Shown here: positions 1 through 64,000 of the stretch, piece by piece
How the letters are laid out: each line of letters opens with the position of its first letter
How positions within the stretch are numbered: the first letter of the stretch is position 1
DNA from: Haloarcula rubripromontorii
GTDB taxonomy: Archaea > Halobacteriota > Halobacteria > Halobacteriales > Haloarculaceae
Direction: 5' to 3'
Assembly (NCBI RefSeq): GCF_001280425.1
Contig: NZ_LIUF01000004.1
Span: 290,076-354,075 of the forward strand
Length of the DNA: 64,000 nt
Position numbers and translations under genes: made by a program
Notes under the pieces: generated by a model
What the model was told of the DNA's origin: nothing
The model's database searches: none
What the model saw: the letters and a program-made list of their open reading frames with translations, nothing else

Positions 1-570
1 CTCACGGGCGAGGCTGTCGGGACGAGCGATGTGGACCTGACCGTTGCAGCCGTCGGTGACGAATCCGGGAACGCGTACAATGTCACCAGTGTAGGTGGTG
101 GAACGCTGACAGTCGAGTCCGGAGATGACACAACAGCAACCCCAACGGAGACGCCAACACCAACTCCAACTGAGACAGAAACTCCAAGTTCAACGGAGAC
201 TCCTACCGAGGAAGACTCTTCGAGTTCCGGCGGTAGTAGTGATGGCGACGACGATGATAGCGATTCAAGCAGCAGTGACTCGAGCGACTCCAGCGACACA
301 GCGACAGTAACGGAACCGACGCCCAGTGACACGCCAACAGCGACGACGACCGAAGTGACTGGACGCTCGACCAAAACGGACACCGAGGAATCAACCCCAA
401 CCCAGACCAACAGTGGTGGGCCAGCAATCACTCCGAACGTGACGGACACACCGTCTCAGACCGCGACCACAGATGTCGAGCCGTCGGGCGGCTCACCCAC
501 GAATCTGCTCATCGGTGGGAGTATTCTCGTGGCTGTTCTCGGTGGGCTCATCATCTATCGTCGGTTGTAG
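1..570 (+). CDS. C-terminal part of a Thr/Ser/Pro-rich surface protein
   Basis: The frame is open from the first base, so the gene starts upstream and only its C-terminal 189 residues are here. A short folded-looking stretch is followed by about 120 residues of Thr/Pro/Glu, then Ser/Asp runs, then more Thr. This is typical of the O-glycosylated stalks of haloarchaeal cell-surface proteins. The last ~20 residues form one hydrophobic segment (NLLIGGSILVAVLGGLIIY) followed by Arg-Arg-Leu, which would anchor the protein in the membrane with the stalk outside. No PGF-CTERM tripartite signal is visible. The function of the missing N-terminal domain cannot be told. Confidence 0.8.
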   Translation, partial: LTGEAVGTSDVDLTVAAVGDESGNAYNVTSVGGGTLTVESGDDTTATPTETPTPTPTETETPSSTETPTEEDSSSSGGSSDGDDDDSDSSSSDSSDSSDTATVTEPTPSDTPTATTTEVTGRSTKTDTEESTPTQTNSGGPAITPNVTDTPSQTATTDVEPSGGSPTNLLIGGSILVAVLGGLIIYRRL

Positions 571-661
571 AAGCGATTCCAAGACACACGAGACATTCTC
601 ACCTCACTGACGACTCAATTGGAGGGTGTCTGTCAATTCCCTCTGAAGAGCGGCCGGCAAC

Positions 662-1684
662 TTACTCACTGCCGATGATATCGTTCGCTTCGTCGCGGGT
701 GCGTTTCGCGGCTTCCTGAGCGTAGCCCTCGTGTGTGGTTTCGATGGACTTGTGCCGGAGTACATCTTGGGCCAGCTGTGGATTCTCGCGATAGATTTCT
801 CGTCCGAGGCCACGGCGAGCGCCGTGGGGCTTCAGGGGTTCCTCGAAGTCATACTCTGACCAGTCACAGAGGTCAGCGAGGACATTTCGTGCTGACTGCG
901 TTGTGATCGACGGCGTCGGTTCCAACGCTTTCGCAGCGTTGTCGAGTCTGGGGAACACAGCCTCGTCATCATCGGGCTCCCGAAGTTGCTTCCAGCGCCG
1001 GAGTGGACGGATAGCATCGTCGAGGATCGGCGCAGACTCACGAGTGCGGTTCTTCCCGAACACCTGCATCGTACCGGCGTTGAGATCGACGTGTCGCCAT
1101 CGGAGGCCGTTGCGGTCTTCATCGTCGGAGACGGCGACGAGTTCTGCGCTGCGAGCACCAGAGTAGGCGAGGAGGAAGACGAGTGCCTGATTGCGGTACG
1201 CCGCTGTCCGGTCGATGTCCTCGCTCTCGCCGGCTTCGTCGACGCGAGCAGTGGCAGTCGCACAGATGGCGTCGCGGTCGCGTGTGGTCCAGTACTGCTG
1301 GTCGCTCTCTGTCTCGTCGGTTGGAAGCGGGTCTTCGGCGTGGTTGGTCTTGGCTGGGTTTGTCTGGATTAGGCCCTCGTAGACAGCCCAAGTGAGGAAC
1401 GAGCGCAGATAGGCGAAGTAGCGGCGGGCTGTTTCTGGGGAAATCTCATCTCGATCCTCGGCACGGGCGAGGTCACGAGCGTATTGCCGACAGAGGTCGT
1501 CGTCGATATGCTCTGGACTCGTGATACCGTGCTGGTCCCGACTCCATGCTGCGAATTTCCGGAGGACGCTCGCGACGTTGGTTCGATAGCGTCCGGAGTC
1601 GATATCGACGAGCCGCTTGTCGATGGCTGCTTCGAGGGCGTCATCCCCGGGAGTAGCGTCGTACTCAGGCGGAAGACGATTCAT
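662..1684 (-). CDS. Tyrosine recombinase / phage-type integrase
   Basis: Site-specific DNA recombinase of the XerC/XerD-integrase family, 340 residues from the chosen start. An N-terminal SAM-like DNA-binding domain (about residues 15-110) precedes the catalytic domain. Visible catalytic positions are Arg in SGARSAEL, a Lys in the GKNR turn, the His-x-x-Arg of HGARRG, His of LRHKS, and the nucleophilic Tyr of EGYAQ near the C-terminus, so the active site looks complete. An in-frame start 69 bases upstream (1753) exists, but the first 23 residues it adds are unlike the family, so ATG at 1684 is preferred. Recombinases of this type resolve plasmid multimers or integrate elements. No attachment site could be assigned. 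Confidence 0.88.
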   Translation of the reverse strand: MNRLPPEYDATPGDDALEAAIDKRLVDIDSGRYRTNVASVLRKFAAWSRDQHGITSPEHIDDDLCRQYARDLARAEDRDEISPETARRYFAYLRSFLTWAVYEGLIQTNPAKTNHAEDPLPTDETESDQQYWTTRDRDAICATATARVDEAGESEDIDRTAAYRNQALVFLLAYSGARSAELVAVSDDEDRNGLRWRHVDLNAGTMQVFGKNRTRESAPILDDAIRPLRRWKQLREPDDDEAVFPRLDNAAKALEPTPSITTQSARNVLADLCDWSEYDFEEPLKPHGARRGLGREIYRENPQLAQDVLRHKSIETTHEGYAQEAAKRTRDEANDIIGSE

Positions 1685-1848
1685 GCTTCCCGTACAGCGG
1701 CGGTGCGGGTAAATCTGGTGGTGCTTATTAGAGTAATACAAACCTAATTCCAAAACCAGAATATCGGCGGTTCAGGTTCTGTATATCGAGCTAGATGGAC
1801 TTAATGGGTTTGGTAAAGTGCATATCGCTATACAAAATCCCGGGCCTT

Positions 1849-3798
1849 TGGAAGTTGAGACTACAGCGGGTTTAGCGGGCCTATGATGCGTGGTTTCGGC
1901 CGTTTCAGTGATCGGGAATTGGCTCAGATTGCTCTCCAAACGGCTATTCCTATTGAACTTCCAACGGCATGCGCGAATTTCGGCGACTTCCGACAGCATT
2001 GCCACTCAGACGCTACGCTAACACGGGTAAAACCTCTCTCTATCCGATTCCGGTTTCCTTCTTCAACAGCGTCAGCGTGTTATCGGCCGTCACAATTGGC
2101 GAATGCTCGTAGTCGTCGGTCAACTCAACTTGTACCAGCAGGTCCACCGCTCGCCAAATCGAGTACAGGAGACACGCGAACGCGAAATAAAAGAACCGTA
2201 ACCCGAAATCCTTCGATGTCGTTGCGGCCATGAATCGCTTAATCGACCTGTAGCCACTCTCGATCTCCCAGCGATAGCCGTATTCAGTGAGGAAGCTACT
2301 ACCGCGATTGGACATGAACACCGAGTACTGCCGGTGATCATCATATTCAGAGTCCTCCTTCCGTCGGTAGATCAGCGTTGTCTCGTGCCACTCGTTCTTC
2401 CCGAGATGGAGTTTGCGGTCGGTTTCGTATCGGTCTTGACCCCGCTGGAGCAATCGCTTGGCCTGTGCTTTCTCGCTCGTCTGCATTCTCTTTGGGACGA
2501 CGTACGACAGCCCGCGCTGGCTGAGCATCTCTAGAACGTGCTGACTATCAAACTCGCGGTCCATCAGCACGTTATCGACGTGAACGAGGTCCTGGGCAGA
2601 GTTGAGCAAGTCTTCGACGATTTCTAGTCGTGTCTCTCCCTTTCGGACCGGGCGCGCATCCAGCACAATTGGAACGGCGTTGCCGACCAGTTGGACCGTC
2701 GCCCACTGATAGGCGTACTCATCGGTCTTCTCCTGTGTCCCAATAATCTCGTCTTCGTGCCCGGTCCTGTCGCCTGTGAACGGGTCCGCTTCAGTAATAT
2801 CGATAGCGACGATCCCCGCTCGGAAGAACTCCTCTGTCTCCGCTACTTCTTCCAATAATCGAGTCACGGCTCGTCGGTACATCTCCCGAATCTGTTCAAT
2901 CGACAGGTCGCGGATGTGCTCGCGATGGGCGTGGCCCAACGGCGTTCGATCCCGGGTTGATTCGTAGACGAAACTGCGGGCTCCTTCGTTAGCAGCCAAC
3001 CGTTCTCGAAGCCCGAGATGTGTTTGTAAGTCCCAATACGCGTTCTCGTGGATTTCACAACCACCACCACGATTTAACGAGAAAACTGGGAAGACGATGC
3101 GGCTGATGTGGTTCGTAATCGACGCTGTTTCGTCTAGGACGGCTTGGTTACCCGTGTCTGATTCTTCCTCGTCACGCTGAAATGGAAGCTGACGTTCTGG
3201 CTCGCGCGGGACAGCAACGTCCGCGTCCTGAGCTTTGATCAGAATCGTCCGCGCAGCTGCTTCAACTGTCTCACGAAGCTCTGTAGTGAATCGTTCATGC
3301 CAGCTGCGCCACAGCGTTGACTGGTCTGGGATCGTCTCTAATTCTAGTTGCTCACGGAGTTCAGAGTGGTGAGTGAGATACGTGAGGAGTGCCGTTTCGT
3401 GGGTCCAGCCGTGAAGTTCTTTGAGTAGAAATAATCGGAACAGTTGAGCCATCTCGTACTGGGTGGCTCCAGAATACTGGTCATGTGGCCCAAACTCGAC
3501 ATACGCTACTGGGTAGTGAGACACGAACTCGTCGGTGGAGTGGTGTGCCTGATGGTCAAACCATGTGGAGGCAACGATACGTATGTCTTCTTCCAGGCCA
3601 GCGAGAGAACTTCGGTCATAGAGTGGTGTCGAATTATATGCTGGCCACTCAGCGTATGATTGCTGGGCGATCCGTCGAAACACACTGCGTTGGGAGTCAC
3701 AACTCGTTACCACTACGAGATGCTGGCCACGGCAGGCTCAAGAACCCGTTTACTGCTCAGTACAGGCGAGATACTGAGTATATTAGATGAGGCTTCCA
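1849..3798. mobile_element. Insertion sequence with 557-residue DDE transposase
   Basis: The left end is set by comparison with a second, partial copy: both share TGGAAGTTGAGACTAC (here 1849-1864; there from 21196) and differ outside it. The right end is tentative: the inverted TGGAAG at 3793-3798 and a weak CTA match further in. Inside the left end, about 190 bases of noncoding sequence precede the transposase stop. No target duplication could be recognised. Confidence 0.6.
2040..3713 (-). CDS. DDE transposase (557 aa), apparently intact
   Basis: Transposase of a large haloarchaeal IS type with an IS4/IS1182-like RNase H fold. The N-terminal third is a helical region (QLFRLFLLKEL, IPDQSTLWRSW). 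The catalytic core shows Asp in VAIDIT, Asp in LMDREFDS and Glu in WEIESGYRSIK, the expected D-D-E set. No internal stop or frameshift is seen, so the element could be active. A 192-residue C-terminal fragment of a close relative, differing at only a few positions, lies at 21387-21965. The same general architecture is seen in the more distant transposase at 6202-7815. The precise IS family was not assigned. Confidence 0.9.
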   Translation of the reverse strand: MVTSCDSQRSVFRRIAQQSYAEWPAYNSTPLYDRSSLAGLEEDIRIVASTWFDHQAHHSTDEFVSHYPVAYVEFGPHDQYSGATQYEMAQLFRLFLLKELHGWTHETALLTYLTHHSELREQLELETIPDQSTLWRSWHERFTTELRETVEAAARTILIKAQDADVAVPREPERQLPFQRDEEESDTGNQAVLDETASITNHISRIVFPVFSLNRGGGCEIHENAYWDLQTHLGLRERLAANEGARSFVYESTRDRTPLGHAHREHIRDLSIEQIREMYRRAVTRLLEEVAETEEFFRAGIVAIDITEADPFTGDRTGHEDEIIGTQEKTDEYAYQWATVQLVGNAVPIVLDARPVRKGETRLEIVEDLLNSAQDLVHVDNVLMDREFDSQHVLEMLSQRGLSYVVPKRMQTSEKAQAKRLLQRGQDRYETDRKLHLGKNEWHETTLIYRRKEDSEYDDHRQYSVFMSNRGSSFLTEYGYRWEIESGYRSIKRFMAATTSKDFGLRFFYFAFACLLYSIWRAVDLLVQVELTDDYEHSPIVTADNTLTLLKKETGIG

Positions 3799-3820
3799 GT
3801 ACCCCTCTCACTAGTCGCTA

Positions 3821-5029
3821 CTAGACCACGACATCAAGCACGTTTTCAGCGAATTCAATAGTATTCCCTTTAGCCTGAGTTTCATCGTTGTGACCCCACG
3901 CATGGACACCCATAATATAGGCACCGTCGTCGTCGAGTTCGAAATATGGACATCCTGAATCTCCTCCGTCGGAGTCGTGATCTATGAAAACAACAGGTCC
4001 GTCGGTTGACTCCCAATTTACATTATCATACCGAAAGACCTCAGAGTGACTCCGACCCGTTTTGGCACCTTGGAAGCGAGACTTTTCGTTGTTAGCGACC
4101 ATGTCTTCTATTCTGGAATTTGTTACGATTCCCTGGATATCCCAATCATAGTCTTCACCGGAACCGTTTTCGGAGGCAATCGAATAACGATAATCGTCTG
4201 ACCGTTGAATGAAGCCTACGTCAGCTTCACCCCACTCACCATACTGATCTGATATCCCGATGGTTCTGCCTTCAGCTGGCTGCTGCATCTTAATCGAGGA
4301 TTCACGACTGAGGACATGTGCGGCCGTCACCCAGCCGTAGCTATTTCCATCGATACCGTATGCGGGGGTTGTGACTGTTCCCCAATTACCATTCTCCTTT
4401 GCGATTTGGCAACCGCCAGGAACAGACGGATAGGATTTATCAAAGTAGTTCTGTTCGTAATCAACAGATTTGGTCAGTTTTACAGGTATATTGCTCCGTG
4501 TTGCTTCCTTGCTTTTGGTAGAGACGGACCCAGACACTTCTTTTGGAACGATTTTTCGTAGTTTTTCTAAATTAATGCCCTCGTTCTGCTCGTTCACCTT
4601 TTGCCGTCTGTCCGGATATTGCGTCTTTTCGACGACGACACCGAGGCTGGAATTGTTTATGTTTGTTGTGATCCCGATGCTGATCTCCTCCCATTCAGGA
4701 AGTTGTTTCCTAATCCCAGAAGATGAAATCTTATTTCCGATCCGCTCAGCAGCATTTTTTGTCGTTTCTATGCGCACCCACCTATCGCGTGGAATTGTAT
4801 AATACACTGGTTCCCGTTTCGGGGCAGCTTTGTTTTTCTTAATATCGCTGTGATTTGTATGTTTGTAATACTTAATCCGTGGAACTCGATTCTCTGGGTT
4901 ATCAGTTAGTTTTTTCAGGTCTTCTGAAGTTAAGTTAGCTGCTGCTTTGCCTGTTACCCCCATTGATAGGAGGGCGCTCACGAAGCCACGACGGCCCATC
5001 TGACCAAGTCGAGTAGATTTAGTCACCAT
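3821..5029 (-). CDS. Tat-exported trypsin-like serine protease
   Basis: Predicted extracellular serine peptidase of the chymotrypsin fold (family S1-like), 402 residues. A Tat-type signal (GRRGFVSALLSMGV, residues 11-25) is followed by a ~175-residue N-terminal region that may be a propeptide. The protease domain starts near residue 200. The catalytic triad is readable: His238 in TAAHV, Asp270 in ADVGF, Ser358 in GGDSG. Cys207 and Cys360 could form a disulfide. The last 45 residues (GVHAWGHNDE...) fit the end of a trypsin fold. Codon use is AT-richer than the neighbouring transposases. It lies alone between an IS and a divergent lipoprotein gene. The substrate is unknown. Confidence 0.82.
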   Translation of the reverse strand: MVTKSTRLGQMGRRGFVSALLSMGVTGKAAANLTSEDLKKLTDNPENRVPRIKYYKHTNHSDIKKNKAAPKREPVYYTIPRDRWVRIETTKNAAERIGNKISSSGIRKQLPEWEEISIGITTNINNSSLGVVVEKTQYPDRRQKVNEQNEGINLEKLRKIVPKEVSGSVSTKSKEATRSNIPVKLTKSVDYEQNYFDKSYPSVPGGCQIAKENGNWGTVTTPAYGIDGNSYGWVTAAHVLSRESSIKMQQPAEGRTIGISDQYGEWGEADVGFIQRSDDYRYSIASENGSGEDYDWDIQGIVTNSRIEDMVANNEKSRFQGAKTGRSHSEVFRYDNVNWESTDGPVVFIDHDSDGGDSGCPYFELDDDGAYIMGVHAWGHNDETQAKGNTIEFAENVLDVVV

Positions 5030-5193
5030 CGCATGTCGGGTTGTGTAATACAGTTTATTAATTCTATTGGTAAATTCTGATTCACATGTATTATCATTTA
5101 GTATTTGTATAGAGTGATATCGTCAGTCAAGTTCTATTGCGTCTTTTGATTAATCCGCAGAAAATATTTATTGGTAGACAATCATATGGTGGT

Positions 5194-5838
5194 ATGAGAT
5201 TGTCTAGACGAGCAGTCCTTCGGCTGACTGGTGTTGCATTCAGTGGAAGCCTCACAGGGTGTTCGTCAGTAGACTCGGATGAGCCCGCAACACAGTCACC
5301 TAAAACCATGCCCCAGCAGCAGCAGCCAGCGCTAAAACTCACGGGAAAGGTTGTACGTCAATCATCAGACGACGCGCCAGCGCGAGTGGGAGCGACGCTA
5401 ACAAACACTGGAAGTGGCTCTATCCGTCTCGGTTTCGGTCCGACACTGCTATTCACCGATACGGGACCTGACGAAAACATAACCCGAACCGACACCCTTG
5501 TGCTTGATCCCGAGTCTCGGGGCGTATTGCGGGCCGACCCTGTGCGAACGTCGTCAGGGTGCTGGCGATATCCCCAGGATGGGAGAGACGGGATTCAGAG
5601 TTCTCTGGAGTACCGGGAACTCGCCCCTGAGGACAAACTTACCGAGGAGTACAACATTTACACGGCTGCCGAGGCTGATTCGTGTCTCCCAGCGGGCACA
5701 TATCGACATCAAGATATCGTCGAAACACCCGAACCAGTTCGGTCAGCGACGCTAACGCTCCGGATAGATATCGACGAACAACAGCGGATCTCAGTATCCG
5801 GTGAGGTGTCGGCATTCAGGAGCGAGACACCCACCTAA
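5194..5838 (+). CDS. Tat lipoprotein of unknown function
   Basis: A 214-residue predicted exported lipoprotein. ATG at 5194 is chosen because it places SRRAVLRLTG (twin-arginine motif) and the lipobox LTGC at the N-terminus; the longer frame from 5137 adds 19 residues that would bury the signal. After the lipid-attachment Cys comes a short polar linker rich in Gln, then a domain with probable beta strands (VGATLTNTGSGSIRLGFGPTLLF), reminiscent of small immunoglobulin-like extracytoplasmic domains. Two Cys (in SSGCWRY and ADSCLPAG) may pair. It is divergent from the protease gene on its left. No function can be proposed. Confidence 0.75.
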   Translation: MRLSRRAVLRLTGVAFSGSLTGCSSVDSDEPATQSPKTMPQQQQPALKLTGKVVRQSSDDAPARVGATLTNTGSGSIRLGFGPTLLFTDTGPDENITRTDTLVLDPESRGVLRADPVRTSSGCWRYPQDGRDGIQSSLEYRELAPEDKLTEEYNIYTAAEADSCLPAGTYRHQDIVETPEPVRSATLTLRIDIDEQQRISVSGEVSAFRSETPT

Positions 5839-5843
5839 TAGGC

Positions 5844-6167
5844 TCATAAGTAATGCGGAATGTCGATGACCCTCTTAAAAAGAGTAATCCGTTGAACACC
5901 GTTCACGATATTCACTTCCGTCAGTTCCAATAGGTGAAGTTGCCAGTTACCTGTTCCATAGACGTATGCATTGAGAGCACCAGTCTCAACTACCACCGGG
6001 CCTTGGAAGTTCACAGTTTCGGAGGATGGACTATTTCTGAGTGAGATTACTGTCGACTCGGGACATTCCGTTCCGAACAACCATCGATATCGAACTAATA
6101 ACAGGCCACACTTCAAGTGATTGTGATAAAATCCACGTATTCTGGCGCTGCCGAACAGCGTTGCCAC
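5844..6167 (-). CDS. Possible truncated ORF next to an IS (107 aa)
   Basis: An open frame ending 6 bases from the convergent lipoprotein gene. The C-terminal ~85 residues look protein-like (VVVETGALNAYVYGTGNWQLHLLEL), while the first ~20 residues read like noncoding sequence and lie next to the 6202-7815 transposase unit. It may be the C-terminal remnant of a gene cut by that insertion. It is not recognised. Confidence 0.3.
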   Translation of the reverse strand: MATLFGSARIRGFYHNHLKCGLLLVRYRWLFGTECPESTVISLRNSPSSETVNFQGPVVVETGALNAYVYGTGNWQLHLLELTEVNIVNGVQRITLFKRVIDIPHYL

Positions 6168-6201
6168 TGTCGAACTGCGGATTCAGTGGGAGTTCAGCCC
6201 A

Positions 6202-7815
6202 TCAGTCAGGCGGGATCAACGCCGAGACAACAATCTCAACACACTCACCTGCGGTTAGGACCGGCACGTACTCCATCTCACTGTCGACACCCGCTTTCAG
6301 CAGGAAGTCGGTCAGCCGCCAGATATTGTAGAGTAGTACTGCGAAAACGAAGTAGAACAGACGCACGCGGTAGTCTTTCGAGGATGTCTTCGCGAGAAAG
6401 TCGTTCTTGATGGACTTATACTCGTTTTCGATCTGCCAGCGGCGGCTGTAGCGCCGACAGAATGACTCAGCCTGGTCCGGCCCCACCGGGAGGTTCGTCG
6501 CGAACACCGCTGTTCCATCACCTTTCGTCGAGGGGACGTACAGAAACCGCATCGGGTGTGAGCCTGCCTCGACCTCAACAGAGGCCGTTTCGACAGCAAC
6601 ATCTTGTCCGTCTGCCTCCATCGTCTCGATGGCCTCGCGTTCTGTACTGGAGATTCGTTTCGGAATCAGGTAGTTCACGCCGAGATTCGAGAGCGTCTGG
6701 TACACGCGCATCGAATCGAACTCCCGGTCACACAGAACTGTCTCGATGGGGACGTGGTCTTTCGCTCGCGTCACGAGTCGCCGGACGACACGATGCACCT
6801 GATTCGACTGATTGTCGTCCCAAGCAGAGCTCTCACGAACGGGTTCGATTGCCAGGATGAGCGGCACGTTCTCACCGACAACCGAGAGCGTCGCGAATTT
6901 GAACGCTCGTTCCTCCTCGCCTCCGATTCCACTGACCATCGGCATTCCCTCGACATCGCCGTAGTAGGGCACGGTCGTGATGTCGATCGCTGCAGTCACC
7001 GGGCGTCGAAACGACGCCTCATCAGCGATTGCAGACAGCAGGCGGTCACTGGCCTGATCAAACCCCTCAACGAGTTCTGTGGGTTCGAACTGCTTGACCG
7101 CCCGCAGGTGCGTGTCGCCGTGTGGACCGTACTCCTCGCCGCGCCGGAATTGGAAGCGAGCGGCTCCCTGCGCAGTCCCGCAGCCTACCATTCCCATGAA
7201 CGTCTGTAACTCGAAAAACTGCGTGTCTTCGTAGGAGGCGTTCTCTGCTCGTCCCGAGTCGAACCCGTCGAAGCCGTGGTCTCGTGCGAGGCGCGTCGTC
7301 CGGTGGATCTGTTCGTCCGAAAACGCACGACTACTCTCTTCATCGTCAGCGGGCGAGTCCTCATCAGACTCAATGACGTCCTCTTTCGGCCGTACTGCAG
7401 AGACGGCGGGGCCGTGGTCGTGGATCTCTTTGACGACGAAGTGGGCAGCGACGGTCACGTACTCACGAACACCGTCGGTGAATCGATTGCGCCAAGCGCG
7501 AGAGAGGACTGACTCGTCGGGGATGTGTTCCAACCCGAACGGTTCAGCGAGTTCCTGGTACGTTTCGAGGGTCCGGTAACTGTCGCCCGTAATCTCCCGA
7601 TATATGAACAGCCGGAGCATTCCCTGGAACGAATCGGGTGCTGGGTGCCAGTCAGGGTAGCCGTCTTCGAGATGCTCGGTGTGGATGGTGACCTCGCTCA
7701 CAGCCGTCCGGAGACAGACTCCATCTCGTAGTGTTTCCCTAAGGTGGATCCCGGTCTTGTAGGCGTAAGTCATGCGGCAGGCACGGTCCGAGAGCGGGTC
7801 CAGGGTCTCCGACAT
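6202..7815 (-). CDS. DDE transposase (537 aa)
   Basis: Second large transposase, in the same broad family as the one at 2040-3713 but clearly divergent. The N-terminal region carries FQGMLRLFIYREI and IPDESVLSRAWRNRF, matching the layout of the first. Catalytic residues: Asp in TAAIDITTV, Asp in VLCDREFDS, Glu in QIENEYKSIK. The C-terminal VRLFYFVFAVLLYNIWR is also shared in pattern. It is intact over its length. No convincing terminal inverted repeats were found on inspection of 6100-6200 and 7816-7930, so the element borders are left open. Confidence 0.88.
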   Translation of the reverse strand: MSETLDPLSDRACRMTYAYKTGIHLRETLRDGVCLRTAVSEVTIHTEHLEDGYPDWHPAPDSFQGMLRLFIYREITGDSYRTLETYQELAEPFGLEHIPDESVLSRAWRNRFTDGVREYVTVAAHFVVKEIHDHGPAVSAVRPKEDVIESDEDSPADDEESSRAFSDEQIHRTTRLARDHGFDGFDSGRAENASYEDTQFFELQTFMGMVGCGTAQGAARFQFRRGEEYGPHGDTHLRAVKQFEPTELVEGFDQASDRLLSAIADEASFRRPVTAAIDITTVPYYGDVEGMPMVSGIGGEEERAFKFATLSVVGENVPLILAIEPVRESSAWDDNQSNQVHRVVRRLVTRAKDHVPIETVLCDREFDSMRVYQTLSNLGVNYLIPKRISSTEREAIETMEADGQDVAVETASVEVEAGSHPMRFLYVPSTKGDGTAVFATNLPVGPDQAESFCRRYSRRWQIENEYKSIKNDFLAKTSSKDYRVRLFYFVFAVLLYNIWRLTDFLLKAGVDSEMEYVPVLTAGECVEIVVSALIPPD

Positions 7816-7974
7816 TGATGCGCGCTTATGTCGGCAGCATAGAAGTGGTCGCGGTCTCGTCTATATCAGTATCCTCCGTCGATAGAAAAGCTCAGTAAGG
7901 ACTTCGCAGGCCAGCGCAGAACCACCGGATTGAAGCGACTGATCCTAGAAGCCACTCATATTCCACCCGCGCCG

Positions 7975-8880
7975 ATGAGTGAACCAGACCAGCCGCCCAC
8001 ACCCGACCGCCTGGCTGCCCTTCTCAAGGAAGGGGACCACCAGGAGACGGCGGCGTATCTCGACCGGCTCGGTGCGGCTGATGCCGAGACTCGTAAGCGG
8101 GCACTACGACCAATCCGGGATATCGCCGAAGAGTCGTCGTGCTCCTTCGAAGATCTCGCTGGCCCACTTTCGACGTTCCTGACCGACGAGGACCGCGCGG
8201 TCAGACTGACAACCGCGAAACTGTTTGTCACATTAGCACAGTCTGATTCGGCGGCCGTCCTTCCCGTCGTCGCCACACTCGCCGACCGTCTGGTCGACGA
8301 TGAGGAGTTCTATTACTTCCGGGCCCGTTGTGCCGAGGCGCTTGGCTACACCGCGGTCGACTCGCCCGAGGAAGTCACCGACCTGGAGACGTTGGCCGAC
8401 CTCCGTATCGGACTGTCCTTCGACGAATCCGAGGTCAAAGAGAAGCTAGCGAAGGCGCTGGCGTACGTCGCACTCGGCGATCCGGGTTGGCTCCGACACC
8501 AAGTCGACTCGCTGGCTGAGGATCTCACGGATGAGAACGAACTCGTCCAGTATCACCTCTGTGTAGCGTTCGTCGTCGTGGGCTGTGTACATCCAAAAAA
8601 GTTGGCCGACGCCGATGACGTGCACCGCGGACGACAGCCCGACGAGAACCCGTACGTTCAGGGATGGGCGGTTGAGGCGCTCGGACTGTTGGCGAAGTCG
8701 GACGTACCGGTCGAGTCGACCCATTATCTTGAACACATCAACGCCGATGGCGAGGAAACACCATCGTTCCTGAACGATCGCTTACAATTTTATCCGGGAC
8801 GGCTGGTCGATGAGCTGTCTAGGTCGACGTCGGCACCGTCGAGTTGGATCGAGAGGAGACAGACGCCATGGTTGAGGTGA
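7975..8880 (+). CDS. HEAT-repeat-like helical protein
   Basis: A 301-residue acidic protein made of repeated paired helices: units such as PLSTFLTDEDRAVRLTTAKLF, LADRLVDDEEFYYFRARCAEAL and LAEDLTDENELVQYHLCVAF have the spacing of HEAT/armadillo repeats. Such proteins are scaffolds and bind other proteins. ATG at 7975 is chosen over the frame start at 7930 because the first 15 residues of the longer form are unlike the rest. The 3' end overlaps the small zinc-ribbon gene by 13 bases in another frame, which suggests translational coupling. It lies just upstream of the iron-uptake binding protein, but whether it belongs to that regulon is not known. Confidence 0.75.
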   Translation: MSEPDQPPTPDRLAALLKEGDHQETAAYLDRLGAADAETRKRALRPIRDIAEESSCSFEDLAGPLSTFLTDEDRAVRLTTAKLFVTLAQSDSAAVLPVVATLADRLVDDEEFYYFRARCAEALGYTAVDSPEEVTDLETLADLRIGLSFDESEVKEKLAKALAYVALGDPGWLRHQVDSLAEDLTDENELVQYHLCVAFVVVGCVHPKKLADADDVHRGRQPDENPYVQGWAVEALGLLAKSDVPVESTHYLEHINADGEETPSFLNDRLQFYPGRLVDELSRSTSAPSSWIERRQTPWLR

Positions 8881-8975
8881 TGACCAGTCCCGATGGAGGG
8901 GAGTGTCCCCACTGTGGATTCGCGTCCTCCAATAGCGGCCCGTCGATGTGCCCGTATTGTGGAGCCCCACGCTGA
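8868..8975 (+). CDS. 35-residue double-CxxC zinc-ribbon microprotein
   Basis: A short ORF (ATG at 8868, TGA at 8973) with CPHC at residues 13-16 and CPYC at 28-31 separated by 11 residues, ending CGAPR. Four Cys in this arrangement bind one zinc in small zinc-ribbon microproteins, which are common in haloarchaea. The start overlaps the end of the HEAT-repeat gene, so the two are probably co-translated. The first iron-box-like palindrome follows 5 bases after its stop. Confidence 0.65.
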   Translation: MVEVMTSPDGGECPHCGFASSNSGPSMCPYCGAPR

Positions 8976-8980
8976 GGGGA

Positions 8981-8994
8981 TTTGGCTGGCCTAA
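8981..8994. promoter_or_regulatory. Iron-box-like palindrome, upstream copy
   Basis: TTTGGC-TG-GCCTAA differs by one base from the perfect palindrome 22 bases downstream. It lies upstream of the TATA-like GAATATTTTTAAT (9001-9013), where a second repressor dimer could bind. Confidence 0.5.
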
Positions 8995-9016
8995 AAATCG
9001 GAATATTTTTAATCCT

Positions 9017-9030
9017 TTAGGCGAGCCTAA
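9017..9030. promoter_or_regulatory. Iron box (DtxR/SirR-type operator) for the binding protein
   Basis: Perfect palindrome TTAGGC-GA-GCCTAA ending 5 bases before the ATG at 9036. A TATA-like element (9001-9013) lies just upstream, so the box would cover the transcription start of a nearly leaderless mRNA. The pattern matches metal-dependent DtxR/SirR-family operators as I know them. Confidence 0.8.
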
Positions 9031-9035
9031 ATCGC

Positions 9036-10226
9036 ATGGCAGACAACTCCAGCGGCCACGAGGCACCGACACGGCGTAAGTACATGAAGTTCGGCGGAGC
9101 AGTTTTAGGTGGGGGATTGCTCGCCGGTTGTGCGGGCCAGTCTGATAGCGGGTCGACCCCGACTGAAACGGAGATTAGCGAGTCAACTACGACCTCAACG
9201 TCCGAAGACGATAGCTACACGGTATCGATGGCCCCCGCCGGGGAGATCACCTTCGATAGCATTCCCGAGAAGTGGGCGACCTACTACCCGGGTTATGCGG
9301 ATATGGGTGTCGCACTCGGTCTGAGCGATGATTTGACCGGTGTCGGCCAGCCCTCGGAGTATTACACCGAGTTCTATGACGCCGTTCCAGGTGTCTCGGT
9401 CGATTCCGATTCGCTGACGGCGTTGTGGGCAGATGGGATCGACAAAGAGATCTTCTACGAACTGGAAAATGACGTACATCTTATCAGTCCAGAGAACATG
9501 AAACGGTCATTCGACTGGTCCGACGAAGACCTGGCCGAAATCACGGAGAACGTTGGACCGTTCATCGGTAATCGGATCTACCGCCGGTCCGATGAATGGC
9601 ACGATCACCGCTACTACACGATGTACGAGGCCTTCGAGAAGGTCGCGCAAGTATTTCAGAAAGAGGATCAGTACCAGACGTTCAAGGAATTCCACGACGA
9701 GTTCATCGCTGATATTCAGTCACAACTCCCGGCAGAAAGCGACCGGCCGAGTGTCCTGCTCACCTACGAAGCGTCAGATGAACCGGAGACGTTCTCACCG
9801 TATCGGCTTGATGATAGGGGGACGAACAAGAAACAATGGCATGACCTCGGGGTTACCGATGCACTCGCCAACACGAGCGTGGAACAACTCAGTGCCGAAA
9901 ACCGGAGCGAACTCGATTTCGAGAACCTGCTGACGATCGATCCCGAGGTGTTACTCATACGAGGACACGAAGAGAAATCCGCCAGTGAGTTCGAGGAGAC
10001 GGTCCTCGCCTCTCTGCAGGACCATACAGTCGCTAGTGAATTGACCGCCGTACAGAACGGACGAGTGTATCGTGGTGGACTACTCTGGCAAGGCCCAGTT
10101 CAGAATCTCTTCCTAACCGAACAAGCCGCACAACAACTGTATCCGGACATTTTCGGTGAGGTAACCGCCGACGAGAAACTGTTTGACCGCCAGCGCGTCG
10201 CAGACATCATCAACGGAAACACATAA
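9036..10226 (+). CDS. Fe(III)-siderophore ABC substrate-binding lipoprotein
   Basis: A 396-residue periplasmic-binding-type protein of the FecB/BtuF cluster (Pfam Peripla_BP_2). A Tat motif (TRRKYMKFGG) and the lipobox LLAGC (Cys32) are followed by a Thr/Ser linker, so it is a membrane-anchored lipoprotein outside the cell. The mature part has the two-lobe pattern with EITFDSIPEKWATYYPGYADMGVAL (split here as a description of the first strand-helix), HLISPENM in lobe one and LLTIDPEVLLIRGHEE in lobe two. It should capture an iron-loaded siderophore. No permease or ATPase partner is in the window, so import must rely on genes elsewhere. An iron box precedes it. A decayed paralogue lies at 20119-20378. 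Confidence 0.85.
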   Translation: MADNSSGHEAPTRRKYMKFGGAVLGGGLLAGCAGQSDSGSTPTETEISESTTTSTSEDDSYTVSMAPAGEITFDSIPEKWATYYPGYADMGVALGLSDDLTGVGQPSEYYTEFYDAVPGVSVDSDSLTALWADGIDKEIFYELENDVHLISPENMKRSFDWSDEDLAEITENVGPFIGNRIYRRSDEWHDHRYYTMYEAFEKVAQVFQKEDQYQTFKEFHDEFIADIQSQLPAESDRPSVLLTYEASDEPETFSPYRLDDRGTNKKQWHDLGVTDALANTSVEQLSAENRSELDFENLLTIDPEVLLIRGHEEKSASEFEETVLASLQDHTVASELTAVQNGRVYRGGLLWQGPVQNLFLTEQAAQQLYPDIFGEVTADEKLFDRQRVADIINGNT

Positions 10227-10326
10227 TCGAGAAGAATCAGTTCACGACCCCGAGATCATCTAAGGTGGATTTTCATCGTTGTGGCCTTGGACATCGACAC
10301 TTCGCTTTGTATTCTTAGATCGGCCA

Positions 10327-10558
10327 TGTTTAGACGCTAGTAAGAGCGGTTGAGAGCGCTGTTTCCCGAGTCCGTGAGTCAGAATAGTCGTCGAGTCTCG
10401 CTAGTTTTCGAGCCGAAGTTAGTCTGATCAGCCCGGATAGGTTGCAATAGCTGGGCAATTCGGTACGAGGAAGTAAATGGACGAGCCGAATTACTGGCGT
10501 CTGTTCATCCCCGATCGAGACATAGGCTCTCAACAGTCTGCAATTCGGCGTCTAAACA
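10327..10558. repeat. Probable MITE with TGTTTAGACGC termini
   Basis: The 11-base TGTTTAGACGC at 10327-10337 is matched exactly in inverted orientation at 10548-10558. Further in, GTTGAGAGC recurs at nearly the same distance from each end. No coding frame of note lies between. No target duplication is evident. The remaining noncoding stretch to 10798 contains nothing else that I recognise. Confidence 0.55.
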
Positions 10559-10798
10559 AGGTCCTTAGATCCACTTCCCGTCTATGGTGTCTCAAGACGC
10601 TCCACGAGCTGCAGAGTGACTCGGATCAGTAACGAGGACAGAGACATCATCCGGGAAAGCGATTTAGTGAATGAGATTCTAAACTAAACCCTGATGGATG
10701 GGATTACTTTGTGGTTGGGTCCTGATCAGCGACTACGACCGTCGTATGATAGAGGGGACTACGACGGAACACCTCCATCGAAGGGTGTCCGACCATTA

Positions 10799-12874
10799 TC
10801 ACTCGTCGCTGGCTAATGTCCCATCCTTCATAGCGAGCGGATTCGGGACAGTCGTCCGACAGTAGTCGAGGTCATCGCCACGAATTCGCATGGCTGTGAG
10901 AGCCTTGTGGACCATTTTGTCGTCGAACAGCGATTCGCGATGCCAGTCGACCCGGGCTGTCGCCACAGCCGAGTCCGCTTCAAGCTGATCGAAGACCCGC
11001 TCACAAACCTCCCTGACAGCTACCCAACAATCGCCTTCGTCTACGGGCTCGATATCGGCCAGCCGGCCGATGAGTTCCCCAAGCTGGTTCTGGAAGAGAG
11101 TATACCACAGTTTCTCTCTGGTCGCATCCGGATTGGTCGTAGTGATGTTCGAATCGGGATAAGTTGTCAGTTCTCGTCCCTGGGTTTTAAGGCGAGGTTC
11201 GTGAATCCGGATGCCCCCGAAGTCACTGACGAGCACTCCTGTCGGCTCACCGTCCGAAAACACGAGATAGGTGTTCTGGAGATGGGCTTCAAGCGCGATG
11301 CCGTACTTGACGAGTAATCTGAGTGTCCCAGGAACGACCGTGTCAACGTACGCCTCGAGGAACCGGTGTACGATGTCCTCGCGAGTAGCCGCCTCAGATC
11401 GATTCGCGAACGTGTCGATGACGCCAGACAGAATCGACTTGCGGCCACGGGGTGTGCAGGCGAGAAGACTCGCTGCCGTCACCACGGTACTCTCCGGTCC
11501 GACTAACCGATGTGACTGTGGGTGCTGCCTGACTAAGGCCGAGAGGTTCCGTGCATCATCATACTTTTCTCCCTCCGGATGAGGGCCACCGGGGGGATGA
11601 TAACAGGCTCCAGCAAGTTCCTCAAGTACACCGAGACGGCTAATCGGCTCCGACGAGAACACATCTCTGAGTAGACTCGTGATTGCCGGTCCGTTCGAGA
11701 CTGCATGAGGTGAGAGTGTTCGGACAACGTTCGTTAACTGGACGCCCAATGGCACTTTAAAGTGGGGCGCAGAGTCAGTCGCTGTCTCACTGTCGTCCGG
11801 AACTAGCGTCCGGACAGACAGCAACGGTGTCGCAGGACGCTCGATGCCATGTATCGGGATTATCGTGTCGTTGTGACGGACTTCGTCGTACCGAGAGCTC
11901 AGGACGCGCTGAAACTGCCAAGGGTGGGCTGGCAACACGGTATATTCCTTCCCGGATGCCCCTGCGGGGAGCTGCTGATTGACGGTTGATCGAAGCGTCG
12001 GGTAACAGTCCAAGACGCGGTCAGTGAGTGATGAGCCGTCAACGCTCGATTCTAGAGTATGTCCGGCATGGATCGCGACGAAGCGGATACCGATAGATCC
12101 CGTAAGTTCCGGAGCGAATGACAGTCCAGCAGCCGGATCCATCCCTCGTCTAATCTTTGTCCCTGGGTGAAACGGATGTCCGTCGGTGACCAGCCGGTCC
12201 ATCGCAGCTGTCGGATCGGTCCCCTCGATATCGACTGTCATGGGTGTTGGCGGGTCAGTCACTGATTGCCATTGAACTTGTTTTGCGAGTCGTGCCAAAC
12301 CGAGGTTCGCCACACTTTCATCGACTTCGCTCCGGAAACGGTCGGCGTCGGCTGCAGACTCGAATATTCCCGCCTCTTCTAGGCAGTCAACGATAGTTAC
12401 TGGCGTGCTTACGGTGGCTACATCGTCGTAGCGTTGAATTGTCACCGGCATATCGAATCGATACCGCTTGAAGGATCGAACGGTGACGACAGGCACAACG
12501 ATCACGACACCTGCCGCGGGGATCGGCACCACGAGGAGCCTTTGATCAGGGTGTGCCGAGACGATCGTCGGAATGTCGAGTCCGTCCGGGAGGTCCGTAT
12601 CGGCTATCGAGCTGGAACCATCTGTCTCGACTATGCCCGGAGTTTCGACCCCTGATGGACAGTCCCGTGCGAGTCCACCGATCAATCGGCAAAGAATCAA
12701 TCGTCGGGCCATTGGGAGAATAGCTAGATAGGCATCTTCCGGCGGGGTGGAGAGATCGTTGGTAGCCGCGTATAGCCGTGCAGCCGGGAGTACGTCTCGC
12801 TCGCGAGCTGTGAGGTCGTCGAATCCCAACGGATCAGCTTCAGCCCACGTCCCTACTGGTTCGTAACGTGTCAT
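10799..12874 (-). CDS. NIS siderophore synthetase, IucA/IucC family (691 aa)
   Basis: ATP-dependent, NRPS-independent siderophore synthetase that couples a carboxylate (classically citrate or a citryl derivative) to an amine or alcohol. Family marks are GHPFHPGTK (residues 232-240), the HPWQ motif (317-320), KVPLGVQLTNVVRT (373-386), HLQN (531-534) in the nucleotide/carboxylate site, and DFGG at 551, followed by a FhuF-like C-terminal part. Length is slightly above the usual 580-620 because of an insertion around residues 70-100. It is the second gene of a pair, 13 bases after the 615-residue paralogue, so both are read from the iron box at 14805. Acceptor and donor specificity cannot be read from sequence. 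Confidence 0.9.
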   Translation of the reverse strand: MTRYEPVGTWAEADPLGFDDLTARERDVLPAARLYAATNDLSTPPEDAYLAILPMARRLILCRLIGGLARDCPSGVETPGIVETDGSSSIADTDLPDGLDIPTIVSAHPDQRLLVVPIPAAGVVIVVPVVTVRSFKRYRFDMPVTIQRYDDVATVSTPVTIVDCLEEAGIFESAADADRFRSEVDESVANLGLARLAKQVQWQSVTDPPTPMTVDIEGTDPTAAMDRLVTDGHPFHPGTKIRRGMDPAAGLSFAPELTGSIGIRFVAIHAGHTLESSVDGSSLTDRVLDCYPTLRSTVNQQLPAGASGKEYTVLPAHPWQFQRVLSSRYDEVRHNDTIIPIHGIERPATPLLSVRTLVPDDSETATDSAPHFKVPLGVQLTNVVRTLSPHAVSNGPAITSLLRDVFSSEPISRLGVLEELAGACYHPPGGPHPEGEKYDDARNLSALVRQHPQSHRLVGPESTVVTAASLLACTPRGRKSILSGVIDTFANRSEAATREDIVHRFLEAYVDTVVPGTLRLLVKYGIALEAHLQNTYLVFSDGEPTGVLVSDFGGIRIHEPRLKTQGRELTTYPDSNITTTNPDATREKLWYTLFQNQLGELIGRLADIEPVDEGDCWVAVREVCERVFDQLEADSAVATARVDWHRESLFDDKMVHKALTAMRIRGDDLDYCRTTVPNPLAMKDGTLASDE

Positions 12875-12887
12875 CGATGGATGCTGG

Positions 12888-14735
12888 TTAATCGAACCGG
12901 TGGAGGGGGTTTTCCAGTGTACCGTGATACTGAACTTTCGGCCGGGTACTGCTGTCTTCGTAGCCGTTGTCCAGCATCCGGTTGCGATTCAAACAGTAGT
13001 TACGGAATCTAGGTCGATAAAGATCGAACAGATCAAACCGGTCTTCGTATTCTGGGAACCGGTCGTGGTACTTTTGGATGGCACGGTGTAGCTGTTGCCA
13101 GAATCGCGATTCCGGATATCCGTGATTGCGTGCGAGCAGATCCGACACAAATCGGCCGATCCCGTCGAGGACCGTTCCGACGATCCGATGGGTCAGCAAC
13201 ACCGGAGGCTTCCGCTTGAGGATGTAGTGTTTGAACTGATCACCGTCTTGGAACTTTTGTGGAAGCTTCTCGATCAGCTCGGGGAAATCCCTGTCGACGA
13301 GTGCGACCTCGTCGACGAAATCAGTGATCGCGATGCGTTTCGGTTCACCCTCCTCGTGGATCAGACTCACGTTGGTACCATGGGGCATGAACACCAGCCC
13401 GTACTTATAGAGGTAGTGTAGAATAGGGAATAGGAAGACCTCGAAAAATTTGTCAAGCCATGTCTCGATATCGCGACCTGATCGCTCAGCGAGCTTACTA
13501 ACTACTGGAGTCCCATCGAAGTCTTCGTGGATCACTGCAGCGAGCAAGAGAGATGATTCTTTCTCCCTCACAGGAGCTACCGCGCTCTCTCGCCAGATAC
13601 AAGCCAGTAGCTCGTGATACTGATAGGGCGCGTCGTCGAGCTGGGAGTATTTCGGATGCTGGTAATTGACACTCGCGATCTCACCAGGCAGCACTAAGTC
13701 GAGTTCATCCCGTAAGTACGGATCGTCGTCACGGATCGATTTGATAACCTCCGTGACATCGGGAGCAGCCATAGCCTGTTCACCGAGGATGCCGCGATAG
13801 ACGTTGGTATTTCGGATCTTGAGAGGGAGTTTCACTTGATGTTTCGTCGGGTCGGTCAGGTTCGTAAACGTCCGAATCGATTGCTGTGGGAGGTATTCGT
13901 TGGGACCCTTACCAAGAGGGATGAGCGCTCCAGAGGCGATCTCGCCTGCGAACAACTGTGCGATGCTGTCGTTCCACTGCCAGTCGTGGACTGGCATGAA
14001 ATGATAGTTATCGGGCTCGTATCCCTGCTCTGAGACGACCGTCTTGAACTGCTGGTACTGCTCACCCAGCTCCGTCGTGAGGAGGTCTTCTGCAGTCACT
14101 CCCTCAACAGACTTGAAGGTAGCCCTGTCATTCCGTACGGCAAGCCACGATAACGTTTGTCGCTGTTTTGATTCGGGCACGTACGCGAGGTAGTCGTCGT
14201 AATCGAATCCCATCCGACCCTTGTTATAGGTGTACTTGGGGTGCCCCTCCATCTCACCGTCGACTGCGGCAAACGGAAGGTCGAGAATCGATTCATCCTC
14301 TCGATCGGCTTTCTGGGCGCGGATGTGTGTGTCTGCAACGAGTGTATTGTAAAACTCGCGGAGCAGATGGCCAGTTGTCACGGAATCGATCCCGATGAGA
14401 TGGCGTGCATCGAGGATGAACTGGAGTGGATCAGTCGCTTCGGTCCATTCCTCGTTGTCCTTACGTCTGTAAGTCGACCCCACCCGAATCCGATAACAAC
14501 TAAATGGACGTGGGTTGGCGTCGAATCGGTACTCAACACCATCGTCCACTCCTACAACATAGCGCCCCCAGCTATCGCTTGGTTCGCTCTCCGTGGCTTG
14601 GACTGTCCCGATCTGTGTCGGTGTCAGAATCGATTCCCGCATGAACTCCCGGAGAACACGCCGTAGCATCTCGCTATTGGCTGTTTTCCAATGACCGCTT
14701 CGCATTACGCTCTGGAGCCGTTCATAGTTCTCCAT
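12888..14735 (-). CDS. NIS siderophore synthetase, IucA/IucC family (615 aa)
   Basis: Second NRPS-independent siderophore synthetase, distant in sequence from the 691-residue one. Visible marks are GHPKYTYNKGRMGF (164-177), HDWQW (250-254) in place of HPWQ, KLPLKIRNTNVYRG (302-315) and MPHGTN around residue 470. The Pro-to-Asp change in the HPWQ-type motif is a variant, not an obvious defect. NIS synthetases often come in pairs that act in sequence on the two ends of citrate, and this arrangement fits that. It starts the bicistronic unit; an iron box sits 70 bases upstream of its ATG. It acts in the cytoplasm. Confidence 0.9.
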   Translation of the reverse strand: MENYERLQSVMRSGHWKTANSEMLRRVLREFMRESILTPTQIGTVQATESEPSDSWGRYVVGVDDGVEYRFDANPRPFSCYRIRVGSTYRRKDNEEWTEATDPLQFILDARHLIGIDSVTTGHLLREFYNTLVADTHIRAQKADREDESILDLPFAAVDGEMEGHPKYTYNKGRMGFDYDDYLAYVPESKQRQTLSWLAVRNDRATFKSVEGVTAEDLLTTELGEQYQQFKTVVSEQGYEPDNYHFMPVHDWQWNDSIAQLFAGEIASGALIPLGKGPNEYLPQQSIRTFTNLTDPTKHQVKLPLKIRNTNVYRGILGEQAMAAPDVTEVIKSIRDDDPYLRDELDLVLPGEIASVNYQHPKYSQLDDAPYQYHELLACIWRESAVAPVREKESSLLLAAVIHEDFDGTPVVSKLAERSGRDIETWLDKFFEVFLFPILHYLYKYGLVFMPHGTNVSLIHEEGEPKRIAITDFVDEVALVDRDFPELIEKLPQKFQDGDQFKHYILKRKPPVLLTHRIVGTVLDGIGRFVSDLLARNHGYPESRFWQQLHRAIQKYHDRFPEYEDRFDLFDLYRPRFRNYCLNRNRMLDNGYEDSSTRPKVQYHGTLENPLHRFD

Positions 14736-14804
14736 CGATCAGTCACCTCGGCAGGCACGCATTCCAATTTCCCTATTGTCCATTCTCATTGTTACGTCCA
14801 ATTT

Positions 14805-14818
14805 TTAGGCTTGCCTAA
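14805..14818. promoter_or_regulatory. Iron box upstream of the two NIS synthetases
   Basis: Perfect palindrome TTAGGC-TT-GCCTAA, 70 bases before the start at 14735. The AT-rich segment directly on the upstream side (14819-14845) could hold the TATA element. Confidence 0.8.
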
Positions 14819-14992
14819 AGATTAAAATAGCTAATGTATTAACTCCTAGAGGATGCTAGAATATCATGTTATGAATTTCCATTTTTATTTATAATATAGT
14901 GGGGCAAATCACAACGCATCGAGTCGCTTAATAGTGATATATCGGGCTGGCAGGTGAGCGATGACCATGTACAAATCTGCAAGGGAACCGAT

Positions 14993-16333
14993 CTATCCTA
15001 AAACGGTAGTTACTGCCTCCTCGAATCGTGTTGCGACCTCGTCGATCTCGTTGGGACTCACCGTCAAAGGAGGGAGAAACCGGGCGACCGCGGAGTCACG
15101 ACCGCCAGTTTCGATGACGAGTTGTCGTTCAAAGCACTCCGCTTTTACAGCGGCGGCGAGATCACCGTTGGGATCTGGGGGATCGTCGCCGTCGTCATGC
15201 TCATCAACAAACTCAACGCCGAGCATCAATCCTCGACCGCGAACGTCACCGATACGCTCGAACTGGGATTCCAATGACTGGAGTCGCGTAAGAAATCGTT
15301 CGCCCATCTGTGCAGCGTGATCGTCAAGGTCATTGTCCAATATCTCCCGGATTGTAGCCCGACCGGCAGCCATTGCGAGTTGGTGGCCTCGGAAGGTACC
15401 AGCATGGGCACCTGGCTCCCATTCGTCCAGGGAGTCATCGTAGATGACGACCGCCAGCGGCAATCCACCGCCGATCCCCTTTGAACAGGTTACTACATCT
15501 GGTATGATGTCTGCATGCTCGAACGCCCACATTTCTCCCGTCCGCCCCATCCCACTCTGAATCTCGTCGACAATCAAGGGTATCTCCTCCTGTCGGGTAA
15601 GTCGACGAATGTCCCGAATCCACTCTTCTGGTGCGGGATTGACCCCGCCTTCTCCTTGGACAGGCTCGAAAATCATTCCCGCAGGACTTGTAACACCACT
15701 CTTTGGGTCGGTCAACACCCGCTCAATGAACGCCGTCACTGGCTGGTGATTCTGCCCATCTAATCCGAAGGGGTGCCGGTACGGATCAGGGAACGGCAGG
15801 TGATGAGTTCCTGGCATCAGTCCTTGGACCGGCTCTTTCGTCGCTTTGTCTCCCATGAGGCTCAACGCCCCGTTCGTCATCCCGTGATATCCACCTTGGA
15901 ACCCGAGGACTGGCTTATTTCCCGTCGCCGTTTTGACGAGCTTGATTGCCGCTTCGACGGCATCCGTTCCCGCAGGTGAGCAGAACTGTATTTTCGCCGA
16001 CTCAGTGAACTCGTCTGGTAGACTTTCGAAGACCGCATCAACAAATGCCTCTTTTTCCGGCGTTGTTATATCAAGCGTGTGAAGCGGACGGTCCTCAGTG
16101 AGAAGCCTTTCGACTTCCTGAGTCACCTTTGGATGGTTGTGCCCAAGTACGAGTGTGCCCGCACCGGCTAAACAGTCGAGATACGTGTTCCCGTCGGCGT
16201 CACGTAGCTCAAGGCCCTGCGCATGATCAACAGCAAACGGTAATGACCGTGGATACGTCCGTGCGCTAGATTCACGTTCTTGCTGGCTTGTCCGGAGTTT
16301 TTCATTCGACTCGTCGTATCTCATCGGTTCCAT
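14993..16333 (-). CDS. dat: Class III aminotransferase, diaminobutyrate--2-oxoglutarate type
   Basis: PLP-dependent aminotransferase of 446 residues, most like the enzymes that convert aspartate semialdehyde to L-2,4-diaminobutyrate with glutamate as donor. The substrate-side GAGTLVLGHNHP, the cofactor aspartate in LIVDEIQSG (Asp256) and the PLP-binding lysine in TCSKGIGGG (Lys285) are all present. Siderophore loci of this kind use diaminobutyrate as a building block; here no decarboxylase follows, so the amino acid itself may be used. It has its own iron box 51 bases upstream. The symbol reflects the family; an ornithine- or GABA-type substrate is not excluded. Confidence 0.82.
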   Translation of the reverse strand: MEPMRYDESNEKLRTSQQERESSARTYPRSLPFAVDHAQGLELRDADGNTYLDCLAGAGTLVLGHNHPKVTQEVERLLTEDRPLHTLDITTPEKEAFVDAVFESLPDEFTESAKIQFCSPAGTDAVEAAIKLVKTATGNKPVLGFQGGYHGMTNGALSLMGDKATKEPVQGLMPGTHHLPFPDPYRHPFGLDGQNHQPVTAFIERVLTDPKSGVTSPAGMIFEPVQGEGGVNPAPEEWIRDIRRLTRQEEIPLIVDEIQSGMGRTGEMWAFEHADIIPDVVTCSKGIGGGLPLAVVIYDDSLDEWEPGAHAGTFRGHQLAMAAGRATIREILDNDLDDHAAQMGERFLTRLQSLESQFERIGDVRGRGLMLGVEFVDEHDDGDDPPDPNGDLAAAVKAECFERQLVIETGGRDSAVARFLPPLTVSPNEIDEVATRFEEAVTTVLG

Positions 16334-16383
16334 CCCTCTTCTCCTGTCCTTCCTGAAATTGTGGCTTTAGTCATGGCCAATTT

Positions 16384-16397
16384 TTAGGTTGGCCTAA
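16384..16397. promoter_or_regulatory. Iron box upstream of the aminotransferase
   Basis: TTAGGT-TG-GCCTAA, one base off the perfect palindrome, 51 bases before the start at 16333. The A-rich and TATA-like sequence next to it (16398-16440) is a plausible promoter. Confidence 0.75.
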
Positions 16398-16456
16398 AAA
16401 CAAAAAAGTGTTGTGGTATAATATATTATATTTAAATAAATTACCTTAGGTATGGG

Positions 16457-17782
16457 TCAATAGATCCTTCGAAGGCGATCACGATTCCAGGATCGCGCAC
16501 TTTCGGTGAAGGCATCCCAGTGACTCCGCTTGACTTCCAGGTACGTCTCGAGTAGTTCGTCGCCAAGCACCTCGCGCATCGTCTCGTTGGTTGCAAGGGC
16601 ATCTAACGCGGCGCCAAGTGTTTGAGGCAGCCGTTCGATTCCACGCTCAGCCCGTTGGGTCGGTGACAGTGTGCCTGGGTCGACAGTCACCGATTTTGGT
16701 GGCTCCAGTTCACGCTGGATGCCGTCCGCACCAGCGGCCAACAGCCCGATTAGAGCTAAATACGGGTTAATAGTATTATCTGCCCCACGGAACTCAATGC
16801 GAGTTGACTGCGCTTCGGTGCCGGCTTGGGTAGCTGGGATCCGAACTAGTGCTTCCCGGTTACCTGTTCCCCAGCAGACGAACCCGGCGGCACCGTACTG
16901 GGGGCGTAATCGGGTATATGAGTTTGCAGTTGGGGCAGTAAGTGCCAACAGTGCCGACGCATGAGTAAGAATCCCAGCAATAAACTGCTCGCACAGTTCG
17001 CTCGGCTCTCCCTTCGCCGAGTCGTAGAACCGATTGGCGTCATCCCAGAGCGATAAATGGATGTGACAGCCGTTTGTAGCGGTACCGAATGGTCTCGGAA
17101 GAAAGGTGGCCCGAAAGTCGTCTGTCCGGGCGACACTCTTGACAGTCTCCCGAAGTAGGATATGTTCGTCAACCGCTCGTAATCCTGGTTGGTGTCCAAT
17201 TACGACCTCATGTTTCCCGGCCGCATATTCCGGGTAGTACTTCTCAACTACTAGGCCCTGGCTTTCGAGCGCGGTTACGATCCGGCGTATCGTCTCATGT
17301 GTCTCTCGCGTACTTTCGGTCAGATACACCCCTTTTGTGTCAAGTGGCTGGGCCTCACCGTCAGAGTCTCGGGTGAACAAGTGAAACTCACTTTCGAAGG
17401 CTACTGCCGGCTGGTAGGCCATTTCACTGATAAACTTTTGAAGTGACGACCGTGGATCGATAGGCCAGGGGTTACCGGCCAAGGTTTCAATATTACAGAG
17501 CATACATCCGGTTTGTTCGGCATATGGGAGCGATCGCATTGTCTCGGGATCTGGCTGAAGCTTAACCTCACCAGCAGCGCCGAGTCGCCCGTCCTTATCG
17601 CGCCGTCCGAATGCGTTGTAGCTCTGGACCAACTCAGAAATTGGTGTCCCGTTCTCAACGGCTGTGTCGACTTTCTCCGCGTTGATTTCATGCGCCCGAA
17701 CGGCTCCACTCTGTGTAACAAAAACCAGACGGACCAAATCGAAGTTGGTATCGTTGGTGGGGACTTTATCTCCAGTCGTCAT
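16457..17782 (-). CDS. Glutamine-synthetase-like amide ligase in the siderophore locus
   Basis: A 441-residue member of the glutamine synthetase superfamily, closer in feel to gamma-glutamylpolyamine synthetases (PuuA/GlnA-like) than to housekeeping GlnA. Metal and catalytic motifs remain: ESEFHLF, KHEVVIG, GCHIHLSLW, NSYTRLRP and RIEFRGAD, so it should be an active ATP-dependent ligase. Its place among siderophore genes, with its own iron box directly in front, suggests that it activates a carboxyl group of glutamate or of a citrate/diaminobutyrate intermediate and joins it to an amine. This role is inference. It is the first gene on the minus side of a divergent iron-regulated promoter region. 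Confidence 0.8.
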   Translation of the reverse strand: MTTGDKVPTNDTNFDLVRLVFVTQSGAVRAHEINAEKVDTAVENGTPISELVQSYNAFGRRDKDGRLGAAGEVKLQPDPETMRSLPYAEQTGCMLCNIETLAGNPWPIDPRSSLQKFISEMAYQPAVAFESEFHLFTRDSDGEAQPLDTKGVYLTESTRETHETIRRIVTALESQGLVVEKYYPEYAAGKHEVVIGHQPGLRAVDEHILLRETVKSVARTDDFRATFLPRPFGTATNGCHIHLSLWDDANRFYDSAKGEPSELCEQFIAGILTHASALLALTAPTANSYTRLRPQYGAAGFVCWGTGNREALVRIPATQAGTEAQSTRIEFRGADNTINPYLALIGLLAAGADGIQRELEPPKSVTVDPGTLSPTQRAERGIERLPQTLGAALDALATNETMREVLGDELLETYLEVKRSHWDAFTESARSWNRDRLRRIY

Positions 17783-17800
17783 ATTTCACCGATATATATT

Positions 17801-17814
17801 TTAGGTGGGCCTAA
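17801..17814. promoter_or_regulatory. Iron box for the GS-like ligase
   Basis: TTAGGT-GG-GCCTAA, 19 bases before the start at 17782, next to the TATA-like ATATATATT (17792-17800). Confidence 0.75.
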
Positions 17815-17905
17815 AAAGCTTCGGCTAAAGACGCTCCTGCCGGACTAGTTTCCGCATGCATTCTCAAATATCACTCACTGTGCTATCCGAAAGGACTTAG
17901 TTGAT

Positions 17906-17919
17906 TTAGGCTGACCTAA
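17906..17919. promoter_or_regulatory. Iron box for the ABC exporter
   Basis: TTAGGC-TG-ACCTAA, one mismatch, in the divergent region and 96 bases before the exporter start at 18015. Confidence 0.72.
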
Positions 17920-18014
17920 AAATATGGGAACTAGAACACCATATTGGATGACAATATTGTGGCGGCTCCGTCAGAAGAGAGAGTTCAACAGCAACGGATC
18001 GACGGTAAACACAG

Positions 18015-19892
18015 ATGAGTGGTGACGAGACATGGTCGGAAGGGATCGAAGCCTATCGAGACGATTCAAGGCGACCCCTAGTTAGATTGTACGACCGATA
18101 CGGGCGAGCGAAGTCTCGAATACTTGCTATCGGCCTCATTGCCAGTATCCTTTCGTATGCTGCCGCACTCGTGACCCCCGTCGTACTCGGAACAACCATC
18201 GATGCGGTATTTACGAGAGAAAGTGAATATACTCTCCCGCTGGTACCGTCAGCATGGTTCCCGACCGAACCCGCTGAGCAATTCTGGATCTCGGTCGGTT
18301 TAGTGGGGATAGCGCTTGCAGTGACGACGATCATGGCGTGGCTTCGCGGTGTTGCCATGAACCATTTCGCCCATAGCGTCATGCTGGATATTCGTGCTGA
18401 TGCTTATAAGCACCTTCAGAAATTAGATATGTCGTTTTTCGATACTCAGGAGACGGGCGAGCTGATGTCCGTACTTAACAACGACACGACGAACCTCGAA
18501 CGGTTTCTCGACAACGCGATCCGGGAGAGTGTTAGGGTCGGTGTCACAGTCACGGGAATTACAGCCTTACTTCTCTACATGAACTGGCAACTCGCCATCA
18601 TAACGCTCCTAATCGTGCCTGTACTTGTAGGTTTCACCTGGTGGTTTATGGTAACTATCGAACCTCGGTATACCAAGAAACGGTCAGCCGTAGGGGATCT
18701 CAACACGCGCCTTGAAAACGCACTGGCTGGGATCGGATTAGTCAAACGTGCCAGTGCAGAAGACTACGAGGGCGATCGGATTGATAGGGTCGCGTCAGAC
18801 CTGTTCGACGCGGAAATGGCGGCGATCAGGCTGAGCGTCTTGTATCGACCCGGAATGGAGTTGCTTACGGGAGTCACTGTATTGGCGACGTTCCTCATTG
18901 GCGGACTCTGGGTTTTTGCCGGTCCACCGTTGTTTCTTACCGGGACATTGACGGTCGGTGAATTCGTCGTTTTCGTCTTATTGACGCAGCGGTTGGCACC
19001 ACCACTGGCCCAACTGGCGAAGATTGTCGACTGGTACGAAAATGCGCGAGCCTCGGGGAAGCGCATTGCTGGGCTGTTGGATGCTCCCATTCGGATCGAA
19101 GACGACCCGAACCCGTTGGAACTTTCCGATTATGAAGGTCGCGTCGAGTACGACGATGTCACCTTCGCGTACGACGACGGAGATCGCGTCCTCAACGGGA
19201 TCGATTTCTCTGTCGAAGCAGGTGAAACTGTCGCTCTAGTTGGACCAACAGGATCCGGAAAGTCAACCGCTGCGAAACTTCTCCTCCGGCTATACGAAGT
19301 CTCAGACGGTACGATCCGTATCGACGGCCACGATGTGCAGAAACTATCGCTGGAGAGCCTACGGCAGTCGGTTGGCTACGTTAGCCAAGATCCGGTCATG
19401 TTCGACGGAACAGTAGCCGAGAACATTCGGTACGGGCAATTCGAGGCGTCTGATCAAGCCGTTCGGGAGGCGGCCCGCGCTGCAGAAGCACACGAGTTTA
19501 TTGAAGAATTCCCCGACGGATACGACACCCAAGTCGGCGAACGGGGAGTGAAAATCTCCGGTGGACAGCGTCAACGAATTGCGCTCGCAAGGGTTGTACT
19601 CTGGGATCCAACGATCCTAGTACTTGACGAGGCAACCGCGAGTGTCGATACCAGGACTGAACTTGCGATTCAGCGATCGTTAGATCGGATTAATACCGAG
19701 CGGACAACATTCGTCATTGCCCATCGGCTCTCGACGGTCACAGATGCCGACTGTATTCTAGTACTCAATGATGGCAAGATCGTCGAACGTGGGACTCACG
19801 ACGAACTCGTTGCGCAAGGTGACCTCTATGCGGATCTCTGGTCTGTTCAATCCGGTGGCCATCGATCACTATCCGACGACGTACTCCACTGA
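18015..19892 (+). CDS. ABC exporter (fused membrane and ATPase domains)
   Basis: A 625-residue half-transporter of the MsbA/LmrA type. Residues ~35-340 contain six membrane segments with the coupling motif (KHLQKLDMSFFDTQETGELM). The nucleotide-binding domain follows: Walker A GPTGSGKST, ABC signature ISGGQRQRIALAR, Walker B ILVLDEAT and the switch His in IAHRLS. It would work as a homodimer. Its iron box and its position divergent from the ligase suggest that it exports the finished siderophore; this is inference from context, since the family carries many substrates. A dead siderophore-binding-protein gene follows on the same strand. Confidence 0.88.
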   Translation: MSGDETWSEGIEAYRDDSRRPLVRLYDRYGRAKSRILAIGLIASILSYAAALVTPVVLGTTIDAVFTRESEYTLPLVPSAWFPTEPAEQFWISVGLVGIALAVTTIMAWLRGVAMNHFAHSVMLDIRADAYKHLQKLDMSFFDTQETGELMSVLNNDTTNLERFLDNAIRESVRVGVTVTGITALLLYMNWQLAIITLLIVPVLVGFTWWFMVTIEPRYTKKRSAVGDLNTRLENALAGIGLVKRASAEDYEGDRIDRVASDLFDAEMAAIRLSVLYRPGMELLTGVTVLATFLIGGLWVFAGPPLFLTGTLTVGEFVVFVLLTQRLAPPLAQLAKIVDWYENARASGKRIAGLLDAPIRIEDDPNPLELSDYEGRVEYDDVTFAYDDGDRVLNGIDFSVEAGETVALVGPTGSGKSTAAKLLLRLYEVSDGTIRIDGHDVQKLSLESLRQSVGYVSQDPVMFDGTVAENIRYGQFEASDQAVREAARAAEAHEFIEEFPDGYDTQVGERGVKISGGQRQRIALARVVLWDPTILVLDEATASVDTRTELAIQRSLDRINTERTTFVIAHRLSTVTDADCILVLNDGKIVERGTHDELVAQGDLYADLWSVQSGGHRSLSDDVLH

Positions 19893-20118
19893 ACGACGGC
19901 AACAGGCAGCCAGTGCCGCAGTCTTGGCAGGAGACCAACCTATGCGGCACAGTGCAGTTACCGTCGCGAACGTTGCTATGGACGGTTCCGATTCCCCTTC
20001 CCCCCATTCACTTCGTTTCATCTGAAACTAGAAAGAACACTGCTCGCAAGCAAATCCGTACCTTATCGATCAATAGTAGTTTTACACCACCGACTAAGAC
20101 CAACACACACTCATTTGG

Positions 20119-20378
20119 AAACTACTGCCTGAATAGACCCTCTATCGTGCTCTTTTCTCCAGAATCCACGGAGCCAGAAATATTGGCCCAATCAAGCTCC
20201 GAGACCAGTCAGCGTACAAACACTGGCATGATCTCGGCATCAAGGACGCTTGCACTAGAACGTAACAACGTTCACGACTGATCGAGGTATGATTGATTAC
20301 CAGTCACTGCTGAATCTCGATTCCGAAGTCCTGATGTCCTTCTTGGACACACCGGGCAGTCAAAGATTTCCAGTCGAC
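20119..20378 (+). pseudogene. Decayed siderophore-binding-protein gene, cut by an IS
   Basis: Translated pieces in shifting frames match the binding protein at 9036-10226. LNRPSIVLFSPESTEPE corresponds to SDRPSVLLTYEASDEPE. KLRDQSAYKHWHDLGIKDA corresponds to RLDDRGTNKKQWHDLGVTDA. YQSLLNLDSEVLM corresponds to FENLLTIDPEVLL. At least two frameshifts and a stop separate these pieces, and the match ends where the IS6-type element begins. It follows the exporter gene on the same strand, so the ancestral unit was probably exporter plus binding protein. Confidence 0.7.
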
Positions 20379-21118
20379 GGCACTGTCTAGTTCAGCACCT
20401 CCACCGGAGTTTTGCCGTCAAGAGCTTGATTCGGCCGCTGCTGGTTGTAATACTGCCGGAATTGCTGGCACCACTCAGTGACGGCCCGCCGACTGCCCAC
20501 CCAGCTCGTATGGAAGCGGTCGGAGCGCATTTTGAACGTGTGAAACCACTTTTCGATGTGGTTTCGGTCAGCGTGTTCGACTCGACCGCTGAGTCCTAAT
20601 CGAGAAAGGGCAGTCCGATAGCCATAGGCATCGACGAGAAATTCGGTGTCGGCGAGGTCGTATTTCTCGGTGAGACGGTGGAGGAACGCCGCCGCAGGAT
20701 CCGTGCCGTGGCGGCTGAAGACGGTACAATCCAGCAGATACAGCGAATCCAGATCGACTGCCGCGTACAGCCACTGCCACTCACCGTCGATTTTGACAGC
20801 GGTTTCGTCGACCGCGACCCGCGCCGGCTGGGCCGGCGGCGGGTCTTGCTCGCTGTCGGCCAGCCGATGCGTCCATTGCCAGATCGCGCCGTGGGAGCGT
20901 TCGACACCTAGCAAGCCGAGAACGGCACTCGTCTCCCGAACTGACAGCCCAATCGAGTGGAGACGCACCCCGAAACAGCGGACGGGTGTCGGGGTGCGCT
21001 CGTTCTCCCAAACGTCTTGGCTGTCCACATCTAAGGTCTCTCTGAGCAGGTCTGCGAGTCGCATGAGCACTTCTCGCTACGACCTGCTCATTTCTAACAC
21101 CCTCAACTAGACAGTGCC
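20379..21118. mobile_element. IS6-type insertion sequence (740 bp)
   Basis: Terminal inverted repeats of 17 bases, GGCACTGTCTAGTTCAG at 20379-20395 and its inverse at 21102-21118, match at 16 positions. The element is almost filled by the transposase gene. The flanking octamers are different, so no target duplication is left, which may mean recombination after insertion. Confidence 0.88.
20387..21070 (-). CDS. IS6-family transposase
   Basis: A 227-residue transposase of the IS6/IS26 family as found in haloarchaea. A short N-terminal helix-turn-helix part (RCFGVRLHSIGLSVRETSAV) precedes the DDE core: Asp in VAVDETAVKI, Asp in EFLVDAYG, Glu in NHIEKWFHTFKMR. The C-terminal FRQYYNQQRPNQAL is typical. 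The gene is intact and complete within the terminal repeats. Such elements transpose replicatively and can fuse replicons. Confidence 0.92.
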   Translation of the reverse strand: MLMRLADLLRETLDVDSQDVWENERTPTPVRCFGVRLHSIGLSVRETSAVLGLLGVERSHGAIWQWTHRLADSEQDPPPAQPARVAVDETAVKIDGEWQWLYAAVDLDSLYLLDCTVFSRHGTDPAAAFLHRLTEKYDLADTEFLVDAYGYRTALSRLGLSGRVEHADRNHIEKWFHTFKMRSDRFHTSWVGSRRAVTEWCQQFRQYYNQQRPNQALDGKTPVEVLN

Positions 21119-21195
21119 GGTAGTACGAAGTCATATTTTATTATTGTAGCATAGTTTGAAATAAAGGCACACATCAATTTTACCCTCCGAAGTAG

Positions 21196-21965
21196 TGGAA
21201 GTTGAGACTACACCGGATTTAGAGAGGCTGTGATGCGTGAATTTGGCCGATTCAGTCAACGCAAATCACCTCATATCACTCCCTAAGCGGTCATTCTTGT
21301 CATACTTTCAATTGTATGGGCGAATTTTCGCGACTTCCAACAGTGTAGCCACTCAGACGGCGCGCTAACCTAGACAGAGTGTCTCTCTACCCAATTCCAG
21401 TCTCCTTCTTCAGCAGCGTCAGCGTATTGTCGGCTGTTACGATCGGCGAATGTTCGTACTCACCAGTCAACTCAACCTGCACGAGCAGATCGACAGCTCG
21501 CCAGATCGAGTACAGGAGACACGCGAATGCGAAGTAGAAGAACCTTAGCCCGAAGTCCTTCAACGTGGTGGCAGCCATGAACCGTTTGATCGACCTGTAC
21601 CCACTCTCGATCTCCCACCGATACCCGTACTCAGTGAGGAAGCCACTACCGCGATTGGACATGAACACCGAGTACTGCCGGTAATCATCATGCTCAGCGT
21701 CTTCTTTCCGTCGGTAGATCAGCGTCGTCTCGTACCACTCGTTCTTCCCGAGATGGAGTTTCCTATCAGTCTCGTATCGGTCTTGGCCCCGCTGGAGCAG
21801 GCGTTTGGCCTGGGCTTTCTCGCTGGTTTGCATTCGTTTCGGCACCACATACGAAAGCCCTCGTTGGCTGAGCATCTCCAGAATGTGCTGGCTGTCGAAC
21901 TCTCGATCCATCAGTACGTTATCAACGTGAACAGCGTTTTGGGCTGAACCCAGCAGATCCTTCAC
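21196..21965 (-). pseudogene. Truncated copy of the 557-aa-transposase IS
   Basis: The left terminus (TGGAAGTTGAGACTAC at 21196) and the adjoining noncoding ~190 bases resemble the element at 1849, and the frame 21387-21965 encodes the last 192 residues of the same transposase with few substitutions (VLMDREFDSQHILEMLSQRG). Only the final Asp and the Glu of the catalytic set remain. The rest of the element is missing to the right of 21965. Confidence 0.85.
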
Positions 21966-21990
21966 TACCGCTTTCCGTGATTCACCTCAT

Positions 21991-22101
21991 ATCTCAGAGC
22001 TTTCCGACTTCGCCGTCGAATCTTACGTAAACCTGGTCGAGAACCTCTCAAAGAAATCGTCCGAACCGTTCTCTGACTCACGAATAATGTGCTTCGCATG
22101 A
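21991..22101 (+). pseudogene. Short coding relic of unknown origin
   Basis: A 35-codon open stretch ending in TGA reads as acidic, haloarchaeal-style protein (ELSDFAVESYVNLVENLSKK). It has no start and directly follows the broken IS, so it is probably the C-terminal end of a deleted gene. It is not recognised. Confidence 0.3.
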
Positions 22102-22148
22102 GCGACAATCGAAAATACTATAATTAGAAGACATGAACGATTACTTGC

Positions 22149-23171
22149 ATGTCAATCAACCGACAAGAAGTAGTGAAGACTCTCGGAATAGCAGCCGCAA
22201 GTGCAGGGTTCTCTGGAATCGGAAGTGCGACCCAGAACAGTAGTGTTCAGGTCAATTCTATCTACGGTTCAGAGGAGAGTCCGCTTTCCGAAGGCGATAT
22301 TATAGACACTCAACAGCAGACCAAGGCAAATTCGGAGGCCTCCTCCTCGATAACAGTGAAACCAGACGATTCGTATGGTCGCATTGTTGGATTTGTGTAC
22401 GGTATCGACGAGTCGGGACGAGCGACTTTTTATGTAGCCAAGGAACCGGAAGAGGAAGCAGTTGAACCACAGGACCAGAGTGAAAGCGCTGTCTCAAAGG
22501 CTAAGAAATTTGAATCGGAACTGAAGAAGGCAAATCGATTATTCACCGAGACGAGTGTCGTAAGTCCCAGCGGCATCGACCCGGAGTGGAATCATGTTAC
22601 TAACGGATACACGCCGTACGATCGCCGTCCGTACGGGAAGCTAGTGGAGTCCGTCGACGTCTACGAACTCGACGAAGACACCACAACCAATCGCTTCGCG
22701 ATGAGACAAAACGCCAATATTTATCCAGGACAAGCCGAATGGGATAACGGTTATCACTGGTGGTATGCCGAACCTGAACACAAGTGGGATCAAGGAGTAC
22801 TCGATTACAATCCCGTAGATAGAGCACCGAGAGATGACAAAACTGGGGGGGTTGATAAAAAGAGTGTGGCTATCAGCGCTGGAGGCCCTGAAATTAGTTG
22901 GCAGTTCTCTCAGCCCGATGTGGCACGATACGACGAATCGAACTCACAGGTAGCAAAGTGGCACTGGAACGCGATGACTGACCCACTTAGTTATGGGGAT
23001 AATCAACACGCGCTGTTCAAAACCGGCAGCACTGCGGAGACTAGGGACAATCCGTCCGACGGCGACACGCTACTGGGGTGGGGAACTATGGCGAAATTTA
23101 CGTCACGGGACCGGGTGGACGCTGACGTCGACGAGTTCGGTGCTGGCGGCCGACTTGAGTACGACGACTGA
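22149..23171 (+). CDS. Exported protein of unknown function (340 aa)
   Basis: The N-terminus NRQEVVKTLGIAAASAGFSGIGSA resembles a Tat signal, but with Asn-Arg in place of the twin arginine. The mature part is polar and Trp/Tyr-rich in its second half (DNGYHWWYAEPEHKWDQG, WQFSQPDVARYDESN), suggesting a secreted beta-rich domain. It is not recognised. It is followed 54 bases later by an exported beta-propeller gene on the same strand, so the two may act together outside the cell. Confidence 0.65.
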   Translation: MSINRQEVVKTLGIAAASAGFSGIGSATQNSSVQVNSIYGSEESPLSEGDIIDTQQQTKANSEASSSITVKPDDSYGRIVGFVYGIDESGRATFYVAKEPEEEAVEPQDQSESAVSKAKKFESELKKANRLFTETSVVSPSGIDPEWNHVTNGYTPYDRRPYGKLVESVDVYELDEDTTTNRFAMRQNANIYPGQAEWDNGYHWWYAEPEHKWDQGVLDYNPVDRAPRDDKTGGVDKKSVAISAGGPEISWQFSQPDVARYDESNSQVAKWHWNAMTDPLSYGDNQHALFKTGSTAETRDNPSDGDTLLGWGTMAKFTSRDRVDADVDEFGAGGRLEYDD

Positions 23172-23225
23172 AAGCGGAATGAAACCGCAATAATTATCAG
23201 GTTGGTACAGATCGTGTGAGTATAA

Positions 23226-24371
23226 ATGGAATATCATACACGACGCGCATTTCTTGGAGCGGTGACCCTTTTCTTCGCCGGGTGTACGAGTGCGACTAAG
23301 AAGTTTGATGGCAAAAAAACTCAATCTGACTCAGTTTCATTAGACGAGTCGTGGCCACAGTCCCGCGGAAATGCGAAGAAGACTGCGTACAGCCAGAACT
23401 CAATTGCTTCCGAGCCCCATCAGAGGCGATGGCAAGCAGATGTTGGCACGCATCCAAACGGCGCATCGATGATTGGAGCCGGACAGATCGTCGCCTCAAC
23501 TATCGGTGACGGAATATCACTAGTCAATGGGCACGGGGAAGTCATGGACACGGAATCCGTTGGGTTAACTGCGACAACAACACCTGCTCTCATCGGACAA
23601 GATTTCGTTGTATCTGCATACGATGAGGCGGTTTATCGAATCAGCTCTGAAGAGAGTTCGGTTCACTGGAAGTCACAAATAGATGGACGGCCTAGTCCGG
23701 TTACTGTTACTGAAGACCTGAATAGTGTGATTGTGGGGACATCAAAAGGTGAACTGACAGGAATCCGCGCCGAAGACGGCTATCCTCAGTGGAATATCAA
23801 CATTGACGATCCAATCAAAGCCTCACCAGCCGTTTTCGACGGGCGCGCGTACGTTGGTGGATATAACAGTGGGATCACAGCTGTTTCTATCGAGAATGGA
23901 GAAGAGCTGTGGTCCGTTGATACGGACGGTTGTATTGGGCCTGTGGCAGTTGATAGTAACAATGAGACCACTATCATCGCTGCTGGCCGAGACAAGATTC
24001 TCCGAGGGATTAGCGCCACCAGCGGCGATGTTCAGTGGGAAAGGCCGGTGGGGAAACGTTTGACACCTCCAGCTATTGTTGACGGGACAGTGTTCGTCGG
24101 TGCTGAGACGAGAGTTGAAAGCTTTGACGTTTCTTCTGGCAATCGTGAATGGAGAGTTGATTTGGAGAATGTGGTTACGCCACCCGTCGTTACCTCCGAG
24201 TCGGCAGTTGTCGCCGCCGGTAATGAACTCGTAGCCATTAATCATAACGGGGAAGTTGATCTTACTATTGGTCGGACTAAGAGTCCGGCGATTACCCATC
24301 CTGTGGTACTTCCAGAAGGGATTCTCATAGGGACCGAAGACGGCTATTTAGTGGCGTATATATCTTCGTAA
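23226..24371 (+). CDS. PQQ-like beta-propeller lipoprotein
   Basis: A 381-residue lipoprotein with a Tat-like motif (TRRAFLGAVTLF) and lipobox FAGC (Cys20). From residue ~45 on it consists of about seven PQQ/BamB-type propeller blades, recognisable as repeated segments such as VHWKSQIDGRPSPV, YPQWNINIDDPIKASPAV, EELWSVDTDGCIGPVAV and VQWERPVGKRLTPPAI. No catalytic residues are evident, so it probably serves in protein interaction at the cell surface. Haloarchaeal genomes carry many of these. It is probably expressed with the upstream exported protein. Confidence 0.82.
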   Translation: MEYHTRRAFLGAVTLFFAGCTSATKKFDGKKTQSDSVSLDESWPQSRGNAKKTAYSQNSIASEPHQRRWQADVGTHPNGASMIGAGQIVASTIGDGISLVNGHGEVMDTESVGLTATTTPALIGQDFVVSAYDEAVYRISSEESSVHWKSQIDGRPSPVTVTEDLNSVIVGTSKGELTGIRAEDGYPQWNINIDDPIKASPAVFDGRAYVGGYNSGITAVSIENGEELWSVDTDGCIGPVAVDSNNETTIIAAGRDKILRGISATSGDVQWERPVGKRLTPPAIVDGTVFVGAETRVESFDVSSGNREWRVDLENVVTPPVVTSESAVVAAGNELVAINHNGEVDLTIGRTKSPAITHPVVLPEGILIGTEDGYLVAYISS

Positions 24372-24450
24372 GGTAACCTCAACGGGATTTTGAACGACAG
24401 AAGCGACTCGGCCGGTTTGTACATTTACTCTGAAGCCACCGCTAAGTCTA

Positions 24451-24496
24451 AGAGGGGCTGAATTCCGACAGAGGTAACGAACACTCAGCCCTCTCT
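24451..24496. other. Stem-loop in a 460-bp noncoding stretch
   Basis: AGAGGGGCTGA (24451-24461) pairs with TCAGCCCTCTCT (24485-24496) over about 11 bases with a 23-base loop. It lies 80 bases after the propeller gene and could be its terminator or the end of a lost IS200/IS605-type element. Nothing else is recognised between 24372 and 24835. Confidence 0.35.
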
Positions 24497-24835
24497 TGTT
24501 TACTCAGCTTTGCACGTTAGCCTCGGGGAAGTCCGTAATCGGCATCATCTGTCCCTGCTGCTACCTACGTAACGCTCCTGCTTCGCCGCAGACCACCAAT
24601 AAAATAGTATCAGCGGGTTCTTGTAGGATGGATAAGGCTGGCGGTCAGTAACCGCGGAGTTCGCTCTTGACAACCCTTTCCTATCTGTTATGTGAACTGG
24701 TACGTGAAAGAGTAGGATGAAAAAATACCGGCTTTAGATAACAAGCGTACAAACATTATTTTGAGTGATTTGGTAACAAGTCTGAAAGAGACATTCTGAG
24801 TGTGTCAACTGGAAACTCCACCAGAGTATGAAATC

Positions 24836-25171
24836 TCAGGATATCAAATTCGACCACACTATAACGCTAGAACCCTTGTAGTACGCAAAATAGAGAAGGA
24901 TGGGGAGGAGTGAGATTGCGACAACAGTAGCGATTGTCCAAGAGAGGATATCTGCTGGATGTACTGCTATTGCAATGACCATCGATACTCCTAGTAGTCC
25001 ACAAACGAGTCCACCGGCAGTATGGGCTGGTAGCAATGAGGAGGGGTGAGGGGACATTTTGATGGGTAAAGAAGTCGTAGTGTCTTGCTGCAGCTCGCAT
25101 AAAGTGGTGCTGTCACCTGCGAGGAGTCCGGTGAGCGACTCTTCGAACACCCACTCCCTGAGAGCGAACAT
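24836..25171 (-). CDS. Small membrane protein
   Basis: An open frame of 111 residues with two to three hydrophobic segments (GGLVCGLLGVSMVIAIAV, SWTIATVVAISLLPILLYFAY). A second possible start, Met39 at 25057, would give a 73-residue protein just covering the membrane part. It is not recognised and stands alone. The ~400 bases to the next gene (25172-25571) show nothing that I can identify. Confidence 0.5.
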   Translation of the reverse strand: MFALREWVFEESLTGLLAGDSTTLCELQQDTTTSLPIKMSPHPSSLLPAHTAGGLVCGLLGVSMVIAIAVHPADILSWTIATVVAISLLPILLYFAYYKGSSVIVWSNLIS

Positions 25172-25571
25172 TAGGGCCCTGAATTACTGTTTTGGAGTGG
25201 AAAGTTATGTTATATTTCTGCCCTGAAAATCACAGCGAAAAACCACCACTTTCATAATTCGTAGTGCCCAGCTATAGTCGGGCAGCATCTCATGAATGAA
25301 CTCCGCGGTCGTTACGGATCATTGCAATAAGCCTCCGGAGAACTACTGGATCACGGAGGGTCTTCAGCGGCATTGTATGTTGGAAAAACCGCTAGAAAGG
25401 ACCATAGAACAAACAAATCCCTCTATCTTACAGATGTACACTTGTTATATCATGATAGTGTTACCTATACTTGTAAATTCAATCTATATGTGTGAGAAAT
25501 GTTGTATGTCATTACATAGCATGGATGCAGCGTTTTGGTCTGTTACACTATCGGCCACTGCTTCTGATCCC

Positions 25572-26345
25572 TTAATAGTGCCCGAGAACACCCCGTTTTC
25601 GCGCTTTAGCTGTTCCAACCCGGAAGACAAATAATCCTATCGCTAGGTAGGCAACCGCCTGCCCGACCAATACCCCAAGGTCGAATACTGGAAGTTCCCA
25701 TACGCGGAGTCCATCCGTCATTACTCGTTGCAATAAGTGGCTCCCCAGCGACATTGGAAAGAGCTTCAACAATGCATACTCTCCGACTGGCAAGACAATC
25801 AGGGCTGCAAACGAGAGTTGGATCAGTGGGAACACCTTCTCAATTTGCTTGTAGACGAGCGCCACTCCGCCGAAGACGAACCCGAGACCGACCACGGGGA
25901 GCAGCGTCAACACACAGAGCACGACGACCGAAAGCGGTGCAACCGAAAGCCAGGTCCCTGTCGTCACCATCATCGATATCAGAAGGGCGATGCCAGTAGC
26001 AAACGTTCCCAAGAGGTTAACTAGAGTCTTTACCGCCACAATCTCTGTGAAGCCGAACGGAGACATCGACAGCTGCTCCAGTGTTCCCCACTGCGCCTCG
26101 TCAGTCAAGTCATGCGTGAGATCAGCATATGCCGACACTGCCATTGTAAAGAGGAAATACCCTACAACGAGCAGTCCGACTGACTGTGAAACTAAATCTT
26201 CTGCCACAAACTGTCCGCCGAAAAAAATGAGTGCGAAAAACACATACAGCGTTATGAGTCCCACCACTGTATTCACGAGATAGCGACGCGAGAGCGTTAC
26301 TGATTTACTCGCAATCGCTCGAAACAAAGCGAGATGTCGATTCAT
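25572..26345 (-). CDS. ABC-2 type transporter permease
   Basis: A 257-residue integral membrane protein with about six hydrophobic segments. The motif QWGTLEQLSMSPFGFTEIV after the second segment is characteristic of ABC-2 exporter permeases (type EQL.xSPxxxxEI). It overlaps the ATPase gene by four bases (ATGA), so the pair makes one transporter. The substrate is unknown. It lies 2 kb from the RiPP-like operon on the opposite strand and could export its product or give self-protection, but nothing in the sequence proves a link. Confidence 0.85.
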   Translation of the reverse strand: MNRHLALFRAIASKSVTLSRRYLVNTVVGLITLYVFFALIFFGGQFVAEDLVSQSVGLLVVGYFLFTMAVSAYADLTHDLTDEAQWGTLEQLSMSPFGFTEIVAVKTLVNLLGTFATGIALLISMMVTTGTWLSVAPLSVVVLCVLTLLPVVGLGFVFGGVALVYKQIEKVFPLIQLSFAALIVLPVGEYALLKLFPMSLGSHLLQRVMTDGLRVWELPVFDLGVLVGQAVAYLAIGLFVFRVGTAKARKRGVLGHY

Positions 26346-27349
26346 GACTCTGTCTCCTCTGGTGGCAGTGATTCAGATGTTGTCAGCTCAACGAAAACAT
26401 CTTCTAGATCGGGATCAATTTCAGTGAACGACCGGACAGTCGCTTCTGCTGTCTGCAGTATGTCGACACACTCGAAGAATTCTTCACTGCCTGCAAGCCC
26501 GATCTCAAATTCCACGCAGTCAGTGTCGGTCCGCCAGTTGAGTAGCCGGAAGCGGGTGTCAAGTTGCTCTCGGAGGTGTGCTGGCGGGGTCTCGGTCAGT
26601 TGGACACGATATGATTGAGACTGAAAGACATCGAGTAAGTTGTCGACGGAATCATCAGCGACGATTTCGCCGTCATTGAGAACAATCACACGGTCACAGA
26701 CGACTTCGATGATATCCATATCGTGACTCGTAATCACTATAGTTTTGCCCTCTTCTTGGACGAGGCGTTGTAGTTCGGTTTGGAGGTCACGGGTTGTTTC
26801 TACATCGAGCCCAAGCATCGGTTCGTCAAGGAAGAGAACAGGCGTTTCGCGAGCGAGCGCACAGCCAAGGGCGACTTTCTGCTTCATGCCACGCGAGAGG
26901 TTCTTTGCCGGTTCGTCCGCCTTTCCAGTAAGTCCAAGCGTGTCGATAATCGCCTCATGTCTGTCGACACGTGCCTGTGGATCGATGCCGTGGAGGCCAG
27001 CGAAAAATGCGAGGTTTTCACGAGCGCTCAATCGCCAATATACGTTGCGTGCGCCTTCGAGGACAGCACTCACATAGTTGTATGTGCGTGAACGGGCCTC
27101 ATGAACAGGGATGCCGTGGATAGAAATATCGCCATGTGTGGGGGTAATGAGCCCGAGAACCGTTTTGACGGTTGTTGTTTTGCCAGCACCGTTTGGGCCG
27201 AGGAGTCCGACGATTTGTCCGGGCTGAATATCGAAGGAAATGTTATCAACGGCTGTGACGCGTCCCGATTCTCCTGTATAGCGTTTTGTGAGGCCCGTGA
27301 CCGAAACTACAGGCTCATGTTCTGGAGGATCAGTTGAGCGGGGGCACAT
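26342..27349 (-). CDS. ABC transporter ATP-binding protein
   Basis: A 335-residue ATPase of the DrrA/CcmA type. Walker A GPNGAGKTT, Q-loop region, signature LSRGMKQKVAL, Walker B PVLFLDEPM, and the switch His in TSHDMD are present. A C-terminal ~100-residue extension (RVQLTETPPAHLREQL onward) is usual for drug- and peptide-exporting members. It is the first gene of a two-gene operon with the permease. Confidence 0.88.
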   Translation of the reverse strand: MCPRSTDPPEHEPVVSVTGLTKRYTGESGRVTAVDNISFDIQPGQIVGLLGPNGAGKTTTVKTVLGLITPTHGDISIHGIPVHEARSRTYNYVSAVLEGARNVYWRLSARENLAFFAGLHGIDPQARVDRHEAIIDTLGLTGKADEPAKNLSRGMKQKVALGCALARETPVLFLDEPMLGLDVETTRDLQTELQRLVQEEGKTIVITSHDMDIIEVVCDRVIVLNDGEIVADDSVDNLLDVFQSQSYRVQLTETPPAHLREQLDTRFRLLNWRTDTDCVEFEIGLAGSEEFFECVDILQTAEATVRSFTEIDPDLEDVFVELTTSESLPPEETES

Positions 27350-27605
27350 CGTTTGCAGTCCCCTATTCGGTGGACAGTCTTAAGAATACTTAGGATGATA
27401 GGCTCTTATATACTGCTACGGAAGGTCCTGATAACGGGTTATTCGATGTTTGGCTCGATTGATTCGCAAGCCAGAGTGAGTGACCGAACGATGCCGAAGG
27501 TGTAAACAGCTTGTTCCAAGCCTTGCTTAGTATAAGATTCGGAATTTCCGTAGCCACGGTGAAACAAGCGAAAAGAGGCACTTATGCTTGTTAATGCGGA
27601 CACCG

Positions 27606-27829
27606 CATTCGTCTTTAGCTAATACTCACGGTAATACTGTTAGACAGTGTTTTTCGGTCGAATTTGGCCTACACACCACACCAAAACGCCAAAAACCACC
27701 GATTTTAGCGAACCTCCTCGCAGGAACTCACAAGGAACAGCTTCTCAACCGACAGAATTGTTTCTTCCAGGACTCATAGTTATAATCATACCTCAAAGAA
27801 TTACTACTGGTGCTAGCTAAAGACGAATG
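27606..27829. mobile_element. MITE (224 bp) with 16-bp inverted repeats and 10-bp target duplication
   Basis: CATTCGTCTTTAGCTA at 27606-27621 is exactly repeated in inverted form at 27814-27829. The 10 bases GCGGACACCG lie directly outside both ends (27596-27605 and 27830-27839). There is no transposase, so movement needs an element elsewhere. The CAT-start of the ends and a 10-bp duplication fit IS4-family elements of the ISH8 kind, from memory. The surrounding noncoding DNA (27350-27595) shows no gene that I recognise. Confidence 0.88.
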
Positions 27830-27839
27830 GCGGACACCG

Positions 27840-28287
27840 TCAGACGATGAGAATTACAATTGTGAATGAATCCGGAAGTCATGCTCCATCTCTCTGCATG
27901 CTTGGAGTCCGTCAGTTCAGGCCCATCTCAGTGGCGGCTCCGTCAGCGTGAGTGAAAGTACGCCCACGCTATGGACGGGACGTGGACCCCTCAAAATTCC
28001 TTGAGTCGGCACTCGATGTGGGCAACTAATGGTTCCGTGTCGATCTTGACGCCGAACTCAATCAACTCTTGGAACATTCTGCCGAATACCAGTTGAATAA
28101 ACCCCACTCTCAGCCTGTCGCTGGCTCAGTGTAACTACAGGTCTATCCATCACATTACACAAGAGCGGTGGCTCTGTACATCACACTCCACCCGAACTTC
28201 ATCAGCGGGTGAATTAACTCCCACAGAGTGAAAATACTACTATCAGGTGAAAGACTCCCTATCAATTGAGACGAAATTTTCCAGTAG
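27840..28287. other. Noncoding stretch with coding relics before the RiPP-like operon
   Basis: A 16-base string GTGGCGGCTCCGTCAG (27931-27946) also occurs at 17959-17974. A broken acidic reading frame near 27996-28135 (FLESALDVGN, stop, then ELNQLLEHSAEYQLNK) looks like the remains of a gene. No intact gene was found. Confidence 0.35.
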
Positions 28288-28294
28288 TTATAAG
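28288..28294 (+). promoter_or_regulatory. Probable TATA box of the RiPP-like operon
   Basis: GTTATAA centred about 30 bases before the ATG at 28322. This spacing would put the transcription start next to the start codon, giving the leaderless or near-leaderless mRNA usual in haloarchaea. Confidence 0.45.
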
Positions 28295-28321
28295 TTCAAA
28301 CGAGCTACAGGACAATCTGCA

Positions 28322-28552
28322 ATGTCGCACCAAACAGTGGTCGACATCATCGAGCGGTCGATGAGTGACCTAACCTTCGCGCATCGTTTCAAATCAGATC
28401 CGGAAAGCATCCTCAAGGAGTATGATGACCTGACTAAAGAGGAGACTGAAGCACTGAAGTCAGGGAATCAGAACAAACTGAATCAGATCGTCGAGAAGCG
28501 GGCGAACGGTATCCAGATCGCAGGTATCGTCCTGCCATCGTCCGAGGCTTGA
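28322..28552 (+). CDS. Borosin-like RiPP precursor peptide
   Basis: A 76-residue peptide. ATG at 28322 is chosen over the longer frame from 28247 because it fits the TATA spacing and the small-precursor fold. Residues 1-60 are helical (TVVDIIERSMSDLTFAHRF, DPESILKEYDDLTKEETEAL, SGNQNKLNQIVEK) and have the layout of the helical recognition domain of split borosin precursors such as Shewanella SonA, including the LTxEE...L.SGN..KL pattern. The C-terminal tail NGIQIAGIVLPSSEA is rich in Ile, Val and Leu like known borosin cores. Pro72 is the only proline outside the helical domain (the other is Pro27), which matters because the operon encodes a prolyl oligopeptidase. It is first in the operon, 24 bases before the methyltransferase gene. 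Confidence 0.75.
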   Translation: MSHQTVVDIIERSMSDLTFAHRFKSDPESILKEYDDLTKEETEALKSGNQNKLNQIVEKRANGIQIAGIVLPSSEA

Positions 28553-28576
28553 GAAAGTAGCCTCATATTTTTACCA

Positions 28577-29419
28577 ATGACTACAAGCACACAGAGCAAC
28601 CCGATTGATATATACATCATTGGGACTGGAATGGTGGGCTACACTCAACTGACTCGTGAAGCTGAAAACGCACTCCAAGCTTCTGAGCGGGTGTATCTAC
28701 TTGACGGTCAACCGATGGTGGAGAATCATATCAAAGAGACCTATACCGAAGACGTAGTTATGCTCAACCGCGAGTACAATGAAGGCGAAGATAGAGTCGC
28801 CACATATGACCGGATGTCAGAAGAAGTACTTAAGGGAGCTACAGAGGTCGATGGACCGATCACATTTGCTCTCTACGGACATCCGATGATATTCGTCAAT
28901 CCAAGCAGGAGCGTCATTCGACAAGGGCGGGAACAAGGATTGAACGTCGAAGTTCAGCCAGGAATATCCGCCATCGATTGTGTATACTCAGATATTGCTT
29001 TTGACCCTGCGGCAAACGGCGTTCAAATGTTCGAAGCTACCGATTTATTGCTTCGAGAGTGGGAACTCAATCCGGAAGTTCCAGCAATGATTTGGCAGGT
29101 AAGCGTGGTAGAGACTGATCGACATTCCGAAAAGAAAAGTAAAGAAAGTCGATTCACCCGTTTCAAAGAATATCTCCAGAATTTCTATCCGGAAGACCAT
29201 ACCGGGTATTTACTCCAAACAGCCACTTATCCAATTGCCGAATCACAACGACATGAGTTCGAAATATCAAACCTTGAACAGATGGCCCCAATACTCGATA
29301 AAGGCTATTACATCCTTCATCTACCCCCAATCAATGAACGTGACCTCCAAAATGAGGAGCTGTTACAAGAAGTTCGGTCAGAAGACCACCTAGAAGAGAT
29401 AACTGTCAGAGATAATTAA
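28577..29419 (+). CDS. Borosin-type peptide backbone alpha-N-methyltransferase
   Basis: A 280-residue SAM-dependent enzyme with the tetrapyrrole-methylase fold: IIGTGMVG (14-21) at the N-terminus, YGHPMIFVNPSR (100-111), and VQPGISAIDCVYSDI (126-140). It differs from cobalamin and SUMT methylases and keeps marks of borosin methyltransferases (OphMA, SonM), among them EYNEG and RVATYDRM: Tyr67, Arg73 and Tyr77 fall where the catalytic Tyr/Arg/Tyr of OphMA would be expected. There is no precursor core fused to its C-terminus, so it is the split form acting on the 76-residue peptide next to it. The expected reaction is iterative methylation of backbone amides in the core. It is cytoplasmic. Other tetrapyrrole-methylase functions are less likely, given the neighbours. 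Confidence 0.82.
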   Translation: MTTSTQSNPIDIYIIGTGMVGYTQLTREAENALQASERVYLLDGQPMVENHIKETYTEDVVMLNREYNEGEDRVATYDRMSEEVLKGATEVDGPITFALYGHPMIFVNPSRSVIRQGREQGLNVEVQPGISAIDCVYSDIAFDPAANGVQMFEATDLLLREWELNPEVPAMIWQVSVVETDRHSEKKSKESRFTRFKEYLQNFYPEDHTGYLLQTATYPIAESQRHEFEISNLEQMAPILDKGYYILHLPPINERDLQNEELLQEVRSEDHLEEITVRDN

Positions 29420-29440
29420 ATATACTGTCGTTATTTACCT

Positions 29441-31489
29441 ATGGACAATCCACCCGAGACAAAACGGTCTAACACGAGCGATCTTTTTCATGGTGAAGTC
29501 GTCCCTGATCCATACCAATGGCTTGAAAACGAGGACGAAGAAGTATACCACTGGGTAAAGAAGCAAAATCTCTATACTGATAGTGTTCTTTCGACCGATA
29601 CTCGCGAGTTTCTCAAAGATCAGCCCGAGTTCTCCACTAACATTTCGGATCCAGGGACGATAACCCCGACAAAAAACGGATACTACCAACTACGACGTGA
29701 GGCGGGTAAGGACCACTCAAATTTAACGTTTCGACAGACCCTCACTGACTCACCGACTACGATCTGCGATCCCACAGAAGACTTGAATAGTGACCTGAGT
29801 GCGATTGATTGGTTTGTTCCTTCTCCACAAGGTGAATACGTCGCGTTTGGCGTATCACAGGGTGGCCGCGAGCAGTATGATATTCACGTTGTTCATAGCG
29901 GACAGCGGACCATATTAGTAGAACCGGACTGTGGTCGGACAAACGCTGGTGGGTTTGCGTGGGGAGAAAACGGATTCTACTATCTTCAAACTGAACCCTG
30001 CGAGGAGGGTCTCATCAAAAAGAGTGTTGATTACTACGATCTAAGTACTGACGAATCTAACACCGTTGTAGATAGTATAGCGCAACGGTTATGGCCACAA
30101 ATCGTCCCGCAAAAAGGAACTGATAACGCGATCGTTGCACTGCATGATGGCACGAATCGAACTCAATTATATCATCTTTCCCAATCCGGGTTCGATCCGA
30201 TATACATTGAGAGTGAAAGCCACTTTAGACCGGTGAAGTACACGGATCTGGGTGAACTCTATGTACTTACAGATGTCCAGTCGTCTACCTATGAGCTTAT
30301 TTCTCTCTCCGCTTCCAAAACATATCCTGATAAAGCCTCTCTCCAGGCCAGCAGTAAACAGATACTCCAAAGTGACCGGCTTCTCCGTGATGTCTCGGTG
30401 CTGGACGATCACATTGTCGGACACTATCAAAAGAACGCTAACTCGCGGCTTACCATTTACGACCGGTCAGGGTGCTTTACTCAACCAGTGGAATTACCAG
30501 ACTATTGCACTTTAATGGCAAATAGCTTAGCAGCGATTCCGAACGCATTTGTATTCAACCTCACATCCTTTGTGACTTCACCATCCACAATAGAGATTCA
30601 GGTTGATCAAAGCGCTGCCAAGTCTAACTCCGACAATTATCTCTCTAAAACAGTTATAAACGAGCCGGCGCTGGATTATCAATCAGAGTTTGAGGTGGCA
30701 CAGTGCTGGTTTTCAGCCGATGACGGCGCTGAGATCCCATTCTTTATCGTATGTAAAGAGGATATAGAACTCAAGACACCCAATCCTGCCCTCATTAATG
30801 TTTATGGTGGATTCGGTGTGACTATGACACCGAGCTTTGATCGCTTTATATTTCCCTTCCTTCGTAACGGTGGCATCTATCTACAACCCAATATTCGCGG
30901 CGGTGGTGTATTCGGAGAGTCATGGCATCGGCAAGGAATGCAGGAGCAAAAACAGCGTACTTTCGACGATGTAATCAATTTTGCCGAGCATCTTGTCAAA
31001 AATAATTATACTAATCCTGAGAAGCTCGCAATCACTGGGGAGAGCAATGGTGGACTTACTGTCGGCGCGACTGTAATGCAACGGCCGGATCTATTCAGTG
31101 CTGCTATCTGTGAAGTCCCCCTGTTGGATATGATCCGATTTAACCAGATTGGGCTTGGAGAAACATGGGTCTCAGAATATGGTAATCCGAATGATAAAGA
31201 CGCGTATCGGAATCTAAAATCATATTCACCATATCATAATATTAATGAAATTGAATATCCGATAATGCTATTCCGTACTGCAATTGGTGACACGCGTGTC
31301 CTTCCATGTCACGCTTGGAAAATGGCCGCAAGGATGCAGTCAAAGGCTCAAGGTGATAGTCCAGTTCTCCTCAGGACTACAGAAAATGCAGGTCATGGAG
31401 TTGGAACCTCCACACACGGAGAACTAACCAATGAACTTGACAAATGGACGGTGATTTTTGAAAGTGTAATAAGCTCAAATACGCTTTAA
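29441..31489 (+). CDS. Prolyl oligopeptidase (S9 family)
   Basis: A 682-residue serine peptidase. The N-terminal VVPDPYQWLEN and a seven-bladed propeller (about residues 70-410) precede the alpha/beta-hydrolase domain. The catalytic triad is readable: Ser535 in GESNGG, Asp617 in IGDTRV, His652 in AGHGVGT. Oxyanion and family marks VYGGFG and NIRGGG are present. No signal peptide, so it is cytoplasmic, like other prolyl oligopeptidases that act on peptides below ~30 residues. It follows the methyltransferase by 21 bases. In fungal omphalotin synthesis, a prolyl oligopeptidase is the partner of the borosin methyltransferase, so here it probably releases (or cyclises) the core after Pro72. This step is inference. 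Confidence 0.85.
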   Translation: MDNPPETKRSNTSDLFHGEVVPDPYQWLENEDEEVYHWVKKQNLYTDSVLSTDTREFLKDQPEFSTNISDPGTITPTKNGYYQLRREAGKDHSNLTFRQTLTDSPTTICDPTEDLNSDLSAIDWFVPSPQGEYVAFGVSQGGREQYDIHVVHSGQRTILVEPDCGRTNAGGFAWGENGFYYLQTEPCEEGLIKKSVDYYDLSTDESNTVVDSIAQRLWPQIVPQKGTDNAIVALHDGTNRTQLYHLSQSGFDPIYIESESHFRPVKYTDLGELYVLTDVQSSTYELISLSASKTYPDKASLQASSKQILQSDRLLRDVSVLDDHIVGHYQKNANSRLTIYDRSGCFTQPVELPDYCTLMANSLAAIPNAFVFNLTSFVTSPSTIEIQVDQSAAKSNSDNYLSKTVINEPALDYQSEFEVAQCWFSADDGAEIPFFIVCKEDIELKTPNPALINVYGGFGVTMTPSFDRFIFPFLRNGGIYLQPNIRGGGVFGESWHRQGMQEQKQRTFDDVINFAEHLVKNNYTNPEKLAITGESNGGLTVGATVMQRPDLFSAAICEVPLLDMIRFNQIGLGETWVSEYGNPNDKDAYRNLKSYSPYHNINEIEYPIMLFRTAIGDTRVLPCHAWKMAARMQSKAQGDSPVLLRTTENAGHGVGTSTHGELTNELDKWTVIFESVISSNTL

Positions 31490-31551
31490 TATAAATCATT
31501 TTGTCATATATTTTAAAATAAAACTAATACAGTCCGATAACTCTTCCTGAT

Positions 31552-32349
31552 ATGTCCCCTCCATCCCCCTCCATTGAGGAATTCATTCCTGAGGTTCACC
31601 AACGGATTGATTTTTTTGAGTTCCTATCAAACTCACCTGCTAGCCAGAAGGAACTTAACCGAGAATTAGACAAGTCACAGTCTACAATTTACCGCGGACT
31701 CAACTCAATGGAGGAGTACGGTTTAATAGAGAAACGAGATGATGAGTATCAACTAACACCATTTGGAGTGCTGATTTTCGACGAATATCGACGGTTTTCA
31801 GAGACTATAAAATCCTTACTACAGAATAGAGAGGTATTTGATACAACACAGCCGATCAACGCAGTTCTTCACCCATCGCTCTTCCAAGGAGCGAGAATTC
31901 TATCAACAAATGATTACATCGTGGAGGAGATATATGAGAAGTTACAGTCGTCTATTTCTGAAGCCTCACATCTCTATGGGGTCGCGCCAACAATCTTTCC
32001 TAACCAAATTGACCTGCATCTTGAGAAGACGACTGCCAACGAATTGACGGCTGAATTCATTTTGCCACATAGCGCTATTGAGTATCTCCAATCTAATTTT
32101 AACGGGAAATTAGATACACTCCAGAGCAGTGATAATTTCTCGATACGGGTCAGTCAAGAGACTCCTCCGGTTGGTCTTATCACCGTCTTAGAACCGAGTA
32201 AGAAAGTGGTTATCGTCATCCATGACGAGATTGGTACAATTCGAGGATTGGTCATTTCGGAGAATCCCGAATCTATTACGTGGGGGAAGAGGACCTACCA
32301 GAGTTTCCGAGAGGATTCGATTAGTTTTGAATCCTACGCTACTTCATAG
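31552..32349 (+). CDS. Winged-helix regulator with FilR1-type effector domain
   Basis: A 265-residue archaeal transcription regulator. Residues ~8-75 form a winged helix (SQKELNRELDKSQSTIYRGLNSMEEYGLIEKRDDEY), and the rest resembles the FilR1/DUF1724 domain common in haloarchaea, with AVLHPSLF and GLITVLEPSKKVVIVIHDE. It is on the same strand, 62 bases after the peptidase, so it may be part of the operon and control it, perhaps in response to the peptide product. No operator could be picked out with confidence. Confidence 0.75.
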   Translation: MSPPSPSIEEFIPEVHQRIDFFEFLSNSPASQKELNRELDKSQSTIYRGLNSMEEYGLIEKRDDEYQLTPFGVLIFDEYRRFSETIKSLLQNREVFDTTQPINAVLHPSLFQGARILSTNDYIVEEIYEKLQSSISEASHLYGVAPTIFPNQIDLHLEKTTANELTAEFILPHSAIEYLQSNFNGKLDTLQSSDNFSIRVSQETPPVGLITVLEPSKKVVIVIHDEIGTIRGLVISENPESITWGKRTYQSFREDSISFESYATS

Positions 32350-32555
32350 ACATTTTGAGAAATAATAAGCTCTCGTGATTCGGTTCAGCGGAAGTGAACC
32401 TCTCTTGGACTGGAATAGCTGAGGATACGAAACAGACTGGAGTATAATCAATATCTTATATACAAAATAGGATACTCATGGTGGTTTGATGGAGTTGTTT
32501 GAGGGTGTCATAGAACGATTAGCACACCAGAGAGCAGGGTGAATGCTGGGGTGGT

Positions 32556-33537
32556 ATGGACTCAGCAACCCTGCAAGATGATCCTTCGATAGAGTCGTTG
32601 TTCAATGTCGCGGAGACGGAGACGTTAGCGTTGTTTGAGCATCTCTCCTTTGAGTTTCTCGCATAGTTCAACGTGTTCGCCCCGGCAGAGACGGGGCGAA
32701 CACGAGAGCATGAGCCACCAGTGATGATGTGTGGCTTCCTCCATTGCTACTACAAAGACATCTACGGCATTGGTCCGGTTGAGGGGGCGCTTCAGAACAC
32801 GGTTGTTTGTCTGAGCTGTGGCTTCGATCGACCGTGGTCAAGAGACACGGTCAATCGCTTTCCACCGACCTCAAACACGTCGTTGGCGATGTCTTCGACC
32901 ACCTCGTCGAGCAGGCCGCCCGCCCCGGCCTGCTCGACTTGACCTACTGCATTGATTTGTATGACGTGAGGCGATGCCTGCCGATCAAAACGCTTCGGAG
33001 TGCTACGATCCAACCGGTGACGAGTACTACTACGGATACGGCTGTACGATCGTTTCGACCGGGCAAAAGTTCCCAATTGCAGCCGAGTTCACCGAGAGCA
33101 AACAAGCGCCAGAGGAACGGCGATGCGTGTCACGCACGACGCGCTGGCCGTCGGCAAGCTGAGATGGATGCTCGGAGACAGTGCCTACGACATCCTCGAC
33201 TGGCACGACCTCCTGCGGCGTCGTGCCAATCGCTCCGTACAACCCGCGAAACACTGACGACCCGAAAGATATCGAGTACAGAGTTGAAGACCGCATCGAG
33301 GAATACAGCAAGGACGTTCAGCTGAAGCAATCCATCTTAGACGAGACGTACAATCACCGGACAGGAGTCGAACGAACCAACGACGTGGTCAAGGACTGCG
33401 GCCTCGGGCACGTCCGCGCCCGAGGCCGCGTCCACGCACGAACAGAGGTGTATCTTGCACTGTGTCTCCGACTCGTCATTGCAATCACCAACTACGAGCG
33501 GGGCGACGATCCTGGCCGCGAGAAGCTCAAGCTATGA
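32556..33537 (+). pseudogene. Dead transposase with several frameshifts
   Basis: Starting at ATG 32556 (SATLQDDPSIESLFNVAE), fragments in all three frames join into one transposase: MMCGFLHCYYKDIYGIGPVE, SCGFDRPWSRDTVNRF, LKHVVGDVFDHLVEQAARPG, DPTGDEYYYGYGC, WMLGDSAYDILDWHDLL, and a long C-terminal piece VPIAPYNPRNTDDPKDIEYR to REKLKL at 33537. At least four frameshifts and an in-frame stop near 32664 make it non-functional. The intergenic bases on both sides (32350-32555, 33538-33776) show no intact gene. Confidence 0.8.
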
Positions 33538-33776
33538 GATGGATTCTATGACAGGCTCATTGTATTGTTCCCTCTGACGCTACTCGTCCTATTCTGGCTC
33601 TATAACAGGGGAAAGACCCAAGCATTACGTGAGAGAAATACCTCCAAGCCGAGGTCATCTGTTGATAAGTAAGCAGCTTAACTGAGTAGCTGATCCAGTC
33701 AAAGTATTTCTGAATAAAACTGGGGTGGCTCATATTGTATGCATTGATACGGTCAGTCTCGACTACTGCTGTTTGG

Positions 33777-33835
33777 TGGATGTTTAGACTACAGGGAGTC
33801 TAGCAGGCCTGTGATACGCAATTTCAACGATAGTG
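33777..33835. repeat. Orphan terminus of the 557-aa-transposase IS
   Basis: TGGATGTTTAGACTACAGGG and the following bases (GTCTAGCAGGCCTGTGATACG) align with the left end of the IS at 1849 (GTTGAGACTACAGCGGG, TTTAGCGGGCCTATGATGCG). The rest of the element is missing. Confidence 0.55.
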
Positions 33836-33869
33836 GCAAGGAAAACTGCTTCAGATCACTTCGTGCGAG

Positions 33870-34253
33870 TTACTTCATTCCGTAGCCCATCTTTCGCAGT
33901 TCATCTTCAACTGTCCGAGATTCATCATTAGCAGCCAATACGATTGCCTCGCAAACATCAATCTTGTACACAGATTCCGATGCGAAGATATCGTCCATGG
34001 TATCAACAATCTCTTCAACTCGGGATTCAGCCTCGTCTCGAAGGAAGAAATTTGCGTGGCTTCGTTCGTCTTGAACACTATCACGTCGGTACTTGAACGG
34101 CAGTGCCTCAGTGTCTTGATTAGCGGTTTCAATCACCTGTGTCTCGGTGTCGATCTGGTCGGCCTGCTTAGCCTCTTCTCCCGTCTCGTTCCCCTCAGCG
34201 TCGTCATCTACGTCGAAATCGTCCTCGAACGGGGACCCTGCGCCGGATTTCAT
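33870..34253 (-). CDS. Acidic ParA-partner protein (probable centromere binder)
   Basis: A 127-residue protein with a disordered acidic N-terminus (DDFDVDDDAEGNETGEEA) and a compact helical C-terminus (FFLRDEAESRVEEIVDTMDDIF, KIDVCEAIVLAANDESRTVEDEL) that resembles the small DNA-binding partner of archaeal ParA operons, perhaps a ribbon-helix-helix variant. It overlaps the parA gene by four bases (ATGA) and comes second in the operon. By analogy it would bind the repeat array upstream of parA and load plasmid DNA onto the ATPase. Specific DNA contacts cannot be read. Confidence 0.6.
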   Translation of the reverse strand: MKSGAGSPFEDDFDVDDDAEGNETGEEAKQADQIDTETQVIETANQDTEALPFKYRRDSVQDERSHANFFLRDEAESRVEEIVDTMDDIFASESVYKIDVCEAIVLAANDESRTVEDELRKMGYGMK

Positions 34254-35122
34254 GCGTCAAACGCCTCCTCGATGTCGGCCGCGAGGTCATCGTACTTTTC
34301 CAGCGTTTCGTGCTCGCGGTCAGGAACCCGTCGGATGCCCTTCTCGCCGTCCTTGAAGGCCTCATCGACCACCTCATAGGCAGTCGCCCGAGCGTCCCAC
34401 ATCTCCTGCATGAGCGACTCGCGTTTGCGGAATACCGTCGGAACGTCGTAGTCGACATCTTCCTTGAGCGTCGCGAGGTGTTGCTTCTGACCGGTTGTAT
34501 CACCAAAGGCGATGGGCACGATTCCTAGAACCCCGACCTCGATGCCGAGGTTGTCCTCAAGTCCGTCGACCAACTGCTCCAGGCCGTCGATGCTGAGCGA
34601 GCCTTTGCCCGACAGTTCGACCGGGATGAGAACCGTCTGTGTGACCATGACCGCGTTGTAGAGGGCCTGTCCCTCGGATGCTTGTGGGTCACAAATGATG
34701 ACATCGTACTGTTCGTGGATGCCGTTGCGACCGAGAAGTTGGTACAGTTGCTCTTCTTCAACCCACTCGGCATCAGGATTCATCTGCTCTTCAGTCTCTT
34801 TAGCTCGACGCATCGTCGTATCCAGCGATGAGAGCATATTGTGGGCTGGGATGACATCGAGGTTGTCGACACCAGTGTCCTCTCGAATGAGACCCTCAAA
34901 CGATCCCTTGCCACGGCCTACCATGTGCCGGACAAGGTTGTCCGCAGCACCGTCATCGCGGTCGTCGTCGACGTCGAAGATATACGAGAGTGAGGCCTCC
35001 TGTGGGTCGAGGTCGATGACGAGCGTTTTGAGGCCGTTCCGAGCGTGCGCGTGGGCGAGATTCGCTGCGGTCGTTGTCTTCCCGACCCCGCCAGCCTCGC
35101 TGTAGGTTGTGTATGCCAGCAT
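34250..35122 (-). CDS. parA: ParA-family partition ATPase
   Basis: A 290-residue ATPase of the ParA/Soj/MinD superfamily. The deviant Walker A motif is EAGGVGKTTTAANLA (residues 9-23), Walker A' VIDLDPQEAS and Walker B VIICDPQAS. It segregates low-copy plasmids by ATP-dependent nucleoid binding. There is no N-terminal helix-turn-helix extension, so autoregulation would depend on the small partner encoded after it. The upstream region is packed with AGTA repeats that probably act as operator and centromere. Confidence 0.88.
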   Translation of the reverse strand: MLAYTTYSEAGGVGKTTTAANLAHAHARNGLKTLVIDLDPQEASLSYIFDVDDDRDDGAADNLVRHMVGRGKGSFEGLIREDTGVDNLDVIPAHNMLSSLDTTMRRAKETEEQMNPDAEWVEEEQLYQLLGRNGIHEQYDVIICDPQASEGQALYNAVMVTQTVLIPVELSGKGSLSIDGLEQLVDGLEDNLGIEVGVLGIVPIAFGDTTGQKQHLATLKEDVDYDVPTVFRKRESLMQEMWDARATAYEVVDEAFKDGEKGIRRVPDREHETLEKYDDLAADIEEAFDA

Positions 35123-35139
35123 TTGCTATTACTGTGTTT

Positions 35140-35296
35140 TACTACTACTAATAATTAGCGTGTGTTAGTAACGCTTGTTGCCAGTGTATATAACAAACAG
35201 TAGTAGTTTGCGCTAGTAATTTACAGTAGTAACTATAGTTAGTAACTAATAGTAATAATTTTCATGTGTAATGGGAAGTAGTAATTTATGTTAGTA
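35140..35296. repeat. AGTA repeat array upstream of parA, probable centromere
   Basis: Eleven AGTA copies, mostly AGTAGT, AGTAAC or AGTAAT, occur on the + strand between 35167 and 35296, many 10-13 bases apart, and an inverted TACTACTACTAATAATTA lies at the parA side (about 35140-35158). The spacing is close to one helical turn, as expected for cooperative binding by a partition protein. Confidence 0.55.
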
Positions 35297-35448
35297 TTGT
35301 CTGGTGGTAACATCCCGGAAATAGAAGGGTGCGATAACATATTGCTGGCGGGGTGTTAGGCTAAAAGAATCTTTCAAATGTTATACCGACACTCAGACCA
35401 GTCTCATCACTCATTTTGTATAACCATCCCGACTAAGGGTTCCAAACA

Positions 35449-35736
35449 ATGCACGACCTGTCCGACAGCCAAAACAAAGCATTGCTCACCGAACTCGCAA
35501 CCTACCAGAACCGAAAGCTCCTGCTCTGGCAACTCGCAGCCGACGGCCGTTCGTTCTGCAGTGTCCGATTCGTTGCTCGGGAACGCGACCTGCAGAACGC
35601 GCCCGTCGACGAACAGGTCCAAGCGTTCGTCGACGATATGCTCTCGGACGATGAAATCCGGCCAGAGTACGATACGATGGCTGACTGGGACGCCCTGGAA
35701 GCAACCCATGGCGACACTGCCGACCAGTTCCTTTAG
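35449..35736 (+). CDS. Hypothetical plasmid protein (95 aa)
   Basis: An acidic 95-residue protein, predicted mainly helical (SDSQNKALLTELATYQNRKLLLWQLAAD, VDEQVQAFVDDMLSDDEI). The composition is typical of haloarchaeal cytoplasmic proteins. It is divergent from parA and precedes other hypothetical genes on the + strand. No family was recognised. Confidence 0.6.
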   Translation: MHDLSDSQNKALLTELATYQNRKLLLWQLAADGRSFCSVRFVARERDLQNAPVDEQVQAFVDDMLSDDEIRPEYDTMADWDALEATHGDTADQFL

Positions 35737-35793
35737 ATCGGACTCCCTCCCGTAGCGATTTTCTGCGGCCTCCGTGGCTGGAGGCTTTCCAGT

Positions 35794-36618
35794 ATGTTGC
35801 CTACAGCCGAAGTCCCGTTTGAACCGATCTTCGTTGAAGAACCACTGCTTATCCCAAACTACCGAGAGGCGATCATCAGCAACGTCGGCTTACCGTTCTA
35901 CGCCGATGTTGACCGTCCTGATGAGGTTCCCGCAGACGAGCAAGAACGCACAATCGACCTTGCAGAACGTATCCTGCGCGCCGGCGGCGTCCGAACCGGG
36001 TTCGGCCATCACGAAGAGGTCCGAACCTCGATGGAGTCGTGGGCTCCCGATGCCGACGAGGACCGTGACGCCGGTCCCGGCTACTGGCGGTCGTCAGTCC
36101 TCTTGATGTCGCCCCGCGAGATGAATTTCGGACAGCTAGACGGTGAACCAGAAGAGAAGCACAAGAAAGCCAAGACGGTCCTTGCCTGGGCTGAGGACTG
36201 TATCGACACCGAGGTCCTCCAAGAGATTGAACGGTCCCAAGCCGACGATATCAAGCAGGCATGGAGGGATGCAGCGGAAGCCGAACTGACTCAGCGCGAG
36301 ATCGAACAGTTCGCCGAGGAGCCGCCGGAAGAACTCGATGGCTGGCAGAGACTTGACGCCGGCCACGACGCCGTTGAAGTGGCCTACGTTGCTGACAACC
36401 ACGGAACGCCGTCGGTTGCAGCCGTGTTCGAAGCCGCTGACGGTGAGCTGAAGGCCCACGAGTTCACGCTGGAAGCGTGGGAGGAGAACGATGGGAATCC
36501 TCGCGAGGCCCGGCTGAACCGGTATTGCGTCACCACTGACGGCGACGGAGCCTACGCCTGTCTTCGATCACATCTGCTTACCTTCGAGGTCGAGCCTATG
36601 GAGCAGCTCGAAGTGTGA
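35794..36618 (+). CDS. Hypothetical plasmid protein (274 aa)
   Basis: An acidic 274-residue protein with no signal or membrane segment. The N-terminal half includes VGLPFYADVDRPDEVPADEQ and a His-containing GFGHHEE; the central part is helical and charged (AAEAELTQREIEQFAEEPPEEL); the C-terminal part looks like a small beta domain (DAVEVAYVADNHGTPSVAAVFEA). Its base composition agrees with its neighbours. It is probably cotranscribed with the 95-residue gene 57 bases upstream. No function can be given. Confidence 0.7.
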   Translation: MLPTAEVPFEPIFVEEPLLIPNYREAIISNVGLPFYADVDRPDEVPADEQERTIDLAERILRAGGVRTGFGHHEEVRTSMESWAPDADEDRDAGPGYWRSSVLLMSPREMNFGQLDGEPEEKHKKAKTVLAWAEDCIDTEVLQEIERSQADDIKQAWRDAAEAELTQREIEQFAEEPPEELDGWQRLDAGHDAVEVAYVADNHGTPSVAAVFEAADGELKAHEFTLEAWEENDGNPREARLNRYCVTTDGDGAYACLRSHLLTFEVEPMEQLEV

Positions 36619-36739
36619 GTTAGTCTCGCTCTGAGTACATTGAAGGCCGACAGTACCGCTGGTCGTACTCCGCTCTGCTGAACTGCTTAGAACATTGTAG
36701 GAGCCAGTCATCAGGTGCGGACCAGAACGTGATTGTATC

Positions 36740-36856
36740 TTAGTCGCGTTTAAGCGTTTCCTCAGGGAGCAGTATCTCGGGTCGTTGGCGGCAATCTGCA
36801 GCCCGTGCGAACGCTCTAATTCGATCCCACTCGTCGGGTGTGAGGTTGCTGTCCAT
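36740..36856 (-). CDS. 38-residue hypothetical protein
   Basis: A short ORF, ATG at 36856 and TAA at 36740, with an acidic start LTPDEWDRIRAFARAADC and end RPEILLPEETLKRD. The pattern looks like small plasmid proteins of haloarchaea. AT-rich DNA with TATA-like strings directly upstream (36880-36905) could be its promoter. The rest of the 36619-37154 stretch holds nothing that I recognise. Confidence 0.5.
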   Translation of the reverse strand: MDSNLTPDEWDRIRAFARAADCRQRPEILLPEETLKRD

Positions 36857-37154
36857 AATTGAAAACTATCCGTTTGAAGCCTTAATATTTTCTATATTTA
36901 TATAAAATAAAAGGTAGTTAAGGAAAGCAACGAGGACACCAACCCCAGGTAACCCCTACGACACCTTCTTGAGATCTGGCCAGTCCCGGACTCGACACAC
37001 CGGATTTCAAGTGAAACACCATCGCTGTCTGGTGGTTTTCTCCGGAAACAGTGGTGTGTGCCAATTCTTCAGCAATTGCGTGCCCAGACTGAGAGTTTTT
37101 TTGCACCCACAGCCGGGTGAGAGGTGCTCCAGCGGGAGCGTTCTGAAAAGAACT

Positions 37155-37736
37155 ATGGCTTCGAAGACTACCAACAGCGGTCAGACCGGAGAACAGGCAG
37201 AACCCAATGAATCGCAGTCGTTCCCAGAGTTGACCGTCCAAGCTGAAGGGACCGCAGACCGACTGCGGCGCGTGAATGAAACTGGGAAGGCCGATTGTCT
37301 CGAAACAATCGAAGTTGAGCTTGCTGTCGAGCACGATATCGACTCCTCCGACGAGTGGCGCAATCTCGTCGACCCGGAGTACATCAAACACGGACGGACC
37401 GTTGAGAAGGGCACGGTCATCGACGACTTGCTCGACGGACTCGAAGGACACTACCGCTGGCAGTCGTCCTCAAGCTACGAGGCCCTGGACTGGAATCTCA
37501 CTGTGACTGGCTCGGCGACCGCCTGGCGACGCCTCTTCATAGAGTGTACGCAACTGCGTGGTTCAGATTCCGACCGGGCCGACAAAGCCGCCATCCGTCT
37601 CAAGCAGTTGCTCGCGACCGATCTTGCAGACACAGGCGCAGCGCTGGCTGCCCTCGAACTCATCGACCAGCACGACCTCGATAGGTCACCAGATCCATTC
37701 ATCAAAGAGGTCGCGGACGGCACGGACGGCGAGTAG
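37155..37736 (+). CDS. Hypothetical protein (193 aa)
   Basis: ATG at 37155 is chosen because the earlier part of the open frame (from 36969) reads as noncoding (Cys/Arg/His-rich), while from here on the protein is acidic and haloarchaeal. It is predicted to be soluble, with a mixed fold (LPTVQ-like strand region, ETIEVELAVEHDIDSS, YRWQSSSSYEALDWNLTV). It is followed 65 bases later by a zinc-ribbon gene on the same strand. Not recognised. Confidence 0.65.
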   Translation: MASKTTNSGQTGEQAEPNESQSFPELTVQAEGTADRLRRVNETGKADCLETIEVELAVEHDIDSSDEWRNLVDPEYIKHGRTVEKGTVIDDLLDGLEGHYRWQSSSSYEALDWNLTVTGSATAWRRLFIECTQLRGSDSDRADKAAIRLKQLLATDLADTGAALAALELIDQHDLDRSPDPFIKEVADGTDGE

Positions 37737-37801
37737 CCAGCTCACGCTCTATCTCGGCTGCATTCGTTTTCTGTGACCCTCGGGGCCGGAGTTTAAATAC
37801 G

Positions 37802-38812
37802 ATGACGAACGCAACCAAGCGTGTGACTGACCGAAATCCTGAGTACGACCCCGCGGATATCCTCGGTGCAGCGAGTTCTGACCCTGAAACAAGGGGGAAC
37901 GGACGGGAACGGGTCCTCGAATCCACCAGGTATCCAGAGGGAACAGAGGATGGTGCTCGCACCTGTTCGACCTGCGGACAGGAGATTCAACAAGATAACC
38001 GCCAGTGTCCGTTCTGCGCTCAAACCGGTGTCTCAGAGAGTCCTTCCGGCAATCAGGATAACAGCCCACTTGGGGAGTGGACGTTCGGCCGGGTCGTACT
38101 CGCACTCGTCGACGCGAACACTAACTTCCACGCACGGGCACTGGGCGCTGCGGCCTTCTCCGTGTCCGACAGCATCGCGAGTGGCGAGGATACCTCTCAC
38201 GGCACGGTGAAGTGTCGAGCAGCATTTGGCACCGAGCCAGCGTCGAATCTTACTCGCGGTTGGCCCGACCTGCCGACCGAAACCACGCTCGACGAGGAAA
38301 CTGGACAGGCGCTACTGGAGGCAGCCGACGAGCAGACCAACTGGGACGGCGACGTCCAGCCACGGATCTATCTCGAGGATGGATCACCAGTCACCGATCG
38401 CTCTGAGTTCCAGCGTCTCACAGAGGAGTTCAAACAGGACGATGGGACGTACTGGCTTGTGCCCGGCGTCGTGCAGCGCCACCAAGCGAGAGCCGAACCG
38501 GAGATAGTTGGTATCGAGTTTTATTGTCGGCAGTGTGGCGCCGTGACGGGACACGAATCTCACGGGCTCGATGGCTTCGAGTGCCATACCCATCTCGACC
38601 GTATGATCTGGATCTGCAGGGAATGCGGACAGCACCGACACGAGCCCGAACAGGAGGATGACACGGAGGAGGTGACGGGCTATGAGCATCTTCCCGACGG
38701 CGTCTCACCCGAGGACATCCACGGCGACGAGCCAGACTTCCAGGAGCAGGAGTTCCAAGACCAGATCAGTGCCTATCGCGAGCGGTACGGGTTCTTCCCG
38801 TGGGAGCGGTAG
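37802..38812 (+). CDS. Multi-zinc-ribbon protein (336 aa)
   Basis: An acidic protein with three Cys clusters: CSTC...CPFC near residues 55-72, CRQC...CHTH around residues 243-263, and CREC...H near 270. These are likely zinc ribbons. Between the first two lies a ~150-residue domain (FGRVVLALVDANTNFHARALGAAAFSV) with no recognised family. The C-terminal tail is very acidic and ends in a conserved-looking QISAYRERYGFFPWER. A nucleic-acid-related role is plausible from the zinc ribbons only. Confidence 0.68.
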   Translation: MTNATKRVTDRNPEYDPADILGAASSDPETRGNGRERVLESTRYPEGTEDGARTCSTCGQEIQQDNRQCPFCAQTGVSESPSGNQDNSPLGEWTFGRVVLALVDANTNFHARALGAAAFSVSDSIASGEDTSHGTVKCRAAFGTEPASNLTRGWPDLPTETTLDEETGQALLEAADEQTNWDGDVQPRIYLEDGSPVTDRSEFQRLTEEFKQDDGTYWLVPGVVQRHQARAEPEIVGIEFYCRQCGAVTGHESHGLDGFECHTHLDRMIWICRECGQHRHEPEQEDDTEEVTGYEHLPDGVSPEDIHGDEPDFQEQEFQDQISAYRERYGFFPWER

Positions 38813-39030
38813 CTATTCTGTTGCTTCGGATAGGATTTGAGAATACAGGTCATCAGAGATTCAAAAGCCAGCATCACGAGGGATGTCAACTCCACATTTT
38901 TTGCGGTCGTCAATACTTGCTTCGCGGAGTAGAATCCTGATGACACTGTAACGGTCAAATGGTGTCTGGCGTCGGGTTCGTCAAGAGACAACCCACCAGC
39001 TATTTTACTGGAACTATCGACGGCTGATGT

Positions 39031-40488
39031 GTGGAGAGCAGGGTAGCATCTGGACGGGCTGCCATCAGAGCAGTTGTGTCGCCTCAAGCAGTTGGACTGG
39101 GAGTCTCTAGTCTCATCCTTCTCACGGGGTTGTTCTCGAAACCACCAGCAGGACTGTCGATAGCTGGCCAGCGAGCGATAATGGTCTTCCTTGTCGCACT
39201 TGTGCTGTGGCTTACCAGACCGGTCCCATATATCGTCTCAAGCATTCTCAGCGTCACACTCCTGTATGCGCTGGGAGTTGTTGAGTCATTCGCGGTAGCG
39301 ACGACGGGCTATGCATCGTCGCTCATCTTTTTTTTGCTGGCGTTGTTATTGTTAGGCAACGCTATCGCGGATGTCGATCTCGACCGACAGGTAGCACAGC
39401 AACTTCTTAGGGCTGAAACAACGCCCCAACGAACGCTTCAGTCTATTGCTGGGAGTATTCTGGGCCTGGCGCTGGTGATGCCGTCAGCGATGGCCCGTGC
39501 GGTGACGTTTATTCCAATTGTTGAGCAGATCGCGTCTGAATTCAACTATGCGGATGGAAGCGATTTCGAACAAGCCGCGTTCCTCATTTTGGGACACGTC
39601 AACCCGATTGCGTCAATGGCACTGATGACTGGTGGTGGGATGGCGCTGGTTACCTCGGAAATCATTAACAGCACGGTACGGTCGATATCGTGGGTTGACT
39701 GGGCACTTCTCATGGTGCCGCCGACAGTCCTGTTGTATGTGTTGGCCACGGTTGCAGCAATCATCTTCACGACAATTGGTGAGGCCAGACAGCAAAATCA
39801 CGAGGCAGCAAAAACTACTGACTCCCAAAGCGAAGGGGGTGGGATTGCTGCCGAAACGACACAGTCACTATCCCGTGAGCAGTGGATTGTTGCTGCAGTC
39901 ACCGGTGGAGCTGTCGTCAGTTGGATTATCGGCTCGTTCATCGGAATCCCGACTGTCCTCCCAGCTGTTGTTGCTGTGACTGTTCTCGCACTTCCCCGTA
40001 TCGAGGTCATTACAGCCACGGATGCTGCTGATGTGAGCTGGGGGATTATATTCCTGATCGGAGCAATGCTGTCGATATTGGATGCTATGCAGACGACAGG
40101 GGCAATCCAGTACATCGTTGATCTGTTGACGGTGCTCGTTCCGTTTGGGGTACTTGCACAGTGGCAAATAATCGGCGTCCTGTTAGCTATCGCCGTCGGT
40201 GTCCGTGTCCTTTTTTCAACTGGTTCAGCGGCCATCGTAGTTGCCCTGCCGATTGTCTTGGAGTTCGGCGGTGAATTCGGCATCAACCAACTGTATCTCG
40301 CGTTGGCGGTGTTACTCGTCGTCGGTTCAACGACCCTGCTGCCGTTCAATACGACAGCCGTTCTCGTCTCGATGGATCACGGGCCTCTCTCGCATCGAAA
40401 TGTCGCGACGTTTGGGACAGTAATGATGGTCCTCTCAGTGATAGTCGCTGCTGGGACGTGGTTAATATACTGGCCCCTCGTCACCTGA
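39031..40488 (+). CDS. DASS/SLC13-type anion transporter
   Basis: A 485-residue membrane protein with about eleven hydrophobic segments, related to the divalent anion:sodium symporter family (sulfate, di- and tricarboxylates). The repeated substrate-site regions SAMARAVTFIPIV with NPIASMALMTGGGMALV and the second VLFSTGSAAIVVALPIV with TLLPFNTTAVLV correspond to the SNT-type motifs of the family, though the exact SNT is not conserved. The start (GTG at 39031) is the earliest in frame; a later start is possible. A regulator gene follows 89 bases downstream. Confidence 0.75.
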   Translation: MESRVASGRAAIRAVVSPQAVGLGVSSLILLTGLFSKPPAGLSIAGQRAIMVFLVALVLWLTRPVPYIVSSILSVTLLYALGVVESFAVATTGYASSLIFFLLALLLLGNAIADVDLDRQVAQQLLRAETTPQRTLQSIAGSILGLALVMPSAMARAVTFIPIVEQIASEFNYADGSDFEQAAFLILGHVNPIASMALMTGGGMALVTSEIINSTVRSISWVDWALLMVPPTVLLYVLATVAAIIFTTIGEARQQNHEAAKTTDSQSEGGGIAAETTQSLSREQWIVAAVTGGAVVSWIIGSFIGIPTVLPAVVAVTVLALPRIEVITATDAADVSWGIIFLIGAMLSILDAMQTTGAIQYIVDLLTVLVPFGVLAQWQIIGVLLAIAVGVRVLFSTGSAAIVVALPIVLEFGGEFGINQLYLALAVLLVVGSTTLLPFNTTAVLVSMDHGPLSHRNVATFGTVMMVLSVIVAAGTWLIYWPLVT

Positions 40489-40577
40489 GGCGTGAGACAT
40501 ATATGTCTGAGACTGACCTGATAGGAGCAGGGGAGTAAACTATCCTACGCGTCGAGTTCACAACGATACCGACCGGT

Positions 40578-41234
40578 GTGATGGCCCAGCTGAGCCAGCA
40601 AATTGATGGCGTGCGGAGTATCGAACTCGACAATACGTTCTACGTTGAGGACGGTGTCTGGATTGAATCGCTTACTATCTCAGCCGATAACCAGTTCGAT
40701 ATTGAACGCGTTCTTGCAGAGATATCTGGTGTGTCACTGTTCTATATGAGTAAGATCCCAACAGGATCGGCCGAGGCAGATATTCAGCGGGTTACCATAC
40801 TAGCTAATGAATCCTACCCGTTCATCTTGGGGCTTATTCTGCGTCAAGAGGCTATCCCGAACCGGATTGTCCTACAAAATGACACAGTCGAAGTTGTTAT
40901 TACGACCCGAGATTGGGACCAGTTTCGGGCTGTGGCTGACGAGGTTCAGAAGACGCTTGGGGAATTCGAATTGCGCTCGGTAACACAAAACGAAGAACCC
41001 GGAGAGCCACTTGATAGCGGCCGGCTCACCGAGGTCCTTGTCTCGAAACTTACCGATGAACAATTAGAGATACTTGAAATCGCATATAACGAGGGATATT
41101 TCGACGTCCCTCGGAAGATTTCTGAGACGGAGCTCGCAAAAGAGCTTGATATTGCACAGTCAACAGTTAATGAGCGCTTACGAACTGCTGAACGAGCTCT
41201 ACTCGGACTTATTTACGGTGCGAAAGAGGATTGA
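40578..41234 (+). CDS. Bat-type (HTH-10) transcription regulator
   Basis: A 218-residue haloarchaeal regulator: an N-terminal sensor-like domain (~150 residues) and a C-terminal HTH-10 domain (LTDEQLEILEIAYNEGYFDVPRK... SETELAKELDIAQSTVNERLRTAERALL). The reading frame stays coding-like upstream of the annotated start, to an in-frame TAA at 40536, giving ILRVEFTTIPTGVMAQ, which resembles the N-terminus of relatives. Only a non-standard start (ATC at 40542) is available there, so the N-terminus may be mis-set or slightly truncated. It probably controls the adjacent transporter. Confidence 0.75.
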   Translation: MMAQLSQQIDGVRSIELDNTFYVEDGVWIESLTISADNQFDIERVLAEISGVSLFYMSKIPTGSAEADIQRVTILANESYPFILGLILRQEAIPNRIVLQNDTVEVVITTRDWDQFRAVADEVQKTLGEFELRSVTQNEEPGEPLDSGRLTEVLVSKLTDEQLEILEIAYNEGYFDVPRKISETELAKELDIAQSTVNERLRTAERALLGLIYGAKED

Positions 41235-41666
41235 AAGATTCTGATAGTATGTGGAGTGCTGTGTAGCGCGAGACTCAATCTGGCAGTCCAATCTGTACTA
41301 CTGATATAGAGCGTGTCATCTAATAGCTCTCAACCAGAATATTTCGCGGCTTGTTGTCTGAATAGAGGCTGGAGTTCGGTGTTGCCCCAACTCAAGCGAG
41401 AGATGAAGCAGTCAAAATCACTGCGTAGTGGGTGTGAATCATATTCTATGACATGCTGGATATAGGCTAGTACTGGAATCTCGGCATTGACACCCGTTGT
41501 CCGGTTACCCTCGTTCCTGAAAGCGGAGTAGTCGTCTTATATTCCTCATAGTGGAACTGTGGTCCGCTATTGTTCAATGAGTCTAAACATGGCTTATAAA
41601 GCATGATAGATATCGGTCTGTATCGGGATTAAAACGATTCCAGATACCCCGGAATGGGAAGACGAA
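41235..41666. other. Noncoding stretch before the oligopeptide ABC operon
   Basis: No gene or repeat that I recognise. It should contain the promoter of the ABC operon; the AT-rich bases near 41530-41610 are the best place for it. Confidence 0.3.
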
Positions 41667-43589
41667 ATGGGACAGAAAGATGATGGAGAATTCGGCAGTG
41701 GACAAGGCAACCGACTAACCCGTCGCGGATACCTTACCGCGACAACCGCGTTGGGCGTGGGCGCACTTGCAGGGTGTAGCGGCGGTGACGGCGGTGATGG
41801 CGGTGGCGGCCAGAATCTCACTCCGAACGCACCCGATGGGACTCCAGAAAACGTCGAAACACAGTACTGGCGCAATTGGGACACGTTTGATGCCGACTCG
41901 CCGTCACTCGACTACAGCGCGACGGCCGGTGCAGTGCTTGACCCACTGCCGGTTGAGTTCTCAAGCCAAGACGACCCGTGGATGCGCGAACACGCGCTCA
42001 TGGTGCAGCGGGGGCTGAACGACTTAGGTATCGAGGCGCAGTTGAACGACAGACCTCTGAACCAGTTGTACGCACAGAGCTGGTCGACCGATGGTCTGGA
42101 TGCAGCCATCTCGATGAGTACGCACGGGCCCGATCCACAGCGCGGGCTTGACCCGAACCCACTGTTGATGCGCAGAACCGAAGGCAACCTCTCGAATTAC
42201 GACAACTACTATCACCCTGAACTACAGGAGATACTCATCGAGCAGTCACAGGAAACGGACCGAGCGCGTCGAGAAGAACTCGTTAATCAGGCACAGGAGA
42301 TCTTCGCGGAAGATGTCGGTGCGCTCATCACGCTATTCTCGGATGTCGTCACGGCTGTCAACACGAAGAAGTGGTCGGGATACGTGAAAACGCCCGGGAA
42401 CGGGCCGACCGGTGACTCCTTCCAGTGGACGGAAGTTAATCTTCAGCCGGAGGCTGACGACCGAGACTACGTGAAAGGCGTTACCACGTCGATGAACTCG
42501 CTAAACCTCCCTTGGGCGGCCGGAGGTGCAGAAGAAAAACGCTTGACATTCATCTATGACGGCCTCTTCGATGCAACTCCCGACCTAGATGTGACGCCGG
42601 CACTGGCAACCGGTGGCGGGTTCGTCGACGACACGACAGTCGAACTTTCGCTACGTGAGGGTGTTGAATGGCACGACGGGGAACCCTTCACCGCAGAAGA
42701 CGTGAAATTCACTGTCGAATTCTACAAGGAGTACTCTGCGTCGAGCCAGACACCGTTCTACGAGCCAATCGAGTCCGTAGAAGTGCTGGGCGACCACGAG
42801 GTTCGGATCAATCTCAAAAATCCGGACGCCGCTTTCATGACCCAGCGGGTGGTTCGGAGCGTCATTATCCCGAAACACCGGTGGGAGGATGTCGACAACC
42901 CATCCCAGCACAATCCAGATAACCCAGTCGGAACCGGCCCCTTCCAGTTCGAAGACTGGGAGCAGGGAACCCGGTTCGAGGTGTCCCGTAACGACGGTCA
43001 CTGGATGTTTGACGACGAGTGGCGAGCTGATACCCTCGGTGACATGGCTGAAAGCGGCGAGGGAATCGACCGCGTCATCTGGATCAACGTGGGCAACGTA
43101 GACTCCATGATTGGGTCCCTTCAGGGCGGCGAAATTGACGCTGTCGGAACGACACTCTCGAACAGCCAAGCAAGCCGCGCCTCGAGTAACAGCAGCGTGG
43201 AGACAATGGTGTCCGGAAACTTCGCCCCACTGGACAACAAGCTCGCGTTCACCTGTCCGCTCATCCGCGATAAGGAGTTCCGTGTCGCACTTTCGAAGGC
43301 GGTTGATCCAGAGGGATTCGTCGAAGAGGTGCTACAGGGCCGCGGCTCTGTGCCGACAGGAGAAAACCCGATATCTGATCTCACACAGTGGCACAACGGC
43401 GACGTCACCGACTACGGCTACGACGTGGACGAGGCACGGTCACTGCTCGAACAGGCAGGCTACACGTGGGACGAGAATGACAATCTCCGGTATCCCAACG
43501 GTGAAGCGTGGGCTGCATTCGTTGAGCGCATTCAGGACGGCAATCAGTACAAGCGGCGGGAAGATCTGAATCAGCCGGACTTCTCCTGA
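41667..43589 (+). CDS. Oligopeptide ABC substrate-binding lipoprotein, apparently circularly permuted
   Basis: A 640-residue Tat lipoprotein (TRRGYLTATTALGV, lipobox LAGC) of the SBP_bac_5 family. Mature residues ~45-230 resemble the C-terminal lobe of the family (LMVQRGLNDLGIEAQLNDRP, YYHPELQEILIEQSQE, REELVNQAQEIFAEDVGALITLF), whereas residues ~265-640 carry the usual N-terminal and middle parts (LTFIYDGLFDATPDLDVTPAL, LREGVEWHDGEPFTAEDVKF, VGTGPFQFEDWEQGTRFEV, FRVALSKAVDPEGF). The end (DVDEARSLLEQAGYTWDEND) is where a normal family member would run on into its last lobe. Such an order suggests circular permutation. It captures a peptide or other solute for the four transport genes that follow. 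Confidence 0.82.
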   Translation: MGQKDDGEFGSGQGNRLTRRGYLTATTALGVGALAGCSGGDGGDGGGGQNLTPNAPDGTPENVETQYWRNWDTFDADSPSLDYSATAGAVLDPLPVEFSSQDDPWMREHALMVQRGLNDLGIEAQLNDRPLNQLYAQSWSTDGLDAAISMSTHGPDPQRGLDPNPLLMRRTEGNLSNYDNYYHPELQEILIEQSQETDRARREELVNQAQEIFAEDVGALITLFSDVVTAVNTKKWSGYVKTPGNGPTGDSFQWTEVNLQPEADDRDYVKGVTTSMNSLNLPWAAGGAEEKRLTFIYDGLFDATPDLDVTPALATGGGFVDDTTVELSLREGVEWHDGEPFTAEDVKFTVEFYKEYSASSQTPFYEPIESVEVLGDHEVRINLKNPDAAFMTQRVVRSVIIPKHRWEDVDNPSQHNPDNPVGTGPFQFEDWEQGTRFEVSRNDGHWMFDDEWRADTLGDMAESGEGIDRVIWINVGNVDSMIGSLQGGEIDAVGTTLSNSQASRASSNSSVETMVSGNFAPLDNKLAFTCPLIRDKEFRVALSKAVDPEGFVEEVLQGRGSVPTGENPISDLTQWHNGDVTDYGYDVDEARSLLEQAGYTWDENDNLRYPNGEAWAAFVERIQDGNQYKRREDLNQPDFS

Positions 43590-43647
43590 TTAGTGAGCAC
43601 ACAATGAGATACACAACCAACCGACCGTTCCAACAAACGGAGGGACA

Positions 43648-44643
43648 ATGAGTCAATTCCAACGGTTCCTGGCCAAGCGACTTGCGATCTCTATCGGACT
43701 GACGCTGATCGCAGTGTCAGTAATCTTCGTCGTCTTGCGGCTACTGCCGGGGAGTCCTTTCGAGGCGCTCGTAACCTCCGGGAACCTCAACCAGCAGCAA
43801 ATCAACGAGATACGAGCACTCTACGGATTGGATCAACCGATGTGGCGACAGTACATCGATTATATGACGAGCATCCTCACATTCCAGTTCGGCTACTCCA
43901 TTCTCCGGAGTCAGCCGGTCTGGGACGTGCTGGAACCGCGATTAGTCAATACGCTGATCCTGCTTGTGCCGGCATTGGTGACGACGGCTATCCTTAGCTC
44001 CGCAATTGGGATGTATGCTGGCTGGAATCGCGGCAGTCTACTGGAGAAAGGTAGTATCATCACAACGACGTTCCTGCGGTCAACGCCGGTGTTTATTACT
44101 GCAATTTTCTTTATTATCATGTTCGCGTACAACTTCGAGCTCGTTCCGGCGTTCGGCATGCGATCCGTCACGGCATCGCCGGAGGGATACATCGATACGT
44201 TCCTCTCGCTTGACTTCCTGCACCACTACATCCTGCCGTTTACCGTGGCGGTCCTGTACTACAGTGGTGACTTCCTGCTGCTTGCGCGGAACGGAATCGT
44301 CGAAAAACGCGGCTCTGAGTTCCTCAAACTCCACAAGGCGAAGGGGCTCACGGAAATGCAGCAGTTGGCTCGTGCTGGCCGGAACTCCATGCTGCCGATA
44401 CTAACCTACTTCGCACTCCGGCTCGGGATGATTTTCCAGGGACTCATTCTCTTGGAGGTTGTGTTCGGATGGCCGGGCATCGGCCGCGAACTCGTCCTTG
44501 CCATCCAACAGCAGGACTACCCGCTGGTACAGGCCGCGGTGTTCATCATGGCACTTGCTGTTATCATTGCGAACCTAGCTGCAGACGTCCTATACGCGTA
44601 CTTCGACCCAACAGTCTCAACCGGCGGAGGGAGCTCAGCATGA
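43648..44643 (+). CDS. Oligopeptide ABC permease, DppB type
   Basis: A 331-residue membrane protein with six hydrophobic segments. It has family marks VVLRLLPGSPFEAL near the N-terminus, LYGLDQPMWRQYIDYM, and the coupling loop LKLHKAKGLTEMQQLARAGRNSMLP. It ends with TGGGSSA and overlaps the next gene by four bases. It pairs with the second permease to form the membrane channel of the transporter. Confidence 0.88.
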   Translation: MSQFQRFLAKRLAISIGLTLIAVSVIFVVLRLLPGSPFEALVTSGNLNQQQINEIRALYGLDQPMWRQYIDYMTSILTFQFGYSILRSQPVWDVLEPRLVNTLILLVPALVTTAILSSAIGMYAGWNRGSLLEKGSIITTTFLRSTPVFITAIFFIIMFAYNFELVPAFGMRSVTASPEGYIDTFLSLDFLHHYILPFTVAVLYYSGDFLLLARNGIVEKRGSEFLKLHKAKGLTEMQQLARAGRNSMLPILTYFALRLGMIFQGLILLEVVFGWPGIGRELVLAIQQQDYPLVQAAVFIMALAVIIANLAADVLYAYFDPTVSTGGGSSA

Positions 44644-45560
44644 GTACGGAAACTAAACCAAAGGGACAACTGTACAAGCGGCTTGATCGAATTCGAGGGA
44701 TAATCCGTAACCAGTTCGAGTTCCTCCGACAGGACCGACTGGCTACTATCGGCGTCATCTTCGTCGCCGGATTCGTCTTCCTCGGACTGTTCGGGCCAGC
44801 ATTGGCCCCACACGACCCGATCGAACACGACGTCCGCAACGATGACGGACAGATTCTCCGTCTCGCCGAGCCGTCTGGTGAGGCCGTCTTAGGAACTACG
44901 GCGTTCGGAAAAGACGTCCTTAGTCAGTTCCTCGCCGGCGCACAGCCGACGTTGATCGTCGGGCTATTCGGTGGGATCGGAACCGGAGCAATCGGGTTCC
45001 TCATCGGCCTTGTGAGCGGGTACTATGGTGGCTGGGTTGACGAACTATTGATGCGATTGACTGATCTGACGTTCTCGTTGCCGTTCATGCCGATGGCGTT
45101 GTTGCTGCTGACGTTCGTCACCCCGAATATCTGGCTGATGACCGCGATTATCGCGGGGTTCCTCTGGAAGATGCCGGCTCGCGTCGTCCGTTCAGAGGTG
45201 TTATCGGTTCGAGAACGAACCTTCGTCAAGTCCGCACGGGCAAGCGGAGCGAGTGATCTCCGGACGATGTTGTATCACGTCGCTCCGAATGTGTTGCCTA
45301 TCGGCTTCCTGTACACTGCATACGGGGTTGCTTGGGCTATTGCCGCACAAGCGAGTCTCGCGTTCCTCGGATTCGGCGACCCGACAATGACCAGCTGGGG
45401 GCGGATGCTCCGGCAGGTCTTCGAGTCCGGGAATATGCGTGTGGCTTGGTGGTGGGTTATCCCACCAGCCATCGGTATCGCTGCGATAACGACCTCAGTC
45501 TTCCTCATCGGTCGTGCGTACGAGGAAGTCATCAATCCCGAAATCCAGACTGAACAATGA
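44640..45560 (+). CDS. Oligopeptide ABC permease, DppC type
   Basis: A 306-residue permease. ATG at 44640 is chosen because it gives the ATGA overlap with the upstream gene and the start MSTETKPKGQ; the open frame further upstream is a shadow of DppB. The N-terminal cytoplasmic part and FVFLGLFGPALAPHDP precede six membrane segments. The coupling motif is VRERTFVKSARASGASDLRTML. It overlaps the ATPase gene by four bases. Confidence 0.88.
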   Translation: MSTETKPKGQLYKRLDRIRGIIRNQFEFLRQDRLATIGVIFVAGFVFLGLFGPALAPHDPIEHDVRNDDGQILRLAEPSGEAVLGTTAFGKDVLSQFLAGAQPTLIVGLFGGIGTGAIGFLIGLVSGYYGGWVDELLMRLTDLTFSLPFMPMALLLLTFVTPNIWLMTAIIAGFLWKMPARVVRSEVLSVRERTFVKSARASGASDLRTMLYHVAPNVLPIGFLYTAYGVAWAIAAQASLAFLGFGDPTMTSWGRMLRQVFESGNMRVAWWWVIPPAIGIAAITTSVFLIGRAYEEVINPEIQTEQ

Positions 45561-47656
45561 CATTACTAGACGTTGAGAACCTCAAAGTCACGTACACCAC
45601 CGAAGACGACACCGTCCACGCTGTCAACGATGTCTCCTTTAGCATTGACGAAGGCGTCAACTATGGCTTGGCCGGCGAATCAGGGTCGGGAAAATCAACG
45701 ATAGCAGAAGCGCTGTTAGGGCTACTCCCGGGCAACGGGACCGTCGAGCGAGGAAAAATCACGTTCAATGGCCGGGACATTACATCGCTGTCTAATACCG
45801 AACGTCGGGACATGCTTTGGGAGGATATCGCCTATATTCCCCAGAGTGCGATGGACTCGCTCGACCCAGTGATGTCGACCGGGGATCAAATCATCCAATC
45901 GATACAGGCCCACCGGTCCGTTTCGGACGAAAAGGCGCGGAGTCGCGTCGAAGAACTGTTCGAGATTGTTGGTTTGGATCCAGATCGGATCGACGACTAT
46001 CCCCACGAATTCTCGGGTGGGATGCGCCAGCGCGTTACGATTGCGATGGCACTCGCACTGGAACCGGACCTCATCATTGCGGACGAGCCGACGACCGGGC
46101 TTGACGTCATCGTCCAAGACAAGATCATCGACAAAATCCTCGAGATCCAAGAACGGATGGACAGCTCGTTATTGCTTATTACCCACGAAATCGGCGTTAT
46201 CGCCGAAACGTGTGACGAACTCTCCATCCTCTACGGTGGAAAAGTGATGGAGCAGGGGAGCGTTGACAACGTCCTCGTCAACCCGACGAACCCGTACACG
46301 ATGGGGTTGAAGAACTCGTTCCCAGAGATTGACGGGAGCAATGAAGACGCAGTTGCGATACCCGGGTCACCGCCGAACCTGAATCACGAACCGACGGCGT
46401 GTGTGTTCAAAGATCGGTGTCCGTTCGCAACCGACGAATGCGGAGATTCACATCCGGATCTCGTTTCGCTTCCGAACCGTAACCATCGGTCGGCCTGCCA
46501 CCACGTCGATAAGGCGGCCCAGATGCGGCGTGACGCCAAGAACCCGGAGACATGGGATATTCCCGAAGCAGAAGACACTGCCACCGACACAGGTGAAGTG
46601 GTCCTCGAAACAGACAACCTGGAGAAGTACTACGAACAGAGCCAGTCACTGTTGAGCCAGTTCCGCGGTGAAGACCCAGATTACGTGAAAGCCGTCGACG
46701 GTGTTTCACTGTCAGTCCGTCGCTCGGAAGTCGTTGGCATCGCAGGGGAATCCGGCTGTGGGAAGTCGACGCTGGGCGAGACGATGGCTCTGTTGGAGGA
46801 TCCCACCGGCGGCGAGTTCGTCTTCGACGGAGAACCATACGAGTACTATCAGAACAGCAATCTGGAGGAATTCCGACGGAAGGTCCAGATCATCTTCCAG
46901 GACCCCTTCGATTCGCTCAACCCGCGCCAGACGGTCAGGAAACTCGTCGGTGAGCCGTTGACGATCCATGATTACCGGAGCGATGAACACGAGCAGGCCA
47001 TCATCGAGACATTAGAGAAGGTCGGGCTGACACCCGCAGAGAAATTCCTTGACCAGTACCCACACGAGCTTTCGGGCGGCCAGCGCCAGCGTGTCGCAGT
47101 GGCGAAAGCGCTCGTACTGGACCCGGACTTCTTGATCTGTGACGAGCCGGCGTCAATGCTTGACGTTTCGCTCAAGGTGAACTTACTGAACCTGCTCAGA
47201 GAGCTGGCAGATACCGAAGATATCGGGATCGTCTATATCTCACACGACCTCGCGAGCCTGATGCAAGTTTCGGACAGGCTCGCAATAATGTACCTCGGAC
47301 GGATAATCGAAGAAGGGACCGTCGATCGTATCGCGAACCAACCAAAACATCCGTATACCACCTCGTTACTCTCAGCGGCACCCGAGAAAGACCCGACTAC
47401 GGATCGAGCCCGGGTGCTTCTGGACGGTGAGCCACCCGACCCGGTCGATCTCCCAACAGGCTGTAAATTCGCCCCGCGGTGTCCAAAAGCTGAAGAAGAG
47501 TGCTGGGCCACTGAACCAGCACTAGATGAGTCTGAAGACGAGGACCACCGTGCGGCGTGTTACTTCCCGGACGATGAGACGGCTGAGACTGCGGTAGAGG
47601 CCTCTCAGACGGACGACCCTGATCAGTCGACCAACGCTGGTTCATTGAGCGACTGA
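45557..47656 (+). CDS. Fused DppD-DppF oligopeptide ABC ATPase
   Basis: A 699-residue protein with two complete nucleotide-binding domains that are usually separate genes. First domain: Walker A GESGSGKST, signature FSGGMRQRVTIAMAL, Walker B LIIADEPTTGLD, and a C-terminal oligopeptide-type cluster (CVFKDRCPFATDEC). Second: GESGCGKST, LSGGQRQRVAVAKAL, LICDEPASMLD, and GCKFAPRCPKAEEECW. The two Cys-rich tails are typical of Dpp/Opp ATPases and may bind an Fe-S cluster in some members. Fused forms are common in haloarchaea. It powers the transporter encoded upstream. Confidence 0.9.
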   Translation: MTLLDVENLKVTYTTEDDTVHAVNDVSFSIDEGVNYGLAGESGSGKSTIAEALLGLLPGNGTVERGKITFNGRDITSLSNTERRDMLWEDIAYIPQSAMDSLDPVMSTGDQIIQSIQAHRSVSDEKARSRVEELFEIVGLDPDRIDDYPHEFSGGMRQRVTIAMALALEPDLIIADEPTTGLDVIVQDKIIDKILEIQERMDSSLLLITHEIGVIAETCDELSILYGGKVMEQGSVDNVLVNPTNPYTMGLKNSFPEIDGSNEDAVAIPGSPPNLNHEPTACVFKDRCPFATDECGDSHPDLVSLPNRNHRSACHHVDKAAQMRRDAKNPETWDIPEAEDTATDTGEVVLETDNLEKYYEQSQSLLSQFRGEDPDYVKAVDGVSLSVRRSEVVGIAGESGCGKSTLGETMALLEDPTGGEFVFDGEPYEYYQNSNLEEFRRKVQIIFQDPFDSLNPRQTVRKLVGEPLTIHDYRSDEHEQAIIETLEKVGLTPAEKFLDQYPHELSGGQRQRVAVAKALVLDPDFLICDEPASMLDVSLKVNLLNLLRELADTEDIGIVYISHDLASLMQVSDRLAIMYLGRIIEEGTVDRIANQPKHPYTTSLLSAAPEKDPTTDRARVLLDGEPPDPVDLPTGCKFAPRCPKAEEECWATEPALDESEDEDHRAACYFPDDETAETAVEASQTDDPDQSTNAGSLSD

Positions 47657-47660
47657 GCCT

Positions 47661-49067
47661 ATGACCGCTTCCGAGCGATGTATCATGATGGCAGAAATTG
47701 GATTCCCGTTGTCAGCGAACGGTGACATCCGACAATTCGCTGTTGAGACACCAGTACAGACGGTTTCGACAGATGTAGTCACGGCTGCTGGTATCGGGGC
47801 CCTAGTGGTGCTGTTACTGTTGTCGGCGTTCTTTTCGTCCTCGGAGATAGCGATGTTCTCGTTGGCGCGACATCGCCTAGAAGCATTGATTCAAGACGGC
47901 GTTGATGGGGCGACGACGGCGGCCGAACTGAAAGACGACCCGCATCGGTTGCTTGTCACCATCCTTGTTGGGAACAACCTCGTCAACATCGCGATGTCAT
48001 CGGTTGCGACAGCGTTACTTGCAATCTATCTCACGCAGGGTGAGGCTGTTCTCGCTGCGACATTCGGCGTTACAGCCGTCGTGTTATTGTTCGGAGAGAG
48101 CGCTCCGAAGTCCTACGCAATAGAGAATACGGAGTCATGGGTCCTGACGATTGCCCGGCCGCTCAAATGGTCAGAATACGCGCTGTATCCCCTCGTAATC
48201 GTGTTTGATCGCCTCACTAGGGTGGTAAACCGACTGACAGGCGGCGGGACAACCGTCGAATCGTCATATGTCACACGTGAGGAGATCCGTGAGATGATCC
48301 AGACTGGGGAGAACGAAGGGGTTATTGGGGCTGATGAGAGGGAAATGCTCCGCCGCGTATTCCGGTTTACCGATACGATCGCCAAGGAAGTGATGACACC
48401 ACGGTTAGATGTCACTGCAATTCCGGGAACAGCCACGGTCGACGAAGCCATTGATGCGTGTATCGAGAACGGCCACACACGGGTACCGGTGTACAAGAGC
48501 GATCTCGATACGATCATCGGTATCGTTGAACTGGGAGAGCTAATCCAGCGACGGGACGAAGCTGACACGGCCAGCACTGCTGCGGAGTGCTGCGCTTCGA
48601 CACTGCACGTGCCAGAGAGTAAGCACGTTGATGAACTGTTCCGTGAAATGCGCGACGAGCGTATCCAGCAGGTCGTTGTCGTCGATGAGTTTGGAACGAC
48701 TGAAGGGATCATCACAACAGAAGATATCGTCGAGACCGTTGTCGGCGAAATTCTCGATGAAGAAGAAGCAGAACCGATCGAAGTGGTTGATGACCGGACT
48801 GTCCGAGTCGCTGGCAGTGTTACCATTGAGGCGGTCAACGATGCTGTCAGCGTGGACTTTCCGGAGGGTGAAGAATTTGAGACGATTGCAGGTTTTGTGT
48901 TCAATCGAACTGGGAGACTCGTCGACCCCGGCGAGACACTGGTCTACGATGGAGTCGAACTAACTATGGAATCGACCAGCAAGACTCGAATTGAACGCGT
49001 CCGAATCACCGAACCCGAACCCTCGATCGCTAATGGCGGGTCTGCAACTGTTCTGGGTAAACAGTGA
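47661..49067 (+). CDS. CNNM/CorC-type membrane protein with CBS domains
   Basis: A 468-residue protein: a DUF21 transmembrane domain (about residues 35-200, SAFFSSSEIAMFSLARHRLEAL), a pair of CBS domains (ATVDEAIDACIENGHTRVPVYK, VDEFGTTEGIITTEDIVE) and a C-terminal CorC/HlyC-type domain. Family members transport or regulate Mg2+ and Co2+; it is often misnamed hemolysin. The start is uncertain: Met9-Met10 are also possible. It lies only 5 bases after the ABC ATPase and may be read with that operon, though a functional link is not evident. Confidence 0.82.
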   Translation: MTASERCIMMAEIGFPLSANGDIRQFAVETPVQTVSTDVVTAAGIGALVVLLLLSAFFSSSEIAMFSLARHRLEALIQDGVDGATTAAELKDDPHRLLVTILVGNNLVNIAMSSVATALLAIYLTQGEAVLAATFGVTAVVLLFGESAPKSYAIENTESWVLTIARPLKWSEYALYPLVIVFDRLTRVVNRLTGGGTTVESSYVTREEIREMIQTGENEGVIGADEREMLRRVFRFTDTIAKEVMTPRLDVTAIPGTATVDEAIDACIENGHTRVPVYKSDLDTIIGIVELGELIQRRDEADTASTAAECCASTLHVPESKHVDELFREMRDERIQQVVVVDEFGTTEGIITTEDIVETVVGEILDEEEAEPIEVVDDRTVRVAGSVTIEAVNDAVSVDFPEGEEFETIAGFVFNRTGRLVDPGETLVYDGVELTMESTSKTRIERVRITEPEPSIANGGSATVLGKQ

Positions 49068-49071
49068 CGGG

Positions 49072-49524
49072 CTACTCGGTGTCGTCTATTACTGTCACAA
49101 CCGGACAATCAGCCTCGAAAAGCACGGCCTGTGTTGTGCTTCCGAAAACAGCCTTTCCGGCCGGTGACCGCTCCCGTCCTCCAATGACAAGATACTGTGC
49201 AGCAACCTCGTCAGCTACTGCGGTAATTTCTGAAACTGGATCTCCAACTCGACCGAGAGTGGAGATACAATTGAAATCAGCGTCGTCGAATGTGTTGACC
49301 ACGACTTCGTTTGCGACATTTGCAGCGGCATCCGCCCGCTGTGACTTGCTATACCCGTCGATCGATCCCACTCGTTCAACTGTCGCCTTCCGTTCCTCAA
49401 ACTCCGACTGTGTGACACAGTGGAGGACGTGTAGCTCCGTGTCATATGCTGAAGCGAGATCAAATGCTGTTTCGACGACCGGGTCTGCTTCTGTGGTTCC
49501 GTCAACTGCTGCTAGTATCGACAT
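49072..49524 (-). CDS. UspA-family stress protein
   Basis: A 150-residue universal stress protein. ATG at 49524 is chosen because it begins the family strand MSILAAVDGTTEADPVVETAFDLA; the open frame upstream is noncoding. The ATP-binding pattern GGRERSPAGKAVFGSTTQAVL (G-2x-G-9x-G-S/T) is present near residues 118-138. It is convergent with the CNNM gene, 4 bases apart. Confidence 0.85.
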   Translation of the reverse strand: MSILAAVDGTTEADPVVETAFDLASAYDTELHVLHCVTQSEFEERKATVERVGSIDGYSKSQRADAAANVANEVVVNTFDDADFNCISTLGRVGDPVSEITAVADEVAAQYLVIGGRERSPAGKAVFGSTTQAVLFEADCPVVTVIDDTE

Positions 49525-49794
49525 ACAAAAAATATCAAATATATGATACTTATACGTTTCGGTTTGGGCCAGCAGGGGGCATGGATAGTAACCGTAATTG
49601 ACGGCAGAAATACGCCAAGACTGGTGAAATAGGTTAAAATCAGGTAGTATGGTTTTCTGAGCTAGCGCGTTGAATGACAACACTAAGATTAGTTTCTAAA
49701 CCGACTATCTGCTATAGTTTTACGATATTATATATGTGAGCCTGAGCCAACTGGCTAGCCTGATTTTGTGACTCCCGTGTGACTGGAGGAGAGA

Positions 49795-50043
49795 ATGTGT
49801 GCAACAAACGAGCCTTCGTTCGAGGAGTATGACTTCGACCACGGTGACCGCGTTTGCGTCGACTGGACAGACGGACTGGGACCACTCGACGAGGTCGTGG
49901 GCACTGTCTCAGGAATCTCGCGCAGCGCAGGCGACGTGATCGTCGCTGTCGAGGCCGACGACGATCAGTACCTAGACAACACGATTTATTACGGGACCCA
50001 TGACTGCGCTCCTGAGTGGGTCGATCCGCTAGAGCAATCCTAG
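49795..50043 (+). CDS. Small acidic hypothetical protein (82 aa)
   Basis: An 82-residue protein with high Asp/Glu content and probable SH3-like beta strands (DHGDRVCVDWTDGLGPLDEVVGTVSGI, GDVIVAVEADDDQYLDNTIYYG). Such folds bind nucleic acid or peptides, but no family is recognised. It lies just upstream of the replication origin region. Confidence 0.6.
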   Translation: MCATNEPSFEEYDFDHGDRVCVDWTDGLGPLDEVVGTVSGISRSAGDVIVAVEADDDQYLDNTIYYGTHDCAPEWVDPLEQS

Positions 50044-50185
50044 TCTGACGATCTGCGTAGCCAGTGGCGGTGTCATTTCAGGATTGTCGAGGATACATCG
50101 TCTGCTCATTGACCGCTGAGTGATCTATCGACGAATTCAGTAATGTCGTTGCAATTCCGGCTCTAGTTTGACATATTTTCAGCCG

Positions 50186-50231
50186 AAGGCCATGTCCAGA
50201 GTGGAACAAGCCATGTCTGGATTGTGGCCTT
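50186..50231. other. Stem-loop between the 82-aa gene and the origin
   Basis: AAGGCCATGTCCAGA (50186-50200) pairs with TCTGGATTGTGGCCTT (50216-50231) except for one or two mismatches, with a 15-base loop. Its role is unknown; it could be a relic of an IS200/IS605-type end. No gene is recognised between 50044 and 50446. Confidence 0.4.
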
Positions 50232-50446
50232 AGAAATACTGAGACACGACTCAGCGGCACCTGACCGATAACATTATATTCACCTGCTATAATCTTGGAT
50301 GAGGACGCAGGTTACTCCGTTGCCTTTGTGGCGGGGACTGACCTAGTAAGCATGTGTGGTCACAGCGCACGTGTGCTGACGACTTGCTGCCGACTGGGCG
50401 GAACAAGTACCACCTGAAGAATTCCTCGCTACGGGTTCACCAAAAG

Positions 50447-50484
50447 CTAACCAACAAAAGGGGGATCACGCAGATGTTGGTTAG
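50447..50484. repeat. Inverted repeat CTAACCAAC-N20-GTTGGTTAG, copy 1
   Basis: Nine-base perfect arms (50447-50455 and 50476-50484). Two more copies with 23- and 24-base spacers lie at 53048-53088 and 53502-53543. The arms are two turns or more apart, as for a protein that binds two half sites or a looped site. Confidence 0.7.
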
Positions 50485-50605
50485 CCCAAGCGTTCCTCAG
50501 ACGTAGGACACGGTTTGAGCTTGCTGGGCTTCTTTGGGATCAATGCAGATTGGGCCCAGCGTGGAGGCCGGGAGTGCAATGGATATGAGAAGAGTTAATC
50601 CTACA

Positions 50606-51126
50606 CCCCCACCCCACTGGTTCCGCTGTTAGAGGATAGATAGACGGCACCACCCCCGTGGGAGGGGGTGCTTTGCTATCTTGGTGATAACGTTATACGG
50701 ATACCTTTTCTTATTCAGATACTTGAACTTATTCACTAGCTCTAGAGATATTAGGGCTAATCTCAATGACATTCACCACAAGCGTCTATTGCTAACAGCG
50801 GAACCAGTGGGGTGGGGGTTCCCCACCTCACGTCTCAGACAGTCTGGTTTCGGGTAGTTGCGACGGAAGTAATTGAAATAGACTTGCGACAGCTCAGTAA
50901 ATACCAGCGGCAGCACTTTGCACAGCTAACAGCGGAACCAGTGGGGTGGGGGTCTTCATCCGCTCACTCTCATCTCGATCCGGTCTTTTTCCCTCAAGAC
51001 CGATTGCCTAACAAATCAATAGTGAAAGCAGTGTAGTGATCACCATGTTCTCCATCTAACAGCGGAAGCAGTGGGGTTGGCTATTTATATACTAATCCGA
51101 ACAGCGGAAGCAGCGGAACCAAAGGT
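50606..51126. other. Replication origin region with ORB repeats
   Basis: Origin recognition box-like repeats sharing AACAGCGGAACCAGTGGGG lie at 50606-50632 (minus orientation), 50792-50818 and 50926-50952 (plus), a variant at 51056-51080 (AGCGGAAGCAGTGGGG), and a partial double copy at 51100-51120. Opposite orientation of the outer and inner repeats flanks an AT-rich segment (50690-50780), the likely DNA unwinding element. A G/C hairpin CACCCCC-GTGGGA-GGGGGTG (50651-50670) lies next to the first repeat. The orc1/cdc6 gene starts directly downstream, as in other haloarchaeal origins. Confidence 0.85.
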
Positions 51127-51156
51127 TAAGACACTTCGTGTCGCAACCACAGACAA

Positions 51157-52344
51157 ATGAGTGATATCACGTTTTCGCCGACGTCTACGATATTCGAGCA
51201 ACGTGAGGCACTGCTTGAAGAGTGGACCCCAGATGAGCTTGTCGGGCGTGACGAAGAACTCCAGAAGTATCACGCTGCTCTCCAGCCAGTCATCAACAAT
51301 GAGACCCCTTCAAACATCTTCCTGTATGGAAAAAGCGGGGTCGGCAAGACTGCTGCCACCCGATATCTTCTGTCCGCTTTGGAACGTGATGCGAGCGACG
51401 TTGACGGACTGGACCTCAGTACGGTTGAAGTCAATTGTGACGGGCTCAATTCGAGCTATCAGGCTGCGGTCGCCATTGTAAACACACTGCGTGATCCTGC
51501 TAACCAGATTTCCAACACCGGATATCCACAGGCATCAGTGTATCAGTTCCTCTTCGAGGCGCTCGATGATCTGGGTGGCACGGTACTCATTGTTCTTGAC
51601 GAGGTCGATCACATTGAGGACGATTCACTGCTCTACAAACTGCCACGCGCGAGGTCGAATGGCGATATCTCCGATGCGAAATTAGGTGTCATCGGTATCT
51701 CGAACGATCTTGATTTCCGCAACCAACTTTCATCGAAAGTCCGTTCCAGTCTGTGTGAAAAGGAAGTCTCATTTTCAGCATACAACGCCAATGAGCTTCA
51801 ACTCGTGTTGAAACAGCGTGAGGCTGTCGCGTTCAAAGACGATGTCATCGATGATGGTGTCATCGAAATGTGTGCTGCCTACGGAGCCAAGGACTCTGGA
51901 GACGCCCGCCAAGCTCTAGATCTCTTGCTTGAGGCGGGTGATCTTGCCCGAGAATATGATGATGAACTCGTGACTGAACACCACGTAAGCGAAGCCCGAC
52001 AACGACTCCAGACTGATCAGGTCGTTGAGGGTATCCGCAACTACTCTGAGCATGGTCAACTGGTTCTCTATGCGCTCACTGGACTTGCTGAAGACGGTGA
52101 CACACCTGCCCGGACGCGAGATATCCTAGGGGCGTATCAGGAGTTAGCCCGTGGGGAAGGTCTGGACCCCGTTTCAGAGCGGTCGGTCCGTGATTATCTT
52201 GGTGAACTCACGCAACTCGGCATTATTTCTTCAACTGAGTACAACCGAGGGAAGGGTGGAGGGAAGTACAAGGAATTCGAGTTAGAGCAATCCATCAGTT
52301 CGATCAAAACAGGCCTTTCGGAGCTCCTCAAAACGAATCCGTAA
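51157..52344 (+). CDS. cdc6: Orc1/Cdc6 replication initiator
   Basis: A 395-residue AAA+ initiator that binds origin recognition boxes and loads the MCM helicase. Visible marks are LVGRDEELQKYHAAL at the N-terminus, Walker A YGKSGVGKTA, Walker B VLIVLDEVDHI, sensor-1 GVIGISNDLDF, sensor-2 region GDARQALDLLLEAG, and a C-terminal winged helix (RTRDILGAYQELAR, SERSVRDYLGELTQLGII). It is complete. ORB repeats lie on both sides (50606-51126 and 52363-52385), so it is almost certainly the initiator of this replicon's origin. Confidence 0.93.
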   Translation: MSDITFSPTSTIFEQREALLEEWTPDELVGRDEELQKYHAALQPVINNETPSNIFLYGKSGVGKTAATRYLLSALERDASDVDGLDLSTVEVNCDGLNSSYQAAVAIVNTLRDPANQISNTGYPQASVYQFLFEALDDLGGTVLIVLDEVDHIEDDSLLYKLPRARSNGDISDAKLGVIGISNDLDFRNQLSSKVRSSLCEKEVSFSAYNANELQLVLKQREAVAFKDDVIDDGVIEMCAAYGAKDSGDARQALDLLLEAGDLAREYDDELVTEHHVSEARQRLQTDQVVEGIRNYSEHGQLVLYALTGLAEDGDTPARTRDILGAYQELARGEGLDPVSERSVRDYLGELTQLGIISSTEYNRGKGGGKYKEFELEQSISSIKTGLSELLKTNP

Positions 52345-52362
52345 ACGCACTCGATTGAGGGG

Positions 52363-52385
52363 CACCCCACCGGTTCCGCTGTTAG
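52363..52385 (-). repeat. ORB repeat downstream of orc1/cdc6
   Basis: CACCCCACCGGTTCCGCTG in inverted orientation relative to the repeats before the gene. Its outer bases also form a palindrome, GCACCCCAC (52362-52370) with GTGGGGTGC (52388-52396), so this site could double as a terminator for the initiator gene. Confidence 0.7.
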
Positions 52386-52637
52386 ATGTGGGGTGCACTG
52401 TCTCATTGCTGTCGCTGTGCATACGATTTGTTTGTTCATGGAATCGGCTGAACCAACCGCTCAGCCTGGCGTGTGGCTTTCACCGAGACTCTTACCGTTT
52501 CATATCATAGTTGTAGAGCGGTGCAAGATACAGGGCGCGTATCCAGTGGGGGAGAACTCGTAGACGTACTCGATTGGAAGACTTGTTCATGTAACTCGCT
52601 GGCAAAGAATTAATTCACGTCCGTCAGAAGCGCCTGT

Positions 52638-52814
52638 ATGGACAGTCGACGAAACCTCTACATCGCTGCGTTTGTTGGTGCGTCGCTGTCATACATATTC
52701 AACGTTCTCGCTTTCACTGGTACCTTGGATGTCTTCCGTTGGTTCGTGTTCGCTGTCGTCTTTCTCGGGTTTACCTATGGGTACGAGAAGTTCATTGAGT
52801 GGCAGACTGGATAA
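52638..52814 (+). CDS. 58-residue membrane protein
   Basis: ATG at 52638, TAA at 52812. Two hydrophobic segments (LYIAAFVGASLSYIFNVLAF and FRWFVFAVVFLGFTYGY) follow a charged start MDSRRN, and the tail is EKFIEWQTG. A small two-helix membrane protein of unknown function, downstream of the initiator gene. Confidence 0.6.
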   Translation: MDSRRNLYIAAFVGASLSYIFNVLAFTGTLDVFRWFVFAVVFLGFTYGYEKFIEWQTG

Positions 52815-52979
52815 TGCTGCATCAATTTGCCTCACAGTCGTCATCGCGTGCTGACTACACCCTCTATATTCAGCACACAAGCTTAACCTGAAATCAGATA
52901 GATTAAGACTCGAACCGTTCTCTACTTGACCTGTGTTAATCGATTGCGGATGGTGGAAGTATTAGAACCGTGGGATCCT

Positions 52980-53001
52980 ATACACTCGAAATAGAGTGTA
53001 T
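52980..53001. other. Perfect 8-bp hairpin
   Basis: ATACACTC-GAAATA-GAGTGTAT, in the noncoding 52815-53047 stretch. Might be an operator or terminator; nothing else is seen here. Confidence 0.4.
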
Positions 53002-53047
53002 GTAGCCCGCTTAACTATAGATGGATTGTGTCATCAGGACAGAGATG

Positions 53048-53088
53048 CTAACCAACGCTTCGAATAAAATCTCTCCAACGTTGGTTAG
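53048..53088. repeat. Inverted repeat CTAACCAAC-N23-GTTGGTTAG, copy 2
   Basis: Perfect nine-base arms at 53048-53056 and 53080-53088. It lies 42 bases beyond the stop codon of the 122-residue gene. Confidence 0.7.
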
Positions 53089-53129
53089 TCCTACCGTTCA
53101 CAACTCGGCCGGTTCCACATCTTGTGAAT

Positions 53130-53498
53130 TCACTCTGTCGCCGTCGTGACTGGCCCAACGTACTGGCTCGTGACTGTCTCCCCGTCTCGCCACTGGAGGT
53201 AGTAGTAGTCCCGCCCGTCGATGGTCTTCGTCGTGAGCGTTCCTTTCGAGGCCGGGATGTCTGCCTTCTCGCGTGCAGTTTCCAGTTTCTCTTCCCACTC
53301 CGCTTCGTCCTCATCCCATCCTTCAGGTGTCTCCGGTTCGTGTTCATCCGATTCGGCGGCTTCCTCGAATTGCTCTGTGAGCGCCCGGGTACTATCGACT
53401 GCTTGTTCGTATGTTGCTGTCAGTTCCGCATCGAGATCTGCTCTCTCGATGGCCTGGAGTTGTTCGAGGGCATCGGCTGCGCGATCTTGGTTGTTCAT
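53130..53498 (-). CDS. Acidic coiled-coil protein (122 aa)
   Basis: A 122-residue protein, 25-30% Asp/Glu. The first 75 residues are helical and probably form a coiled coil (ADALEQLQAIERADLDAELTATYEQAV), and the end (GTLTTKTIDGRDYYYLQWRDGETVTSQYVG) is a small beta hairpin domain with the YYYLQWRDG pattern seen in haloarchaeal plasmid and virus proteins. The gene is framed by two copies of the CTAACCAAC/GTTGGTTAG repeat: one overlaps its promoter region, the other follows its stop. Confidence 0.7.
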   Translation of the reverse strand: MNNQDRAADALEQLQAIERADLDAELTATYEQAVDSTRALTEQFEEAAESDEHEPETPEGWDEDEAEWEEKLETAREKADIPASKGTLTTKTIDGRDYYYLQWRDGETVTSQYVGPVTTATE

Positions 53499-53501
53499 CT
53501 A

Positions 53502-53543
53502 CTAACCAACATTGTGTCCGTATAACTTCGCTTTGTTGGTTAG
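53502..53543. repeat. Inverted repeat CTAACCAAC-N24-GTTGGTTAG, copy 3 (probable operator)
   Basis: Perfect arms at 53502-53510 and 53535-53543. It lies 3 bases upstream of the 122-residue gene's ATG, which is where a repressor would block a near-leaderless transcript. Confidence 0.72.
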
Positions 53544-53556
53544 CCTAATCGGTGGC

Positions 53557-53748
53557 TTACTCCAGTGGCTGGTCGAGAATGTCAAAGATATCGACGGTTT
53601 TGAATTCCTGATACTGCTCATTCTCAGTCGTTTCGGTCAGGATGTCCTGGGCCACAAGTCCTCGGATTACGTTCCGTGCTGTCTGTGGGGTCAGATCTAG
53701 TAGCTCGTCTCCTAGAGTTGCCGACGTGAGTGGAGTTCTGTTACGCAA
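53557..53748 (-). CDS. Small winged-helix-like protein (63 aa)
   Basis: Starts with TTG at 53748. Residues 5-40 (LTSATLGDELLDLTPQTARNVIRGLVAQDIL) fit a helix-turn-helix, followed by a short wing-like strand. It precedes the 122-residue gene on the same strand, with the third inverted repeat between them, and could be the regulator that binds it; this is inference. The N-terminus may be incomplete because no ATG is available. Confidence 0.5.
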   Translation of the reverse strand: MRNRTPLTSATLGDELLDLTPQTARNVIRGLVAQDILTETTENEQYQEFKTVDIFDILDQPLE

Positions 53749-53784
53749 CTATTTGGAACAGTATAAGTAAAATATAGCGAAGAA

Positions 53785-53994
53785 TCAGTTCGTTTGTTTG
53801 GTGGGCCGCTTGTTGATTCGGTAATCGACATATAAACGGAGAAACCCAAGAGGAGTAATAAAGAAGAATATGTAGATGCTTGTCGAAGCAATCTCAACCA
53901 CGCTAAAGTGGTCTAGAACAGCTAATAGAATTACTGCGGCGAGAATAACGTCTACCACTCGCCCTGGACGCGTTTCAGAGAGGGCTTTAGGCAT
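53785..53994 (-). CDS. Small two-helix membrane protein (69 aa)
   Basis: Two hydrophobic segments (VVDVILAAVILLAVLDHFSVV and IYIFFFITPLGFLRLYV) with a basic tail RINKRPTKQ. AT-rich compared with its surroundings. Function unknown. Confidence 0.55.
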   Translation of the reverse strand: MPKALSETRPGRVVDVILAAVILLAVLDHFSVVEIASTSIYIFFFITPLGFLRLYVDYRINKRPTKQTN

Positions 53995-54086
53995 ATATTC
54001 GGGTGCAGTCCAAGAACACTAAAAGTTGCTGAGGTTTATTTCTGACAGGTGGGGGAAAAATTCTGTGAAGGTAGTTTTGTTTTGAT

Positions 54087-54335
54087 TCACGATCGTTCGA
54101 CTGTCCGGTTGTACGCTCGGATCATATTATTGTACTCTGCATCGGTGAGATCTCCATTATTCCAGTCCTGTTCCGCTTGGTTGAGTTCACTCGATTCGAT
54201 CCGACCATTGGTGTTGGTGTCGTGCTCTGCTGCTGTCGAACCGAAATTGTAGATCGGCTTGTAGACCGGAGATTCTACTCGCACCCCGGCTACCATCAAG
54301 ATGTAGTTTGAATTCGACTCCTGCTCCTTTGTCAC
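54087..54335 (-). CDS. Dockerin/EF-hand-like fragment (82 aa)
   Basis: The sequence [20 protein letters not shown] has the DxNxNGxIxxxE spacing of a calcium-binding dockerin or EF-hand loop, and [18 protein letters not shown] resembles the second helix of a dockerin. Dockerin-type repeats usually end large archaeal surface proteins, so this may be the C-terminal remnant of one. Upstream it runs into a TnpB relic. Confidence 0.5.
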
Positions 54336-54369
54336 CCTGATACTGGACTATGCGGCGAAAAACATCGGT

Positions 54370-54558
54370 TTGCAGTATCTCCGGCGTCGGCAAAACGCAG
54401 ACGCCGGAGGCGCACCTGTAGACGTGCGCTTGAATCGCGGGACGCTGAACGTGAGTGGGGAGTACAACCCCCTGCCTCTGCTGAGGCATAGAACGGGAGT
54501 CCACGCGAAAGCCCTCCCCTCAACGAGCGAGCGGGGCGATTGCCCCCGAGCGAAGTAG
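54370..54558 (+). pseudogene. C-terminal relic of an IS200/IS605-type TnpB
   Basis: The frame ending at TAG 54556 reads [20 protein letters not shown] ... [14 protein letters not shown], the kind of variable tail seen behind the zinc ribbon of haloarchaeal TnpB proteins. The 3' bases GAGCGAAGTAGGGGAGGG with the GGGGCGATTGCCCC hairpin just before it are typical of the right end of such elements, where the guide RNA scaffold lies. The catalytic part is absent. Confidence 0.5.
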
Positions 54559-55088
54559 GGGAGGGTAGTTTGCGCTGTTGTGTTTTCGAGGAGGCGAAGT
54601 TCGCGATCATCCAGCGACGCGTGGCTCTCGCCCCACCAAGGAGTGTCAAAAGACAAGCTAAGGCCGTATCTTAGAGCGTTTCAGCTCCGCCGCGAACTCT
54701 ACAGAAAACCAGGTGACGAAGCGCTCAAACATGCTCTTAACGCCGTCCTCTGATAATCAACAACGTGCTTCACAAGAGCGCACTGGGCATGTCGGATTTC
54801 GGCTGAGCCGAAGAGGTAGTTCTTCGATGTAGTAAGCAGATAAGACAGAACGGCCATCATTGAGACCAATTTGACCAATCTTCCTATTATCACATCTGTT
54901 GTGACGCCTCCTTCTGGTGGCTGTATCCTTCGACTGTTACAATCGCACGCTGTTACTTATAGAACCAAGAGGCCTTCCGACTCCTGCAGCTAGCAAACAG
55001 CGGCGTCGCAGCGGCAGGGCACGTGCCACCGCGTCCAGCAGCGTCGATTGAGTGTCGGTTCGTGTCCTATCCGGCGTGTGTCACAGGG
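54559..55088. other. Noncoding stretch with a possible coding relic
   Basis: Near 54676-54753 the + strand reads FQLRRELYRKPGDEALKHAL followed by a stop, which looks like a gene end without a beginning. No intact gene is recognised. A start-less or degraded IS is the likely source. Confidence 0.3.
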
Positions 55089-55970
55089 TTAGGGTGTGGA
55101 CTCCACCACAACGGGTGTGACGCCACCTGTCGCGGCTTTGTGGTCGCTGTTCTCCAAGAGATCGAGGCCGATGTAGCGTTTTTCGAGCAACCCTTCGGCG
55201 GCCTTCATATCCATCGCGATGATCTCGGTTTGGGTCTGGTCTCGCCCGACCTGCCGGGTTTTCTCGACGATGTCGTCGCCGCCCAATTCGACGAGCGTCT
55301 CCCAGACACGCTTGATCGTCTGGCGATGGGGCTCTTTCCCGAGTTCGGCAGTCAAAGCCGTTTGCAGATCAGCTCTGGTCATGAACACGCCGCTACCGTC
55401 GGTACGCTTAGTGGCAAACTCCGGCCAGCGTTTGGCGACGGCAATCGCCCGATAGGTGTTCTGTCGGTTCGAACGCTCGACGAACATCGTCTTGACTTTT
55501 GACTGGCGGCAGTTCGCGAAGAAATCCAGTGGCGAACTGCTGGGTTCGATGCCCTCGGGCAGCTGCTCGGCGTCCTCTTGCTGGTCGGTGTCGGCTTCGA
55601 GTTGCTGGGCCTTGGCGATGGCACTCTTGGCGATATCGTGGGTGGTCTCCTGCTGGGCTTCGACGTCGTTGAGGCGGCTCTCGTTTTCGGCGGCGTCACC
55701 GACGGCTGTCGTCGCAACGTCGTGGGTCTGTTCGAGGTCGGCCTCTAGATCGTCGACGCGGGCATGGAGGTCGTCAATAGTCGCGACCAGCGTCTCAAGA
55801 ACACTCGAAACGGGGGGTGATACTTCGTCGCCGAGTTCGCTGACAAGTGACTGGAGGTCGTCGGTATCAGTGTCATCCTGTTCGATGTCCATGTCAAGGT
55901 GGTCGGCGAGGGCTTTGTCGGTGGCTGTGTCGTCGGTGCCGTCGTTGTTGGGGTTTGTTTGTCGTGGCAT
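55089..55970 (-). CDS. Coiled-coil plasmid protein (293 aa)
   Basis: ATG at 55970 is preferred over the frame start at 56024, because the added residues come from a hairpin region. A polar acidic N-terminus (residues 1-45) is followed by a long coiled coil (~50-130; LETLVATIDDLHARVDDLEADLEQ) and a C-terminal globular part (SNRQNTYRAIAVAKRWPEF, RADLQTALTAELGKEPHRQTIKRVWETLVELG) with winged-helix character. Proteins of this layout occur on haloarchaeal plasmids and viruses; a DNA-binding role is likely. A double hairpin lies directly upstream. Confidence 0.7.
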   Translation of the reverse strand: MPRQTNPNNDGTDDTATDKALADHLDMDIEQDDTDTDDLQSLVSELGDEVSPPVSSVLETLVATIDDLHARVDDLEADLEQTHDVATTAVGDAAENESRLNDVEAQQETTHDIAKSAIAKAQQLEADTDQQEDAEQLPEGIEPSSSPLDFFANCRQSKVKTMFVERSNRQNTYRAIAVAKRWPEFATKRTDGSGVFMTRADLQTALTAELGKEPHRQTIKRVWETLVELGGDDIVEKTRQVGRDQTQTEIIAMDMKAAEGLLEKRYIGLDLLENSDHKAATGGVTPVVVESTP

Positions 55971-55980
55971 TGTGACCACA

Positions 55981-56030
55981 GGACCCGTGCTCGGAATCGA
56001 ACCGAGCAGTGCTGACCACAGCACGGGCTA
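55981..56030 (-). other. Double hairpin with tRNA T-arm-like stem
   Basis: On the minus strand, GTGCTG-TGGT-CAGCAC is followed by TGCTCGG-TTCGATT-CCGAGCA. The second hairpin has the stem and TTCGATT loop of a tRNA T arm. In addition, GCCCGTG before and CACGGGT after could form a seven-pair acceptor-like stem with one G-U, followed by CC. There is no room for D and anticodon arms, so this is not a functional tRNA. It lies 10 bases before the start of the coiled-coil gene. Confidence 0.5.
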
Positions 56031-56156
56031 TCGAGGTGTCGACTGACGCTGGACCGCTGACTGGGGCCGGTGTCTTGTGGCAGGCGGAGTGACGTTTGAG
56101 CGCCTGCTAGCCTCAACGCCGGCCAGTAGCGGCGCTGGTGGGAATCCCGTAGCGGA

Positions 56157-56291
56157 TCACATCTCGATCACCGCCGAGCGCTTGCTGCCGATGTCATGGA
56201 CGAGATCACCGACCACGTTGCGGAGTCGCCACTTATCGGGCTGTGTGGGCGCTGTGTTGCGTTCAGTCGCGGCCGTGGTGTCGCGGGCCAT
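56157..56291 (-). CDS. 44-residue small protein
   Basis: ATG at 56291, directly after the stop of the 99-residue gene (56292), which suggests translational coupling; TGA at 56157. The sequence ends KWRLRNVVGDLVHDIGSKRS followed by AVIEM, amphipathic and plausible as a small helical protein. It is not recognised. The 185 bases to the next gene hold the double hairpin. Confidence 0.45.
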   Translation of the reverse strand: MARDTTAATERNTAPTQPDKWRLRNVVGDLVHDIGSKRSAVIEM

Positions 56292-56591
56292 CTACTGCTT
56301 CCCTCCCGCGAACGGCTCAGGACGGCTGCTGTCGTGTTCGACTCGCACATAGTCTGTCAGTGGGACAGTGAACGACATGGACTCGTCAGCGCGCTCGACG
56401 GCGGTGGCCACCTGCCGGCGCGTGGCTGTGTCTGGCTTAGACGCTCGTAGTCGGTGGAGTGTCTCGGTCGACAGGTCGGCGAGCAAGACGCCTGTGACCT
56501 GCTCGGCGTCGACAGCACAGACCAGCAGGAAGGGATCGCTGTCGGTGGTCGTGATGGCGACAATCTCGCCGACAGTCGGCTGGGACGTCAT
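56292..56591 (-). CDS. Hypothetical protein (99 aa)
   Basis: A 99-residue, mildly acidic protein with a likely beta-rich N-terminus (VGEIVAITTTDSDPFLLVCAVDAEQVTGVLLADL) and a helical middle (RRQVATAVERADESM). No family recognised. It is first of a likely operon with the 44-residue gene and possibly the coiled-coil gene. Confidence 0.6.
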   Translation of the reverse strand: MTSQPTVGEIVAITTTDSDPFLLVCAVDAEQVTGVLLADLSTETLHRLRASKPDTATRRQVATAVERADESMSFTVPLTDYVRVEHDSSRPEPFAGGKQ

Positions 56592-56708
56592 CGGCCCACC
56601 TCCCCGTAGGATAAACGGCTTGTCAGCGGGCGGCCGCTCGGCCGCAAATCAATGGACAGCGGAACGGTATCACAGCTATTTTGTTTACCAACCACATATC
56701 GTTCGGTT

Positions 56709-57137
56709 AGGTTCTGGTCCCCGCCCCACTTCCTGCTGACTCCCCCCAAATTCATCGATTGGTTTGGGTCCAGAACCTGTTGTCGTTGGTGACGATTTCG
56801 GGTGGTACGTGGCAGGCCATTTGCCCATGGCTGCCCACCATCCGTCTGTTGCTTCGGACGGCTGAACAGTACGTTTTGACGGCAACTGGGCGAAGTCGAG
56901 ACTCTGTTGCCGTTATATTCTGTCGTGGAAAAGCCAGTAAACCGAGAGCTTAGACGGCTCAAGCTGTCGATTCTGGTGACATAAGAACTAATTATTGAAC
57001 GTGCAGTATATCTAAACGGGTTCGGGTCACTGCCCAACTCGCTCAGACAGCCCATCTGAGCCACCGACTGGACTGGACCCAGAACCCGCGCGTGCCTCTG
57101 ACAACAACCGGGCGACACCTGTGCCCATGGTCGCCCA
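56709..57137. repeat. Two diverged stem-loop repeats about 300 bp apart
   Basis: Copy 1 (56709-56837): GGTTCTGGTCCC pairs with GGGTCCAGAACC (ends 56777), followed by TGCCCATGGCTGCCCA (56822-56837). Copy 2 (about 57010-57137): GGGTTCGGGTC pairs with GACCCAGAACCC, followed by TGCCCATGGTCGCCCA (57122-57137). The two copies share stem, order and spacing. They fill the 607-bp gene-free stretch 56592-57198. Confidence 0.6.
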
Positions 57138-57198
57138 GATTTTGCTTTCTGGTAAGAATATAAAATAGATGTGGTGTTGTTGTGACGATAATGAAGAA

Positions 57199-57516
57199 TC
57201 ACTGTCGGCCACCTCCAACGACGTGTCGGGGCTGGTCACACAGGCTAGCGAGCGTGTCGGCATGGCGCTGGAGCAGGTGTCTGCCAGCGTCAGTCAGCGT
57301 ATACACGTTGGTGCGGGCGTCGAGTTCGTCCCGGGCGATGAGGTCCAGCTCGGCAAGGCGGTCGAGATTCTGGTAGAGGCGGCTGTGGTTGATCGGGTCG
57401 GCGTAGCGCTCGTCGAGGTAGTCCTTGAGCGCGAGGCCATAGGGCTCGTCGTCGACGCCGGCGATGGCTTCCAGCAGATCGCGCTGGAAGCCAGTCAGTT
57501 CGTAGTAGGTCGTCAT
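57199..57516 (-). CDS. PadR-like winged-helix regulator (105 aa)
   Basis: A small transcription regulator with a winged helix over most of its length: LTGFQRDLLEAIAGVDDEPYGLAL (helix 1), YADPINHSRLYQNLDRLAELDLIARDELD (recognition helix), and TNVYTLTDAGRHLL (wing). This is a common type on haloarchaeal plasmids. It stands upstream of the stem-loop repeats and could act on them, but no direct evidence exists. Confidence 0.8.
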   Translation of the reverse strand: MTTYYELTGFQRDLLEAIAGVDDEPYGLALKDYLDERYADPINHSRLYQNLDRLAELDLIARDELDARTNVYTLTDAGRHLLQRHADTLASLCDQPRHVVGGGRQ

Positions 57517-57913
57517 TGGTGGCCTCCGGTGGAATGCATCTGGCTGGGACTGGGACAGGACATGGGAAAAGTCTGGGGCGCGCGTGAACGGAAGTCGATT
57601 TTTGGCGACCGATTCTCGTCTGTGGCCCGCTGTGGGGTGTTCGTGGGCCGCTCAGACGATGAACGGATAATCATCGGAAGTGAACGGAAGTACCGCCGTC
57701 TGGCGATTTCCAAATGAACGGAAATCGAGGCTGGCGAGCGATGCGACTCTTCGTGGGTGGGCTTGCGGGTGGTCATGGGGTCGGTGCGACGCTGTGTGCG
57801 AGAGTAGGCGTCGCTTATTTCGTGATGTTACACCCGACACCCATAATACTTGCTCTAGAAGAACACTTGTAGAGAGACATTACTATGTCCGAACCAACCA
57901 AAATACTCTCAAA
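57517..57913. other. Gene-poor stretch between divergent regulators
   Basis: An open frame on the minus strand (57513-57776) overlaps the PadR-like gene by ATGA, but its Ser/Arg/Pro-rich composition is unlike the haloarchaeal proteins here, so it is not called. Four near-repeats of GAACGGAA (for example GTGAACGGAAGTCGATTT, GTGAACGGAAGTACCGCC and AATGAACGGAAATCGAGG between 57584 and 57735) may be binding sites. Confidence 0.4.
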
Positions 57914-58174
57914 GTGTCTAAGCCCGGACCAGACCCAACGGTCACCAAAATCGACGTTTTGAAAGAAATTAGGCTAGCTTATCCACCAGTTCAGGCCCCT
58001 AAAGATCTCGCTGAACGCTTGGAGATTAGCAATACGGCAGTCAGCAATAAGCTAAAAGATATGGAGAAAAACGGGTGGGTCGAATCAGAGCGTGTGGGAC
58101 GTGCCCGGGTGTATTGGATAACGGACAATGGGCGAGCTCAGTTAGATCCAGAGTTCTCGTCAGGCAACCAGTAG
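57914..58174 (+). CDS. Winged-helix regulator (86 aa)
   Basis: GTG at 57914 starts SKPGPDPTVTKIDVLKEIRL, matching the usual start of this haloarchaeal family; the longer frame from 57680 is not protein-like. A MarR/HTH-type winged helix follows (APKDLAERLEISNTAVSNKLKDMEKNGWVES), with the wing ARVYWITDNGRAQL. Its 3' end overlaps the convergent wHTH gene by 37 bases. Confidence 0.78.
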   Translation: MSKPGPDPTVTKIDVLKEIRLAYPPVQAPKDLAERLEISNTAVSNKLKDMEKNGWVESERVGRARVYWITDNGRAQLDPEFSSGNQ

Positions 58175-58371
58175 ACAACTGCATTTCCTACTTTGTGACG
58201 TTCTATTCGAACATCTGGCCCCATTGATTGCAAACGCTGTCGGATTCGAGTTTTAGACAATCCAACCCGCGTAGCAATGTCTGAGGTAGTCACAAACGGC
58301 TTCTCTACATCTTCAAAACATTCGAGTAGTTCCTTATCACTGACTTGCCGCTCTGGGCCTCGGGCAGACAT
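58138..58371 (-). CDS. Winged-helix protein (77 aa)
   Basis: Begins MSARGPERQVSDKELLECF and contains a helix-turn-helix (VTTSDIATRVGLSKTRIRQRLQSM) with a short wing (VGNAVVYWLPDE). It resembles its convergent neighbour in layout (GPERQVSDKELL versus GPDPTVTKIDVL), so the two belong to one broad family. Target unknown. Confidence 0.75.
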   Translation of the reverse strand: MSARGPERQVSDKELLECFEDVEKPFVTTSDIATRVGLSKTRIRQRLQSMGPDVRIERHKVGNAVVYWLPDENSGSN

Positions 58372-58461
58372 CTTGTCTCATTCGGTAGTTGTTTTTCTAG
58401 GGCAATAGTTTTTTGTTTGCCCAGCCCAACAGTATTAGATAGGAACGCACGCGCCGCTGGT

Positions 58462-58498
58462 CGATTTCTCACGAAATCGCCCCGGTGCTGAGACACCG
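58462..58498. other. Two adjacent hairpins before the 98-aa gene
   Basis: CGATTTC-TCAC-GAAATCG (58462-58479) is followed by CGGTG-CTGAGA-CACCG (58483-58498), 26 bases before ATG 58525. They may be a leader RNA structure or operators. Confidence 0.4.
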
Positions 58499-58524
58499 AG
58501 GCGCGTGGTTCCGTCCAAGAACCA

Positions 58525-58821
58525 ATGGCAACTACGCAATCCAATCCACAAGAACGTACCGCCCGCGAACTACTGACCCAAGGTCGACCGCTGTTTCTCG
58601 GCGTGGACGGCGAGGGTGCAGCGCATTACTGGGACAGTTACGAGTTCGCCGTGGCTGTTGTTTCTGCCAACGGGGAGGCAGAGAAGGTCGAGCTCGCAGC
58701 GACGCCCTTCGAGACGCTTTCGCAGTGGTGTGAGTACACGCGCTCGGAGCGTGGGTGGGACATCGGGCCGCACATCGGTGGGTCGCTCGTCGACGATCTC
58801 GTTCGAGGTGTTGAGGCGTGA
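58525..58821 (+). CDS. Hypothetical plasmid protein (98 aa)
   Basis: A 98-residue protein with two likely parts: RPLFLGVDGEGAAHYWDSYEFAVAVV and TPFETLSQWCEYTRSERGWDIGP. A decayed copy of its second half occurs at 61300-61465, so the family was duplicated here. It overlaps the next gene by four bases. Not recognised. Confidence 0.65.
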   Translation: MATTQSNPQERTARELLTQGRPLFLGVDGEGAAHYWDSYEFAVAVVSANGEAEKVELAATPFETLSQWCEYTRSERGWDIGPHIGGSLVDDLVRGVEA

Positions 58822-59069
58822 GCTGTACCGTCGAGGAACGCAAGCGAGTGCGGCGGGCGGCACGGGCGATTCAAGAGGAGGTGGCTACTGAGTCGGTCGA
58901 TGTGCTCGCGCCGAGTGCGAGTCAGTACAATGCGTGGACGCTCGACGCCGTGCTTCGGGATGCAGAGGGTGTACCGCCGGAGGTGTTGCGGGAACTGGCG
59001 TTAGCTGGGTTGACGCTCCAGCCGACGCCGTCGCAGGCTGAATATCAGCACGTGGCAGCGACAGTGTAG
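58818..59069 (+). CDS. Hypothetical plasmid protein (83 aa)
   Basis: Starts with GTG at 58818, overlapping the previous stop. Helical and acidic (TVEERKRVRRAARAIQEEVA, VLRDAEGVPPEVLRELALAG). Its C-terminus LTLQPTPSQAEYQHVAATV has a decayed match at about 61675-61735. Function unknown. Confidence 0.62.
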   Translation: MSCTVEERKRVRRAARAIQEEVATESVDVLAPSASQYNAWTLDAVLRDAEGVPPEVLRELALAGLTLQPTPSQAEYQHVAATV

Positions 59070-59686
59070 ATTGCTTTGTCGAAGATGGTAATAAATTAGA
59101 TTTCTCGGCTCTGCACGTTTATAAACAGCCCTCAGAGCGAAAATCTGAGACCGGGAGTTTCAGATTTCAAAACCAACTATATCGCGGCCTTAGTTAATGG
59201 CCAGAGCCGAGGAACTAGACAGTGTCTCCTGTAGCCTTCTTGAACCGGTGAATGAGGTATCTTTCCTTACCGGCTCGAAGACCCACTTCGTGACATGCTT
59301 GGCAACCTGTCCTGACTGACTGTGCCTAACTGAGCAGCGAGGTTTGCTAAATGGCATAATCCTACACGTCAGATATCAAACCACAAATCCCTGTCATGAA
59401 TAGAGACCGTCGACGTAGGGTACAACGCATTCATTTGAGCCGAGGGCTACTTTTCGGTACTGGATGGTCGAGACTCCGTATTCGACTACGAAGCGCTTGC
59501 TCGGCAACACTGTCCAAGCGCTCGGCTGATATCGGCAGATCAGCGAAATCGTCGTGATGTGCGCTATTGCAAACACGGACTGCCCTGTGAGCCCAACTAT
59601 GGCTCAGGTTCCCTATCTATACCAGAGTGTTGAGATATTTTGGACGAGAACTATTGTATGAGATCCTCTTCAATAGAAGCATTAGG
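59070..59686. other. 617-bp stretch without an intact gene
   Basis: On the minus strand around 59426-59575 an open, acidic stretch (CNSAHHDDFADLPISAERLD) runs to a stop and looks like a gene remnant. The 5' part contains GGCCTTAGTTAATGGCC (59190-59206) but no clear element. The promoter of the pentapeptide-repeat gene should lie near 59600-59680. Confidence 0.35.
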
Positions 59687-61249
59687 ATGAACGATAAGAA
59701 ACCTAGAATTCCAAATAGCGATGAGGTTTCCATAGATGATATCTATCCTGAGTCTGATTTGGGCGGAGCCGATCTTTCGGAATCATATCTCTGTGACGTG
59801 AACCTTTCAAAAGCAAGGTTAGGGAAAGCTGACATTTCGAAAGCGAACTTACAGGAGGCTGATCTCTCCGAAGTGAGTCTGTATAATGCTAACGCCCATA
59901 TGACTCGTCTGAATGGGACCACCCTCTCGATGGCAAATATGCATAGTAGTACTTTTTCCGGGGCGAGACTGCGTGGGGCTGACCTTTCAGAAGGGATATT
60001 GACTGAAGCTAATCTTTCGGAAGCGAAATTAAATAGAGCTGACCTCTCGAAAGCAAAATTGCGTGATGCCGACCTTCTAAATGCAAGACTGAGGGGTGCA
60101 AATCTCTCAAGGGCTAACCTGAAGAGAGCAAATCTGACAGAAGCGAATCTGAGAAAAGCTGATATTACGAAGGCAGCTCTAAGAAGTGCCTACCTCTCGG
60201 ATGCATACTTGAAGAAGGCAGACCTTTCTGAGGCACACTTGGTGAAAACAGATCTCTCAAATGCGAATCTAGAGAGTGCAGACATCTCGGATGCATATCT
60301 GCCGAGAGCTGACCTTTCGGGAGCTGAATTGAAGGATGCAAATCTTTCGGGAGCGGACTTGTCTGAAGCAAACCTTTCGGGAGCTGAGTTGAAGGATGCA
60401 AATCTTTCGAGAGCAGACTTGTCTGAAGCAGACCTCTCGGAAGCAGACTTGATGGATGCAGATTTGTCGAAGGCAAACCTCCGAGAGGCAGACCTCTCAG
60501 ATGCAAATATAGAGAGGGCGAATCTTCTGAGTGTGAACCTACTGGATGCTGATCTCTCGAAGGCGAATTTAGAGGGGGCTGACCTTTCGAAGGCAAGGTT
60601 AGTCAATGCTGACCTCTCAAAGACGGAACTACGTGGAGCTGATCTCTTGAAGGCTGATCTAGCCAATGCGACTTTGACAGGTGCTCTGTTGATCGACACA
60701 TCACTCTCCGGCACGTTACTTTCTCGGGGTACCAGCTTTGAACCGCCAAGTCAGCGAATCAAACAGTTTTCCGAACATGAAAATGTTGGGTTACTATCTA
60801 ATTCAGTTGAGTTCTATGATACTGTTGCACGAGCAAACCACGAGTTGAAGATAGCATTCAGCGAGAACGGGTTGATTGGCCAAGCCCGAAAGGCCCGTGT
60901 TCGGGAGCGCAAGGCACGCCGACGAGAAGCTAAAGCCGATGACACATTCCGAGGAACGTTGGCATACATTGGGTCGCGAGCGTCACAGGTGACCACTGGA
61001 TATGGTGTTCAGTTACTCCCCGTAGTTGGAGTTATGCTAATGCTGTTTCTCTGTTCCGCTGGTATCTATTGGATGACTGGTATTGGTATTCAGGAGAGTC
61101 TATACTATAGTGCGATTACGTTCACTACATCACCTCCCTCTCCACCTGAGCCAGGACTGATGCGATGGACAGCGGGGGTTGAGACATTCCTTGGAACTAC
61201 GGCCATCGTCTTCTTAGGATACGTACTGGGTACCCGCGAACAGGTCTGA
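59687..61249 (+). CDS. Pentapeptide-repeat protein with C-terminal ion-channel-like domain
   Basis: A 520-residue protein from ATG 59687; the 20 residues upstream in frame are not repeat-like. Residues ~25-355 are over 60 pentapeptide units of A(D/N)LSxA type (ADLSEAN, ANLSGAE, ADLSKAK), which fold as a right-handed quadrilateral beta helix. Residues ~380-430 are charged. The end carries two membrane segments (VQLLPVVGVMLMLFLCSAGIYW, WTAGVETFLGTTAIVFLGYVLG) with a pore-like loop ITFTTSPPSPPEPG between them, the layout of an Ion_trans_2 channel but without the TVGYG filter. The repeats probably form a cytoplasmic rod on a membrane channel or sensor. The ion and signal are unknown. Confidence 0.82.
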   Translation: MNDKKPRIPNSDEVSIDDIYPESDLGGADLSESYLCDVNLSKARLGKADISKANLQEADLSEVSLYNANAHMTRLNGTTLSMANMHSSTFSGARLRGADLSEGILTEANLSEAKLNRADLSKAKLRDADLLNARLRGANLSRANLKRANLTEANLRKADITKAALRSAYLSDAYLKKADLSEAHLVKTDLSNANLESADISDAYLPRADLSGAELKDANLSGADLSEANLSGAELKDANLSRADLSEADLSEADLMDADLSKANLREADLSDANIERANLLSVNLLDADLSKANLEGADLSKARLVNADLSKTELRGADLLKADLANATLTGALLIDTSLSGTLLSRGTSFEPPSQRIKQFSEHENVGLLSNSVEFYDTVARANHELKIAFSENGLIGQARKARVRERKARRREAKADDTFRGTLAYIGSRASQVTTGYGVQLLPVVGVMLMLFLCSAGIYWMTGIGIQESLYYSAITFTTSPPSPPEPGLMRWTAGVETFLGTTAIVFLGYVLGTREQV

Positions 61250-61299
61250 CGGTCCGTCTAAAGTCGTACTGACTGTCCATCTCCGAACTACTCACCTAA

Positions 61300-61465
61300 G
61301 ATCGACTACCCTTCCTCGGCGGCGACGGCGAGAAAGTTGAGTTGGTTGATACGCCGTTTGAGACGCTTTCTGAATGGTGCGAATACACGCGTCGGAGCAT
61401 GGGTGGGACATCGGGCCGCACGTCGGTGGGTCGCTCGTCGGGGATCTCGTTCGGGCGGTGGACGC
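61300..61465 (+). pseudogene. Decayed copy of the 98-aa plasmid gene
   Basis: EKVELVDTPFETLSEWCEYTR matches EKVELAATPFETLSQWCEYTR of the 58525 gene; a frameshift near 61395 then breaks the GWDIGPHIGGSLVDDLVR part, which continues in another frame (GRTSVGRSSGISFGR by shift). Confidence 0.65.
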
Positions 61466-61645
61466 ATGAGTGAGACTGTCACCGACCCGACCGGTTTCGT
61501 GTACGAGCCGGTGCGAGGGCCGAAGCGGAAGATCGAGTTCGAGCCGCGAAGCGATGGCGGCTTCGAGCGTATCGAGGCCGTCTGGAATGGCTGTCAGTGG
61601 CGAGTGACTGGTCGGGATGTCGTGACGACGATGCGCCGGATTTGA
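61466..61645 (+). CDS. Small basic-acidic protein (59 aa)
   Basis: ATG at 61466, overlapping the end of the decayed gene copy. The sequence DPTGFVYEPVRGPKRKIEFEPR followed by GGFERIEAVWNGCQWRVTGRD looks like a small beta-barrel and may be a real gene of the plasmid cassette that has no counterpart in the 58.5-kb copy. Function unknown. Confidence 0.55.
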   Translation: MSETVTDPTGFVYEPVRGPKRKIEFEPRSDGGFERIEAVWNGCQWRVTGRDVVTTMRRI

Positions 61646-61674
61646 GCGTCGCTTTCCACTCTGCAATTAGACTA

Positions 61675-61735
61675 ACGCTGCGACCGACCCCGCTCCAGGC
61701 CGAGTTTCGGCACATTATCGCACAGGGTAGATCCA
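61675..61735 (+). pseudogene. Relic of the 83-aa plasmid gene
   Basis: IRLTLRPTPLQAEFRHIIAQ matches AGLTLQPTPSQAEYQHVAAT at the end of the 58818 gene. Only the last ~20 codons remain. Confidence 0.55.
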
Positions 61736-61810
61736 CGAAGAAGATACAATTTATTCAATAATTGACTGGGTGCATCGCATTTATTATTTTCGAGTAGACA
61801 TTGTTTCGTA

Positions 61811-62706
61811 ATGGAATTTCATGCAATCGAAGTATCGGGATACCGATCTCTTGCTTCGGATGTGGAGCTTAGGTTCGAGTCTAATATTACTACATTAGTC
61901 GGTCCCAATGAAAGTGGCAAATCCAATCTTATCAGTACAATTGAAAAAGTCAAGCCACGACCAAGGTATAACGATTCAGATTATAGCTACATATCTGAGG
62001 ATTCTCTGGATATAGTTGTGGAAATCCATAATATTAAATCAGAAATTGTTCTGGAAGACTTACCAATTTATAACCGTAGATTAGATAGAAATGAAGTACC
62101 GGATAAATTTAATATCAAAATCGATTTAGCTGGTGAGGCACCCACCGTTGTTAGCTCAGATGAGCCAAGTTTCTTAGAAACTATAGAATCTTCGAGGATC
62201 ACTGAAATACAGGAAGTGGCAAGACGTTTTTCTGAAGAAGTGGGGGAAGAAGCCAATCATGACGTATCTCTTGCGATAAGAAGATTGACTGGCGATATCG
62301 TTTCGGATGCTCACAATCCAAATATGGGACCTGGCTTCCAAGACACAGGCAGTCTGGAGCTAAGAAAAATGGCCCGTACCCTTTCTGAAAGAGCAAAAAG
62401 GGAGAATGTTTATTCAGAAAATGAGGAATTTCTCTCGTATATTGAGGATTTATCCCAGACGCTCGCACAACACATCCTGCAGGCTATACCAAGTGTTCAG
62501 AAATATGATGGTCCGAAACCCATCCCAGATGAACAAAGCATCTCTGAACTCGAAGAGGGCGATTTTTATTACGAACTACTCCGGTATGCAGAACTTAAGC
62601 CAAGCGAATTCAATGAACTAAATCCGATTAAACGGAGAAAAATCAGGGAGTTAGCCTCAAAAGAATTGACAGAGTTATTCAACGAATTTTGGCGACAGGA
62701 AGACAT
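61811..62706 (+). CDS. AAA-type (OLD/SMC-like) ATPase, truncated by an IS
   Basis: The first ~298 residues of an ATPase of the AAA_15/AAA_21 (OLD-like) kind: FHAIEVSGYRSLASDVELRF, then Walker A GPNESGKSN (31-39) and a helical central part. Walker B and signature regions would follow but are cut off: the IS5-type element starts at 62707 and the frame then runs into it (stop at 62759). The 3' part of the gene was not found after the IS. Its base composition is AT-richer than its surroundings, suggesting recent arrival. Such ATPases occur in defence systems (e.g. OLD nucleases, Gabija, PARIS), but with the nuclease end missing no assignment is possible. Confidence 0.72.
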
Positions 62707-63646
62707 GGCTGTGTTGAATCGCCATACAGCAGTGGAATTCACTGTTTCACGGCTCGCTTGATGTTATAGACGACACACATCAGCGCGATTTCACGGAACT
62801 CCCGGAACCAAGTACGCGCTCGCACGGCGAAGCCGAGCGAGCGCTTCACAGCCGAGTTCACAGTCTCGGTCATCGAGCGCTGATTGTAGCGCTGTTCGTC
62901 GATTCTGGCGTTGTGCGCGTGGTCGTAAGGTGCGAAGATACGATGTTTGATGAGCGGGCGAATCCCGAGGTTACGAAGGGATTCGCGGAGCGATTGCTTG
63001 TCATAGCCTTTGTCGGCAGCGAGAGACCGCAGATCGCCCGCGTTCCGGCGGGCGATCTGCTCGGCGAGATCGGCATCGCTTCCTTCTCGGTTCGTCGAGC
63101 AGTGAACGTCAAGGACAGCTTGAGAGTCTGTATCGACGAGTTTCGTGACCTTCAGCTTCTGTACGCGGTAGCTGATTCGCTGGCAGTAGTGACGGCTCGC
63201 AGCTGAGCGTTCGTAGAATGTTGCGTCGATAGCACCGTGTTTCGAGGGGTCGTGCAGCTGCGCCGACTGGCGCAGCAGCACTCGGCAGACGCTCATACTG
63301 ATCCGGTCGAACGCCTTACACAACGTGGATGGCGAGGGGAGATCGGCCGCTTCGAGGCCGATCTCCCCGGTTATTTGTGGCATCTCCTTCAGGAGGTCTA
63401 TCGTCATCCGGTAGGACGTGTCGAGGTAAATCCGCAGACAATGGAGGGAGACGAGCGCATAGTCGGCGAATCCGCCGCCACCTTCCGGGGCGGCGGATTC
63501 GTCTCCATCGCCAGTAACTCTTTGAGAAATCGGGACAATCTCGCCAGTGAAGCGGGAGATTTGCGTCATGACCATTCGCAGTCTCCCGCTTCAACTCCTT
63601 TGATTTAGCGACCTATCCCGTCGCCATCTAGTGATTCAACACAGCC
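62707..63646. mobile_element. IS5-type insertion sequence (940 bp)
   Basis: Perfect 14-base terminal inverted repeats, GGCTGTGTTGAATC at 62707-62720 and GATTCAACACAGCC at 63633-63646, enclose the transposase gene. The bases directly outside do not form an obvious direct repeat. Confidence 0.88.
62739..63575 (-). CDS. IS5-family transposase
   Basis: A 278-residue DDE transposase as common in haloarchaea. Helical N-terminus (LKEMPQITGEIGLEAADLPSPSTLCKAF). Catalytic set: Asp in HGAIDATFYER, Asp in AADKGYDKQ, and Glu in SMTETVNSAVKRSLGF. The C-terminal FREFREIALMCVVYNIKRAV is typical. The frame is intact, so the element may be active. Confidence 0.9.
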   Translation of the reverse strand: MVMTQISRFTGEIVPISQRVTGDGDESAAPEGGGGFADYALVSLHCLRIYLDTSYRMTIDLLKEMPQITGEIGLEAADLPSPSTLCKAFDRISMSVCRVLLRQSAQLHDPSKHGAIDATFYERSAASRHYCQRISYRVQKLKVTKLVDTDSQAVLDVHCSTNREGSDADLAEQIARRNAGDLRSLAADKGYDKQSLRESLRNLGIRPLIKHRIFAPYDHAHNARIDEQRYNQRSMTETVNSAVKRSLGFAVRARTWFREFREIALMCVVYNIKRAVKQ

Positions 63647-63928
63647 CAATGAATCGCTTAAACGGGGACGAAAGTTTGACATGAAGCTAGCGAGCCTGAC
63701 GAATTAACCACGACGAGCAGGCCTCGTACGTGTCTGTCCGCTGGGAGGGTCAAACTATATGTTGGAGGACATGACGCTCGTAAGTATCTCCTACCGACTG
63801 TCCCTGCTAACCCGCTCTATCGTTCTGTTCATCCCATCTGCTCAGCTTGACAGGCGGGGTCATGTTGTGGTATTCAATTTCGGAACCCAGTGACTAACAA
63901 AGACTATCTGACGGATTCAGTACGACAA
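63647..63928. other. Noncoding stretch after the IS
   Basis: No continuation of the interrupted ATPase and no other gene recognised. It may carry a promoter for the frame that starts at 63929. Confidence 0.3.
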
Positions 63929-64000
63929 TGGACGAGTCGACGCTTTCAGATGGGGCCGGTTCTACTGTCTCAACAGTACCTGAGCAGAACAATGCAATCA
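63929..64000 (+). CDS. Start of an open frame cut by the window edge
   Basis: ATG at 63929 opens 24 codons (DESTLSDGAGSTVSTVPEQN) to the window end, acidic and polar as expected for the start of a haloarchaeal gene. Nothing further can be said. Confidence 0.35.

Follow-up and report, generated by a model that had tools for sequence, protein, structure and literature searches.

A predicted borosin-type precursor encoded with an N-methyltransferase and a prolyl oligopeptidase in Haloarcula rubripromontorii

Borosins known in their mature form are few, since in most cases no peptidase is at hand that would free the core (PMC11395268). In SonA/SonM of Shewanella oneidensis, a type IV split borosin, a separate precursor of about 75 amino acids is encoded beside an N-methyltransferase of the TP-methylase fold. 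The SonA borosin-binding domain (BBD) consists of five helices and is followed by a short C-terminal core, the methylated residues are L63 and I65 (PMC8429565). Mutation of Y58, R67, Y71 or Y93 of SonM affects catalysis or cofactor binding (PMC8429565).

Omphalotin is a fungal type I borosin made by OphMA and OphP, which combine an N-methyltransferase with an S9A prolyl oligopeptidase (POP). The P1 pocket of OphP is formed by Phe502, Asn581, Trp621, Tyr625 and Val668, and the alanine mutant of W621 is inactive (PMC12235650). Besides Pro, both OphP and GmPOPB accept N-methyl-Gly or N-methyl-Ala at P1, OphP in the order N-methyl-Gly > Pro > N-methyl-Ala and GmPOPB in the order Pro > N-methyl-Ala > N-methyl-Gly (PMC12235650). 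OphP is not bifunctional; removal of the leader falls to some other protease of the host, and a nonapeptide macrocycle did not form in that study (PMC12235650).

The stretch of Haloarcula rubripromontorii DNA analysed here (the window, 64,000 nucleotides) contains a cluster that shares elements with both systems. Its features are as follows.

25572-26345 (-), membrane partner of the ABC transporter, without a Pfam match itself
26342-27349 (-), ABC transporter ATPase, with a 45% identical homologue beside the borosin genes of genome G207
28288-28293 (+), TTATAA, resembling a TATA box and lying ahead of the precursor start, putative in function, also present in the Haloarcula plasmid relative
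28322-28552 (+), split-borosin precursor gene, 76 aa, predicted from the Os17 model NF038399, a SonA profile match, a structural model and structural alignment
28322-28504 (+), leader, residues 1-61, predicted five-helix borosin-binding domain, aligns to the dbOphMA clasp and the SonA BBD
28496-28501 (+), K59-R60, possible site of the leader-side cut, shared with the POP-bearing relative
28505-28537 (+), predicted core NGIQIAGIVLP, residues 62-72, from low pLDDT, tail identity in the relative and correspondence to SonA
28535-28537 (+), codon of Pro72, last residue of the predicted core
28538-28549 (+), predicted follower SSEA, read from the sequence, putative in role
28577-29419 (+), borosin-type alpha-N-methyltransferase, 280 aa (dbOphM 3.9e-31, SonM 4.3e-21)
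29441-31489 (+), S9A prolyl oligopeptidase, 682 aa (Pfam PF00326/PF02897)
31552-32349 (+), HVO_A0261_N/FilR1-type winged-helix regulator, conserved in the relative

The precursor gene is followed after 24 bases by the methyltransferase gene, after a further 21 bases by the POP gene and then by the regulator. Precursor and methyltransferase are thus separate adjacent genes, the layout of a split borosin in the type IV sense and a difference from omphalotin. Unlike SonA/SonM the cluster is archaeal, its methyltransferase is distant from SonM, and it has a linked POP, an ABC transporter, a regulator and a proline at the end of the core with a four-residue follower. The two ABC transporter genes lie upstream of the precursor in divergent orientation and probably encode the exporter of the product. 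The G207 homologue of the membrane partner (45% identical) matches ABC2_membrane_3 with 29.1 bits, below the cut-off of 31.6. In G207 (L014:5376-8777) an ABC ATPase, a membrane partner, two different precursors and a methyltransferase are encoded in one direction, with no POP.

Between the ABC genes and the precursor a stretch of about 720 bases (27490-28211) is similar to IS1595-family elements of haloarchaeal plasmids; it is a decayed IS1595-like insertion. A ParA-like ATPase is encoded at 34250-35122 (-) and a transposase-like ORF at about 32807-33537. The surroundings of the cluster are plasmid-like and mobile.

The precursor ORF runs from an ATG at 28322 to a TGA stop at 28550-28552. This ATG is preferred over the GTG at 28247, since homology starts there and TTATAA lies at 28288-28293, a placement that would suit a leaderless haloarchaeal transcript. 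The C-terminus reads ...NKLNQIVEKRANGIQIAGIVLPSSEA*, and the tail NGIQIAGIVLPSSEA comprises residues 62-76, encoded at 28505-28549. The first-pass annotation recognised this tail but began it five bases late, at 28510. Pro72 is, as stated there, the sole proline of the tail and is followed by SSEA; the precursor has a second proline at Pro27 in the leader (SDPES), which is invariant across the homologues. The same genome was searched with NF038399 for a second precursor, and only the one at 28322-28552 was found.

The leader points to the borosin class. The NCBIfam model for Os17 RiPP leaders (NF038399) matches residues 5-59 with 39.2 bits (E 5.6e-10), just below its curated cut-off of 40 bits. 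A profile built from seven haloarchaeal precursor homologues matches the SonA leader in the PDB with E 0.003-0.009, and Os1348 with E 1.9e-5. AlphaFold2 predicts helices at residues 5-15, 17-25, 27-31, 39-47 and 50-61, a count equal to that of the SonA domain; the five-helix assignment comes from a model with pLDDT about 75 in the leader. From residue 63 onwards the model has no structure and pLDDT is under 50. Residues 3-62 superpose on the dbOphMA clasp (Z 8.0, rmsd 2.1, 59 residues) and residues 5-57 on the SonA BBD (Z 5.9, rmsd 2.0, 52 residues), although Z values below 13 carry little weight on their own when the fold is a bundle of helices. Nearly all matches listed in this structural alignment are borosin or LigA-like/Os1348 domains. 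Foldseek E-values for the leader are above 1.

An ungapped alignment pairs SonA G45 with G48 of the precursor and places the methylated SonA residues L63 and I65 at I66 and G68, inside the tail. The stretch KRANGIQIAGIVLPSSEA covers I66, G68, L71 and Pro72. Because the predicted binding domain ends at residue 61, the tail is likely to be the core region, as had been proposed. With a borosin N-methyltransferase adjoining, the ORF at 28322-28552 is, judged by these similarities, almost certainly a borosin-type precursor, in agreement with the first-pass annotation. The long C-terminal follower domains of five bacterial loci (L022, L023, L026, L031 and L033) are absent from it. Three other bacterial borosin-type precursors (L025, L027 and L030) contain very long polyproline stretches followed by a C-terminal domain.

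The methyltransferase residues Y67, R73, Y77 and Y100 correspond to SonM Y58, R67, Y71 and Y93 and are invariant in all eight haloarchaeal sequences. In the methyltransferase tree the haloarchaeal sequences form one clade (support 96/96). The gene is rare, being present in 9 of 391 genomes of the class, and a small related ORF adjoins it in every haloarchaeal locus found (9/9), with two copies in G207. A scan of genome contigs with the single methyltransferase sequence gave no match, and none was found in viral contigs scanned with the single sequence and with a profile. In a genome of the same phylum but outside the order, a 426-aa fusion (L074:991-2271) has an Os17-like N-terminus, a proline-rich middle and a C-terminal borosin methyltransferase; it resembles a type 0 fused borosin.

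The POP has the beta-propeller and hydrolase fold of S9A prolyl oligopeptidases. Prolyl endopeptidases head its structural matches (Z 39.9-43.4, OphP 41.1). The catalytic triad S535/D617/H652 is intact, and the P1 pocket consists of F458, N536, L561, W576, Y580 and V620, all but L561 matching the OphP residues listed above, with W576 at the position of W621. On this point the first-pass annotation is supported, the linked enzyme having a proline-type pocket. In sequence the enzyme is nearer to the bacterial POP 2bkl (3e-83) than to OphP (6e-58); general POPs are at least as similar to it as OphP is. A tree drawn without OphP places it within the haloarchaeal POPs, at the end of a long branch (support 80/80), and its recruitment was therefore probably separate from that in the fungi. 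We liken it to the OphP-type borosin macrocyclase in its presumed working, which does not imply membership. A search of its genome at E<=1e-20 matched no second close S9A POP. Oligopeptidase B specificity, by which this enzyme would cut after K59/R60, was rejected: set against the residues that we take to be characteristic of oligopeptidase B, W576, Y580 and R619 are of the prolyl type. A single POP gene was seen in the neighbourhood of bacterial borosin loci, in a Gemmatimonadaceae MAG; it is on the opposite strand with an apparent signal peptide and is not convincing as a linked borosin peptidase.

The closest annotated relative is plasmid NZ_CP010533 of Haloarcula sp. CBA1115, which carries the same cluster, and the same sequence is present in genome G005. 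Gene order is the same, the precursor is 93%, the methyltransferase 96% and the POP 80% identical, and residues 61-76 are identical (16/16). In the plasmid the 0.7 kb IS1595-like remnant ahead of the precursor is missing, and the annotation of the genes goes no further than hypothetical protein, SAM-dependent methyltransferase and POP-family peptidase. Between the two clusters dS is 0.80 for the methyltransferase, 0.75 for the POP and 0.85 for the regulator; in the precursor it falls to 0.17, and over the last 16 codons to 0.08. The dN/dS ratios of the POP (0.15) and the methyltransferase (0.027) indicate purifying selection on the operon. Since residues 61-76 are kept while the synonymous sites of the neighbouring genes have strongly diverged, the conservation of the tail is more than chance.

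Conservation at synonymous sites is four- to fivefold higher in the precursor gene (28322-28549) than in its operon neighbours, and all 1444 windows of 76 codons taken from the five other genes have more synonymous changes than it has. This may be due to high expression, to a constraint at the RNA level or to local recombination. GC3 is 0.66 in the precursor and 0.43 in the methyltransferase and POP genes, which fits codon bias from high expression.

Homologous precursors in G347, G092, G251 and G207 (two copies) are encoded with homologous methyltransferases (46-57%) and have Os17-type leaders and aliphatic C-terminal tails, for example AAAVLVVVVNN and TSTVVIIVVV. Their five tails (82 residues) contain no proline, and no POP gene is nearby. 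A tail proline thus occurs with a linked POP in 1/1 independent clusters and in 0/5 tails without one, a difference that is not significant. The sole independent POP-bearing relative has an identical core, so neither a covariation of proline and POP nor a variable string before a conserved proline, which the first-pass annotation had named as support, is visible; the proline-free tails agree with a tie between Pro72 and the POP, on one independent case. The first-pass annotation had held that proline-free precursors in the presence of the peptidase gene would speak against its scheme. G347, G092 and G207 come near to this, their tails being proline-free and a POP being present but unlinked, probably as a housekeeping enzyme. 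A divergently transcribed Os17-type precursor adjoining a borosin-type methyltransferase is found at L017:8084-8890 (+), a locus identical with L020 (Halobellus clavatus). It ends in about six tandem repeats of DDNIGYTGDS and is possibly a multi-core archaeal borosin.

We propose the following scheme for maturation, to which we give a probability of about 0.6. Residues 1-61 would fold into a domain of helices through which the precursor binds to the methyltransferase encoded next to it. The enzyme would N-methylate backbone amides of the hydrophobic tail from N to C, with I66 and G68 as the counterparts of the SonA sites; Pro72 cannot be methylated as it has no amide N-H. A different protease would separate leader and tail, K59-R60 being the possible place for a cut on its C-terminal side. 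After that the linked POP probably cuts behind Pro72, SSEA would be discarded, and the ABC transporter would send the product out. K59-R60 lies at the end of helix 5 and is present only in the POP-bearing precursors, not in homologues without a linked POP. A cut at this point would give the 12-mer ANGIQIAGIVLP, which has the length of omphalotin. It is a better-motivated candidate than the 10-mer GIQIAGIVLP put forward in the first-pass annotation, since OphP is not bifunctional, the leader is removed by a host protease and no nonapeptide macrocycle was observed. Another protease on the leader side, one of the options raised in the first-pass annotation, is retained in this scheme, but the missing proline does not exclude the POP there, given the methylated P1 residues taken by OphP and GmPOPB.

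At Pro72 the POP may either hydrolyse the peptide or transfer it to the new N-terminus, giving a macrocycle. The hydrophobic core of similar length (12 if cut after R60), the short discarded tail and the pairing of N-methyltransferase with S9A POP recall omphalotin, while the predicted P1 is Pro in Haloarcula and N-methyl-Gly in omphalotin. Formation of a macrocycle is nevertheless doubtful. That a haloarchaeon forms a backbone-N-methylated cyclo(ANGIQIAGIVLP), or a closely similar ring, and so has its own equivalent of omphalotin is a tentative and likewise doubtful suggestion; it would take the split borosin methyltransferase together with a POP that was recruited independently and acts as macrocyclase.

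The peptide could be a borosin substrate that the POP cuts elsewhere, after N-methyl-Gly63, N-methyl-Ala67 or N-methyl-Gly68, either in place of the cut after Pro72 or in addition to it. These sites compete with Pro72 because OphP, a borosin POP, cuts after N-methyl-Gly and prefers it over Pro, and G68 corresponds to the second methylated residue of SonA (PMC8429565). However, the internal N-methyl-Gly residues of omphalotin remain within the product, and the position of OphP Ile606 is Leu561 here, as Leu in nearly all other haloarchaeal POPs, which makes such cuts unlikely. Just as unlikely is a role of Pro72 mainly as a stop for iterative methylation, with the POP degrading spent precursor or general peptides and other proteases releasing the product. 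Proline has no amide N-H to methylate and methylation runs from N to C (PMC8429565). POPs are common in haloarchaea (81/391 genomes, mostly without a borosin methyltransferase), so this one could serve general peptide turnover, and those relatives whose borosin methyltransferase has no linked POP do without one. Against this, the POP is operonic with precursor and methyltransferase in both clusters, and within Haloarcula a close POP match is found only in the two cluster-bearing genomes, with none in the others searched.

Finally, the small ORF might be another Os1348/LigA-like protein with an ordinary C-terminus and not a RiPP precursor. Similarities of its leader extend to Os1348, to gallate dioxygenase DesB and to parts of nitrile hydratase, and its Os17 score is slightly below the cut-off. 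This reading is very improbable: the SonA domain and the OphMA clasp rank near the top of the structural matches, a related ORF accompanies the methyltransferase throughout the haloarchaeal loci, and across homologues the leader is kept constant while the aliphatic tail varies.

The preferred reading is therefore that of a split borosin precursor with a methylated tail that the linked POP cuts after Pro72. As the precursor shares an operon with its own POP, release and possible cyclisation are directly testable, and haloarchaeal RiPP clusters can be expressed in Haloferax volcanii (PMC12144867). No archaeal borosin was found in the literature searched, and borosins go unmentioned in the main text of a survey of archaeal RiPPs from 2025 (PMC12144867). 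The Haloarcula cluster would therefore extend the borosin class to archaea.
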